Shown here piece after piece: positions 1 through 64,000 of a stretch of DNA of 64,000 nucleotides. The notes under the pieces were generated by a model that saw nothing but the letters and a program-made list of their open reading frames with translations, had not been told where the DNA came from and did no database searches. A program made the translations under genes and the position numbers. Each line of letters opens with the position of its first letter. Positions within the stretch are counted from its first letter, which is position 1. The stretch is from an uncultured bacterium (GTDB lineage Bacteria > Patescibacteriota > Gracilibacteria > Absconditabacterales > Absconditicoccaceae), in NCBI GenBank assembly GCA_903904875.1, contig CAIVEC010000011.1:1-64000 (forward strand), written 5' to 3'.

Positions 1-74
1 CTAAAATCTAAATTCTAAATTCTAAATTTTAAATTCTAAATTCTAAATTTTAAATTCTAAATTCTAAATTATTT
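1..74. repeat. AT-rich short tandem repeat (ctaaatt/ttaaatt 7-mer)
   Basis: Repeated 'ctaaattctaaattttaaatt'. Confidence 0.8.
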
Positions 75-266
75 ATGTCAAAGCCCTACCGTTCACCAGA
101 AGAGATAGCCGACATATTCGGCATCACTTTGCCCGTCGTCAAAAAAATCATCAAGAAACATAGAGTGGACACCTTCACCAGCAAAGGCGTGAAAGTGCAC
201 GTGAAAGATTTCAATAAAGCGTATACCAAGCATTATAACCCATCGCTGTTCAAACAAAGCAAATAA
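75..266 (+). CDS. small helix-turn-helix-like protein (63 aa)
   Basis: Intact ORF; 'SPEEIADIFGITLPVVKKIIKKH' resembles an HTH. Confidence 0.5.
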   Translation: MSKPYRSPEEIADIFGITLPVVKKIIKKHRVDTFTSKGVKVHVKDFNKAYTKHYNPSLFKQSK

Positions 267-276
267 ATTTCCTCTC

Positions 277-303
277 TTGACATTTTCTATCGAAAATATA
301 GTA
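277..303 (+). promoter_or_regulatory. sigma70-like promoter upstream of purL
   Basis: TTGACA followed by TATAGTAT at near-canonical spacing, ~80 bp before the purL ATG. Confidence 0.5.
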
Positions 304-382
304 TCCGGTTACTCAATCCCGAACAAAAAGAAAAAATAATAATCACCCTATTATTTTTTTTTATTATTCATTCAAATCAAAA

Positions 383-3300
383 ATGTACGATAGAATCATC
401 AATGGAATGGCAGACAGTAATTTAGAATCCCTGGAAGCGCAGAAAAAGCTGACCAGAGAAGTATATGTCACCAGGAAAAAAGAGCTCGAGGTGACAAACT
501 CTCTCGATAAAGTCTTGGAGGAGGAATTGTGAATCCAAGGCGTCAAGACCCAAGTCGCTGTAAGATATCTTGTCGACGGCCTGACCGACGACGAATACAA
601 AACAGCTTTGCCTACCATCTTCGGCGAGTTGCCGGTGGAGGAAGTGCTAAGCGGTAATCTGGCTGATTGCATGCTGTGATTGAGTGAAGCGGAGGCAAAT
701 AAAAAAGTGCTCAATATAGAATCCTTGCCCGGCCAATACGATGATGTCGTGGATGCGACCCAGCAATGCCTGATGCTCCAGACCGGAAACCAGAACCACA
801 ATGTGAGAACATTTTCCACGATTGTCTTTGACGGAGATATTTCACAAGAAGATATGGCGAAGGTGAAGAAATATCTGATCAATCCTGTTTCAGAACAAGA
901 TACAGATTTATCTGACACAAAACTTCTGAGGGATATCCCATCCGCGGAGAACGTGAAAATTCTAGACGGATTCACCGACTTGGATACAGAATGACTCAAT
1001 AAATTCATCAACACATACGCACTCGCGATGAACGGCGACGACCTGAAATTCGCTCAGGAATATTTTTCTAAAAAATGAAGGAATCCGAGTGTAGCGGAGA
1101 TCAAAGTCCTCGATACGTATCGATCCGACCACTGCAGACATACGACATTCAACACGGAAATATGAAAAATAGATTTTGAAAATGTGCAAGGATATTCGCC
1201 TGATGCATCCAAACTCTTAAATGAAATGCTCGATGTTCGATTGGAATACGAACAAGCGAGAAACGAACTTGGAAGATACAAACAACCGAAGACTCTGATG
1301 GAAGTCGCGACAATGGGTACCAGATACCTCAAAGCACATCCAGAGATAAATCCTAATATCAAGAATATCGTTGAATCGGAAGAGAACAACGCATGTACAT
1401 TCAGGACTACTATCGAAATGGAAGATGGCAGGACAGAGGAACGGGAGATCATGTTCAAGAACGAGACACATAACCATCCTACGGAAATTGAACCCTTCGG
1501 TGGTGCAGCGACCTGTCTATGATGATGTATCAGAGATCCGCTTTCATGAAGATCATGGATTTTCCAGGCGATGAGAGTGACCGGCGCAGCAGATCCTACC
1601 GAACCGATTTCACAGACATTAGCAGGAAAACTTTCTCAGAGAGTGATTTCGCAATTATCCGCCTTATGATATTCCAGTTACGGAAACCAGATGGGTATCC
1701 ATGCAGGACAAGTGCAAGAATATTTCCACCCAGGATACAAAGCGAAACGTTTCGAAGTAGGATACGTTATTGCATGAGCGCCTACAGCAAATATCAGAAG
1801 AGAGACACCGACCGCTTGAGACAAAGTCATCATGATCTGAGGAAAGACAGGAAGGGACGGAATCGGATGAGCGACGGGTTCATCCAAAGAACACGATTCT
1901 ACTTCCGTCGCTAATCGATGAGCTGAAGTGCAGAAATGAAATCCCGTAGAAGAAAGAAAATTATCCAGACTATTCTTGGACCCAAGATTCACTCAATATA
2001 TAAAAAAATGCAACGACTTCGGTGCATGATGAGTAGCAGTCGCCATCTGAGAGCTTACGAGATGATTAACTATTAACTTAGATACGATACCGACCAAATA
2101 TTCATGATTGGATGGAACGGAATTAGCCATCTCAGAATCGCAGGAGAGGATGGCCATCGTCATCGAAGCTAAAGATTACGACGAAGTGATGAAGCTTATC
2201 CAGGAATATAATCTCCAGTGAACCGCTGTTGCTCAAGTGACTGACAGTAAAAAACAACCATCCGGAGACAGATTGTTGATGAGATGGAAAGGTGCACCTA
2301 TCGTAAATCTCGATAGGGATTTCCTCGATATGGCAGGAGCGAAGAGAAAAATGGATATGATCAAGATCGGCGTGAAAAAAGATTTGAATCTCGATGATAC
2401 GATACCGACGGATATTCGAGCAAGATTGGATATATCCAAGAATTTTGACGAGGGTGATCATTGAGCGTTTTTGAGGAATCTCAGACGCAAAGAGGTCGCA
2501 AGCCAGAAATGACTCTGATCCATCTTCGATAATTCCGTCTGATGATCAAACGTGCTCGCAATGCAGTGAGGAAAATACCAAGCGACTCCGCAGCTCTGAA
2601 TGGTTTCTAAAATACCGACCTTCGACGGTGTCGACGCTAAAACGGTTACTATTTCTACTCATGGATTCAATCCTGAACTTGCGGAAAAATCAGCGTATCT
2701 CGGCGCCATCAATGCCATCAGATTAGCGGCATCCAAACAAGTTGCTTTGTGATGAGATTACAAGACTATGCGATTATCACTTCAAGAATATTTCGGCAAG
2801 CTCAAAGACGATCCCGAGAGATGGTGAGAATGTTATAGCGCATTGCTCTGAGCGTTCAAAGCGCAGAAAGAATTAGGAATCCCCGCTATCGGCGGCAAAG
2901 ACAGCATGTCATGAACCTACAAACCCAAAGAAGGAAAAGAAATAAATGTCCCGCCAGCAGTAGTTGCTTTTGGTGCAAATATGTGAGATATCGATCATAT
3001 CGTTTCCGGGGAATTCAAGAAGCCAGGAAATGAGGTGCGATATTTTCCTGCTTCTAAAAACTGGGATGAATATAAAAAAATGTTGGAGTATGTACAAGAA
3101 CTTATCAGACAATGAATGGTTTCTGCTTCCAATATAGTAGAATCATGATGATTAGCAGCAACCATCGGTAAGATGTCCTTTGGAAATAATATTTGATTTA
3201 CATGATATTTGATAGAGGAATCTGAAGATTGGTTTAAGGAAGATTTATGAGGGATAGTCTTGGAAATAGATAAAGATAAAAAAAATGAGGACCTATCATA

Positions 3301-4381
3301 TCATTTGCATAAAGATTTTGCTTATCATAATATATGAGAAACAACGAAGGATAAAGAGATAAAAATTGATGGTAAGAAAATTTCTTTGGATGAAGCATTG
3401 GAATCCTATACATGAACGCACGAAAAAGTGCATCCTACAGCTCTCCATCATACAGCTCAGTGAGAAGAAAAAGTTGATCCGATTTTTGTCTCCGAAAAAG
3501 CGAAAGAGAGACATACGCTCATAGAGACTTCCGAATCGTGATTAGCGAACAATTTCAATATCCTCAAATGAATCAAACCGAAAGTAGTAATCCCTGTTTT
3601 CCCATGAACGAACTCAGAACTCGATACCGCACATCAAGCACGTAAAGCAGGTATGGAAGCTACAGAATTCATCTTCAACAACCAGACCCCGGAATTGCTT
3701 ATGGAGTCCACCAGAAAATTCGCTGAATTACTCAATGACGCGCAGATGGTGGTGTTCCCATGATGATTCTCCGCTGGCGACCAGCCGCACGGTTCAGCGA
3801 AATTCATAGCATCCATTTTCAGGATGAACGTCGTGAGAGACGCGATGCAAAGATTCCTGGATAAACCGGATACGCTGACATTGTGAATCTGTAACGGATT
3901 CCAGGCACTGATAAAATTATGAGTATTCGATGAATCAAAAATAACTGATTATCTGACTGAGGAAAGTCCGACGCTCACTTACAACACGACGGGAAGACAT
4001 ATGACCGACCAAGTCGGACTCCAGATCACGTCTGTACTTTCGCCTATGCTCTCATTGGTCGATATCGGCGATACGTTCGTCATCCCTATCTCGCATGGAG
4101 AAGGAAGATTGTATATGAAAGACTGAATGACATTGCTAAAATATATCAATAACGGACAAGTAGTCATGCAATACCTAGATTCTGAATGACATCCTACGTC
4201 CAAGTACAACGGCTCATTGGAATGAATCGCAGCGCTCTGTTCTCCTGACGGAAGGATTCTCTGATTGATGCCGCATCCAGAAAGGACATGAAGTAAATTA
4301 TTCCAGAACATCCCATGAAATCACGATCTCCCGATCTTCAGATCAGCAGCAAAGGAGTTCGGCGTAAAATTCAAAAAATAA
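383..4381 (+). CDS. purL: phosphoribosylformylglycinamidine synthase, single-chain form (1332 aa with TGA=Gly)
   Basis: Open 3999-nt frame if TGA=Gly; 'FKNETHNHPTEIEPFGGAATC' and C-terminal amidotransferase motifs 'VFPGGFSAGDQPHGSAKF', 'LGICNGFQALIKLG', 'MPHPERT' where several G are TGA. Confidence 0.95.
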
Positions 4382-4392
4382 AAATCTCACAT

Positions 4393-4518
4393 AATTGAGA
4401 CGCAATAAAAACTTGAATGTAATGAATGTTTTTATGACGTCGAAATTATACCGATGATTTTAGAAGTTTTGAATTCGAGCGTAGAGAAGAATTTAAATCT
4501 TTCTAAAACAATCGGTAT
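4393..4518 (+). repeat. GA-loop structured element, copy A (hairpins H1+H2)
   Basis: H1: AATT-GA-GACG-CA-ATAAAAAC ... GTTTTTAT-GA-CGTC-GA-AATT; H2: ATACCGAT-GA-TTTTAGAA ... TTCTAAAA-CA-ATCGGTAT. Confidence 0.8.
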
Positions 4519-4538
4519 AAACTAAAACAAAAACCATT

Positions 4539-5147
4539 ATGAACATCCGACCGACAATCTTAGTATTCAACTCCGGCTCAGGAAGCGGTTTCCAGGAGCT
4601 GGTAGAAAACACCCGTACCGGTGTATTACGCGCAGATATCATAGGTCTAGTGACCAATAACAAAAATCACGAGTGCGTGAAACGCGCAGAAGAGCTTAAT
4701 ATCAAATCTTGTGTCATGACCGACCTAGGAGTAGAAGACTACAAAGATCTGCTGGAAGGATATAAACCAGATTTCGTCGCATTATCCGGCTGGCTCAAGA
4801 AAGTGCCGATGGGCGTATTCGATCCACAGAGGACGATCAATATCCATCCGGGGCCATTGCCCGAATTCGGCGGTCCAGGAATGTATGGTCATCATGTGCA
4901 TGACGCTGTGATGAAAGCCTTCCATGCACGCAGGATAGTAAGCACCCAAGTATGCATGCACTACGTGATAGACGAATACGATCAAGGTCGAGTATTCTTC
5001 AGATATCCTGTACGAATACGAACTAATGATACCAGCTGTACCTTAGCTGGTCGCGTGAATAAAATCGAACATGGTTGGCAATCGTACATCACCAATCTCG
5101 TCGTCCACGGAGAAATCCGTTGGGACGGAAAAATCCAGAAAGCTTAG
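4539..5147 (+). CDS. purN: phosphoribosylglycinamide formyltransferase
   Basis: 'LVFNSGSGSGFQEL', 'LSGWLKKVP', 'NIHPGPLPEFGGPGMYGHHVHDAV'; no in-frame TGA. Confidence 0.93.
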   Translation: MNIRPTILVFNSGSGSGFQELVENTRTGVLRADIIGLVTNNKNHECVKRAEELNIKSCVMTDLGVEDYKDLLEGYKPDFVALSGWLKKVPMGVFDPQRTINIHPGPLPEFGGPGMYGHHVHDAVMKAFHARRIVSTQVCMHYVIDEYDQGRVFFRYPVRIRTNDTSCTLAGRVNKIEHGWQSYITNLVVHGEIRWDGKIQKA

Positions 5148-5186
5148 TCGTGCCTGATTGGATCAGAAAAAGTTTTTTGTAGTAAC

Positions 5187-5213
5187 TGCCGGGTGTTTCC
5201 CGGCATTTTTTTG
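5187..5213 (+). terminator. intrinsic terminator after purN
   Basis: TGCCGGG-tgttt-CCCGGCA followed by T7. Confidence 0.85.
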
Positions 5214-5353
5214 TTAGCACCCGGGTGGAAATTTCTTCACCCAGGTATATACCAATAGCTATTGAAGTTTTAGACGGAATTTTTATAATTCATTCAGTTG
5301 CCACTATAACGTACGGAATGAGATGCTACCATTTTAGCGTCTTTTTTTTGTAC

Positions 5354-6898
5354 ATGATCCAGAAAGTGAAAACCTACGCCAACGTGGGACTTGAATGACA
5401 CGAGATCATCGTTGAAGCGGATTCCAGCAAATCGTTGCCGACCATCGAAATCGTCTGACTGCCGGATGCCGCCATCAAGGAGTCCAAAGAACGCTTGAGA
5501 GCAACCTTCCGTAATGCAGGCATCCAGCTGCCCAACAGGAAGATAGTCTTGAATCTTTCGCCCTCCGATATCAAAAAAGTCGGGACGAGTTTCGATCTGC
5601 CGATGGCGGTCGCGATATTATTCCTGATATTCGAAGATAAGATCACGCCGCCGCAGACTGAATTTCTCTACTTCGGCGAACTGTGATTGGACGGAAATGT
5701 GAAACGTGTGAATTGACTTTTACCGTCGGTGATTAGCGCGATGAACCACGGCTACAAGCATTTCTTCGTGCCGGAGGAGAACGTCTATGAATTGGAATAT
5801 GTTCCGGGGATACACATCTATCCGATAGGGAAATTTGATCAGATGATAGAATATTTCATAGAAGGAAAAGAATTCTTCTGTATCGACCAAGCCAAAGACA
5901 TCGAAACCTTGTATCAGCAGAGCGACCTGTTCGAGGTCGATTTCGCACACATCAAATGACATCTTATCGCCAAGAGAGCCTTAGCTATAGCCGCGGCATG
6001 ATTGCATAATCTGCTCATGGTCGGCGCACCATGAAGTTGAAAAACATTGCTCAGCAAAGCGCTCCCGAGTATTTTGCCACCGCTAGGATTCGAAGAGATT
6101 CTCGAAGTATCACAGATCTATTCGCTTGTCGGCAAACTTTCCAAAGATGTTCCTTTGGTTACCAAGCGCCCGTTCCGTCAGGTCCACCATACGGCTTCCA
6201 AGATTTCCATCACCGGATGATGATCGCGTCTGACACCGTGAGAGATCAGTTTAGCGCATAAGTGAATATTATTCTTCGACGAGCTCACGGAGTTTCCGCG
6301 CGAAGTTCTCGAGGTCCTTCGTCAGCCATTAGAAGACAAATCTGTCGTCATCTCGCGCGTCTCATGAACCATACAATACCCGGCGAACTTCATGTTCGTC
6401 GCCGCGATGAACCCGTGCATCTGTGGCTATTACAAAGATTCTGAAAAAAATTGTTCGTGTTCGTTGCTCGACATCAAACGCTACCAGAGCAAAATTTCCT
6501 GACCGTTATTAGACAGGATAGATATGATCCTGGAAATCCCGAGAGAGGACATCGACAAGATTCTCAATAACATCGCCGAAGAAAGTTCCTCCAGTATCAG
6601 AGAAAAAGTCATCAATGCATGGAAGATCCAACAACAGAGATTCGCCTGACTCTCCATTACGTCAAACTCGCAGATCACATCAAAACATATCGACGAATTG
6701 ATCCCCCTCGACCAAGGCTGTAAAGATTTCCTTGCAACCGCATCGAGGAAACTGACGCTGTCGACCAGAGTCGTACATCGTACCATAAAATTAGCAAGGA
6801 CTATCGCCGACATCCAGTGACAAGACTTCGTTACCATCAACCATTTAGCTGAAGCGCTGCAGTACAGGTCAAAGACGATGTTTGTAGAAGCGGAATAA
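5354..6898 (+). CDS. comM: YifB/ComM-family Mg chelatase-like AAA+ ATPase (514 aa, TGA=Gly)
   Basis: '[18 protein letters not shown]', Walker A 'GAPGSGKTLL', '[14 protein letters not shown]', '[13 protein letters not shown]', 'LLDRIDM'. Confidence 0.93.
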
Positions 6899-6970
6899 AT
6901 TTAGAATTATAGAATTTAGAAACCAATAAGAATTTAGAAAAAAGAATTTTAAATTATAAATTTAGAAACG

Positions 6971-7345
6971 ATGTATGATTTAGAAAAGAGAGTACTTATG
7001 TTCAGTAAGGAATTGCTCAAATATATAAAAAGCATATATATTACAGATATCAATAAAAATATGGTCAATCAGGTAATAAGATCGGGAACGAGCATTTGAG
7101 CCAATTATTGCGAGGCAAATTGAGCAAGTTCCAAAAGAGACTTTACAAACAAGATATATATCTGTAAAAAAGAGTCCAAGGAAACAAATTATTGGCTAGA
7201 GCTACTATTAGGAATTACCAGTACTTCTCGTGAGCAATTAGAAAGTATAGTCAAGGAATCACATGAAATTGCATGTATATTCAATAAGATTGCACAAAGC
7301 CTTAAAACCAAGCCTATTTTAAAAATTACACCTTCTAAATTTTAA
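6971..7345 (+). CDS. four-helix bundle protein (23S rRNA IVS-type family)
   Basis: 'YDLEKRVLMFSKELLKYIKSI...QVIRSGTSIGANYCEANGASSKRDF...KESKETNYWLELL' typical of the S23/IVS-encoded family; TGA=Gly. Confidence 0.85.
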
Positions 7346-7432
7346 ATTCTACTTTCAAAATTCTACCTTCTAAATTTTAAATTCTACTTTCAAAATTCTA
7401 TCTTCTAAATTTTAAATTCTAAATTCCATCTT
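7320..7432. repeat. AT-rich tandem repeat, ~35-bp unit, imperfect
   Basis: 'ccttctaaattttaaattctactttcaaaattcta' repeated about three times with variation. Confidence 0.75.
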
Positions 7433-7433
7433 C

Positions 7434-7598
7434 ATGAAATTTCTCTGCAACGTTTGCCACAAATTTTCTTATGATCTCGAGAAGGGCGATCCTGCTCACG
7501 GCATCCCGCCAAACACGAAACCTGAAGATCTGCCTGATGATCGGAGATGTCCTATCTGTCACAACGATAAGACACATCTGAAACCCGTTAATAACTAA
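7434..7598 (+). CDS. rubredoxin-like protein (54 aa)
   Basis: 'CNVCHKFSYDLEKGDPAHGIPPNTKPEDLPDDRRCPIC' matches the rubredoxin CxxC...CPxC pattern. Confidence 0.88.
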   Translation: MKFLCNVCHKFSYDLEKGDPAHGIPPNTKPEDLPDDRRCPICHNDKTHLKPVNN

Positions 7599-7677
7599 TA
7601 TATCATAGGCTTTACCATTGAAATCAGCTAGGAGAAGTGTATACTCATAGATACACAACTTTATTTAATTACGTGCT

Positions 7678-9204
7678 ATGAAGAAACTCGCACTGATCAT
7701 CCTCGACGGATTTGGCATCAACAAAAAGACCCCGAAACAGAATGGAATCATTCAAGCGGATTCTCCTATTTTCAAAAAATTATTCTCAGAAGCCTATGCA
7801 GCTTTAGACGCTTCTGAAAAAGCGGTCGGATTGCCTGTCGGTCAGATGGGAAATTCAGAGGTCGGACATATGACTATCGGTTCAGGCAGGATTATCAAAC
7901 AAAATTTAGTGGAGATAGACGATATGCTGGATGACGGCCGTTTCGCAAAATTACCGGAATTCCAAGCAGGTATCCGTCATTGCGAACAGAACGGTTCTAC
8001 GCTTCATTTACTGCAATTATTCTGACCAGGCGGCGTGCATGCGATGGATTCGCATCTCAAGAAAATATTGAAAATAATCCCTCAGGATATCCCTGTTTCA
8101 TTGCATCTTTTCGGAGACGGAAGAGATCGCGCACCGGATAGCATGTTAGGCTTGATGAAAGACTTTGAAATCTTCCTCAAAAAATTTCCGAACGTGAAGA
8201 TATCATCATTAGCGTGAAGGTATTACGGCATGGACAGGGACAACAACCGGGAAAGGATCCAGAAGTCCTATGATGAGATCATGTTCGGTCAATTGCAGAC
8301 CAGCGACACCCCAAGCGAATATATCGCGAAACAATACGAACAAGGCATTCAGGATGAATTCATCAAACCGGTGAGTTTCACCTGGTGAGAGCAGATAGAG
8401 AGCGGCGACGCGGTCTTCCATCTCAACTTCAGATCCGATAGGGCGAGAGAGATGACGCAAGCCATCATGGTGTCCATGGATAAGAAACTCGCGGACAATT
8501 ATCCGACCCGGGACAAACTGTTTCTGATCAAGAATCTCAGCAACCTCTATTTCGTCTCCATGACCAAATATTACCAAGAATACGAATGACCGGTATTCAT
8601 CAAAGAACTCATCATCAAAAATATTTTATCTGAAGTGATTTCACGTCATGAGCTCCGTCAACTACATCTCGCAGAGACCGAGAAATTCGCTCACGTCACG
8701 AAATTCTTCAACGGCGACAGGCAGATAGTCTTCGACGGCGAAAAAGATATCTTAGTACCATCGCACAAAGTGGCGACGTATGATCTAGATCCGGAGATGT
8801 CCGCACAAGAGATCTACGACCAGTTCATCGCGAAAGCCAAAGATTTCGACTTCATCGTCGTTAATTTCGCTAACGGAGATATGGTAGGTCACACCGGCAA
8901 GATGGACGCAGTCATCAAAGCCATCAAAAAGCTTGATAGTATCATATGAAATATTATTTCTTTCTGCGACAAAAATAATTACGAGCTTATCATCACCGCT
9001 GATCATGGCAATAGCGATGATATTGGCACACCGGAAAAACCGATCACCGCACATACTTTGAATCCTGTCCCATGCCGATATATCAGCAAAAGCAAGACCC
9101 AGCCGATAAAAAAAAGCTGATGACTCTACGACATCGCTCCTACCGTGTTGAAACTTATGTGAATAGATATTCCAAAAGAGATGACCTGAAAACCGCTTAT
9201 ATAA
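7678..9204 (+). CDS. gpmI: 2,3-bisphosphoglycerate-independent phosphoglycerate mutase (508 aa, TGA=Gly)
   Basis: 'LIILDGFGINK', 'QMGNSEVGHMTIGSGRI', 'GPGGVHAMDSH', 'HLFGDGRD', 'FANGDMVGHTG', 'TADHGNSDD'. Confidence 0.95.
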
Positions 9205-10242
9205 TTACATTTCAATTTCACTAGAGGCATCCTTCTCGCTATCAGGCAGGAGGATGTTTCTTATTTTTTCATCACGATTCATAAGTATTATCGCATCCAT
9301 ATCATCCGGTTCTCGTATCTTACCGAAGGTGCTGAGTTTCTCTGAATGATGGAACGGCACGACATAATTGTTCGTCATCTTCTTATATTCTTCGTTGAAG
9401 GTATCGATGAAGTGGACATTTTTCGTGATAGGGGAGATGACGATGACATCCGTTCAGGTTAAATTCTTTTCATGGAATCGCTTGCAGAAAAGCTGAGAAT
9501 AGAACTGCAGCGTCTCTTTGACCAATCCTTTCGCCAATGGATTAGACTCGATGAAATCATAGGTTTTGTACCGGTATTGGACGATACCGTTATCCTTGTA
9601 CATCTGCTTCAACGCACCCATTCACAGATTCAACGTATCCACGGCATAATAGAATCCGTTCTGGATTTTGATCGCTTTGCAGGAATTTTCTGTGATATAT
9701 AAAAGCACAAAATTATCTTTTTTCAGATTATTCCTCAAAAAGAGGAGGGTATGAAACGATTGCGGAAGGATGGTAATGTTCTTCGTCTCCAGGAGGTTCC
9801 CGTAGACGGAGTTGATGATGTTCATGGTCTTCTTGTTCAGATATACGATATACAATCTGAAGAATATTTCGCCGGTCTCGCCGATGACATGTTTCTTCTC
9901 CTCGCCGTCGACATGCACGCTATCGACGTAGACCATGATCCTTTCCCCATCGACGTCGTTGTGTTTCTTGGTCGCCTGACATTTCTCTTCTATGATGTCT
10001 TTCAAATCCTGAAAGGTGAATTTTTTCTCGAATGTCTGGAAAATGTCGAACCTGAAAAAGGAGAACCTGCTTTCGTCCAGCATGAAGTAATGGCTGTATT
10101 TGGGATATTCCCGGGATTCGTCGGTTATCTTGACGAGATTCTCATGGAGGATATATTGCAGAATCTGTTCGCCTGGGCGAATCTTGTAGACACGAAAACT
10201 CGGGTGCGATTCGGAAAGATGTTCGTATCGGATATAAAACAC
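9205..10242 (-). CDS. hypothetical protein, 345 aa (possibly ASKHA/PilM-like)
   Basis: Continuous minus-strand frame with TGA=Gly, stop tta at 9205-9207; the family assignment is weak. Confidence 0.65.
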
Positions 10243-10277
10243 TGGTCGCTTACTTACAATATAAAGCGTGAAACTGT

Positions 10278-12719
10278 TTATTTTTTCTTCGCTGTCTTTT
10301 TTGCTGGTTTATCTGCCGTGGCAGGCGCTTTTTTCTTTGCTGCTTTTTTTGCTGTGGTTTTTTTCGCTGGCGTTTTCTTTTCCGCTTTCTCTTTCTTGGC
10401 TGGAGCAATTTCTTTCTTGCTTCAGAACTTAGGTCTTGGACCGTTGGCGATAATCTCTAGACAATCGGCTTTCGTTAAATCTGAAGCATCTTTGCCTCCC
10501 TTCGGAATCTTGTAATTGTTACCGTCAAACTTGATGTATGCACCATACAAACCATTAAGCACTTCTATCTTCTTTCAATCAGAATCGAAGTTATTGATGT
10601 ACTTATTCTTTTCCGTGTCGATCTTTTTCTCAATCAATGGATTCGCTTCTTCCATGGTGACCGTATACGGATCAAGTGTTTTCGGAAGTGAGACGAAAAA
10701 CGTCTTGTATTTCAGATATGGTCAGAATTTCCCCACTGCTGCGGTGACTCCTTCTCATTGATATTGACCGATGATTCTCGGTAAGGCGAACAATGCCAAC
10801 GCGTCTTCCAGGGTAAGCGATTCGATATTTTGTCCGGGTCTGAGCGAAGCAAATTTCGGTTTATCTGTGTCTTGAGCGGTTCCGACTTGTACCATCGGTC
10901 CGAATCTTCCAATCCTTGCGACGACTTTCTTGCCGGTGTTCGGATCTATTCCAAGGTCTTTTTCTCCGGTCTGCTTTTCAGCGAACTCAAGGGTTTTCGC
11001 AACTTCTTTGTGGAACGGTCCATAAAATTTCTTCATCATTTCAGGCCATTTGATTTTTCCTTCAGCGACGTCATCGAACTCTTCTTCCACGCTTGCCGTG
11101 AAATTATAGTCCAAAATATCTTTGAAATTCGTCACCAAAAAATCATTTACTACCATACCGATATCCGTCGGGAAGAGTTTCTGTTTTTCAGCTCCCGTGT
11201 TCTGTGTCTTCGTTTCCGCTTTAATCACTCAGAGTCTGAGCAAGAATTCTTGAAACTTTCTCTCCGTACCGTTCCTATCTTCCTTCACGACATATCATCT
11301 CTTTTGTACCGTTGAAATTGTCGGTGCATAGGTTGATGGACGTCATATACCAAGCTCTTCAAGCTTTTTTACCAACGACGCTTCCGTATATCTTGGCGGA
11401 TGATTTTTGAATCTTTCGCTTGCGAGAATCTGCTGCATCGCCAAAACTTCTCACTTCGTGAGCTTCGGCAACATATCGCTTTGTTCCTGTTCGTCCTCTT
11501 CGTCTTTGGATTCAAAATAGACTTTCAAGAACCCATCAAATTTTACGACTTCACCGCTTGCGATAAAGTTGAATGTATCATTGGTAGATATACTAATTGT
11601 CGCTTTGGTTTTCTCCACTTCGGCAGGCGCCATCTGCGAAGCAATCGTCCTTTTCCGTATCAACTCGTACAGCTTTTTCTCAGAAGCGTCGCCTCCGGAG
11701 AGATTGTTTTCCATATGCGCCGGTCTGATACATTCGTGAGCTTCTTGCGATCATTTGCTCTTGGTCACATACTGCGTAGGCTTGGAATAGTTTTTACCAT
11801 ATCTTTTTATTATCTCATCCTGAGCCATTTTGACAGCAGATTCTGAGAGAGTGACCGAGTCTGTTCTCATGTACGTGATCAATCCAGCTTCGTATAATTT
11901 CTGAGCAACCTGCATCGTTCTAGCAACAGAAAATCCTAATTTCCTGCTCGCTTCCTGTTGGAGCGTAGAGGTCGTAAACGGAGCAGAAGGTGTTTTCTTT
12001 CCTGGCTTCACTTCGATATTTTCAATCGTATATTTTGCATCCTTACATGATTCCAAAAATTTTTTCGCTTCGTCGGCAGTAGCCAGATCTTTGGAAAGTT
12101 CAGCTTTGAATTCTTTCTTTGCATCACCAACAAAACTTCCTATGACTTTGAAAAAACTCGCTGACTCAAATTTCTGGATTTCCCTTTCCCTTTCGACGAT
12201 CAACCTTACGGCGACAGATTGGACTCTTCCTGCACTCAATCCCATTTTGATCTTCTTCCAAAGCACAGGTGAAAGCTCGAATCCTACGAGCCTATCGAGG
12301 ATTCTTCTCGCTTGCTGGGCGTCCACTAAATTCATATCTATGGTTCTTGGATTCTGTACTGCATGGTCGATCGCTTCTTTCGTGATCTCATGAAAGACTA
12401 TCCTAGCCGTCTTTTTGACGTCTAATCCTAGCGCGTTCGCTACATGCCGGCCGATAGCTTCTCCCTCGCGGTCCTCATCCGTTGCAATCCGGACCTTGTC
12501 GGCGTTTTTCGCCAACGCTTTCAGCTCGCTGACCACTTTGGTCTTGTCAGGAGAGATCTGGTATTTAGGTTCAAAGTTGTTCTTGACGTCGACGCCAAGT
12601 TCTTTCTGGGGTAAATCCACTACGTGTCCGAATGACGCTTTCACTTCAAATCCTTCACCGAGGAACTTTTTGATAGTCGCAGATTTTGCCGGAGACTCCA
12701 CAATCACTAAATTTTTCAT
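10278..12719 (-). CDS. topA: DNA topoisomerase I (813 aa, TGA=Gly) with Lys/Ala-rich C-terminal tail
   Basis: 'LVIVESPAKSATIKKFLG', 'ATDEDREGEAIGRHVA', 'AGRVQSVAVRLI', 'GLITYMRTDS'; C-term 'PAKKTAKKAAKK'-like. Confidence 0.95.
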
Positions 12720-12808
12720 ATATATACAAAAAAATAAATAAGGCTAATTTACAATACTCTTGTTTACTGTATTCGCCCCGTATTTCAACCGAAAAAAGTG
12801 TTTTCAAT

Positions 12809-12839
12809 AAAAAAACCTCCTAACTGATACGTTAAGAGG
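12809..12839 (-). terminator. intrinsic terminator downstream of tRNA-Lys
   Basis: Minus strand: CCTCTTAAC-gtatca-GTTAGGAGG followed by T7. Confidence 0.75.
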
Positions 12840-12941
12840 AATATACATTGATTATTATCATTTATTTTTTTTCCGGATTTTTTTGTAATAAAAAAATACC
12901 GGATCGCTCGGGTACTTTCTATGTGTGTTTTATTGATTTTA

Positions 12942-13017
12942 TGGTAGGGTAGCCGGGACTCGAACCCGGGACCACTAGCTTAAAAGGCTATTGCTCTACC
13001 GCCTGAGCTACTACCCC
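12942..13017 (-). tRNA. tRNA-Lys(UUU), CCA encoded
   Basis: GGGGTAG/CTACCCT acceptor, D-arm GCTCAGGCGGTAGAGC, anticodon loop CTTTTAA, T-arm CCGGGTTCGAGTCCCGG, ACCA. Confidence 0.88.
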
Positions 13018-13021
13018 ATAA

Positions 13022-13080
13022 CATTACATCGAACTCGGGACCACCCCTGCTAAAGCAGGGGTGTTCTACCGCTGATGTTA
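13022..13080 (-). pseudogene. degenerate tRNA-like fragment P2
   Basis: Minus strand: ATAACAT..CAGCGGTAGAACA-CCCCTGCTTTAGCAGGGG-TGGTCCCGAGTTCGATGTAATGTTAT; shares its core with P1. Confidence 0.6.
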
Positions 13081-13094
13081 TTACTACATTAACA

Positions 13095-13352
13095 TTACAT
13101 TTCTTCTTTCTTATATTTTCTAAATATATCTTTTTTAATGTACCTTTCTGGATGACAAGATTTCTTAATTTCTCTTTCCAAACGTCTGGCTTCCAATCAA
13201 TTTGAACATTCAAGATATCATAAACATTTTCGTTCTCAAATTCTCTTAGCTGAATATCATTTAGTTATATGTTCATGTAATCTTCTATCAATATTGTTAG
13301 TGCTGCCTACATAAAATCTATCTCATTGTAATATATATACACACCAATTCAT
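13095..13352 (-). CDS. GIY-YIG domain endonuclease (85 aa, five TGA=Gly)
   Basis: MNWCVYILQGDRFYVGSTNNIDRRLHEHITKGYSAKRIGERKCLGYLECSNGLEARRLEREIKKSCHPERYIKKDIFRKYKKEEM; visible only with TGA=Gly. Confidence 0.88.
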
Positions 13353-13369
13353 TCGTTTTATAGTTTTAA

Positions 13370-13435
13370 AATGGACTCGAACCCGTGACCACCCCTGCTA
13401 AAGCAGGGTTGCTCTACCGCCTGAGCTACTACCCC
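13370..13435 (-). pseudogene. tRNA fragment P1 (intact 5' half, degenerate anticodon/T arm, no 3' acceptor)
   Basis: 5' GGGGTAGTAGCTCAGGCGGTAGAGCA identical to the tRNA-Lys 5' half, then ACCCTGCTTTAGCAGGGGTGGTCACGGGTTCGAGTCCATTTT. Confidence 0.65.
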
Positions 13436-13486
13436 ATAACAAAAAGCTATGCGGCTGAACATTTTTTTGTCCGCCGCTCAAGCATT

Positions 13487-13675
13487 TTAGATGAAACCTT
13501 TGAGTTTCTTGTATATTTTGGAACTGACTTTTACTTTGACTTGAGAGCCGTCTTCCAATTTCAATTTCTTGTTGATCAGATTCACTTTGAACGTTCTTTT
13601 GGTCGCTCTCATGGAGTGAGATCTCATATTTCCAGAGCTTGTTCACCTTCCGGTAAAATCGCATATTCTTGCCAT
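13487..13675 (-). CDS. rpmB: 50S ribosomal protein L28
   Basis: [33 protein letters not shown]...; TGA at the conserved G. Confidence 0.92.
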
Positions 13676-13703
13676 TGTGTATAATAGATAAGTGATAAAT
13701 ATA

Positions 13704-14417
13704 TTATTTCTTCTCTTTTTTGTCTTCCTTCTTGCCTTCTTCTTTTGCAGGCTTGCCTGCAGCGGCTGTGGCAGTACCTTCCTTTGCAGGAACAGCGCCT
13801 TCAGCTCATTCGGCGGCAGGAGCAGCACCTTCAGCGCCTTCAACAGCAACTACAGGAGCTTCTTCCACTTCTTCCTCAGCTAATTTTACTACCGTGATAA
13901 TAGGTTGTTCCAGATCATCGAGGATTTCCACTTTATCGGATACTTTCAAATCCTTGACGAAGATCGTATCATTCATGGTTTTGATGACAGAGATATCAAT
14001 AGTGATATCATGCGGCAAATCTTGCGGGAATGCTTCCACTTCGATAAAATCTTTCAAAAGCTGTATTTTTCCTTCTCATAATTTTTCGATAGGAGATTCT
14101 CCGGTCATCTTGATAGGCACTTCTGTGGTAACTTTTTCATCGGCCTTGACTGCAAGGAAATCTACATGCAGAAGCAGATCACTCACGGGATCCACTTGGA
14201 TATCCTGGATCAACACGAGCTGATTGAGTTTGTCGCCGGTAAGGGTAAGCGGAGTAGAATATCCAGCTTCTTTGTATTTTTTGATGATATCGTTTCTTTT
14301 ACATGCGACAGTAAGAGGCTCCTTAAGATGTTTTCCATAGACAATACCAGGAATCAATCCTTCTTTCCTAAGTTCTTTAGCCTTCTTATCTTGGCGAGAT
14401 GTTACAGCAAGTTCCAT
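13704..14417 (-). CDS. rplY: 50S ribosomal protein L25/CTC family with acidic, Ala/Glu-rich then Lys-rich tail
   Basis: 'ELAVTSRQDKKAKELRKEGLIPGIVYGK', 'LLLHVDFLAVKADEKVTTEVPI'; TGA=Gly. Confidence 0.92.
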
Positions 14418-14525
14418 TTTTTACATAATGATAGATGATAAATATATTAATTTTAAGGCTTAGATTTTTAGAGGCTTAGACTTTTAGAATATCCTAATCA
14501 TCTAACGGTCTAAATATCTAACAGT

Positions 14526-14951
14526 CTATTTTTTTCCTTTTTTCTTTCCTTTGTTTTCTTTGACCTTACCTGCTTCTTTGTCGAGAAGATCTATATCTCT
14601 TCTTGCAGCAGTGATTTTGGATTTGAATCTAGCGTCTTTTCCTACCTTATCTCTGATGTAGTAAAGTTTAGCTCTTCTGACTTTATATTCATCCAAGAGG
14701 ATGATCTTGTCGAATTTATTGAATGACAACGGATAGATTTTTTCCACTTCCACACCGGCTACGATTCCTCTGACGGTGAATGTCCCATCAGCATGGCCAG
14801 GTTTCTTGACCTTGATCACCAAGCATTTGAACCTTCGGATCCTATTTGTTTCTACATCTTTTTCGTGGATTTCAATCTGCATCCCAGGTTTGATCTCAAG
14901 GATTTTGCTTCCATTGTTGTCGTAGAAATGTTTGAGTCTGTCAAAATTCAT
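14526..14951 (-). CDS. rplS: 50S ribosomal protein L19
   Basis: 'IKPGMQIEIHEK', 'FTVRGIVAGVEVEKIYPLSFNKFDKIILLDEYKVRRAKLYYIRD'. Confidence 0.9.
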   Translation of the reverse strand: MNFDRLKHFYDNNGSKILEIKPGMQIEIHEKDVETNRIRRFKCLVIKVKKPGHADGTFTVRGIVAGVEVEKIYPLSFNKFDKIILLDEYKVRRAKLYYIRDKVGKDARFKSKITAARRDIDLLDKEAGKVKENKGKKKGKK

Positions 14952-14981
14952 TTTGAATAATTATTCAATAATCTAAAAAAA

Positions 14982-15125
14982 CTATTTAGCTCTTTTGTTC
15001 ATGACTTTAGCTTTCCGTTTCTTCTGTTGTTCGAGATTCCTTCTCACGTCCATAATAACCACTTTTTCTACTCTGAATAACGCCTTATTGAGCTTTCTTT
15101 TTGCGTTGGTTTTTAATCTAGCCAT
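14982..15125 (-). CDS. 47-aa very basic protein in the ribosomal cluster
   Basis: MARLKTNAKRKLNKALFRVEKVVIMDVRRNLEQQKKRKAKVMNKRAK, TAG stop. Confidence 0.6.
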   Translation of the reverse strand: MARLKTNAKRKLNKALFRVEKVVIMDVRRNLEQQKKRKAKVMNKRAK

Positions 15126-15222
15126 ACTATAATGCTAATATAATTAAAATAAATAGTTACAGGTCACAGGTTACAAGTTACAGGTTTTCTTTGTTCCCTG
15201 CTCCCTTTATCCTGCTCCTAAG

Positions 15223-15471
15223 TTATTTAGTTAGTCCTTTTTTTGTCAAAGCCTCGTCAATCATCTTCTGGGTGACGCCATATCTTTTGAGTCTTGCTTG
15301 CGCTCTTTCCTTGGTCTTGTAGATCCATTTCGTCTCGCCTTGATCTGCCTCTTTTTTGATAAGATCGACATATCGTGCAATCGCTTTTTCCAGTTTTTTA
15401 CCAGACTTTTGGCTTGCTCGAGAGACGTTGTACATCATGTGCTTATATTTTGCACCACTGGTATTTCCCAT
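15223..15471 (-). CDS. 82-aa basic protein of unknown function in the ribosomal cluster
   Basis: Intact ORF between rpsG and rplS; Lys-rich. Confidence 0.65.
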   Translation of the reverse strand: MGNTSGAKYKHMMYNVSRASQKSGKKLEKAIARYVDLIKKEADQGETKWIYKTKERAQARLKRYGVTQKMIDEALTKKGLTK

Positions 15472-15546
15472 TTTAAATTGAATGTAGAATGTAAAATGTA
15501 TAATTCAGAATTAATGTTTTCTGCATTCTGAATTCTAAACTCTGAA

Positions 15547-15999
15547 TTAATTTACGTATTTTGCCATGTATGCAAAAGCCTTGTTCGCTTCAGCCATCTT
15601 ATGAACTTCTTCTTTCTTCTTTACTGCGTATCCTTGATTGCCGTACGCTGCCATGACTTCTTCAGCTAATTTTTTGTACATTGGTTTTCCTGCTTTAGCT
15701 TTAGTACCAGCAAGAATCCATTTGAACGCAAAAAACAATTTCTTGTCTTGCTTCACTTCCACAGGAACTTGATATACTGATCCTCCCATTCTTTTGGATT
15801 TGATCATCAATGAAGGAGAGGCATTTTCTATAGCGGTTTCCAATACTATTTCCGGATTCATATGTCCATTAGATTTGATCTCTTGGAGCATATCGTGGTA
15901 GATCCTTTTCGCTACACTTTTCTTTCCGCTTTTCATGATGTAGTTTATGATCTTTTCGATCTTTGGATTTCCCATGTTACCGACAACTAATTTTGACAT
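15547..15999 (-). CDS. rpsG: 30S ribosomal protein S7
   Basis: 'KIINYIMKSGKKSVAKRIYHDML', 'GGSVYQVPVEV'. Confidence 0.94.
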   Translation of the reverse strand: MSKLVVGNMGNPKIEKIINYIMKSGKKSVAKRIYHDMLQEIKSNGHMNPEIVLETAIENASPSLMIKSKRMGGSVYQVPVEVKQDKKLFFAFKWILAGTKAKAGKPMYKKLAEEVMAAYGNQGYAVKKKEEVHKMAEANKAFAYMAKYVN

Positions 16000-16036
16000 G
16001 ATGTTAATAATGATAAATGATAAATGTATTTAGGTA

Positions 16037-16462
16037 TTATGCTTTAGCTGCTTTAGGTCTTTTTGCGCCGTAGAGAGATCTGGATTGTTTTCTCTTGTCT
16101 ACAGGATTTGCGTCGTATTTCCCTCTGATGATGTGATATCTCACTCCTGGAAGATCCTTGCATCTTCCTCCTCTCACCAAGACCACGCTGTGTTCTTGGA
16201 GCGTGTGCGATTCTCCTGGGATATATGCAAGCACTTCAGCTCCGTTGGACAATCTCACTTTCGCGAATTTCCTTTGCGCTGAATTCGGTTTCTTCGGACC
16301 CATCACAGAAACTTTGAGACATACTCATCTCTTGAAAGGAGCTGGTCTGTCGACCCTCTTGTTGCTGTCGAGCTTGTTGATACCGAATTGCAAAGCAGGA
16401 GCCTTGGATTTGTAGGTCTTTTGCTTTCTTCAGTTCTTGATCAGTTGATTGATAGTAGGCAT
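16037..16462 (-). CDS. rpsL: 30S ribosomal protein S12 (TGA=Gly)
   Basis: '[14 protein letters not shown]', '[36 protein letters not shown]', '[31 protein letters not shown]'. Confidence 0.96.
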
Positions 16463-16641
16463 ACTCAATAATTTTAAATACTAAATGTTGAATTTAACTT
16501 GTTGTAATTGGGCTTATAAAAAATTCAAAGTAAACAAAAAAATTTACGTGTGGTTGAATATAGGGAAAATAGATACAAAATCAACATGAAATTGACCAAA
16601 ACACCACCTCCATGAATTCATGAATCAATAATTTTTTTTAA

Positions 16642-16821
16642 ATATATTCTTGAAACAGAATATATACATCCTCCTTCAAAAAGGTTTATTATTTTTGATT
16701 GAAGGATGTATAGTTGACCAAACAATAATTCTTTGTTGCACTTCACAATTATTTGTTGGTCAACTATAATTTCGACGTCATAAAAACGCTCAATTCTTCG
16801 TGTTTTTATTGCGTCTCAAAT
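16642..16821 (-). repeat. GA-loop structured element, copy B (H1+H2+H3 plus a small extra hairpin)
   Basis: H1 16768-16821, H2 16710-16767 (ATAGTTGACCAA/TTGGTCAACTAT), H3 16665-16710 (TACATCC/GGATGTA). Confidence 0.8.
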
Positions 16822-16822
16822 A

Positions 16823-16853
16823 TAAAAAAAAGGCGGCGATTATAATCGCCGCC
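16823..16853 (-). terminator. intrinsic terminator of the secreted-protein gene
   Basis: GGCGGCGATTATAATCGCCGCC followed by T-tract on the minus strand. Confidence 0.85.
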
Positions 16854-16871
16854 CCATTAGGGTAGAATACA

Positions 16872-18956
16872 TTACTGGGTTTTGATGAAGTACTTGCCGA
16901 CAGATAAGCCATCAGCGTTCATAAATCCAATAACATATGTGCCAGGTGCGTAGCCGGAAACATCAAGCTGCATATTTTCAGTAACGGTTTCTGTAGCAAA
17001 TACTACTTCGCCGAGTACATTCATAATGCGAATACTCTTGATTTCCTTCGTGTCGATACCTGCAATATTGAGAAGACTTGCAGCTGGGTTAGGATAGATG
17101 GTAGCTGCATTTACAGCTGCACTTACTTCTTCAACTCCAGTTGTTCCTACGGTTATATACTGTATCTGACTTGCTGAACATCCTGTGATAGGATGAACAT
17201 AGGTGTAAGTCAACATCCATGTACCTGCTCCAGCAGCAGCCGGATCAAATAAGCTTCCAACCATTCCTGGACCACTGAATGTTCCACCTATAGGACTAAC
17301 ATTGCCCATAAGGTCAAACGGAGGGGTATCTGTATACACAGCACCCACGATTGATGAGAACGTTACTGTCGGTATAGGATTGATGGTTAATAAATCAGTA
17401 GCGAATGCACTACATCCGAAACCGTCTGTATAGGTATAGGTAACGGTATAGGTTCCAGGACCACTTACCGGTGGGTATACGGTGTTGCCACCAAATACAC
17501 AGCTTCCGCTGTAGATTCCACCAGCAGGCAAACCTCCACTTATGACAGCTGAATTCACATCAGTACAATAATTGTCTTGTGCCAATGTTAAGCTGACTGT
17601 CGGTAAAGCGTGTACAGTGACGGTGAAATCGTCGGTTGCTGTACAGCCGTTTGAACCAGTTGCAGTGACAATATAGGTAGTAGTTGCTGTCGGGTTGACC
17701 GTGACCGTTTGGGTTATCATACCGCCCGTCCAAACAAATGACACGCCAGTACCATTTGATGTTAAGTCGGTACTTGCACCTGCGCAGATATCTGAATAAG
17801 TAGCGGTTATGGTATTCGTCGGAGCGATATTGACTATGATAGGCATAATATATGCTTGCCCTGAACCACAGCTATTTACTCCGATCACCGAAATATCACC
17901 ACTAGTACCATTGATAAACACGGTAATCATTGTTGTTCCCTGACCGGAAATGACATTAGCTCCAGCAGGTACTGACCATAGATATGAGGTAGCATTCAGT
18001 AACGGATTAGTAGAAAACGAAACGGTGGATCCCTGGCAAATTGTAGTCGGTCCAGTGATTATCGTTGCGTCTCCTGGTAAAGGATCCATAGCAACTACTG
18101 CGGAACCGTTCATCACGTTGGTACATGATGTTGAGTTGTCCGTAGCTACTATAGAATAAACACCAGCAACAGCCTGATTAGTCCATGCTAAACCAATCCC
18201 AGTTCCTCCAACCGGGACTCCAGAGTTGACGCCGTTCAGCAGAAGCTGATAATTGACGCCGGTCTGAGAACCGTTCAGATTGATGGTTACGCCTGTGCCT
18301 CCTTCACAAAATGTAGGAGAACTTGCACTGACCGTAAATGCTTGAGGCAATGGGTTGACCATCACCATGGTGTCATGGTCATTACTACATCCGAAACCGT
18401 TCGTTGCCACGACCGTAAACATGCCGGTCTGATTCGCAACATACTGGTTAAGGTTTGCACCTGGGATAATAGTTCCGTTCATCTTCCACTGATAGGTACA
18501 GCCGCCACCCGCGTTAGCAGTAAGCGTAACTGTTCCCGATCCGCAGAAAATAGTAGGACCAGATGTAGTAATAGTTACATTAGGAATCGCATTGACTTGG
18601 ATAGTTGCGCTGTTACTCATTTGAATTGAGCATCCCGTTGAAGGATTAGTAGCGATAACAGTATACACCCCGCCCATTGTCTGTGTCCCGAAATTAAGGA
18701 CAGTGCCATTACCGGGGAAGGGTAAACCAAGATTTAAACCATTACAAACGAGCTGATAATTAACGCCAACTTCCGAATTGGAAAGCGATACCGTAACACC
18801 AGCCTGTCCAGCACAGTAAGATCCGCCACCCATCACGCTATACAGCGTTGGCGATGGGTTGATCGTGATTTGTACTCCCGTTTGAGAGAGCCCCACTGTG
18901 GTTGCCGCAATACATACGGCAACACACAACAGGAATTTTTTGAAGAGTGTCTTCAT
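16872..18956 (-). CDS. secreted PKD/Ig-like repeat protein with T9SS type A-like C-terminal sorting domain (694 aa)
   Basis: Signal peptide 'MKTLFKKFLLCVAVCIAATTVGLSQ'; C-term 'ATIYPNPAASLLNIAGI...IRIMNVLGEVVF...LDVSGYAPGTYVIGFMNADGLSVGKYFIKTQ'; no TGA. Confidence 0.88.
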   Translation of the reverse strand: MKTLFKKFLLCVAVCIAATTVGLSQTGVQITINPSPTLYSVMGGGSYCAGQAGVTVSLSNSEVGVNYQLVCNGLNLGLPFPGNGTVLNFGTQTMGGVYTVIATNPSTGCSIQMSNSATIQVNAIPNVTITTSGPTIFCGSGTVTLTANAGGGCTYQWKMNGTIIPGANLNQYVANQTGMFTVVATNGFGCSNDHDTMVMVNPLPQAFTVSASSPTFCEGGTGVTINLNGSQTGVNYQLLLNGVNSGVPVGGTGIGLAWTNQAVAGVYSIVATDNSTSCTNVMNGSAVVAMDPLPGDATIITGPTTICQGSTVSFSTNPLLNATSYLWSVPAGANVISGQGTTMITVFINGTSGDISVIGVNSCGSGQAYIMPIIVNIAPTNTITATYSDICAGASTDLTSNGTGVSFVWTGGMITQTVTVNPTATTTYIVTATGSNGCTATDDFTVTVHALPTVSLTLAQDNYCTDVNSAVISGGLPAGGIYSGSCVFGGNTVYPPVSGPGTYTVTYTYTDGFGCSAFATDLLTINPIPTVTFSSIVGAVYTDTPPFDLMGNVSPIGGTFSGPGMVGSLFDPAAAGAGTWMLTYTYVHPITGCSASQIQYITVGTTGVEEVSAAVNAATIYPNPAASLLNIAGIDTKEIKSIRIMNVLGEVVFATETVTENMQLDVSGYAPGTYVIGFMNADGLSVGKYFIKTQ

Positions 18957-18993
18957 TTTATTTTAACTGTTTTTTTTAATTTTTCGTTGATAA

Positions 18994-20481
18994 TTACGGT
19001 AAGGCCGGGCTACTGCCACAACCTGATCCACTGGTGACAATTACATGATACCAGATGCCAGCCGTCAATGAAGGTGACTGATAGGTATTTGCATTTGCGC
19101 CGCCAATTGGTGTCCATGGAGCAAAACCAGTCGGACTGTTTTCCCATTGATACGTGTACGTTCCATCACCACCCGAAGGTAAAGTGATAAAACCTAACTG
19201 TGTCGGTGTGCTTCCATAACAGATTGCCTGAGCAACTCCGATTACACCAGGATTGAAAATCGGATAAACTGTGATAGTAATACTATTAGAATACAATGCA
19301 GCACATGCATTAATTGCTTGCCTGCGGAACATGGTAGTCACTGTTAAAGCGGCAGGGTCGTCGTTTTGAAGTGTTGCACCTGGGATAATAGTCCAAGTGG
19401 TTCCACCGTTAATAGAGGATTCCCACTGATACGTAGTACCGGGAGCACCGCCAGTAGCGGCTGTTCCTGTAAATGAACCGAAATCAACACCATTGCAGAT
19501 AGTTGTGCCACCTACAGCCGTAATTGTTCCTGCAGCAAATACATTGTACACTACGAGAGTAATAACATTGGAATATACAACCCCACAAGTATTGGTATAC
19601 CTAAGGCGATAATACATGGTCTGGGTAAGATTACCCAAAACAAGAGTTAATGCTGTTTGACCAATCATATCAGTATAGGTTATTCCGTCGGTTGAGCTTT
19701 CCCATTGCAGAGTAGTACCAGGAGCACCGCCAGTTGGGGCAGTACTTGTCAAGATTCCACCATTGCTTCCGTTACAGATATTAGTGTTTCCCCCAGTTGC
19801 TGTTCCTGCAGCGAATACATTATATACGGTAATAGTTGTTACGTTCCCGTATATCGTTCCGCATGTGGGATTGATAAATGCTAAGCGAAAACCGCTGGTC
19901 TGGGTAAGTACACCAACATTGTGAATAAGAGTAGTTTCACCAAATATATCGTTCCAAGTGATACCGCCGTCGATGGTCAATTGCCACTGGTAGGTTGTAC
20001 CAGGAGCACCGCCAGTTGAAGCTGTACTCGTTAAAATTCCACCATTGCCGCCATTACAGAGATTATTATTTCCACCGGTTGTTACACCAGCAATAAACTG
20101 TCCGTATACGGGGATTGAGATAATATTGGTTGTTACAACCCCGCAAAGATCAGTATCATTACGACGGAAGTCTGTACTTACTATTAAGGTGCCAGGATCA
20201 TAATTAATCCCGGTAGCTCCAAGAATATTGGTCCAGGTCACACCCCCATTTGTAGATTTCTGCCACTGATAGGTATATGTGCCTTGGCCCCCTGTAGGAG
20301 CAGTTCCGGTAATAAGTCCAGTAGCGGTATTATAACACAGCGGAGGGATTACTCCGACAGAGAGGTTTCCAGCAAAAAGCTGCGGGTATACGGTAATATG
20401 TACACCGGTTTGTGAATAAGTTGACTGCGTTGCGATCAGCATTCCTGCGATCAAACAACAAAATACAAATAATTTTTTCAT
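18994..20481 (-). CDS. secreted Bacteroidota-like repeat protein (495 aa)
   Basis: Signal peptide; repeats 'GGAPGTTYQWESS.NGGTTWT.I.GAT'; no TGA. Confidence 0.82.
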   Translation of the reverse strand: MKKLFVFCCLIAGMLIATQSTYSQTGVHITVYPQLFAGNLSVGVIPPLCYNTATGLITGTAPTGGQGTYTYQWQKSTNGGVTWTNILGATGINYDPGTLIVSTDFRRNDTDLCGVVTTNIISIPVYGQFIAGVTTGGNNNLCNGGNGGILTSTASTGGAPGTTYQWQLTIDGGITWNDIFGETTLIHNVGVLTQTSGFRLAFINPTCGTIYGNVTTITVYNVFAAGTATGGNTNICNGSNGGILTSTAPTGGAPGTTLQWESSTDGITYTDMIGQTALTLVLGNLTQTMYYRLRYTNTCGVVYSNVITLVVYNVFAAGTITAVGGTTICNGVDFGSFTGTAATGGAPGTTYQWESSINGGTTWTIIPGATLQNDDPAALTVTTMFRRQAINACAALYSNSITITVYPIFNPGVIGVAQAICYGSTPTQLGFITLPSGGDGTYTYQWENSPTGFAPWTPIGGANANTYQSPSLTAGIWYHVIVTSGSGCGSSPALP

Positions 20482-20512
20482 TGTACGTTTCTAAATTTCG
20501 TTAATTAATTAA

Positions 20513-21283
20513 TTAATTTGAATAATTGATACATGAATTTCCATCAGTCACTTGTACCCGATAATAGCCGGTAACACTGATACTGATAGTCTGATTGGTT
20601 TCACCGATGACATTGTTCCATGGAGCGTTCCCCGTAGGACTCATTTGCCATTGATAGCTGTAACCAGCGCCAGCTTGAGCAGTTAATACAATAGGCGTTC
20701 CCCAGCAAGTTGTTAATGGGCCAGCAGGAGTGACGTTTGCTACAGGCAACGGATTCACCGTCACTACTGTTGCAGCAGACATTCCAGAACAAGTACCTAC
20801 GGTAACATATGCCTGATAGGAACCTGTAGCCGAAGCTGAGTAATTTACATTAGTTGCACCCGGAATTACTGATCCATTCAAATACCACTGATACGTATCT
20901 GCTACCGATGAGGTAAGCAGAACACTGTTTCCAGCGCAGATATTGGTAGAGCCACCTGCGGTAATAGTTGGATTGGGTGCGGGTAGAACGGTGACAGTTT
21001 GATTAGCGTTAGCAAGTATACCACCCATGAAAGTTACAGTTACTGTGTATGTAGTTGTTGCAAGCGGAGAAACATTAATTGCTTGAGTGAGTCCTCCGTT
21101 TGACCATACATACCCGATAACGATACCACCAGTAGGATTTGCAGTAAGTGAAACATTTGTACCTTGACCTGCACAGATAGTGGCAGGAAATGGATTGGTT
21201 GTGATAGTTACGCTCTGAGCGCTAACCAGTTGAACTGCTAATACACTGACCAGCAGAACAACAAACTTAAAATACTTTTTCAT
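20513..21283 (-). CDS. secreted PKD/Ig-like protein (256 aa)
   Basis: Signal peptide; 'TICAGQGTNVSLTANPTGG...YVWSNGGLTQAINVSPLATTTYTVTVT'; no TGA. Confidence 0.82.
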   Translation of the reverse strand: MKKYFKFVVLLVSVLAVQLVSAQSVTITTNPFPATICAGQGTNVSLTANPTGGIVIGYVWSNGGLTQAINVSPLATTTYTVTVTFMGGILANANQTVTVLPAPNPTITAGGSTNICAGNSVLLTSSVADTYQWYLNGSVIPGATNVNYSASATGSYQAYVTVGTCSGMSAATVVTVNPLPVANVTPAGPLTTCWGTPIVLTAQAGAGYSYQWQMSPTGNAPWNNVIGETNQTISISVTGYYRVQVTDGNSCINYSN

Positions 21284-21941
21284 TGTTTTTAGAGTTTAAT
21301 TTTTAATTTTTTTATTTGTTACAAAGTTGATTGGAGAATTTTTTTTGGTCATTGTTTTGATGCGCGACCGGGTAAAATTCAAAAAAAATCCAGCGCTGGC
21401 TAACAGCACGAATCAATCTGAAGTCCAAACAAGCTCCCCCATATAAATCTTTCTGTGATTTAATAAAAGGATTCTATGTCTGATCTTCGAAATGTCTTCA
21501 TTACTGTTAACCAAAAAATTGAGAGTCATTTTTTACTCCTTTCTTAGTTAGTTTTTGGTTAATAATTTTGTTAATGAGCTTTTGAATTAGCTTTAAAGCT
21601 AGATTCAAAACTTCTACTGACGGTGTATAATATAGTCAGTGTAGAACTTATAAACATTTCCTAGTATTTGTCAAGTGAAATTGAAAGAAAAGAGCAAGAA
21701 AATACGATACGGGATACGCTATATTTTTTCGGCTTCTGAACTATATTTTGATTTGATTACTTGGCAATGATTTTGAATGAAAAAAGCTTTACATTTTTAT
21801 GGATGCAGAATTCAGAATTCAGAATGAAAAAAATGGAAAAAAAAACATAAAAAAAAAGATCAGAATAATTTTTTTTGAAAAAAGTGAACACCGAAGCGTC
21901 CACCCTTTTGCTATGTTAGAAGGTAAAATTATATAATAAAA

Positions 21942-24179
21942 TTACTGGTTTAGGAATCCTCATTCGTAGGTTCTCTTCATCATAAGCATGACATATCCTC
22001 TCAATTCCTTCATATTCGGATTAGAAATTTGTGTCATGATGCTTGCGAGTTTAAGCGCGTTGAGATGAGCAAGATAATATGGCGTTCCTCCATCGTACGT
22101 TGATCACCAGATCACTCTTGAGAGTATAGTACCGAATTGCGCTCTTGTCACTTCACCGTTAGGATCGAAGTTGGTCATGTTGATTCCCATGAGTCCGAGC
22201 TGACAAGAGATTTTGATATACAATTTCATTTCAGTGCTTTGGCTTGCAATATCGTCAAACGTACATGTTTTACCGGTATTTGGGGTAAGTCCGCCAAGCG
22301 TGATAGCGAAATTGCTGATCATCTTCGCCATATGCGCTCTGATAAGCACTCCGTCCATATTTGCTTTTTGGATAGTGTTCATAGTGGTGATGCCATGTGC
22401 GTACGCCCAGAGATATGCATTATTGAGTTCAGTAGAATAGGTGGATCAAACGATGCTTCCTACAGGAAGTGTTCCTGTTTGAACAGTGCATGCAAGTCCG
22501 AGATTTCCTCATTGGCATATTGCGCCGGTTTTCAGCGTTCGTACTCCGTTTACACACACAAGATTAGTGCTTGTACATGTCGAATATCCTCAACCTCAAC
22601 CACCGCCTCAACCTCAACCACTTGGAGGAATATAGGTGCTGAGCGTTATAGTATCATAGTATATATTTCCATTGTTATAGGTAACAAGAATATTTTTTAC
22701 TCCATTACCAGCAGTAAGTGTAATGGGAAGCGAGAGTGTTGAACCACTAAATATTGTTCCATTATAAGTACCGCTCAATCCTGCTCATGTTACATCATAG
22801 GTTCGTGGATTTCATTGATTATTTTTGAGTGAGATATTTACTGAAGTTGAGTTTGTTGTAGCAGCAGAAAATAATCATCCAGTAACAACATTGTTAAGTC
22901 ATCCATTAGAAATAGTAATGTTATTTTGCCCTACCACTTGAGTATTAGTAATGCTGTTACTATTTGATGATCCATACAACCAGATACCATTTGTGTTGTT
23001 TATAAATTTTAAAGTATTGTTTGATGAATTTGTAAAAATAGTACCACTCGTATTATTAGCTACATTTACTCATGAAAATATATTATAATTTGCATTACTA
23101 AGAGTATTGATTCCAATTGCTGACCCTTGAATGGTAGTATTTATAAATTGATTATTTTGAGAATTTGTAATATCAATATTTTCATTCGTGTTTGATGAAA
23201 TAGTATCTGAAGTAAATATATTTCCTGTTGCATTACTTAATAGTTGTAATCATAAATAAGTATTTGATGAAATATTATTATTAGAAAATATATCACTTAC
23301 TGCCGCCTCTACATATACTCAGATGACATTAGTAGTGATTGTATTATTATTTATTGTATTATTTTGATTGGTGTTTGAAGATAATGATAATCAGATACCT
23401 GCTGTTTGATTAGTGATCGTATTGTTGGAGATTATACATCAATTTACTCCTCCTAAGAATATTCCATAAGTTGTATTGTTGTTTATGATGTTGTTTGAAA
23501 GGGTATTATTGTTTGCTCATGAAACCAAATCTATTCCTGCATAAGTATTGAATGTTATTGTATTGTTCGAAATAATATTATTGATAGAAGAATTAGGTTG
23601 AAAATTTATTCAATCTTTGTTGTTAGTTATGATATTGTTTGAAATGATAGAATTACTAGTATTAGAAAAAACCAATCATCATAAAATAGTGAATCCTGAA
23701 AGTGTTGTATAAAAAATTTGTACTCATGAACTACTTTGTAATAAAATTCAACTTGGACTGTTTAAGCTATTATTTATTTCTAATCTATGTGTCGCATCAA
23801 ATCACGCAATCATAATTTTATTGTGTCCCATACTAGAAACATATGCTCATCATGAAAAGTTCAAAACCGTATTCCCTGCAGCATCAACATTCGCAACAAG
23901 AGCAACACAATTATTGTCTACAGTTATGTTGCCATCAATATATGCAGGAACTTCATCAATAACATAGATAGTGTTCGCTACTCACAATGATCATCAGTGA
24001 AGGATCATTCCGCTATTAAGGTGAAAAACAGACATGCCTGAACATCCACTAGGGGTGAAATTAGTGATATAATTAGCATCAGTATAGGCGAATGTTTTGG
24101 AACCGATACCTCACATTATAAGTACAGCAAGTACTAATGTAGCTACGCTCCAAAAAGATTTAAGAGAAATTTTTTTCAT
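21942..24179 (-). CDS. secreted right-handed beta-helix (NosD-like) protein with poly-Gly linker and C-terminal SLH-like domain (745 aa, TGA=Gly)
   Basis: Repeated 'NNIISNNTI' motifs; 'PPSGGGGGGGGGGGYST'; C-term 'RAHMAKMISNFA...FDPNGEVTRAQFGTILSRVIWG'. Confidence 0.82.
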
Positions 24180-24331
24180 GGTGATAGGTATTTGAAATGT
24201 AAAAAGTTTTCATTGATTGCTTAATCTTATAACAATTTACTGGATAATGTCAAGTCAATTTTAGGTTTTTTTTATTGGAGCTTTCCACCCGGGTGCAGTG
24301 GTTACAAAAACAGCGTATTAAGCCAAATAAC

Positions 24332-24359
24332 AAAAGTTACCACCCGGGTGGTAACTTTT
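24332..24359. terminator. bidirectional palindromic terminator
   Basis: aaaaGTTACCACCCGGGTGGTAACtttttt. Confidence 0.8.
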
Positions 24360-24386
24360 TTACATATATATAGTAGTATAATTTTT

Positions 24387-27300
24387 CTACTGTTTATAGA
24401 TATCTAGTGCTTTGGTAAATTCACTTGCACCTGGAGGCAATGCACTCCATAAACTTGGGCTGTATTCGATAAGTACGGATGCACCGTTGAAGATATCATT
24501 TCTTCTGCTGGCTTGGATTATCGCATCAGAAGATCCGAAAGTAGAGAACCACGTATTGAGTTGTGATCTTCTTGAAGTTACCAAAGCATCAATATTGTTT
24601 CAGATAAGTATTCATTGTACATCCAATCATCCATACGGACACCATTGTTTATTCGTATCATTATTGGTAAGATCATCTCCTGCAACAAAATTATTTTTCG
24701 TTACAAAGATTCATTTTATCACTTGAGTTTTTCCACATCTATTTGTTGTCGGTTCTGAGATTTTGATATCTCATTTATTCAACAAGAACATCGCATTGGT
24801 ATTTGTGATAGATCAGTTGATGGTAAGATTTGGTCCATCGACAATTACGGTAAATGGTTTGGTTTTCGTTCATCAGTCCGTGTAGACCAGCGTACCATTA
24901 CCCTTAAAGACAACAATATCCTGACCAGGAACCTTGTACGCGGTTATATCATTTCCTTCCTCAGATTTAACGGTCGTATACTTTATCGCGAGTTTTGAAT
25001 ATTTGGTTACGAAGTTATCCATCATAGTGGTGATAGTGTTTCCTCATTTATAGGTATCCGTATCGATCACCATGATCTTGTCTAGTTGGGTAGAGGTGAT
25101 GAGCGGTACGCCATCCAGACCATAGAAATCTTTTATGCTGAGATCAGTGGTCGTCTTTGGTGTAAGTCCGAATGAACTTTTCTGGATAAGATATGGTTTC
25201 GTCACGGTGAAGTTGGTTTCACAGACTCTTTCCATAGGTGTTCATTTTACGAAATCAGTGCCATCACAATACTTATAATTAACTTTTGCTAATCTGATCT
25301 TATATTCTCAATATACTCCATTTGTTATGTTATTATCTATAGTCGTAGTATATTTTCCATAGGCGTGAGTGAATGATGAACTGCCGACTGTGCTGAAATA
25401 ATTGAAGATAGTCGCATTGTTCGTATTCTTACAAGACACAGTGATATCATTTCCTGCTTGTCAGTCTTTGTTGTAAATCTGGAATGTACACGTAAGACTG
25501 CCTGCTTGGATCTTATCTTGATTACTAGAATTACAAGGAGTAGAAGTGGTGTTGCTGTCTCCATCAACCATCCACCGGAATGGCAGCAATTCATTTTCCT
25601 GGACAGAAAGATTAGCGTTTCAAATATTGAAACATCCTACTGATGCAGGGTTTTCTACTATCCTACAGTTCCTACATGATTCATCATTTCCTAGATCATA
25701 GGTCTGGTCTTCCTGCATATTCTTTACATCACATTCTTCATATCACTGTATTTTTCCATCTCCACATCTTCAGAATGTTCCTTGATCTACAATTACTGAT
25801 TGCTGACATGTCTGATTAGATGAATTATTGATCTTGCATGTGACATGTGATTGTCGAGGAAGATTGTCCATAGTATTTTCAGTATTTGATTCATCATAGT
25901 TACACGTCTTTGTATATGATGAGACATTGGTAGCAGAATCACTATCTCCATTACCGCAATCTATACTGATTGATGATGCGGTGACATTACCGACCGTAGA
26001 ACATCTGAATCTTGCGTCCCCATTGAAACTATTATTATCTCATTCCACTACGACGACATTTCCATCGATTGGATCTAGATTACATGCTAATTGGTTCGGA
26101 GAAACAGCAAATCTACATGCTGCATTATTCACATCGCTACCGACTCTACATTGTGCGTTACCGTTGAATCATGACGCATAGCTACATGTTCCATTGAGCG
26201 TTGATCATGATCATGAAACGCTTGTTCCGTTACCGCAATCAATACTGATCGGCGTAGTGGATGTAGCGTTATTTGCTTTACACGTATAGTTGATATCATA
26301 TCCATTGTTGGTTGTGGTAGGAGTTGAACCTGTCATAGTGCTGCATGTTGAATTCATCAATGTGGTGTTGACTGAACTACATGATTGACCCGTAGTTATT
26401 CATCCGAGCGGAGTAGTATATTGATAATTGATACATGCGTTATTCATGATGGTCTGGGTAACGAGTACACAAGCGCCTTGCTGATTTTCACAGACTTGTC
26501 CGCTATAGAGGACTCCGAGATTTCATAACGTGTCACATGTTTCGGTTCTCGTAAGCAAGCCATCACCACAGACAAGTGGTTCCTGGATTATTATACTATC
26601 AGTAATCAATTGACCGCTATTATATGCGAGACGAGCAATCGGTGTAAATGAAATATAATTTTTTGGACCGACCATTCAGGTGATGATGAGCGTTCATGTG
26701 GTATTGAGCGGTAATGTTCCTATATTGCTGTTGTATGTTCCCAGTGTTGCAAATCCTTGTGTTCATGAAAGACCGATGGTAGCATTAGCTCCTATCGTAT
26801 TTCCGAAATTCGCATAGGTGATAGTAAGCTGAACAATATCACCGCTGATTGCTTGAATCATAGCATTAGGTCCAGAGCCATATGGCGCATTATCCAATGC
26901 TGGATTTGAAAGATTGTTTGCGATAATATTTAGCGTGACATTTGAGATTCATTTTACGACTCAGGTTGCTGTAGCACTATTATTTCCTGTAACTGTTTCT
27001 GTACTTGTCGTGCTAATGTTTGCAGCATTTACAAATGTATATCACGAAGTAAGTAAACTTCCAAATGTTCATGTAAGTATAATTGTTCATCCGCTTCCTG
27101 CAGGAAGTGTTCAGATAGTAAAAGTACTTACAGGAATATTTATTCACGCAGGAACAAGATCAGTGATTACGACATTATTTGCAGGTTTTCCTCAGCTGTT
27201 TCCATAGGTGATAGTATAGATGACTTGATCGCCGACATTGTATCCAGTAAATGCAGCTAATGTTTTTGTTACCCGTACATTAGCAGCTAATTGCACGATT

Positions 27301-28127
27301 CCTGTAGCAGTAGCTGAATTGTTTCCTGTGGTATATTCAGGGCTTGCCGTGGTCGTTTTAGCGATCTGGTTAAACGTAGTGCCCACAGCAAAATTCTGTT
27401 TCATAGTCGTATTCAAAATGATGATTTTCGTATCTCATGGATTCAAATTATTTAATCCTGTCCATACAAAGCCAGGAAGAAGATAATCTATATAATTGAA
27501 TGAATGTATTGTACCATTAAATGTCGCAGTAGGAGTATTAGCGAACATAGAGACAGGGAAATCGCTCATAAAAGAGATTCCGGTCGCTATAGCAGATCAG
27601 ATATTTTGTAATGTTATATAATAGTATACATTATCTCCAGAAAAACTTGGATTATCTCAGGTCAGAATATTTTTTACCATAAGATCGGCGATAGGCGTTA
27701 TTTGCGCTACGGCAGAAGTAAGTACGGTAGTCACTCGCTGATCAGTCCCAAAAGTCGCCATAGTATTTATAGGAGAAAATGATCGAGCAAGACTCAACAT
27801 CACAAGCTTCGCAGTAAGCGTTACGGAAAAATTACTGTTTGCAGGGATAGCAAATATTGGATCAGGGGTCATTGGAGATATATATCCGTTATTGATAGGC
27901 GTAATGTTTGCACTTTGATACATAAGCATATACGATGCTGTTTGTGGCAAGACATACTTGAGATACACACCACCAGTCCCATTGTGTCCAGTGATTGTGA
28001 AGGTCACCGTGGAACCGGAAATAGCTGTTTGCGTTGCCGGTGTAAGATTAACGCTATCTACAGCTGCCCGTGTGAATCATACGAATCACAAGAGTCCAAG
28101 GACGATGATGTACAATGCTTTTTTCAT
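24387..28127 (-). CDS. large secreted DUF11-like / Cys-rich surface protein (1246 aa, TGA=Gly)
   Basis: Signal peptide 'MKKALYIIVLGLLGFVGFTRAAVDS'; DUF11-like 'GDQVIYTITYGNSG'; frame open throughout with TGA=Gly. Confidence 0.8.
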
Positions 28128-28157
28128 TTCCGTAAAGGTAATAGTTTAAAGAATGAT

Positions 28158-30824
28158 TTATTTGATAGTTCCATTGATAGTGATTTTACCGGATCCATTT
28201 GGAGCGAGTGAATTGAATATCCAATGTAATAAAGCTCCTCCAGAAGTTACTGTCTGAGTGGTCGGCATAGGACTAGCAGAAATAAAGTTCAATGTTCCTG
28301 GCCAGTAATCTACGATATCATAATTGGTGATTGTAGCGCTTCCGTTGTTTTGATAGAGTAATTCGAACACTACAGGATCTCATGCATTGTTTCCATATTG
28401 CACTAATCTCTTCTCAAAGCTCATGGTAGAACTAGGAGTCGTAGAAACTACAAATGAAAGCGCTTGAGCGTTTCCTGTTTTTGTCTGTCAATTCACTACA
28501 TAACTGATTCATGCATTATTTGTGTAGCTTCCTAAGCATGATGTTGATATATGTCATGTGAGATAGATATATATGGTTTGACCGACCGCTAATGAACCGT
28601 TGTATGTCCATGCGTATGGATTGGTAGTACTGGTCATGGTAAGCGGCACACTTGAAGTCCGTGTACTATCAAGCGTGAGGCATGTTGCATTTGGCCGATT
28701 GTCAGTGATGGTCATGCTGGTGATTACATCCGGTCCGTTATTGGTTGCGGCTATAGTGAATCCTGCGTCCTCACCAGGATAGTAGGAAGACTTGTTGGAT
28801 GTCTTGACCACTGATGCGTTTCCGCTAGGACTATATACATAAAACATTGCTGAATCACCCTTTATGTCAGAATTATCTGATTTTATGAATGCATTGTTGA
28901 TTGTATAATTTGAATATTCATATCATTTAAATCTTCCTACAACAATCATATATCCTTGTTGTCCTGGTGTCAGTGAAAATCAAGAATATGTTACAACCTG
29001 ATTTATTCCATCAATTCCCGTTCCAAAGAAATATGGAGAAACTCCAAAGATTTGGCTATTTACATATTCGAGTCCAAGAGGTAAGTAATCCGTAAGGATG
29101 ACATTGTTTACTGTTGAAGGACCATTATTAGCAAAATCGATTTTGAAACTTACGAGATCACCGGAATGATAGAGTACATTGGTTACTAATGTCTTGTCGA
29201 TGGTAATTCATGTATTCATGACATTTACCGTAGCGCTACATATTCCTCATGTTCCAAAATTTCCTAATGTAGTGAGTGTATATGTCGTAGTAACAGTTGG
29301 AGTTACCGCTATATTGGTATTGCTTCGGTTTGGATAGATGAAATTCAATCACGTGATGTTTGGTGTTATAGTCGCTAATATTGCGTTAGCATATGATGCA
29401 CTAAGTATTGCTGTCTGTCCTGGCATAATCGGTAGCGAGCTTGTGGTCAATGTACATGTTGAAGGGAAATTATTCACGACATGCAATATTCAGGTACACA
29501 TAGCGGATTCCTGATCATTGTTCACCATCATGGTAAACGTATAATCTCCAATCTGTGTAGGCATAACAGAACTGATTCCATTATATTCGTTGGCGTTTAC
29601 CCGATGCGGCCATGCTCATCCAAGCGGAGGAGTGACGTAGATATATGTTCAGAAAAAATTTCCATTCGTTACATTCCATCCTACAGAAACGATTTGTCCG
29701 GTAAGTGTAGGATTCGGACTAAGTGATAATGTACAACTAAGATGCGGTACCGGTTGAGTGACGGTTACTGTTGTACTACATACTGCAGGAGTTGTACCTG
29801 TTTCTCCGTTAACCGTTAGCGTATATGTTGTCGTAGTAGCAGGAGTATCAACGATATTTGAATTGCTTCGTGTTGGATAGGTGAAAATTATTCATGAAAG
29901 TGATGGTGAAAATGTTGCGCTGGTTCAGCTCGTATATGATGCACTGAGTGTTACGTTTTGTCCAGATTCAACGCTACCGGTATTTGCCGTCAACGTACAA
30001 TTAGGGCCGGTAGGATTGGTTCATGTACCATTGCCGGTACAATCCTTGTTACAGTGTCCTGCAGTTCCATTGAGCGGACCGTCGTCACAGACTTCATTCG
30101 GTTTGACAGATCGTGTATGCCATGGCAGGAATGTTCATGCCTGTGTTTGAATACCTCCATTACCGTCAGTAGTTCCTGTCGCTTTATCTATGACACTATC
30201 TCAACATCTTGCTACATAATAATTTGTACAAGCTGTCTTGAGAGTAAGATTCGGATTGATGTTGATTTTCATATTTCCATTATGGACAGAAAGATCGCTG
30301 GACCATCTATAATAGTAATTGAGTGTCGCTCCTGCAGCGTTTGCAATGATAGATCTTTCATTATTCTTTGTCACTACTTGTCCTGCGACTTGATTTCTTG
30401 GAGTGGTGATCGCTCATCATGAGAATAATCATCCGGTTGCATCAACGGTCAATATATTAGAAGAACTTGTATCTATGGCATTGGAAGGGACGAAATTGGA
30501 AATATACGGAAATTTCAAGTTACTTCCAAAAACATTTCCTCCGTAGATTATCACATAGGTCGCTGTTTTATCAAAGACATAACTTACTACCGTTTTTGGT
30601 TGCGCTATACGGAGATATACTGGAGAATCTTGATAGAAACCCAAATCTTGCGAGATGTCGCACGTACCTGTATAGATCGATGCCGATTGCTGTATCGTCC
30701 TATTTTCGTTTGCACTAGCAGGAACATCAGCAATGGTATTACCTGCAAAAGATATAGCTCGCATGCATGCTGTCATAGCAAGGACTATACTTCCTCTAGT
30801 GTACATCTTTTTGTGAAATCTCAT
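28158..30824 (-). CDS. large secreted DUF11-like repeat surface protein (888 aa, TGA=Gly)
   Basis: DUF11-like 'HSGDLVSFKIDFANNGPSTVNNVILTDYLPLGLEYV', 'VCDDGPLNGTAGHCNKDC'. Confidence 0.8.
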
Positions 30825-30864
30825 GACAAATGATTAATATGATAAAGGTATTTTTCAAAGTTTA

Positions 30865-31893
30865 TTATCCGTTAACGAATTCTTCCGTAAATGCTTCCGA
30901 GAATGTAGGTAGACATATCGAACTGCAGAAATGAGTTGCGGGATCATCTCCATTGAGGATTCCATCTCCATTGTCTCCTGTCAAATCTCCATCATCACAT
31001 TCCTCAAAACTTGGTGTATTAACGTCTCCATTGTAATTATTTCCTGCGGGTTGTATGATATTATCTCCGCATCTTTCTGCTCATCCTCATGTTCCGCTAC
31101 ACGTAACATTACAATATCCTGGAGTTCCGTTGAGCGGACCGTCGTCACAGACTTCTCCACTGAATTGATTGATCCATGTACTATTATATGTATCTTTTGT
31201 TCCATCTCCACATCGAGAGAGTATATAATTTTTACAAACAGGCAAATCCATTACACTTCACCATACTCTGTCGATATCATTCCAATATACTATTTCTGTC
31301 GGTAAAAGTCCATGATAATCCAATCATGAAGCGACAGGATTATATCGCCATGTTTTATTGCCGTTTGCATATCATCCAGCAACTCTATATTTGTAATCGT
31401 AGATGACGCTTACCGTGGTATTTGCTCACGTGAGGTTCATCGGTCTTTCGAAAATTATTTTGACATCATTACTATCTATTCCTCTTACCCGTTGATTGTA
31501 ATGAAATGATTGCGCCATCCTTTTGAATGTTACATTGTCCAATGGTCAGAAAACAACACCTTGCAGCTTTTGAAGCATATTTGCTTGCTGGGCATAATAA
31601 TAGATTTTTGTGTTATCTACATTAGTTGGATCAGTATATTGCATTATCTGACAGACATTCCGACTTGGAGGATTGTTTAATGTATACCTGAAATTACTTC
31701 TGAGATACACAAAATAATCCGGCAATCCATCAGCATCATTATCTTCGTTCAAATACATCCTGCCTTGTGTAGCACAAGAATTTACACTGCTTAATGTTCA
31801 GACAGGCAAATAGTTTTGAGCCGAGCTATATGCTAACGAAAGCCCCACTATCACGATCGGTAAGAATAATTTTTTGCTAAATTTTTGTTTCAT
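30865..31893 (-). CDS. secreted Cys-rich protein with DUF4215-like repeats (342 aa, TGA=Gly)
   Basis: Signal peptide; 'RCGDGTKDTYN...GEVCDDGPLNGTPGYCNVTCSG', 'ECDDGDLTGDNGDGILNGDD'. Confidence 0.78.
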
Positions 31894-31937
31894 AATATAT
31901 ATTTTATATAAGTAAATAAACATATTATTATTGATCA

Positions 31938-34900
31938 TTATCTACGGTGTTTCTGAATATGCTTCTGACCCTCATCTCAGGTAGTCCCATGTCCTTCGCC
32001 TCCTTCTCATGGAGTAGGACCTCCTCCTGGTTCCTTGCTTTCTCAAGCTGTCCCCTCTGCTTTACCTGTTCTTTTCTTGGTAAATATATTTTTGAAGATG
32101 AGATCGTTTTGCGTAGCATTGATATCGTATTCTGCGTTAAGTGTTTGTGCCTGTAAAGAAACGCCTCGTTTTTTCTTTTCTATACCGCCTGTTGTTCCGT
32201 CGATAGTCGTCTCTACATACTCTCCTTCGAGTTTTTCATATATATTGATATTGTTGATCCTTGCTCCGATGGATTCGTTAGCACATTCACCTAAGAGATA
32301 AAAGTAATATTGTAAATCTAATTTAACTATTTTCTGTCAATTGTCAATACTTATATCCTCTCATTTGAAAAGTGAATTAAGTTTGTCTGCAGTAAGGATT
32401 ATCTTTTGAGATTCTAGTTGCTTATTGAGTTTTGCTAGGATTATATCCTTATTAGCGGTATTAACATCGAGATTTTTGGTAAACCATTCCTGAGTTTTTG
32501 ATAATTCATCAGCATTATCTATTTTTGCCATAGATGTTTCCAGATTTCCATTGCTCAAGACATTAGTTGCTCCAAGTGCTGTCATCGAATATCCTCTTCA
32601 TTTACCACTCAATCTATAGAATGCCGTAAATCCGATAAGATTTTCTACGGTCTGACGTTGAAGTGAAGATTCTTTTTGAAGAGTATTTACTATGGTTGTC
32701 CTGTAGTCAGTAGTAAGCGGATATGATGTTGTTCCATCTGGTCCTAATAGGCCTTTTTTGTACACAGGTCCATGCCTATTCATAAGATATGTAAGATTTG
32801 TTCCATCAGCATTTCCATCAGTCAGATCAGTAATATAAGAGAAAATAGCTTTAAATTTATCCACGACAAATACTTTGTCGGATTCTGTAATTGCTGGCTC
32901 TTCTATAAGTGATTTGAGATCGGTAAGCGAATTATATTTTGTTTGATTATATTGTAGTATTTCTCTTAGCTTGATAAATGCTGTATCATAATCTGTTTCG
33001 TTGATGAAATTATCTATTCATTTATCTACAATAGGTATCATAAAGTCCTTATATAATACGTAATCCTTAACGTCGTCGAAGCATGATGATATTTTTTCGG
33101 TTGTTGTAGTGAATACATTAGTGAACTTCGTGTCCGGAGTGAATAGCTTTTCTGCAGAGATTGGAGTTTCCTTGTATTTTTCGTTTTCTATAGTTTTCGT
33201 ATTTTCTGTTGATATCTTTGTTTGAACAGTATATTCTATTTTGAGTTTGTCAGTAAATGTGTTTGGATCGTATGATTCTAGAGAGACTGTTCCATCGCTT
33301 GCTTCTTTGAATTTGAGTGTTCCCACTTTTATTTTTGTGCCTTGAAGCGTAGCAGGAACATTTTTGTCTGCTATGAGCGTACCATCGTCATTGAAGAATC
33401 AGAGGATTTTGTCTTTGTGTAGAGCAAGATTAGGATCTTTTTCCACGAATCCCTGTATATCGGGTTTTGAAAATTCTGCATAATACGGTATCTCGGAGAA
33501 TTTTTTCACTTTTTCGCTCGTACTTTTATCTGATTCGAGTTTTGTCATCTTGCCTCACATAGCTTCTCCTATCATAAGGAATGTTTCCACCTTATTTCTT
33601 TTGATGTCGCGTGTGACGCGGAGTGACGCGTTTCCAAGCGTTAAGACATTGTTTTCAAGAGAAAAAGCGTTTTCGGTAAGTGCATTTTCCGAATAATAGA
33701 TATTAAGATATTCCTTAGGGTCGGTTCCGTTGATTCCTGTTATAAGGATTTTGTCGTCCTTGGAGGTTACATTCAAAAGTTTCTCATTTGGATTGAGTTC
33801 CTTATCCAGAAATTCGGCAAGGATATTGATATCTTTTTTGTCCAATATCTCTTGATGGTCTTCTGCAGTCAATCCTGTCTGGATATCCATATAATTTTGT
33901 CGTCATTTATGTACTGCATCTTCTTTATATGATGTTTTTCGTGTTGAGAATGTCATGGCTCCGACAAATGTTCAGGTGACAGCTCCAAAAACAGTTCCCC
34001 ATCCAGGAATAGCGCTTCCTGCTGCCGCACCCAATCATGCCCGTGAAATGATATCGACAAGCTTGCTTTTGAGTCCGAATTTGGTGAGTTTGACTCTTCA
34101 GGCGAGTTGTTCATATCATCATTGTTCTTTAGCATTTTCGTGGAATGCATCGATAGATGCGCTATACATATACTCCAAAATATTTTTTTTGATGCGTTCA
34201 TCGGTTTGTTTTGCGATAAGTTCAAATACACCGGCTCGTTGCATCTCCTTTCCTATCTGCTTGATCATATCTTTCAAGAAATATTGATTTGTTTTGACTT
34301 CTTCATCCGTGGCTATGAGTTTATCGAGATTTTTTATCATGCCTGATTGATAGTCATCATATGAATTATAGATCTGTATATCATCATATGAGAGCACTTT
34401 TTTGACCATTCTATCAAAAGCGCGTGCTGATTGTTCTATACCTGCAGGGAAATCTCTTTCAAAGAATACTCATACATATGGAGAGATCTGTAATTTTTTG
34501 GTGTCGATACCTGCTCACACTTCCATACCGATTCTATTCACCGGTATAGGCTTCTTGGTGCTCAATCTGGATACATGTGATTCGTTGACTTGTCGAGCTT
34601 TGGAAGCTCAGAGATTGAAATTGAATTTGAGCTTTGCAAGATTGACGTTGGCGCTTATTTCTGCTTCAAATTTATTTCAGAGATCATCGCTTGTTTTTTC
34701 ATAGCTAAGAGATGCTCATAACACAGGTTTCCCATCAGGATCAAATCAGATTCCCACGCTCTTGTTGAGTCTGGTGAATATATACTGTCCCAACACGTCT
34801 TTCACTTTTCTTCCATTGAGCGTCTTATCTTTGTCGTTGAAGGTGTATTTGATACCGCCGATTTCCGCACCATTGAAAATACCACCGATGACGGTATCAG

Positions 34901-36704
34901 AAGTGTTTCATAAATCAAGATAAATAAGGTCAGTAAGGTAATTGATCACCTTGATGGTGTTGTATGCAGCTGTGCTTCTTATATTCTCCAATTCTTCTGG
35001 ATTATTGAAATCTTTTGTGAATTGTTCCGTTGATGTCAAATCCTTGTAATCGTCTTTTATTGTTGCCGTGTAGAAAGGGTGATTTTTTACTCATGTTTCT
35101 GTATTTTTTATATCAGTGATTATTTTGGAAGATTCGAGTATTTTTTCCTGCATTATTTTTTGATCGACAAACAATCGTGAAAGGTCTTTGCTTTCATTGA
35201 GTTGGTCCGATATGGTCTTTATAAATTCTTTGATGTCTTTGGTCGTGGTTACCGTGATTTCTTTTTCAGATCATATTGGCGTATACGTATATCCTTCACT
35301 CATAAATGTTTTAAAATCTTCCATGGTGATTGTTCCGCCATTTTCAGTTTTCTTGCTGATAAAGTCATTTATAGCGATTTTGAGATTACCATTATCAGAT
35401 TCGTTTGCTGTCGCTTTCAATAGCCTTACGATGAGTGCGGACGTCTCTGGTCCGTCTGTAATATATTTTTCTTCTTTTCCATCGTTGTCAGTATCTTTGA
35501 ATTCGACCGTAGCATATTCTAAGAAATTAGTGTACAACTGTCCTCCCATGGTGGTTCAAACATCTTTACTGTTGATTATTCCATCGCTGTCAAAATCACA
35601 GAGAAAAAGGAATACGTTTTCAGGATCTATCTTTTTGAGAAGCACTTCGTCATTCCATGCTGCCGTATAATCCATGTTTTTGACGGTTTCACCGATATCA
35701 GCCAATCCTTGCAAGTCTTCTCGCAATCAGGTTTGATCAGGTTTATCTTTAAGCGATTTTTCAATGATGTCAGCGATTTTGTTGATCTCGTTGAGATTGA
35801 TCAATCCTTTTCTTTTATATCTATCTTCTTTTGTAAATTCCTCTCTGAACGCTTTCCTGAATGATTTCTTATCGATTTTTCCATTGCTATCTTCAACCTT
35901 TTCCAAAAAATCGTCGGTAAGCACATCGTCAAGGATATTTGTCAGATCATCTCGATCAATGCTTCTGATATCGCGTTTTTTGAGATCTTCATCATTTTCA
36001 AGATTTCCGTTATGGAGTATTCCAAAGATAGCTGTTTTTTTATCTTTGTTTCTGTTTGCATAACGATCGACAATACCAGCTTCTTTACGTTCTTTTTTGC
36101 TCACTTTTCCATCTTTATCCAGATCCAGATCACAATATTTATATGATCCGATTGTTGTAGATTTGAGATTGTTCGGATTGATATAAAATTCGATATTTTT
36201 ACCTGTTTCAGCTCCAGGAACTGTATTGAACGGAGCATTATCTGCTCAGGTTTCTGCTTTGACCATCTCGATAACATCCTGTTTGAGGTCAGAAAGTTCG
36301 AATTTGAATTGCTTGATCAAGTTTGCATCCAGAATATTTTTATCGGTAGTGAATCCATCCAAGGCTTTCGCCCATATTTTCGTATCAAATTCTGTTTCCA
36401 ATTCTTTTTGTCCTGCAGCTCATTTTTTAAGAAGTTCTTTGATATGATCTTTATTTGCCTTTACATATTTATCAAAAGCATCCTCCACATGGGTATCCAT
36501 TTCTTTTGCAAATGTATCTCGGGTCTCTTTTGTGTTATTACCCAAATCTATCTCATCTGTTGCAGAGACTGCTGTTTCTTTACCACCGACTTCTTTTTTC
36601 AATTTACTTAATTCTGACTGAATGTCTTTTACGTTGTTCTCTTCCGTGTACTTCTCAACTCGCGATTCTTTTCTTTCGGCAGGACTGGTATTCGCTGTTC
36701 CCAT
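31938..36704 (-). CDS. giant EF-hand-containing protein (1588 aa, TGA=Gly)
   Basis: Open 4767-nt frame; Ca-binding-like loops 'DLDKDGKVSKKE', 'DSNGKIDKKSF', 'DSDGIINSKD', 'DTDNDGKEEKY'; glycine-zipper segment 'AAAGSAIPGWGTVFGAVTGTFVGAM'. Confidence 0.8.
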
Positions 36705-36916
36705 ATAATCGAGTTTCGTTAAATAAAACTTTGCACATATAATAGTACTCAGAAAAAAAATATTTACCCAATTTCAGCGTCTTTTGGTCCTACTTTATAT
36801 ACCGTTATGTTGAAAAAGTGATATAATATGTAATAAATATGTTAGAGGTTCCCAAAAAATGGTAGAAAAACTGACTTGAAACTTTTTAGTCAATAAATAC
36901 ATAGTGGTATATATAT

Positions 36917-36989
36917 GCCGCGATAGCTCAGCAGGTAGAGCGCACCCATGGTAAGGGTGAGGTCACGGGTTCGATTCCCGTTCGTGGCT
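36917..36989 (+). tRNA. tRNA-Thr(GGU), CCA not encoded
   Basis: GCCGCGA/TCGTGGC acceptor, anticodon arm CACCC-ATGGTAA-GGGTG, T-loop TTCGATT. Confidence 0.9.
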
Positions 36990-37015
36990 AATTTTTTAAT
37001 CCGTTAATTTTAGTA

Positions 37016-38215
37016 ATGCATGAACCTTCATACGAACTTCTCAAAAAATACGCTGATATTCTCGTAAAATTCGCTCTCCGATGAGGAAAGTGAGCGAAAT
37101 CCGGTGAAACGATTTTCGTACAGATCCCTGAATGTGCAAAACCATTCTACCTCCCACTCCAGAAAGCCATCCTAGAAGTCGGCGCACATCCAATTATGGA
37201 ATATCTGCCTGATGGAGTAGCCAAACATTTTTACGAACACGCGAATGATGATCAGATAGTTTTCTATCCAAGCCACTTTCTTCACGGTAAAGTAGAACAG
37301 ATGACACACGTGATTTCTGTCATCGCTGAAGCGGATAAACATGAACTCAAAGATATCGATCCGAAAAAAATTGCCGCGAGAATCCATTCCCGCAAGGAAT
37401 ACAAAGAGAGACGCGTAAAAAAAGAGATGGACGGAAAAATGACGCGAACACTTGGGTTGTACGGCACACAGGCCATGGCGGATGAAGCAGGAATGTCATT
37501 GGAAGAGTATCGGAATGAAATCATCAAAGCATGCTATTTAAACTACGATGATCCTATCGCCGAACGGAAAAAAACCGTAAAAAATATTGAAACCATAAAA
37601 AATAAGCTCAATGCATTGCCGATAGAATATGTCCGTGTGACCTGAGAAGATGCTGATCTCAAAATAAAAATCTGAACCAACAGACAACGATTGGGATGAT
37701 GATGACGCAATATCCCTTCCTTTGAAATTTTCACTTCTCCCGATCGAAGAGAGACGAACGGACGGATAAAATTCAATCAGCCGCTCTATCATTTTGGGCA
37801 GATTATCAAAGATATATACCTCAAATTTGAAAACGGTGTCATCGTGGATTTCGATGCGTCAGAAAATAAGGAAGGGTTGAAAGAGATGATCAATATTCCC
37901 AACGCAAATAAAGTCTGAGAATTTTCTTTGACTGATGGAAGATTCTCCCATATCACAAAATTCATGGGAGAAACTTTATATGATGAAAATATGTGAGGTC
38001 CGGAAGGTAACACCCATATCGCCATAGGAAGCGCCTACAACGAGACATTCACTGGTGATGCAAGTAAGCTGACAGAAAAAGAAATAGAAGAATTATGATT
38101 CAACCAAAGTGCCGAACATACGGATATCATTTCCACGAAGAGAAGAACCGTGACCGCAACGCTTTCCGATGGTACAGAAAAAATCATCTACCAAAACGGC
38201 CAATTCACAGTATAA
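37016..38215 (+). CDS. M29-family (AmpS-like) aminopeptidase (399 aa, TGA=Gly)
   Basis: 'GLYGTQAMADEAGMSLEEYRNEIIKAC', 'GRNIPSFEIFTSPDRRETNG', 'GNTHIAIGSAYNET', 'HTDIIS'. Confidence 0.88.
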
Positions 38216-38315
38216 GCCTATAAAGTCGAAAGCCCGTAAAGTCGAAGGTCTTGAAAAAAAGTTTATATTCATTATATATTCTGCATTCTGAATTTTATAT
38301 TCTGCATTCAAGAAA

Positions 38316-38660
38316 ATGGCATCAAGAACAAACAAACAGGGAATAGCCAAGAAAAAATCTCAACAGCAGAAACAAGCTACGAGGCTCAGAGGAGTCAAGA
38401 GATTTGAATATCCAAAAAGAAAGCTAACCATGGAAGAAGCCAAAGATCTTGGCGTAGTCGGTGTAGTGAAAAATCCTAAAGGCCGTGATTATACACGATT
38501 TCTCAGAGGAAGAAAAATCTGCCGGGAGACAAGGCTCAGGACAGATCCTGACGGATACAGATTTATCAGAACACCATCAGGATGATCAGAAGTCGTAGAT
38601 GCACCTCAGTCAGGATGGACAAGGGGAAAGCTTAGAAAAGCAACAGCAATGAAACGTTAA
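38316..38660 (+). CDS. basic protein, 114 aa, unknown function
   Basis: MASRTNKQGIAKKKSQQQKQATRLRG...; one TGA=Gly. Confidence 0.65.
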
Positions 38661-38690
38661 AATATTTCTCTTATATATAGTAGCAGATAT

Positions 38691-39977
38691 ATGAACAATA
38701 ATCATCAAGAACACAATGGTATCATCAAAATCATCAAGAAAGATTTTTTTTCGGTTCCGATCTCTATCAGAATCATCTCTTTTTCCTTATTCTTATTTAT
38801 CCTAGGACGGGGACTCTGAGGGGATACTTTTTTTTCCGTCTATGTCCAAACTATCGTACATAATATATTTCTGGTTTCGATAATCTGAGCGGTATTGTCG
38901 TTAGGAAAAATGTTCTTTTCGATTCCGGTCGGAGAAGTGGATGATCACGCAAATCTGAAATCAGTGATTTTTCTCAGTAAATGAATATATGTGATTACCT
39001 GACTCTTGTACTTTGTCGCTGGTATACTCAAATCACCGCTGATTCTTCTGATAGCAGTTTTGTTGAATGGTTTTGCTACTGCTGCGATGCTGACCTCCTA
39101 TCAGGCATTTATCCGTAAGCATAGCAGAAAAAATGCCAGAGGTACAATATTCGGACTCTATTTTTCCAGCATGAATCTCGCTTATGTAGTTGGAGCATTA
39201 ATCGCTGCAGTGCTTATAAAATATACTACACTGCCATATCTCTTTTTGTTCATTTCTTTGTTTTCCATTGTATCCTTTTTCACTGACCAAAAGCTTCCTA
39301 ATCTCGGCAAGGCAAAAATCAGAGAGTTTCTCGGTAAAGATACGTTCATCCATAAATTCTTTCGTGAAGTGTTTTCTTTCCATGCCATCAAAAATGTTAT
39401 CATAAAACTCAAAGAATATTCACACAGAATGTATTACGCGCTCGGATTTGAATTCTTATTCAATTTGCTTAGTTACGTAGGATTTATCTTCATACCTATC
39501 GTTTCCGTACAAAACAATTTATCGCTTTCACAGGTCGCCATCATCTTCGCAGTGATGAGAGTTCCGTATCTGATAGATTTCTTTACCGGTAATATCGCTG
39601 ATAATACGAGCAAAAGAAAATTCCTTTTTTTCGTTCTGCTCTTCATCTCATTCTTCTGCATGCTGCTCGGATACAACGAATGATTCCGAAATATCATGAT
39701 TATCAGCTTCGCAATATCGATGGGGCTTTCACTTATGCGTCCTGTAATTTCCGCTTATATCTCCGATTGTACGACGCCCAAAGATGAATGAACTATTTCC
39801 GGAGTAGGAGAGTTCGTAGCGAGGTTATGAGAAATGGTCGGAATCATCCTTTTCGGAGTATTGTCCGTAATTTTTGGCATTCAGATATCGTTTATATTAG
39901 TGGGAATAGGTGTCTTCGTAATTGCAGTGGTATGACTTGCGAGAAGGTTTCATCTCTTCCAGAAAACTACTCCTTAG
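38691..39977 (+). CDS. MFS-type transporter (428 aa, TGA=Gly)
   Basis: Multiple hydrophobic helices; 'ARGTIFGLYFSSMNLAYVVGALIAAVL'. Confidence 0.8.
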
Positions 39978-40656
39978 TCACTATATCACATCAATAATCA
40001 ATTAATTTATCAAAATCCTTATCTGAATGAACTCGATACTTTTCGAGTTTTTCACTTAATTCCTTATGTTGCGGATATCACACATCTGGCTGTTCGATGA
40101 TATCTTCAAACTCGTAATTCAGCAGAAACGTGAGCGCTTCCTTGAGATCTTCAAATTTTTTCTCATCATGAATTTTGCTTATGATATATTCCTTGTAATA
40201 ATGTATTGTTTGGAAATGCAATAATTCGTGAATAAACGCTTTGAGTATTCAAATCCGATCAATATATGACCAGGTATATCCAAGTTTATAATTATACGGT
40301 CAACGATTGAGCGAGGTAAGAAAAATAGTGAAATCGTTTCTATAGACAGGATGTTTGGTCAATATTTCCATTTTTTTAAAGATGCTATCTTTATGTTGAT
40401 TCAATTCTTTCTGCATTTCTTTAATTTTTTCTTGTGCTTCATTCTTATGTTCTTTCCAAAAATTTTCCAGATATTCACGCAAAAAAGGATAGGCTTCCTG
40501 TTCCTGCATTCCCTGTAATTTAGTAAGATCAATAGTAGAAATTGTAGCCACCTGCTCTTTTCGTTTTGTTGCATGCGTATTTGTATTAAAAGCTCTCCGA
40601 TAATTTATCGAATCTTTTTTAAGATCGAGTTTGACAGTAATAGTGAAATCAGTCAT
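39967..40656 (-). CDS. hypothetical protein with HExxH motif (229 aa)
   Basis: 'ILKAFIHELLHFQTIHYY' zincin-like motif; TGA=Gly. Confidence 0.65.
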
Positions 40657-40665
40657 TATACATTT

Positions 40666-41913
40666 CTATTCATATAAAATCTCCCGGCCTTCTAATTTCT
40701 TGTCAGTCAATATATAAACGGGACCGCTATTGCAATGCACCTTTTCCATAGGCTTTCCTTTGGCGTCCAGGATGTCTACGATCTTCAGTTCTCACATTTC
40801 ATTCGGACTGAGATACTTGATTTTCATCCCTGGAGTGATAACTTCCTTCGGTTCGATATGAAAATATTTCTTCTTATTTTTTTCTATGAATTGATCGGAA
40901 AACATTCCGAAGTAATTGCGGTTGAAAAGAGGACCGGCTGAATCCAAAGTCGTCGAGCTGACCGGAGTCTCTCCTTCAGGAAAATCTTTTAACTGATTGA
41001 AGAGAAATCCATCCCGATATTCCCTATGAGGAACTACATTCACAAGGTTAGCTATCTTCGGGTCTATTTTCTTTTTATCCAAGATTGCATCGCGTACATG
41101 CTTGTACGCTTTCACGAGAGCGCCCACATAAAATTCCGATTTGCTTCTTCCTTCGATCTTGATCGCATCGACATACGGCAATATCTCTTTCAACTTATCT
41201 ATCGTGCACAAATCTTTGGATGACAAGATGTGGCTACCGCCTTCATCTCATTCCATCTGGAATAATTTTCCCGGTCTGCGTTCTTCTTCAAGCCGTACTT
41301 TGTATTTAAACCTGCAGGCATGCGAGCATTCGCCCTTATTGCCTGGTCTTCAACTCATATAGTCGCCGAGCAGACAACGACCAGAATAGCTCATGCACAT
41401 GGCTCAGTGGACGAAGATTTCTATCTCTATCCCAGGAACTTTTTCCCTGATTTCCTTGATTTCCTCGAGCGATAATTCTCTCGCGAAGACTATCCTTTTC
41501 ACGCCCAAATCTTTCCAAAATTTCACCGCCGCTCGGTTCATGGTAGAACTTTGCGTACTTAAGTGCAACGGTATCTTCGGCAGGTATTTCCTGATGATGT
41601 TAAATGTTCACGGATCGGAAAAAATTATGGCGTCGGCACCGCAATCAGCAATCTGCTTTACTGTCTGTTCGAATATCTTGATATCCGTATTCCTCGGAAA
41701 GATGTTCATGGTAAGTAACGCTTTGCTTCCGTTTTTGTGCAAATCTTTTACCGTTTTTTTGAGTTCGTCAAAATCTAAGATCTTATTCTGTCTCATTCTC
41801 AGCGACGTAAACGGTACGCCGACATAGACTTCTTCCGCTCCGTAATGGCTGGCGACCATGGCTTTTTCATACGATCACCCGGGTGCGACTATTGCTGGTA
41901 TCTTAGATTTCAT
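40666..41913 (-). CDS. peptidase U32 family protein (415 aa, TGA=Gly)
   Basis: 'APGGSYEKAMVASHYGAEEVYVG', 'VHGAMCMSYSGRCLLGDYMSGRPGNKGECSHACRF', 'DAIKIEGRSKS'. Confidence 0.92.
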
Positions 41914-42026
41914 AATAATATTTCAAAAATAAACATTACTACTATATAGTAGTCACTGAGAATTTCAATTTATATTTTTTAAAACAAAAATATAAAAAAA
42001 CCGATCTACGAAAACGCAGATCAGTC

Positions 42027-42356
42027 TTATTGTCGCTGTTTATCTTTCTTCTTCCTATTTTTCCATCTACGGAACAGGAGTATGAAGAAATCAAAGAATA
42101 TAAAAGACCATTTGAGTATCCACTTGATGTGGTTTTGTATGAAAACAGTAAGAAATGCCCACGCAATAAGTCCAATGACTACAACCAAAACAATATCTGA
42201 TTTTCCGGTTATTATGTGTACGTGTAAATTTACGTATATAAAACCGCAAAATGCGAGAAATATGACGGGTATGGAGAGGATATATGGCAGGATTTTGTAT
42301 TCAAACTCTTCAAGTCTTTTTATTCTGTCTCGTTTTTTTTGAGATTTTTTGTACAT
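42027..42356 (-). CDS. small membrane protein (109 aa)
   Basis: Two hydrophobic segments flanked by basic termini. Confidence 0.55.
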   Translation of the reverse strand: MYKKSQKKRDRIKRLEEFEYKILPYILSIPVIFLAFCGFIYVNLHVHIITGKSDIVLVVVIGLIAWAFLTVFIQNHIKWILKWSFIFFDFFILLFRRWKNRKKKDKQRQ

Positions 42357-42413
42357 ATCTTGGGATTTTTGTTTTTCTGATGATATTCATTTTTCCGATA
42401 AATTCAATGCTTG

Positions 42414-43397
42414 CTATTCCAGGTCTTCGACTTCCTTTACTATTTTCTCGATATGATAGGCTTTGCATGCAAAGAGGATCTTAAATATGATAAATGCTAT
42501 ACCGGTCATGATCCGGAATTCGATCCTTATGAATCCGTAGAGCAGTAAAAACATCAGCAGGATTACGGATGTCTTGAATGCCGGATTTTCGTATATTTTA
42601 TTCACCTGCCCCAAGAGATAATCACAGATTCCCATATTGACCGTACTGTTGTCTTTGAGGGTCTGGTCAATGAAATTCTTCTTGTAGGTATTGAATTTCT
42701 GAATTACTTTTGAATAGGTTGATTGCTTAGTTTGCAATGAAATGTTCTGCCCGATAGTCGCGATATCTTTGACTTTGGTATTGAAGAGCGCAGTAGTGTC
42801 AGCTTTGATTTTTTCCACACCCGCAGTGACCGGATTAGTGAAAATATTTATTACACGGCTGGATGCATCAGAGAGATCCTGGCAGGTAAACGGGAATTTC
42901 GCATAATATCCCAGAACGAATAAGCTGTATCCGATGGTGATAAAGACGGTGAAAACATACCCTCCGACATTGAGATATCCTATTGTACTCCGTTGTATTT
43001 TGTTATGCGATTCACCTTGAAGATTATACGCGAGCATCACCACTCAGGCATTGATAGCCAACAAAGAGATTACCAGGAAGATATTAGGGAATCCCATAAT
43101 CGCTATTTCAACCACGGAAACGATGAGCATCAGGATGATGAGATATTTGATGGGTAATTTACGGATCTCCAGATAAAAAAAATGGAAAAAAAGAAAAAAC
43201 AAGAGAATATAGATCATAGACTTGAGTGCAGCGAAATGCAGGGATAAAGTAGAAAACAAAAGAATATATGATGCGGCGCTCAAGATTCCAAAGATCCAGA
43301 ATTTTCGCGAAAACGATATTTTCTTTTCAGATTGAATCGGTTTTTTTGTTATCATGCCAAGGGAAATATAAGAGAGATAAAGAAACCAAGTTTCCAT
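42414..43397 (-). CDS. multi-pass membrane protein (327 aa, TGA=Gly)
   Basis: Two listed ORFs joined through one TGA ('LLAINAGVVMLAYNLQGES'). Confidence 0.65.
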
Positions 43398-44191
43398 GCG
43401 AGTATCCGGAATGCGATGATCATCGCTGGAAAAAATGGAATTATTTTACTAACTTTTTTGGTAATCAAATATTGCAATCAGGCTCGAACTAACCCGATGA
43501 TACTACTCATCAGGACAAACAAAATCAAGACTTTTGCTAGCAGCATAAAAGAGAATGAGAGGTGGTGGAACGAGAGGATGATAGGAAATAATATTCATAT
43601 ACTTACCGCCAAAAACACATCGCCCTGCCCAAATCATTCCTCATGTTTTTTAAATCTCATGTGTACATATCGTTTCGCAAACAGATAGAAAAACAAAAAT
43701 ATCACTCCAAACATAATTGCACTCATCAAAGCATTTCAATCGCTTCCTCCGGATATATTGATATTTGCTACTATACCCAAAGCCATCAAAAGTACTCGTA
43801 GTATCATATGTAACTCATATTTCTGCAGATCGTAGACCAAAAGGAGAACAAAGAATCGATTCATCAAGAGTCAGAAAACCAATGCCTCAATTCAGAAATC
43901 TTTTAATAAGAAATAAGTCACGACACAAACTCCTGCACACAACAATTCTAAGACAGGATATATTCGAGAGATTTTTTTCTTACAATATTCGCATTTCCCT
44001 CATTGGACCAGATAGCTTACTACGGGAACCAAATTTCTGGCAGCCAATTTATGCTTGCAATTGGGACATTCTGAACGGCCGAAAAAGAATCCGCGAAGCT
44101 TCGCTCGCGTCACGCCATCGGAAAATCTCGTCATCACGACAGAGCCGAGAGAGCCGAAAATGAGTCATAAAAATATCATTACTATCCGCAT
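43349..44191 (-). CDS. pilD: prepilin peptidase, A24 family (280 aa, TGA=Gly)
   Basis: 'GLIFGSLGSVVMTRFSDG', CxxC pairs 'CPNCKHKL...CEYCKK', catalytic GxGD 'GFGQGDVFLAVSIG'. Confidence 0.88.
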
Positions 44192-44254
44192 AGATTCTTT
44201 GTAGTATAAACAGTTTACTTATATGATAGACCACGAAAAAATCAAGAAATAAGA

Positions 44255-44282
44255 ATGCTTGACAAAAGATAGGAAATATGTA
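44255..44282 (+). promoter_or_regulatory. sigma70-like promoter
   Basis: TTGACA-N16-TATAGT upstream of the 44318 gene. Confidence 0.5.
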
Positions 44283-44317
44283 TAGTGAAAGACGATTTAT
44301 TTCTTTAAAATTAAAGA

Positions 44318-45097
44318 ATGAGCGGTATAGAAACAGTAATATTAAATAATGGTGCTAAAGAGGCAAAACCTCTTGTTGATATTACACATCTGAGTCTAAG
44401 AACTCTTATAACTGATAATCCTATCGCTTTTTACGAATTGGTTATGAAGTGCAGAGATAATAATCATGAACTCTTCTGAAAAACATGAGAACTTCTAAAA
44501 GAAATGTCTTTTTTGGACGTTAATGGAAATATCCATGATTCCATTAGAAATATCGTATTATCTGCGACAGAAGGGGAATGAATGGATATGAAATTAATAA
44601 ATCCAATAAAAAAAGCTGCAGAAGAGATAAAAGAAACATTAGAAAAAGTTCCAGAATTGGAAGATACTAATTTTAAAATAATAGATATCACAAACCGAAA
44701 AGAAATAACAGATCCAAACTGAGTTAAAATAAAAGTAAATCCAGAAGGAGATATACGAGAATATCTAGAAGGCGATTATAAATGAGAACAATTATTCACT
44801 CATCAAGCAGCGTTGAGAGAAGTAGATAAGGCAGGTAAAAAGATGCCGGCTTCATTTGTAGTATATTGAGATCTTTTGAAAAGAAAATATAATTGACAGT
44901 ATGAAAACTTCCTAAAATGAGAGCATATTAAGCTTTGTGGCTTCCGTAATGATCCTGGAGAATTTCTTTACATTGGTACCGGAGAAGATTTGTGGTGTGA
45001 AGATGGTTCCTGTTTCCACCAAATTCGTGGGTGAATAGGCGCTACCAGAAGGTACCCTGAGACATATGGTCTTCCAGTTCGTTGTATTAAAGAATAA
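44318..45097 (+). CDS. hypothetical protein, paralog family member 1 (259 aa, TGA=Gly)
   Basis: 'IKVNPEGDIREYLEGDYKGEQLF'; C-term 'GFRNDPGEFLYIGTGEDLWCEDGSCFHQIRGGIGATRRYPETYGLPVRCIKE'. Confidence 0.7.
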
Positions 45098-45239
45098 CTA
45101 GTTTATAGAATATATTTTCCAAGACAAGTCGCTTCGGTGACTTGTTTTTTATAAAATAAATCAAGGCTCAAAATTTGCTTTTTGTCCAATTGTGGATACA
45201 ATCAGTCAGTATTGTTTTTTTATATATGTATATATACCT

Positions 45240-45857
45240 ATGGTTGAACTACTGAAAAATGACGCGCTTGAAGCCGTCAAATCACCCAAAGAGGTTAAAA
45301 AATATAAGCCTGCTAAGCCTATAGAAGCACCAAAGGAAGATTTGCCTGATTTTGACAAAGATAACCCTACAGTAGAAGAAATGTTTGGTAATAATCCTGA
45401 TCTAGCTTGGAGTGTCTTAGCTGAATTATCGATGTATAGTCGTAAAGGTGAGTGATCTGCTATGTATGATAAAAAGAACTGACATCTGGAGATAAATCAT
45501 AAAGGTGGTAAAAAATATATGGAAGATATAGATACCAAAAAGCTATGAATAAATAGTTTCGATGCATTTAATCTGAACGGAACATATTCCATAACAACCA
45601 AGAGAGAAACAGTAGAAAATGGTGCATTGGTGACGAAAGATTCCGTGGACAAGTTTACGCTTGAAGGACAATATTTATTGGATTTCACCAAAGAAAAAAA
45701 TGGCAAAAAAGAGCAATATTATCTGATAGTAAAAGATATAAATCAGGATGGGACATTGAAAGTAAGATACACAGTTTCCCGTGGCGATAATATATTGTCT
45801 TGATGATTTAATACTACCTCGCTATCTTGAGCAATTGCACAATTAGTTAATAAATAG
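45240..45857 (+). CDS. hypothetical protein (205 aa, TGA=Gly)
   Basis: MVELLKNDALEAVKSPKEVKKYKPAKP...; continuous frame. Confidence 0.68.
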
Positions 45858-45968
45858 AATCGTTCTGATGGATCCGCTTCGCTTGTAAATTTCTTTTTAG
45901 AAATTTGCAAAAAAATTAATTCTGGATACAATTAATTATTCAATCATTTAACTGCTAATAGTATTACC

Positions 45969-46646
45969 ATAGCAAAAAAAGATCCAAAGAAAATCGAACA
46001 AGCACAGGAAAGAAATAAGATAGCAAGAAATATTATTGATATCAGAAATTCTAATAATTCAAAAGACAAGAAAAAAGAACTTATCGAAGGACTTCTTGCT
46101 ACGGCAGAAGAGACAAAAACTGAAAAAGAATCCAAAGAAACATCAGAAAAAATGCCAGAATTGAAAGATGAAACGTTTAGGATAGATAGTTTCTGATGGA
46201 ATGAAACAGATATCAACCTGTATGATGGCTGAATAATGAAAGTAAAAATAAATCCTACAAAAGACGTGATGGAATATTTAGAAGGTCCAGCAAAATGAGA
46301 GCAGATATTCGTAACCTACGATGCGTTTGTAGAATATGCATGTGCATACAAAGGATGTTCGAAAAAGATTTTGGAAGAAAAATATCTGCCTACAGAGGAG
46401 AAATTAACATTATTGGCAGGGAAACAAAAAGAAACCAGCGAACAATACAAAATTTTTTATACTACTGCTATCCAAAAAAAACAATGTGCTGGGTATTTCA
46501 TTCCGCGTGGCGAGAAATTAGGTAGAGTCTGAGAATGCTGTCTTATGTGGTTAGCTGGCGGTAATGATGCTGAGTTTAGCAAGGAGTGATGGAAAATAAC
46601 GAAAGGTGGTAAGAATTACGGTTTCAGCGGTCGTCTGTTCAAATAA
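45969..46646 (+). CDS. hypothetical protein, paralog family member 2; start codon unresolved
   Basis: 'MKVKINPTKDVMEYLEGPAKGEQIF' parallels the 44318 product; no ATG/GTG/TTG between the upstream in-frame stop and the homologous region. Confidence 0.55.
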
Positions 46647-46766
46647 TAAAGCTCCATATTTTCTGTAGACAAGTTGCTTAGCAACTTGTTTTTTTTTACT
46701 ATAATCTTGCATTTTCCGAGTAACTGAGTATATACAAATCATCTTATTTTATTGGTATTTCGAAAA

Positions 46767-49181
46767 ATGGCGAACAAGTACAATCATCTGGAATCAGAAC
46801 CTAAATGGCAAAAATACCGAGAACAAAAACAGATTTACGCTTTTTCCAAAGACAAGAAAAAACCGATTTATAGCATAGATACACCGCCGCCGACCGTTTC
46901 CGGGAAAATCCATATCGGACATATTTTTTCCTATACGCAGGCAGAGATCATTGCGAGATTCAAAAGGATGTCTGGCTACAATGTCTTCTATCCTATGGGA
47001 TACGATAATAACGGAATCCCGACAGAGCAGTTGGTAGAGAAAGAATTATGAATCAATATTAAAGATGTAGAACGCAAAGACTTCATCGCAAAATGCTTGG
47101 ATATTGTAGATAAATATAAAATTATTTACGAAAATTTACGAAAGTCGCTCGGATTGTCCGTGGACCGGAGCAGGTTCTATACGACCATTTCTCCTGAAGT
47201 GCAGCAGATAGCACAAAAGATATTCGTGAAATTATATAATGAATGACATATCGTGTGCAAGGAATTCCCCGCATTGCGATGCACCAAGATGCAGACCACG
47301 CTCGCACAAGCGGAGACGGAGGAACAGGAGTTCAATGAATTTTTCAATTACTTGAACTTCACTCTGGAAGACGGAAAAAAACTCGTCATAGCGACTACCA
47401 GGCCTGAATTACTGCCGGCTTGCGTAGCTGTATTCGTCCATCCTGATGATGAGAGGTTCACAAAATATGTGTGAAAAAATATCATCACTCCTGTCGGTGT
47501 CACCGTTCCAATCCTGGCTGACGATAAGGTGAAGATGGATAAGGGAACGTGAGTCGTTATGTGCTGTACCTACGGTGACGAAGTGGATGTCTACCGAGTG
47601 CAGAAACATCATTTATGAGAGAAGATAATGATCGACAGATACGGCAAGATGAAAGATACCGGCATACCGGAAATCGACGGCCTCAAAGTGGAAGCGGCCA
47701 GAGAAAAGATCATGGAGATATTCGAAAAGGAAAAACATATCGTCGTCAAAAGGGACGCTATCGTCCAATCCAAGAAGATCTCCGAAAGAGGGAAAGTCGC
47801 AGTGGAGATATTGCCGGTCAAACAACGGTTTGTGAGTCTCCTGGACAAGCAGGACATTCTCCTTCAGCAGAACAACAAGATGCAACGGTATCCGGAATTC
47901 ATGAAGAAAAGATCCGACGATCGGATAGAGAATTTACAACGGGATCGGAACATCTCCCGTTCCAGAAAATACGGAATCCCTATCCCGGTTCGATACGACA
48001 GGGAAACGCAAGCGGTCATTCTTCCTGATGATCACCAGCTTTCCAAGTGATTGGTCGATCCGTTAGTAGATCTTCCGAAAGGATACATGCTTGATCAGAT
48101 ATTTCCGGAAACATTAGTTCTTGATACGCGGTTCACGTCATGACTCACCCCGTTGATCAATCAGGAATTCCTTGCCAGAGACGGATACACGCAGAATATC
48201 CTTCCTATGGATCTCAGACCGCAGGCGCACGAAATCATCCGCACACGGTTGCTTTATACGACGCTGCATACCTATTTCAGGGACAAAAAAACGCCATTCA
48301 AGAATATCATGATATCAGGATTCTGCCTTGCGAAGAAGTGAGAGAAATTCTCCAAATCCAAAGGCAACGCGAAAGTCGATCCCGAAGAGCTGATCGCGAC
48401 GCGAGGAGCGGATGCCGTAAGATATCGGGCGTCAGGAGGGCAATTGGGTAAGGACATCCTCTTCGAAGAGAATGAATTCAAGATAGGACAGAAGTTAGTC
48501 ACCAAATTACGGAACGCCGCAAATTTCGTCTTCATGAATCTCGAGGATTTCAAAAGAGATACTAAGCTAGAAGAAAAAGATTTGTGCGATATCGACCTCC
48601 GGATCCTTCATCAAGCAAACAACTGTTCTCAAGCCATGACTAGTTACTTAAATAATTACGAATACGGATTGGCGAAAATAGAATTTGAAAAATTCTTCCG
48701 GCATGATTTCTGCGACAATTATCTGGAAATCGTCAAAGAGAAAATCTACAAACCGGAAAAATACGCGAACGGCGAAAAACAGAAACTCTCGGCGCAATTC
48801 TCATTATATCACACATTCCTGGCAATCATCAAGATGATAGCACCGTACCTGCCATTTATCACGGAAGAATTATATCAAACCTATTACAAAGAAAATATCA
48901 AATCTGACTCTATTCATATTCTGTCTTTCCCGAATGGCGATATCTTCGCTATCTCAGAAGGAATGTCCGATATCGATCTGACGATAGAGGAATTATTGAT
49001 TGTCATAGAAAAAGTCCGCGGATACAAGACGGAGAAACAGCTCGGCTTATGAACGGAAATCGCTCATTTGAAAATCACGTCCAAAAGGGATTTATCCGCA
49101 TTCTCTGATGATATCAAATCCGTCACCAGAGCTCAGGATGTCAGTTTTATGATGTGAGAGACTACAGAGATCAAGATATAA
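46767..49181 (+). CDS. valS: valyl-tRNA synthetase (804 aa, TGA=Gly)
   Basis: '[21 protein letters not shown]', '[22 protein letters not shown]', '[10 protein letters not shown]'. Confidence 0.93.
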
Positions 49182-49200
49182 TTTTATCTGTTTGCTGCCG

Positions 49201-50193
49201 ATGGAGAATCTTTACCAATCCAAACTGCGAAAGGATATCCAGCACGAGATCTATCGTAACCCGACGTTTACGGTGGAGCTTTTTGATAAAGAATATTTCT
49301 GAACGATAAAAACCAAAACCATCTGATCCTTCACTATGCAACGATACCAGATCATGGGAGTAGAGCTTCCTGAGGACAAGGACTACGTTCGCAAGGAGCT
49401 TTCCAAACTCAGAAAACATTATCAAGGCAAATGAATATTTTTCCAATTGGGAATCGTGAACGAGATGATCAGCTTCGAAAATAGCACGAACAAATGCGAG
49501 GAATTCAGAGAAGATATGAAAGAGATCAGAATAGGTCTGCAAGATTGTTTACATTCAGATTACGGCTTCAAAACAGCTTTCAGAGAGAATATGCCGACGG
49601 CTTGAATCACGTATGATGTCACGAAATCCGACGAGGAATTATTGAAAGACATGAACGAAAGCTGCAGGAAACGCGTCAAAAAATCCATCGCTGCATGACT
49701 CGAATATCAGATCGTCGGCGAACATCAATACGAAGAATTTTTCGTCAAACGACAACAAACGGCAAATACCAAATGATTCAATACCATCTCCAAAGTGCAA
49801 TACGAGAGACTCTTAGAATACATTGAAAACGGCAAATGAATGCTGATCTGAGCATTTTTCGAAGGAATGATGATTGCATGAACCATCTGCCTGTTTGACG
49901 GCACGAATATCTTCTGTCCTTATGGATTTTTTTATAGGAAATTCAGCAACATCGGCGTCCAGCACTTCTTGAAATTCAAGCTCTTCTCACGAGCGAGAGA
50001 GCATGGATTCAAAACGGTGGATACCGGCGGGTGAGCGCCTACGGGATTTCCCAAACATGCATTGGCGAGTGTTAGCGCCTTCAAGGAATCGCTCGGCGGG
50101 ACCAAAAGCGAGCTGTATGGAAGTTACGATATCGTAATCAATAAGTTCTTGTACCGGTTATTTAAGCTTTGGTATAGTTTCCTACATAAATAA
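49201..50193 (+). CDS. FemAB/FemX-like peptidyltransferase family protein (330 aa, TGA=Gly)
   Basis: 'SCRKRVKKSIAAGLEYQIV', 'IENGKGMLIGAFFEGMMIAGTICLF', 'TVDTGGGAPTG'. Confidence 0.82.
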
Positions 50194-50280
50194 TTCCGAA
50201 ATATAATGAGGAATTATTATAGCAGGAAACTATATATTCTTCAATCAAAAATAAAAAATATTTTTGAAGGAGAATATATA
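50174..50280 (+). repeat. GA-loop structured element, partial copy C (H2+H3 only)
   Basis: H2 ATAGTTTCCT...AGGAAACTAT enclosing AATAATTCC/GGAATTATT; H3 TATATTCTTCAATCAAAAAT..TTTTTGAAGGAGAATATA. Confidence 0.7.
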
Positions 50281-50346
50281 AGATTAGAGGGTAGATATTA
50301 GTATATAAGCCAAGAATTCCCCAAAAGAGGGGATTTTTAAGTATAC

Positions 50347-50376
50347 TTGACATTTAATAAGAAATATATATAAATA
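50347..50376 (+). promoter_or_regulatory. promoter (twin of 51096)
   Basis: TTGACATTTAATAAGAAATATATATAAA. Confidence 0.55.
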
Positions 50377-50418
50377 AAAACATAAAAAACAGAAAACAAA
50401 AAACAAAATCATACAGCT

Positions 50419-50967
50419 ATGAAAAAGTTAATTAAGAATACAAAAAAGTTCAAAGAAGACGCAAAAGAATTTGGGAAAACCATCTTATCCGGTATGTTTG
50501 TTCTGGTAGTAATCTTTGGACTCCTTATTGGATTTGTCAAATGCATCCAGTGGCTAAACGAAAGAGGAAGCTGCCATCAAACCGCTCATCAGAAAATCAC
50601 TAAGTACGTATCTGCGGACGGTGGCTATTGTGTGACATTGGAAACGACAACTTACAAGTACGGAAATGGTGACGTAAACACAGAACGATCTCTCCGCTTC
50701 ATTCCAACCAAGACCAATACTTTCTTTGCCGATTCTACGGGACTTGAAGATATCACCTTCTGTGATGTGGAAAATGATGGTAAATGGGATAAAGTATTCC
50801 TCTGTGGATATCCGACAAGCATATATGGTGCAAATTCTATAGTGCTTGGGGATAATCCTGAAGATTGGAGCAGCTGGAAGTTTGAAACCTGTCCGGCAGA
50901 TAAAGACATGAAGCCTTTCGATGCATGTACCATACAACATGTTATGGAACTCATCAAACAGGTATAA
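50419..50967 (+). CDS. membrane-anchored protein of unknown function (182 aa), no TGA
   Basis: N-terminal TM segment; 'FCDVENDGKWDKVFLCGYPTSIYG'; A-rich leader and own terminator. Confidence 0.75.
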   Translation: MKKLIKNTKKFKEDAKEFGKTILSGMFVLVVIFGLLIGFVKCIQWLNERGSCHQTAHQKITKYVSADGGYCVTLETTTYKYGNGDVNTERSLRFIPTKTNTFFADSTGLEDITFCDVENDGKWDKVFLCGYPTSIYGANSIVLGDNPEDWSSWKFETCPADKDMKPFDACTIQHVMELIKQV

Positions 50968-50997
50968 AAGAAAATGAATCATAATCAGGGACGGTTT

Positions 50998-51013
50998 ACC
51001 GCTCCCTTTTTTT
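50998..51013 (+). terminator. intrinsic terminator after the 50419 gene
   Basis: GGGACGG-TTTA-CCGCTCCC-T7 starting just before 50998, running directly into element copy D. Confidence 0.65.
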
Positions 51014-51080
51014 AATTGAGACCCAATGAAAACCTGAGGTATCGAAGTGTTTTCATGAGGTCGAAATTATCCCGAGGGAT
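51014..51080 (+). repeat. GA-loop structured element, copy D (H1 + short H2)
   Basis: AATT-GA-GACC-CA-ATGAAAAC ... GTTTTCAT-GA-GGTC-GA-AATT then ATCCCGAGGGAT; compensatory changes relative to copy A. Confidence 0.8.
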
Positions 51081-51095
51081 GATTTTCACATATAA

Positions 51096-51125
51096 TTGAC
51101 ATCTAATAGCGAATATATATAAAAA
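51096..51125 (+). promoter_or_regulatory. promoter (twin of 50347)
   Basis: TTGACATCTAATAGCGAATATATATAAA. Confidence 0.55.
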
Positions 51126-51162
51126 ATAAAATAAAAGCTAAAAAAATAAAAACACATATATT

Positions 51163-51537
51163 ATGAAAAAAATTAAACCTGTAACATGGACATTAGAGAC
51201 GTTAACTAACGTAAAACGATTAATGACTGAGGAAATGATGAAACTTGATCTGAAAGATAGGATGATTGCCATCTTTCCGGATGTTGATGTGAATGTTGGC
51301 GCATCAGTAATAGATCCGGAGTATATTCTTACCAACAATAAGTTTCCCATGATAGGAGACTCAGGTATCATTCAGATGGTAGATGAAAATGAAGATGGAG
51401 TATCCTTTAGATGTATGGATATTGAAAACAAGCATCGTTTATTTACGCCTAAGCATTCTGATATGGTATTTATCATGGAAAAGGATGATGATATAAAAAA
51501 ACAGTTAGTGCCAGAATACGCCTGGAGACCTGATTAG
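51163..51537 (+). CDS. hypothetical protein (124 aa), no TGA
   Basis: Intact ORF with A-rich leader and downstream terminator. Confidence 0.7.
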   Translation: MKKIKPVTWTLETLTNVKRLMTEEMMKLDLKDRMIAIFPDVDVNVGASVIDPEYILTNNKFPMIGDSGIIQMVDENEDGVSFRCMDIENKHRLFTPKHSDMVFIMEKDDDIKKQLVPEYAWRPD

Positions 51538-51561
51538 AGATCCTTTAAATAATTCTTGATT

Positions 51562-51591
51562 GCCTCACGTTTTCGCTGAGGCTTTTTTTTT
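51562..51591 (+). terminator. intrinsic terminator
   Basis: GCCTCA-cgttttcgc-TGAGGC-T9. Confidence 0.85.
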
Positions 51592-51714
51592 CGAAAAAAA
51601 ATTATCATTTTTTGTAATTTTGTCAATTCAAAATAGCCTGAGAACGGGCTTTTTTTGGTTTTTAGGACCATTACGGATATAATATAACTGTGAGATTTAT
51701 ATGAGATAATCTCA

Positions 51715-53148
51715 ATGACAGAACAAAAAGAAAACAAAGAAACATTCACACCAAACACTAACGCACCAGGCTCGTCAGAGCCAAATTTTTCAGGAATGTG
51801 AAATTTGAAGCTCAATGACTTGGAAGCTACAGCACCTGCACAAAGCTTGATATCTCAGGTAAATGCCGAAGAGGAAAAAGTAGTTCCGCAAGAAGAAGTA
51901 AAGTTCGAAAATCTCGGTATGAGAATTCAACCGACCGAAGAAGAGAAAAGAGAAAAAGTGAATTTGGGAGAGAGCGGATTGATCGGTGTGCATAAATCTA
52001 AATATCACAATCAGTATCGAAGATTGTTTCTGATGTCGTTTTTTATCATTCTCGTGACGGGAATGGCGTCAATCGTTTTGCGCTTGTACAGCCAGTATAT
52101 CTATTTCGCTTCGCAAGCCGTGCCTTCTGCGACCTATCAGAATTACATAAATATCTACAAACAATGACAGCAGTTTATCGACAAAGTGTTGAAACTCAGC
52201 GACTACCAGCAGTATTTGTCATTATCGATCGCTGGCAGCGGCGAGGAAGCGAATGTAAATAAAGTGATCATGGACAAAAGCCTGAGTTATATCCAGAAAA
52301 AAGATATTCTTCAGCAAGCCCTCAACGGATTTTCAGCTATGTTCGTCGCTAACGAAGAAAAACTTACCGCACTCAAGGAAGATATCTCCAAGTACGGATT
52401 CTTCTCTGAAGATCTCTATAATCTGCTTCAGAGCCAAGACTATTCGACGTCGATCAAAAAATATCTACTCTCGCTGGAAATCATCAAATTCAGCAGTGCG
52501 ATCAAAGTGTTCAGCTATTTAGACACGTTCGTATCCAGCTTAGCAAATGCGCTTAAATTACCGATAAATACCGTACAGACCGAGATGCAGACGTTCGCTG
52601 ACAGAGGAGAAAAAGATATCCTCGTCTATTTGAACAACTGTTATCTCAATCCATACGAGATCGATTACGACTGTAATCTCGTAGGAGATTTCGATAGATA
52701 CTATGCACTCATAGACAAAGAGAAAACACCACCTGACACCAACTTCTTCAAAAAGATGATCTATTACATAGACAACAAGCTCGAACAGACTGATATACCG
52801 AGTTTCTCCATCACGTTCAAAAAATACGATCCGACGCAGAAACAGATCAGCTTCACGGTCGAGGTGAACACGTTCAAACAGGATGAAATCGCACTAATCA
52901 AGAAGGGGATCATCAATCCGCATATCTTCATCCTCAGTCAGTTAATCAATCTCATCAAACAGAGCATCTTCGTGATTTCAGAAAACATCGACGCTAAATC
53001 CATCAAAATAACTCCAAAGATCATCAAGATCGGAACATCGGTCTACAACGTCAATAATTCAACGATGGATTTTGTGCTTCCTATCCAGAAATGATCGGAA
53101 AGAGAGATCAGCGATTATATAGATCCTATTTTTACTTCTTCGCAATAG
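51715..53148 (+). CDS. membrane-anchored hypothetical protein (477 aa, TGA=Gly)
   Basis: Continuous frame; single TM 'LFLMSFFIILVTGMASIVLRL'. Confidence 0.72.
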
Positions 53149-53221
53149 CACAGATATGATAGACCAAACGCCGGAAAAAATGTATAACTGAAAGGAAGGA
53201 ATCCCGCAAGGCGGGAGAACA

Positions 53222-54709
53222 ATGAAAATCGATCTGCAGAAGATAACATCTTTTCTCGATGTGCTCCAGAAATATCTTGGCAGACTGTATAATTTTTTCA
53301 GAGACAACAAAAATAACAGCAAAATCATGTTATTGATAGCGCTTACGACCTCCGGACTTGCAATCTATTTTGCGCTACAGCTCTATAGCGATATCAATGT
53401 GCTCAACGGAAAATCCTCTGAACTCAATAATTTATCAAGCTATGATACGCAGATCTTGGCAGTCAATGACATCACTCAGCCTATCCTCAAAAATTCAGAT
53501 ACGATCACCGATCTGCTCCAAGAAAACAAGACCACGGAAGGTGAAATCACCAAATATACTGACTATCTCAACGCATTGCAAGTGCCGTACACGTATTTGC
53601 TCCAATATCTCTATCTGCCTTCGCTCAACGTCTGGAAATCGAAATATACCGACAAGATCGATACCAACCTGATCGGAATCAACTTCCTCGAAAAAAATCC
53701 GTTCAATGATATCACCTTGCTCCAAAAGCGAGGGGATTTCTTCAAGAATCTGGGTGACAATAACGAATCAAATGATATACTCGATATGAAGATAGGGGAT
53801 TTCGTAGAGGATCAGACCGGCTTCTTTAGTATGCCTATTACGGTTTCATTTATCGCTAATTCCAAGCGTGCATTCTTGCTGCTTGCCGACAAACTCTCTA
53901 TGACATCCAATAAAGAGAATATTTCACTCATCAACGAATTCTTCTATTACCTGCGGAACGAAATCAAGAAAGATAAAAATAAGGAAATCAAAACGTTGGA
54001 AAGCGGTTATGCGACGATTTTCGGATCAGGAGATTTATCCACCGATGGGGGAAAGGTGAATGATGATAAATTAATCGGATATACGCTCTACAATCGGATT
54101 TTCAATAATGGACCGAATACACTCATCGACGACCAAATCATCGACAAGACCATCAAGAGCATTATCTCGTGCGACAACGAAACCGACGAAGTATGTTACT
54201 ACAAGTTCAGAGAAAGATATAGGGATATACCGACTTTCGGATATCTGCTAGGAACGGATTTCGGTACGAATGGAGCCGAAAATCTCAAACAGTTTATGCT
54301 TCAGCTTCCGCCGATCTTCTCAATCCAAGACTTTGAGTTTGATAAAATAAAATCACCAACACTTTCTGATGTAAGCAACAGCAAATACCAGGGAAAAATA
54401 ACCATCGTCGTATACGGAAGAAGCGCATCAGCGCAAGAAGTAGACCAGATCGCTCAAGCGCTGGGCAATAAATGTCTAGGAGAAAATAGGTCACTTACCG
54501 TCCAAGACGGACTCAATCTCATCCAAAGCGCAATCGTTAAACTTTCCGACGTCAATAAAATAGACAAAAGCTATAGTGATAATCTCCGAGAGCTTCAATG
54601 AATCATCCAGCAGCTCGATACGGATTTTCCAACCCTCAGCAATTACAAAAAAACTATAAAGCTCTTCGAACTTTATAGAATGCTTTCTGACGCGGGACTC
54701 TGTAAATAA
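53222..54709 (+). CDS. membrane-anchored hypothetical protein (495 aa, TGA=Gly); possible upstream start at 53156
   Basis: Continuous frame; single TM 'IMLLIALTTSGLAIYFALQL'. Confidence 0.72.
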
Positions 54710-54794
54710 ATATAATTTTAAGTTTTAAGTGCTAAGTTTTAAATATTTTTTTCGATTATTTAACACTTAATATTTAGCACTTAGCATTTTAGTT

Positions 54795-55541
54795 TCAAAG
54801 GTTGTGCCAAACATGATCCACGTCTTCGTCGTCGTCCAATGCGTCGAGAAGCGTATATAATTTATTGGTCGCTTCTTCGTTCAGCTTGACGGTGTTTTCC
54901 GGGATGAATTGGATATCTGATTCGACCATATGATAATGGAATTTTTCTAGCCCGTTCTGTACGGTTGCAAAATCTTTCTTGTCGACATAGATGACCACGG
55001 TATTTCCTTCGGCTTCGAAATCGGCTATAGGAAGCTCCATTGCACGTTCCTCAAGCTCATCCTTATTCAACGGTAAGACTCTTTCTACCGTTTTTCATTT
55101 ATCTTGGATCGTCTCGCTGATGCCGTCAATGACGATGACGCCTTGCTCTTTGAATTGCCGAGCTACGGAACCGATAGCTCCAAGCGTTCAGCCGTGTTTC
55201 TGCATTATCTGTTTCACGCTGGAAGCGCTTCTATTGGTGTTGGACGTCAACGCTTTGATAAGCAATGCTACGCCCTCTGGGCCGTATCCTTCGTAAAATA
55301 TTTCCTCGAGATTCTCTCCTTCGAGCTGTCCGGATCATTTCAAAATCGCTTTTTCCACGACTTCTCTCGGAAGATTATATTGTTTCGCTTTGCTGAGCGC
55401 GAGATCGAGCGCTGGATTCATTTTCGGATCCGCTCCTTTCCTTGCAGCTATCTGGATGATTTTTCAAACCTTCGCATACGCCTGTGATTTCTTTGCATCT
55501 CCTGATGCTTTTCTCGCTGCAATGCTATGCCGTCTTCCCAT
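54795..55541 (-). CDS. yebC: YebC/PmpR-family protein (248 aa, TGA=Gly)
   Basis: 'MGRRHSIAARKASGDAKKSQAYAKVGKIIQIAARKGADPKMNPAL', 'YEGYGPEGVALLIKALTSNTNRSASSVK'. Confidence 0.93.
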
Positions 55542-55640
55542 CTTCTTTAATTTTAAATTTTAAAGGCGAAATTTACAATTTTAAAACCTTGTGCTGACGT
55601 TTTAAAATTTAAAATTCCAAATTGTAAATTCCAAATTATT

Positions 55641-56072
55641 TTACTTATTTTCTATAACACATTTGATGTCAGCTAGTTTGTAACCCTTTCTGAGGAGTTT
55701 CTGGATGATATCGAATCCGTCTACATCCCTGCGCTTATACGCTTGGATCTCTTTTTTGATTTTTGCGAGGGTACCTTCTCACATTTCTAACTCATATTTT
55801 TTCAATGTGTCTTTGATAATATCCTGCGGGACTCATTTCTGCTGCAGCTTCTGGATTATCTTGATTGCCGGTTTCCCTTTATTCACAACCTCGCTTCTGA
55901 TATAGCTTTCTGCGAACATAGTATCATTCACATAATTCTTCTTTTTTAATTCTTCAATAGTTCGATCTACATCACTCGTAGGGTATCATTTCATGTACAG
56001 CTTAATCCTCAACTCTTTTTCAGTCTTAGGGAAACGGTAGATATATTTTAATGCGTAATCAAAACACTTCAT
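55641..56072 (-). CDS. recX: RecX-like regulatory protein (143 aa)
   Basis: 'ALKYIYRFPKTEKELRIKLYMKGY', 'NDTMFAESYIRSEVVNKGKPAIKIIQKLQQKGV'. Confidence 0.8.
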
Positions 56073-56092
56073 AAGATTTTTTGTATATAAAA

Positions 56093-56713
56093 TTATTTCT
56101 TCAACGCGAAGTTGATAGTCGATTCGTTGTTGGTGAATAATGCGACGATATCTCCTTCAGGTTTGTCCGTGGATTGCAGGTCAGAAATCAGTGCCTCGTG
56201 TTTGAAGAAATCTTTGAATTCTTTGACGATGCTTGCTAGATTTTCATCAGTCGTATTAAATAGCATTAGCACTTTATCATCTACATTATAATTGGCGTCC
56301 TTCCTCATCTGGTTCAGAAACCTGGAGATTTCACGAGCGACTCCTTCCCTTTGCAATTCAGGCGTCAATTCAAGATCCAGTTTCGCTATGATGTTCTGAT
56401 CGACTGCCATATTGTCTCATTCCAGTCCTTCATATGCTATTTCATATTCGCCTGGTTCAAGCGTTCGCTCATTCCCTTCATTATCGAAAATAATCATTTT
56501 CCCATCGCCGACATCCTTGATATTCCCTTGTTTTCAGAATTGGATGATCTTCCCTGTGTCTTTGCCGAATTTTGCGGAAAGCTGGGACCCGATAGGTTTG
56601 AAGGTCTTTTGTATTTTGATGGAATCATCGAGTTCCTCGATCTTTTTCACGTTCACTTCTTCCTTGATGATATCATCGTATTTCTTCAATAATGCCTGTG
56701 CTGATGTAGTCAT
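56093..56713 (-). CDS. stand-alone isoleucyl-tRNA synthetase C-terminal-like domain (206 aa)
   Basis: 'AKLDLELTPELQREGVAREISRFLNQMRKDANYNVDDKVLMLF' matches the IleS/DUF5915 C-terminal region; no catalytic core in the window. Confidence 0.75.
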
Positions 56714-56734
56714 AAAATAGTCAAAATAATAAAT

Positions 56735-56806
56735 AAATGAGACGCCAAGAAAGTCTGATGTATGAAGATTTTCTAACGCCGAATTTATACCAACCAGTGG
56801 TATAAA
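56735..56806 (+). repeat. GA-loop structured element, degenerate copy E
   Basis: AAAT-GA-GACG-CC-AAGAAAGTC ... GATTTTCT-AA-CGCC-GA-ATTT then TTTATACCA/TGGTATAAA. Confidence 0.6.
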
Positions 56807-56947
56807 TGTGTATTTACATATACAAATGCAGAGTAAAAAAGCAACCGAAGTTTTTTATTACATAAAAATTTACATATATTCTCCTTCAAAAATAAGAAAT
56901 ATTTTTACATTGTCCTTCAAAAATGTTCATCATTTTTGATTGGTAGA

Positions 56948-57754
56948 CTATAATCAGTATTTGCTATTTCCAAATATCTGTTTGCGTATGTTTTTCGGAT
57001 CAGAGGTATCGTAGAGCGCGAATTTGATTTCCGGAAATTTTTTGATAAGTTCGCTCGTGATATACGTTTGTATGCTATCAGTATATTTTTTGTTATCATC
57101 ACTAAATCAAATACTGATATGCCTATTTTTCATAAATTGTTCACCATAATAGCTCGTATACGTGTCTATGGTTTTTGTAATGCATTTTTCAAAAGCTAAA
57201 GCTTTTTTCTCTGCACTTGTTTTGTTTCACCATCCTAGCATTTTAACGAATTCAGGATTATTACAAGGAATATAGAGATTATTGTTGAGATAGATATCTA
57301 TAAGGGTATCTGGATTAATGGTTCGATCACTAAGATGGTTTCTCATGTTATAGATCATTTCCTCTCTTTCTTCCGCATTCAATACTTCATAGATAATTTT
57401 TTTGTGTATTTCTCTGAATTCTTTTAGAGCATTACCACGATCACTGACGATATCCGTAGGTGAACATTCTATAGTAGAAGTTTTGAATTTATTCCAGCTT
57501 GGTCCACCATTATCAATGACTTCAAAAACATCTCTGATGAGTTTACCATATCATCTAAATTCTCTACAAGAATATTCTATATCTTCATGAAATTTTGCAT
57601 TCTCCTTGTCTTGTAACCTTTTCTCATATTCAGCATTGGGTACAGGTTCTTCTTGTCGTGAACCACCAGGCTGTTTGATGAGCAGATAAATAGGCGTTTT
57701 GGTATAGAGAATATTTTGATCGAGATCAAAAACATATGATTTTAGCATAATCAT
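56948..57754 (-). CDS. HAD-like protein (268 aa, TGA=Gly)
   Basis: 'SYVFDLDQNILYTKTPIYLL' HAD motif I-like. Confidence 0.6.
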
Positions 57755-57769
57755 TATTATGATGTAAAA

Positions 57770-57976
57770 CTAATTTTTTGGTTTTCATAGGATAAACATT
57801 CCTCCTCATTTAATATATTCTATGACTCTTCTTCCTTTTCGATCCATGCCTTGTCAAACAAATTCCACATTGTTCTCTTTGTATTCGATTGCCGCTCAGA
57901 GTTTCTTAGAGGTATCTTGCGTTATTTTTTTTGTTTTTTTACTATCGTTGTTTGTTTTTTCTTCAATCCTTTCCAT
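57770..57976 (-). CDS. small hypothetical protein (68 aa, TGA=Gly)
   Basis: MERIEEKTNNDSKKTKKITQDTSKKLGAAIEYKENNVEFVGQGMDRKGRRVIEYIKGGGMFILGKPKN. Confidence 0.55.
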
Positions 57977-58005
57977 GAATATAAAATATAAAAAAAATAA
58001 AGATT

Positions 58006-58503
58006 TTATCTGAATGATATTTCTATTTCTTTTTGAAAATTCGCTTCAAGGATTTCCAATCTTTTTTTTATCTCCGGATTTATGTCCAGAATTATATCAA
58101 TTTTTCCTTGATCTAACAATTTTTCCTTTCCCCTGGCTAGTATTTTATCATAGATGAATTGTCCTTCACACAAACGGATAGGAATATTTTCTGCATCCTT
58201 ATTGAAATAATGATAGCCTCTACGGTTCTCTCCAATTTTGACTGTTCCTACAAAAAAAGAGAGTGTTTTATTTTTTTCTTTTTGATTGATTTGCCTGATA
58301 AAATCTTCTTCTGTGTATTTGCTCTCAAGAGTGATTTTTTCTGCGTATACGTCCCATCATAAAATTTTATTGAGAAAGAACGCGGTTACCTGACATTGTT
58401 CACGCGCAGGATTTTTTTCTTCTCGATGTTCCGGATCTCACGATGTTTTGCTGCTTCGGGATTTTGGAAGTATGCGTTTGACATAATCTGCAGAAAGTTT
58501 CAT
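58006..58503 (-). CDS. YunG-like protein (165 aa, TGA=Gly)
   Basis: 'REQCQVTAFFLNKILGWDVYAEKI...GYHYFNKDAENIPIRLCEGQF'. Confidence 0.55.
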
Positions 58504-58633
58504 AGCTATAATTATATAAAGTAACAATCGTTTATTGATTTAATAAGAAATGTCAAGAGTAATAATACCGACTGTTTTTGAACTAATAAATTACTTCGCT
58601 TACGCTTGTTCTTTATGTATCAAAAATCGCCGG

Positions 58634-58777
58634 TATATATTATTCTTCAAAAATATGTTTTAGTATTTTTGATTGAAGAATATATGGTTGCCAAAATTAA
58701 TAAATATTCAATTGGCAAACCATAATTTCGACGTCACAAAAACTTTCATTGCTTCAAGTTTTTATTGCGTCTCAATT
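58634..58777 (-). repeat. GA-loop structured element, copy F (H1+H2+H3)
   Basis: Minus strand: AATT-GA-GACG-CA-ATAAAAAC ... GTTTTTGT-GA-CGTC-GA-AATT, then ATGGTTTGCCAA..TTTGGCAACCAT, then H3 TATTCTTCAATCAAAAATA..TTTTTGAAGAATA. Confidence 0.8.
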
Positions 58778-58806
58778 AAAAAAAGGTCGGCAAATACGCC
58801 GACCTT
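58778..58806 (-). terminator. intrinsic terminator of the 58826 gene
   Basis: AAGGTCGGCGTATTTGCCGACCTTTTTTT on the minus strand, running directly into copy F. Confidence 0.85.
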
Positions 58807-58825
58807 GAAATGTGTGAAATGTTTT

Positions 58826-59554
58826 TTACTTGTTTACGGGAAGTTCAAATTCAATCTTCTTTTTTATTTCCCCATTTGAATGAACCTTGTCAAAGTAGAA
58901 CCTGAAGGGAAGATTTTCATAATAATCCCATCCTTTAAGATAATAGGTACATTTACATTCTTCGTGGTTAATGGTGAGTTGTTGATCTTCTCCTTTGAGA
59001 TACTTAAGTGCAATACCATCAGGTTCAAATACAATAGTTTCATCTTCAGTCGATTCATCGATTTCATTGGCAGCCCATTCATATTTTGCGATAATATTCT
59101 TGAGTTTTTCTTTAAATTCAGAACTCACAATAAACACACTATTAAGGGCAGCGATTATATCGTTGAAGTAAACATTCAATGCAAATTCCTTTGCTTTTTT
59201 GTAGAGTATATCACTTAGTTCATCATACTGATTCCGGAGTGATATGGTCATCAACGAAGCCAAAACCGTATAGAACAACAAGGAAAATGCAATTGTGAGT
59301 GCAACACCAAGAAGTGTTAGAAAAATGATCGCTATAACATCTCCGTAAATAAACTGTATGAGCCATTCCCAACGGAAGTTAAGGAAATCCATTCCGAGGG
59401 TGAGATAGAAAACCATACCGATACCAATGGTACCAAAAATGCAGGAAAAAAGTGATGCTACATTACTTTTCTTATTAATCTGAGAATTGATTTCAGCTAT
59501 GCGTTCGTTTATTGCCTTATTAGCATCACCGAACGATTTTTTGTAATTTTTCAT
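58826..59554 (-). CDS. membrane protein of unknown function (242 aa), no TGA
   Basis: Two to three TM segments; A-rich leader; own terminator. Confidence 0.78.
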   Translation of the reverse strand: MKNYKKSFGDANKAINERIAEINSQINKKSNVASLFSCIFGTIGIGMVFYLTLGMDFLNFRWEWLIQFIYGDVIAIIFLTLLGVALTIAFSLLFYTVLASLMTISLRNQYDELSDILYKKAKEFALNVYFNDIIAALNSVFIVSSEFKEKLKNIIAKYEWAANEIDESTEDETIVFEPDGIALKYLKGEDQQLTINHEECKCTYYLKGWDYYENLPFRFYFDKVHSNGEIKKKIEFELPVNK

Positions 59555-59612
59555 AGTTTTATTTTTTTGTTTAATATATCATATATATTTACTAACAAAT
59601 ATCAAGAGTAAT

Positions 59613-60338
59613 TTACAACCTAGTAAAGGGGATGATTTCTTCCTTCTCTTTATAGATATTGTGGAGATCTTCCCGGTTCTTTATCTTCTCTACATCCCGA
59701 TCACCGATTCTTGTCCTTCTGAGTTGGATCAACGTTCCGCCCATACCCAATTCCTTACCGAGCCAGTAAGCGATAGATCTGATATACGTGCCGGACCCGA
59801 CATCTATTTTCAACTGCAATAATGGAAAATCATACCTCAAAATTTCATATTTCTGAACTTTCATCACTTTATTCTCTTCGATGATATTTCACGCTCTGGC
59901 ATCGTGATACGACCTTTTCCCTTCCCTTTTCTTAGCGCTGAACGCGGGGAGCGGAAGCGCGTACTCCGGTATCAGTGAATCTAGCTTTTTCTTGATTTCA
60001 GCTAATGTCGGCGCCTCTACGGTGCCGTTTTCCATTTCCACTCATATTTTCTTTCCATCCTTGATCGCTAGTTCGTAATTCACAATTTTCTCCCAATATT
60101 CCATATCCCGCGTATCCGTCAATTTAGAAAAATCGATGGTAGCGATATAGGATTTATCCAGTCAGATAAGTTCTGTCAGTTTTTTGGTATCATCGCCCAA
60201 GGCGAGAATCATTAGTCCCGTAGCCATCGGATCAAGTGTTCAACTGTGCCCGATTTTCTGTTTTGTGAAATGACGCCTGAAAATGCGGATGACGTCAAAA
60301 CTCGTAATTCGTGCTGGCTTATCGACAGCTAAGAACAT
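59613..60338 (-). CDS. truB: tRNA pseudouridine(55) synthase (241 aa, TGA=Gly)
   Basis: '[43 protein letters not shown]', 'CSSGTYIRS-like GSGTYIRSIAYWLGKELGMGGTLIQLRRTRIG'. Confidence 0.93.
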
Positions 60339-60535
60339 AATGAATAATGAAAAATTTAAAGTGAAAAATGGTGGAAAGTATTCTATGGACTACTGTTATA
60401 TAACAATAGTTTATAAGTTTACAAATCAATCGTTATTCGTTATTCATTCTTCATTTTTCATTCATTTAAAAATAGTTGATTTTGATGCTGAAACCAGTAC
60501 TATTCTGGTGGTTTTTTAGATTTTAAACAAAAATA

Positions 60536-60901
60536 ATGAAAAAATTATACATGGTAGGATTGGTACTGATTGCCGCTAGCGTAGCAGGATGTACGCTCAA
60601 AAGTCCTAAAGTTCCTGTATTGACGACAGGTGATACCCAGGAGATTACGTGAAATGCAGATCTTACATGAATAAATACGACAGGAAATGCTATGGAAGAA
60701 TTTACCGGAGAATTTGATTCAGGAGTAGTGCCTACCGTTACTGGCAGTGAATGAGTGAATGCAACAACCGGCGCTGTCGTTGATGTGAACAACATGATCA
60801 ATCAGAGAAAACTACAATCAGGAGATACAAGCAAACTTACGGAAGAAGATATCTCGCTTATGGAAAAGATCATCCAGAAAATACAAAACATAGGAAAATA
60901 A
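60536..60901 (+). CDS. small lipoprotein (121 aa, TGA=Gly)
   Basis: Lipobox 'LIAASVAGC'. Confidence 0.7.
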
Positions 60902-60933
60902 TCTTATTGTTTTTTTAGCTATTAGTACGTGGT

Positions 60934-61227
60934 ATGAATACCTTATTTGAAATGATCAAAGGAATTTTCTTTTTCCTGACGATAGTTGTAGGGCTTTTTC
61001 TCCTCAGAGGAAGCGTGATTTTCGGTCCGGAATACGAAATACTGATCAAACAGATCCTGATGCCGGGATATTTGGTCTTTTGCTGAACCATGTTCGGATA
61101 CATCGTTGCCCGCATTCAGCTCGGATACGAAGATGATCATCCGCACAAAAACAGGATTTACGTCAGATCGTTTATTTTTGGCGTAGTTTTAGGCGTGCTC
61201 CTGGCTATAGCATATATGTTTATCTAA
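60934..61227 (+). CDS. small membrane protein (97 aa, TGA=Gly)
   Basis: Continuous frame, three hydrophobic segments. Confidence 0.65.
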
Positions 61228-61236
61228 TTTTGAACT

Positions 61237-61779
61237 ATGAAAAAAATATTACTTCTGACACTATTGACGTTGTTTATTCTGACCGGGTGTAAATCCAAAT
61301 CCTCTTTTTCATTGACCTTCGACGAATTTACCATTAAGCTCTATGATAACAACAAGCAATATACGGCGATTCAGCCGGATACCAGTATCGTAGATATGAA
61401 AGTACTTACGGAGATGAAGGAGACAATACTAGGGACAGGAAATACAGGATTCATCAATTCATTCATCATCATCAAGACACCTATCCAATCATGAATCGAT
61501 ATCAAGGAACTCGTCGACTCCAATACCAAACAGCTTCAACTCAAACTCTTGAAATACAAAATCACTGATAGCGTCAACAAAAAAGTGAAATGCGATGATG
61601 TACAATATTCTTGATATGTGACCGCTTTTTCCTATCAATTGAATAATCAGACATTGTATGATGGACAATACTTTTTCACTGATGATGAATCACTCTATCT
61701 GCTTTCACTCAGCAGTGATGACAACAAAGATATCCAAAGCTTCATCAAAAGTGTAGGAACTGTTAAATGCATCAACTAA
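61237..61779 (+). CDS. lipoprotein (180 aa, TGA=Gly)
   Basis: Lipobox 'LFILTGC'. Confidence 0.72.
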
Positions 61780-61878
61780 ATAATTTGAAATTTATAATGT
61801 GCAATTTGAAATTTACAAACACACTCACTTAGGTTTTCAAATTCAAAATTAATCTTTTTAATCTTTATCAATGAAGTC

Positions 61879-62652
61879 ATGGCATCTCAAGACTTTTTCA
61901 ATGAGCCAAGCAACCTCAGCGGATGGCAATTAGTAGGAAAAGTGTTTATCGGCATCCTCATCGGAGGAGTGATCGCTGCATTGCTGTTTGTAATCCTTTC
62001 ATTCATGGGAGGGATGTTTACCAGTGCATTCGGTCAGCAAGCAGGCGCTACCGTAAATCCTATGCTGTCGTTGATCTTGCTCTTCATATGATTTCTTAGC
62101 ACGTTCATAGGAAATATCGCTGTCGGAGGTGTATACAGCCTCTTCTACAACAGAAAATATTACAACACCAGCAAGATGTTCGGTCTGCTCTTTTTGACCA
62201 ACGGAATCCTTTTCTTCTTCCTTGCTCCTATCTATATCGTATTTGCAAGCCAGATAGATGTGCTCTTTATTATCTTGGGTTTCCATATTCTTTTCTCAGT
62301 ATTCGCTTCAGCCGCTCAGATAGAATTTTCTACCAATCCTAACTATAGCGCTTCATCATTTATGGGAAATATTCTCTGATTTGCATTAGCATTTCTCGCA
62401 TATGCCTTGATCTACAAGATGTCAGGTTCTGCAGCCGTGCAACAAAGAATTTACCTCTTTATGCTTCTGCCTCCTATGCTTGGATATGCGATAATCCCTT
62501 TTGGAGCAGGTATCCGGGAAAAGGTATACTATAAATTCTACGAACTTGGAAATAACGGATTTTATATCCCATCCGTTGCAGAAACTAATGACGAAGAACC
62601 GGAAGATACAACGAATAAAGACGGTTCGGAAGATGTAAACGTAGAAAACTAA
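61879..62652 (+). CDS. multi-pass membrane protein (257 aa, TGA=Gly)
   Basis: Hydrophobic segments; continuous frame. Confidence 0.7.
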
Positions 62653-62747
62653 AAAAATAATGCTAAGTGCTAAATGTTAGGTGTTAAATATAGGAAAACA
62701 TTTACTTAAAACTTAGCACTTAAAATTTAAAACTATAATTTTGTAGT

Positions 62748-63140
62748 ATGTATCTGTATTATATAGCATCACTTATCAAATTTGTGCTTGGTATCGCTAT
62801 CATGCTGATCACCTACACGTCCATCAATGTGTACGAAGATCCCGTGATCGGTATCGGCCTAGGTATTCTCTGATTATTCATCGCCGCGCGAGGAGCGAGT
62901 TTCTTCCTTTTTCTGTGAATACAGAAATTTTTCCGCGATATTTCCAAAGAGCGTTTAGTAAAAGATAGTTACAAGCTTTCACTCTTATTCGGAATTTATG
63001 TGCTCATCAACGCGTTATTTTTGCTCTTATGATATCGAAGCAAATTTCTCTGACTCATACTCCTCGTAGGATTCATCATTCTTCAAGTGGTTTTATTCTC
63101 TGAGCAAAAGAAAACAACCAATGAATTCCCAAATATCTAG
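62748..63140 (+). CDS. membrane protein (130 aa, TGA=Gly)
   Basis: Hydrophobic; overlaps the next gene by 20 nt. Confidence 0.62.
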
Positions 63141-63441
63141 TACAGTAAAAAAGATCCAGGAAAAGCTCAAGACCGTCTATGATCCTGAATTTCCTATGAT
63201 TGACCTCTATACCTTATGACTGATTTATGATGTCAAATTTTCCCCGAAAGAGAAACTTGTCAGTATTCTGATGACGTTCACGACTCCGTTTTGTCCTATG
63301 GCGGAGATGCTGCAAGAGATGGTCAGGAACGCGGTTCTCGAAGTGATTCCCGATGTTTCCGTTCAGATAGAGATAACGTTCGAACCGCCACGGAATCAGA
63401 CCATGATCAAAGACAAAGATTTGCAAAGAATGTTCGAATAG
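63121..63441 (+). CDS. MIP18/DUF59 (PaaD/SufT-like) protein (106 aa)
   Basis: 'VYDPEFPMIDLYTLGLIYDV...MTFTTPFCPMAEMLQEMVRNAVLEV'; TGA=Gly. Confidence 0.82.
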
Positions 63442-63449
63442 AACATATT

Positions 63450-63528
63450 TACGTCATTCCGGCGCTAAGTGTTGCAGCCGGAATCCAATTTGCTTAGCAT
63501 GGATTCCCGCTTTCGCGGGAATGACGTC
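63450..63528. repeat. CGTCATTCC-type inverted repeat / double hairpin
   Basis: ACGTCATTCCGGC..GCCGGAAT and ATTCCCGC-tttc-GCGGGAATGACGT. Confidence 0.75.
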
Positions 63529-63533
63529 CATAT

Positions 63534-63568
63534 AAAAAAAACCTGGCCATGCATTCCAGGTTTTTTCT
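63534..63568. terminator. bidirectional terminator
   Basis: aaaaaaAACCTGG-ccatgcatt-CCAGGTTttttc. Confidence 0.8.
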
Positions 63569-63601
63569 TTACCGACGGGTGTCGGCATTATTTCCAGTTC
63601 T

Positions 63602-64000
63602 TTACTGGCTAGTTCAGCTTCAGTTCACAGGTCCGCCGCATCATCTTCATCCTCCCATTCATTTTTCTGGTCATCCTCTCATTCATTTTTCCATTCATTT
63701 TCCTACATCAAACCACATTCCCATGCCGTTGCCTTCACCTTTGAGTTCTCCAAGTCCGAGATCAGTACTGAGAGCATCTATCTTTTCTCTGTATGTCTCT
63801 ATTTCTTGGAGCTTTTGGAATTTGACCTCAGTGTCGATTTTGGTGAGGATAGGATTGCCTACATTCAATGTTTGCCAAGTAGCATAATCTCAACTCAACA
63901 AAGCAGTCTTGATTTTTGCTTGTTTAGCCATTTCTACGACCATGGTCGTGAATTGTTCTTTTGTCATGTACTTCGTGATGCTGTACTTCGTGTGAGCGGC
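63602..64000 (-). CDS. partial CDS running off the window, Gly-rich C-terminal tail (TGA=Gly)
   Basis: 'KYSITKYMTKEQFTTMVVEMAKQAKIKTALLSGDYATWQTLNVGNPILTKIDTEVKFQKLQEIETYREKIDAL...VGKGMEKGMRGGPEKGMGGG'; tail Gly largely TGA. Confidence 0.65.

Follow-up and report, generated by a model that had tools for sequence, protein, structure and literature searches.

TGA-free genes for T9SS-type surface proteins in a code-25 symbiont genome: a candidate class of genes kept in the code of the host

The operon and its surroundings

The window analysed here, a stretch of 64,000 nucleotides from an uncultured bacterium of the Absconditabacterales, carries an operon of three genes for secreted proteins on the minus strand. 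Its features, in the direction of transcription, are as follows.

21647..21674, minus strand: sigma70-type promoter, TTGACA-N16-TATAAG, from an alignment in which it is conserved in four genomes
21413..21529, minus strand: conserved small ORF with an SD (GAAAGGAG) in the 5' leader of the operon
21284..21308, minus strand: A-rich leader of gene 1, with a Bacteroidota-type start context and no SD (leader statistics)
20513..21283, minus strand: gene 1, TGA-free ORF (256 aa, secreted, Ig-like)
18994..20481, minus strand: gene 2, TGA-free ORF (495 aa, secreted, SprB/Ig_7-like repeats)
16872..18956, minus strand: gene 3, TGA-free ORF (694 aa, secreted, PKD/Ig-like, with a T9SS type A sorting domain)
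17850..18068, minus strand: PKD_6 domain of gene 3, residues 297-369 (PF19408, 71.1 bits)
16893..17099, minus strand: T9SS type A C-terminal sorting domain of gene 3, residues 620-688 (TIGR04183, PF18962)
16824..16853, minus strand: intrinsic terminator GGCGGCGATTATAATCGCCGCC-T8, 3' of gene 3, from the sequence
16760..16830, minus strand: conserved hairpin element (model R1) right after the terminator

As a preliminary description of this DNA had noted, the three ORFs are free of TGA: none of their 1,445 codons is an in-frame TGA and none of their 185 glycines (88 in the 694-aa, 72 in the 495-aa and 25 in the 256-aa protein) is encoded by it, whereas the flanking surface proteins use TGA for 30 of 86, 37 of 118 and 20 of 82 glycines. 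Given the flanking TGA/Gly ratio of 0.25, the chance of finding no TGA among 185 glycines is about 1e-23. The same description had recognized a type A sorting domain at the C-terminus of the 694-aa protein, and this is indeed a true one, scoring over the curated cut-offs of both TIGR04183 (34 bits, cut-off 23) and PF18962 (43.7 bits, cut-off 27). Its statements that the architecture is of Bacteroidota type, that the genome uses code 25 and that the genes can be read in both codes are also supported. Besides the sorting domain, the 694-aa protein has matches to PKD_6 (71 bits) and Ig_7. In the 495-aa protein the SprB/Ig_7-like repeats score under the cut-off, and a domain profile search found no sorting domain. 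N-terminal signal peptides, called by eye and with a crude rule rather than with a signal-peptide predictor, have a K-rich start, a hydrophobic core and ends of the type ...GLSQ, SAQ or YSQ.

The small ORF in the 5' leader encodes 38 aa if TGA is read as a stop, and 33-41 aa in the sister genomes. A candidate conserved structure immediately upstream of the operon was rejected for its weak covariation. Further copies of the R1 hairpin adjoin other TGA-free genes; 9 of 15 hairpins lie next to such a gene, against a rough background of 0.29. Rfam matches within the window were two tRNAs and no others.

Conservation of the operon and TGA avoidance across genomes

The preliminary description proposed that the operon had recently been transferred from a standard-code Bacteroidota organism. 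However, the top matches are SR1 homologs at the same chromosomal site (977 bits, 67%), an outcome that the description itself had set against transfer, while the best match among 297 Bacteroidota genomes is partial (94 bits, 37%). Close copies were absent from these 297 genomes and, in a pattern-based scan, from a one-genome-per-species collection. The site, upstream of rpsL, is common to sister SR1 genomes, with identities of 67-42%: the 694-aa gene has orthologs there in G006, G008, G007, G002, G004 and G005, and the orthologs of genes 1 and 2 are TGA-free in G006, G008 and G002. A chimeric contig or misbinning of the operon was rejected because the site is common to seven separate assemblies. 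In addition, where a node has support, the operon gene tree and the native tree agree.

None of the 1,209 aligned Gly-Gly pairs in the operon involves TGA, although 64% of them differ in the GGN codon; in neighbouring native genes, TGA is involved in 1,019 of 2,914 pairs (35%). Other ortholog groups, including those at second sites and in other genera, show the same avoidance. Because TGA is still absent despite saturated synonymous divergence, its absence points to selection and not to recency, as the earlier proposal would have had it. We conclude from the sequence comparisons that the operon genes have been kept vertically in the lineage, and that the TGA avoidance in them reflects strong selection.

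The 51 matches to TIGR04183, from 27 genomes, contain 48 TGA where about 983 would be expected. For matches of at least 34 bits the expectation is 720 and the observed number 10, two of which are stops. In G040, TGA encodes none of the 211 glycines in TGA-free secreted genes compared with 67% in natives, and the codon usage of these genes is otherwise native (distance 0.04). There are exceptions: two well-scoring sorting-domain genes, in G017 and G024, have inner TGA. Three sorting-domain matches without a signal peptide use TGA as well, and their leaders are correspondingly T-rich. Contigs G007:C44, G007:C55 and G095:C17 were excluded as standard-coded in appearance. As far as these sequences go, TGA avoidance is a family-wide property of the sorting-domain gene class.

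TGA also occurs as a stop. In two sorting-domain genes (in G014 and G008) a TGA stop is followed by a terminator, and the PorP genes of G000 (the window's own genome) and G041 end with a TGA that is shared with the following gene through an ATGA overlap. A search for prfB (RF2) found it in none of 13 genomes, with positive controls; G054 was left out because prfB lies on the same contig. Selected TGA avoidance and TGA as a stop, both of which translation with the standard code would call for, are present in the class, the latter in some of its members.

Leaders, promoters and secretion machinery

The leaders of the operon are A-rich and without an SD, as first described, but the missing SD is not distinctive. 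Native genes of the lineage likewise have none, so we dropped this as evidence; the real contrast is between A-rich and T-rich leaders. In a comparison of 43 TGA-free with 272 native genes, A was found at -6 in 79% versus 36% of leaders (p=1e-7) and at -13 in 81% versus 28% (p=3e-11). The TGA-free leaders bear the Bacteroidota signature of A at -3, -6 and -11 to -14, and native leaders, those of ribosomal-protein genes included, are T-rich. Translation-start determinants in F. johnsoniae lie at -3, -6, -12 and -13, and A at -3 and -6 aids translation in E. coli too (PMC6847099), so only the -11 to -14 part is specific to Bacteroidota.

Promoters of the TGA-free genes are of the sigma70 type, and the -35 motif TTGACTTT is present in 14 of 43 compared with 3 of 272 natives. 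The Bacteroidota promoter TAnnTTTG occurred at the level of shuffled sequence (5 matches versus 5.5). Thus, of what expression in a Bacteroidota host would require, the translation start context is present and the TAnnTTTG promoter is not. Leaderless mRNAs for the native genes were also considered, and the -10 positions gave no support.

The preliminary description had suggested looking for T9SS genes elsewhere in the genome. A TGA-free cassette with SprB-repeat, PorP and PorE-like genes of T9SS type is present on contig C22 of the same genome, as well as in G033 and G041. In all three genomes a PorP/SprF over the cut-off of 90.55 bits adjoins an adhesin with a type B sorting domain (CHU_C, cut-off 27 bits), with scores of 98.2 and 55.5 bits in G000, 121.9 and 36 bits in G033, and 107 and 51 bits in G041. 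The C22 cassette and the window operon have hairpin elements on one side or both. The secretion machinery itself was not found where searched for, with positive controls each time, from Bacteroidota for the first two: SprA in none of 99 code-25 and related genomes, GldM in none of 20 and BamA in none of 13. These searches detected neither a T9SS nor a BAM in the symbiont that could serve its T9SS cargo and PorP/SprF. Weak matches resembling T4SS coupling proteins occur in 6 of 13 genomes.

Proposed translation in the host, and its alternatives

We consider it probable that the three genes belong to a "host-code" class of SR1/Absconditabacteria-type symbionts, that is, genes transcribed by the symbiont, translated by the host with the standard code and displayed by the host T9SS. 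The symbiont would transcribe them from its own sigma70-type promoters, and the message (or, less likely, DNA) would enter a Bacteroidota host to which the symbiont is attached; in the cytoplasm of this host, ribosomes would read it with the standard code. Host Sec and T9SS would then bring the products, adhesin-like Ig/PKD/SprB proteins, to the surface of the host cell, where they could aid docking, holding or aggregation. We know of no bacterial route for delivering mRNA or DNA in such a way. Absconditabacteria and Bacteroidetes do co-occur in mats (PMC8406219). More tentatively, the class may form a whole regulon in the host's code, with messages exported, products made and displayed by host ribosomes and T9SS, and metabolic genes among its members besides adhesins.

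Recent transfer from Bacteroidota, with too little time to gain TGA, could explain the domain architecture, the sorting domain, and the Bacteroidota-like leaders and signal peptides, and some other TGA-free genes without nearby relatives do resemble plain transfers or phage genes. For the window operon it is contradicted, and we regard it as most improbable: at the same site in the sisters the genes are free of TGA although their codon divergence is saturated, the nearest Bacteroidota are far more distant than sister SR1, codon usage in several genomes is ameliorated except for TGA, and the promoters are of symbiont type. It is also unlikely that the symbiont translates the genes itself, shunning TGA through a bias for high expression, export or a growth phase low in tRNA-Gly(UCA), and repurposing the sorting domain for other anchoring. 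The promoters, of sigma70 type and frequently bearing the -35 motif, show that it can transcribe the genes strongly, and in many bacteria initiation benefits from an A-rich leader (PMC6847099). Yet ribosomal and other translation proteins of these genomes make free use of TGA (in G022, for instance, S12 5/11, S7 4/8, EF-P-like 8/10, L25 9/14), their leaders are T-rich, and other large secreted proteins carry 20-54 TGA. TGA moreover serves as a stop though RF2 is absent, and BamA, SprA and GldM were not found in the searches above. Codon bias by expression level was rejected on the grounds of ribosomal-protein codons and leaders.

It is very unlikely that dual readability has been kept because phages or mobile elements repeatedly carry the genes back and forth between SR1 and Bacteroidota, an idea put forward for SR1 phages compatible with code 11. 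TGA-free phages are predicted to infect both host kinds (PMC10746230), and the repeated hairpin adjoins many TGA-free genes, but the chromosomal site is fixed across a genus, the tree looks vertical, the promoters are not of Bacteroidota type, and neither the 297 Bacteroidota genomes nor the pattern-based scan gave close copies. Rather doubtful, too, is a T-DNA-like process, in which the cassette DNA itself would be delivered and then transcribed in the host. Defined cassettes with flanking hairpins (on C22 and in the window) and the weak coupling-protein-like matches are consistent with it; the sigma70 promoters, together with a TAnnTTTG count no higher than in shuffles, count against simple DNA transfer followed by host transcription.

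Host translation of symbiont messages would set these genes apart from several known systems. They share with Bacteroidota T9SS cargo (TIGR04183, TIGR04131, PF13585) and the SprB-SprF pair the signal peptide, Ig/PKD/SprB repeats, sorting domain, and PorP/SprF and PorE-like partners; unlike that cargo, the SR1 copies cluster together and lie in a code-25 CPR genome in which SprA, GldM and BamA were not found. Code-11-compatible, TGA-free phages of SR1/Gracilibacteria (PMC10746230) likewise avoid in-frame TGA and have genes readable by standard-code ribosomes, but here the genes are chromosomal, at fixed sites, and form a single class instead of a whole phage genome. Fresh transfers from standard-code donors into a recoded genome would be TGA-free as well, whereas the operon genes are old, with saturated synonymous change. 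The T-DNA of Agrobacterium consists of genes housed in one organism and built for expression in another, and the proposed host-code genes would be similar, except that the step is from bacterium to bacterium, a code boundary is crossed and the promoters are of donor type. For a cellular genome, we found no precedent in the literature. If correct, the host-code reading would add a new means by which a bacterium can reprogram a second one, and would be the first takeover of a bacterium by a bacterium at the nucleic-acid level across a code boundary. The code difference would label, gene by gene, which proteins of an uncultured CPR symbiont arise in the host, thereby predicting the host (Bacteroidota) and listing candidate host-manipulating proteins; codon avoidance combined with leader type is a test that could be applied to every recoded symbiont.

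Ordinary transfer or a phage origin probably accounts for some of the TGA-free genes that have no sorting domain. For cytoplasmic TGA-free islands of G040, the one OmpA gene tested had no full-length relatives. Lone TGA-free genes for nucleotide synthesis were also observed (purN-like, a purC-purE fusion and pyrE/pyrF), with A-rich leaders in those checked.

An operon kept upstream of rpsL

The genome to which the window (G000:C11:1-64000) belongs, G000, is a code-25 MAG of 966 kb (49 contigs, 87% complete). Among its relatives in the same genus is 'candidate division SR1 bacterium LacPavin_0818_WC45_MAG_33_22'. Between code-25 surface proteins and the rpsL-rpsG region lie three tandem genes, followed by a terminator and then a repeated hairpin (a simple ORF caller set each gene start at the first ATG):

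20513..21283, minus strand, 256 aa
18994..20481, minus strand, 495 aa
16872..18956, minus strand, 694 aa

As the preliminary description had stated, they contain no in-frame TGA, and this among 185 Gly codons; in the flanking surface proteins TGA makes up 30/86, 37/118 and 20/82 of Gly. The T9SS-type C-terminus proposed for the 694-aa protein was also confirmed by profile search, its type A sorting domain exceeding the curated cut-offs of TIGR04183 and PF18962; PKD_6 and Ig_7 were found as well.

A recent transfer from standard-code Bacteroidota, as had been suggested, is contradicted by orthologs at the same site in SR1 genomes, by the distance of Bacteroidota relatives and by codons that have diverged without TGA. 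In a comparison consisting mostly of MAGs, relatives of the 694-aa protein occur in G006 (67%; the best SR1 match, 977 bits), G008 (60%), G007 (51%), G002 (43%), G004 (54%, partial) and others. G006, G008 and G002 carry all three genes at the site upstream of rpsL, and G007, G004 and G005 the sorting-domain gene there. The tree of the 694-aa family agrees at the supported node, which sets G005 apart from the others, with a tree of native S12, S7, EF-P and L25, in which inner nodes are weak. The highest-scoring match in 297 Bacteroidota genomes was partial (94 bits, 37%). In the GTDB species collection (one genome per species), scanned by short patterns only and with one 174-residue part of the protein, the Bacteroidota matches covered short segments and did not exceed about 50% identity. 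These comparisons show that the operon genes are old and vertically kept.

Aligned orthologs show strong selection against TGA. At 1,209 aligned Gly-Gly positions in operon ortholog pairs, 436 had the identical GGN codon, 773 a different GGN codon and none TGA, whereas TGA was involved at 1,019 of 2,914 such positions in neighbouring native (TGA-using) genes. Seven further ortholog groups, which take in a second syntenic site (G000:C1 / G001:C5), other genera and a PorP cassette, also lacked TGA, though 38-64% of identical residues differ in codon.

TGA avoidance across a gene class

TGA avoidance is the property of a gene class rather than of one case. Profile search found TIGR04183 matches in 35 of 99 relatives, mostly of one family. 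The 51 matches with available sequence (from 27 genomes, after exclusion of standard-code contigs) contain 48 TGA, compared to 983 expected from flanking genes. Loci were chosen for their sorting-domain genes, and a leader entered the TGA-free set if its gene had zero TGA and passed a crude signal-peptide rule; only the 51-match count does not depend on this choice. Three contigs with essentially no in-frame TGA (G007:C44, G007:C55 and G095:C17) are probably standard-code contamination of their bins. Two of the 48 TGA are the stop codon itself, 8 fall in two real exceptions (G017 and G024), and 38 in three weak matches without signal peptide, which have native T-rich leaders and use TGA:

L126 and L125 (G042:C15:20528-20689, G042:C2:33468-33692), weak sorting-domain-like C-termini
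L036 10493-11122 (G001), weak sorting-domain-like C-terminus

No gene shows this more clearly than one of 1,140 aa in G040, with TGA at 0/76 Gly against 262/316 in flanking genes. TGA-free secreted genes of G040 use TGA for 0/211 Gly and natives for 4,330/6,422 (genome about 60%). Apart from TGA, their codon usage resembles that of the carrier genome, at a distance of 0.04 to native genes versus 0.19 to Bacteroidota; for G000 this test is uninformative, as the corresponding values are similar to each other (0.10 and 0.09).

In some class members TGA evidently serves as stop. In G014 and G008 a sorting-domain gene stops at a TGA that has an intrinsic terminator right behind it and no alternative in-frame stop ahead of the T-run, and the stop TGA of the PorP gene in G000 and G041 overlaps the next start as ATGA. 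Profile searches of 13 family genomes, with positive controls, yielded no RF2, only RF1-level matches.

Expression signals and a possible host

The leaders of TGA-free genes carry a Bacteroidota-type start context. A is more frequent than in native leaders at -6 (79% vs 36%), -13 (81% vs 28%) and -14 (72% vs 28%). In Flavobacterium johnsoniae, A at -3, -6, -12 and -13 are positive determinants, and upstream enrichment of A at -12/-13 is a hallmark of Bacteroidetes (PMC6847099). Native leaders have T at -13 to -24, also in ribosomal-protein genes. In every code-25 locus, the native SR1 genes have leaders without an SD and with this T-rich stretch, peaking at -21, which suggests an unusual start signal of the SR1 lineage.

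The promoters, by their motifs, are symbiont-type, sigma70. TTGAC[AT]-N16-18-TAnnnT precedes 15 of 41 TGA-free genes (0.4 in shuffles), and the sub-motif TTGACTTT is found at 14/43 versus 3/272 native genes; the Bacteroidota motif TAnnTTTG showed no excess over shuffle level at TGA-free genes. For the window's operon, a conserved TTGACA-N16-TATAAG lies some 365 nt upstream; behind it comes a small SD-led ORF whose length matches its sisters only if TGA is a stop.

Profile searches with positive controls (Bacteroidota for the first two) detected no SprA in 99 genomes, no GldM in 20 and no BamA in 13. Nevertheless, TGA-free cassettes in G000:C22, G033 and G041 encode an adhesin that has SprB repeats and a type B sorting domain, together with PorP/SprF (98-122 bits against a cut-off of 90.55) and a PorE-like protein scoring under the family cut-off. 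Genomes without detectable T9SS or BAM carry T9SS cargo and outer-membrane partner genes, parts that would be usable only by a Bacteroidota cell. In the open-licence literature we came across no work dealing with T9SS in CPR or Gracilibacteria, nor any on TGA-free cellular genes.

We propose that TGA-free genes are transcribed in the symbiont, that the messages would be translated in an attached Bacteroidota host, and that the host's T9SS would display the products. Because the promoters are symbiont-type, RNA transfer or cytoplasmic continuity with the host seems more likely than DNA transfer. The products are likely adhesins (PKD, Ig, SprB, FG-GAP) and, for G001, a GH16 hydrolase that has a homolog in G005; their simplest use would be display on the host surface for docking or aggregation. 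The nearest published idea concerns TGA-free phages with possible dual hosts, which may use both (PMC10746230). Absconditabacteria correlate with Bacteroidetes in mats (PMC8406219); the two cultivated ones are both predators (PMC11452946).

A hairpin element and further TGA-free genes

A 72-nt hairpin element, TTGAGACGCAATAAAAAC...GTTTTTATGACGTCGAAATTATA, contains tandem G-A mismatches and is often followed by additional, variable hairpins. Compensatory changes occur in 9 of 20 pairs. Among the loci searched it is limited to the window's genus, and Bacteroidota loci totalling 1 Mb contained none. A TGA-free gene adjoins 9 of the 15 copies and 7 of the best 8. Copies:

Window 4384-4455, 16760-16830, 51005-51076, 56726-56794, 58716-58786
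L028 7037-7111; L175 1374-1444, 1628-1700, 8032-8103
L138, L179, L029, L043, L180

Further TGA-free genes or clusters are:

Window 4539-5147, plus strand, lone PurN-like formyltransferase (0/19 Gly as TGA, A-rich leader, hairpin element just upstream)
Window 50419-50967, plus strand, gene of unknown function (0/14 Gly as TGA, A-rich leader, hairpin about 40 nt downstream)
Window 58826-59554, minus strand, gene of unknown function (0/11 Gly as TGA, A-rich leader, hairpin about 40 nt downstream)
L026 17780-19237 (same genome as the window), purC-purE fusion
L182 537-2176 (G005), pyrE/pyrF
L152 353-6382, L153 15326-18609, L154 13726-18001, L156 5716-10397, clusters of G040

TGA-free, non-secreted proteins at L175 18430-19062 and L179 16162-16866 (G000, G001) are homologous (38% identical), and no Pfam family was found for the former. 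The G040 clusters may represent host-code genes, phage or a recent transfer; they hold cytoplasmic genes (ABC ATPase, OmpA, aldehyde dehydrogenase, SLOG/LSDAT, adenylosuccinate synthetase).
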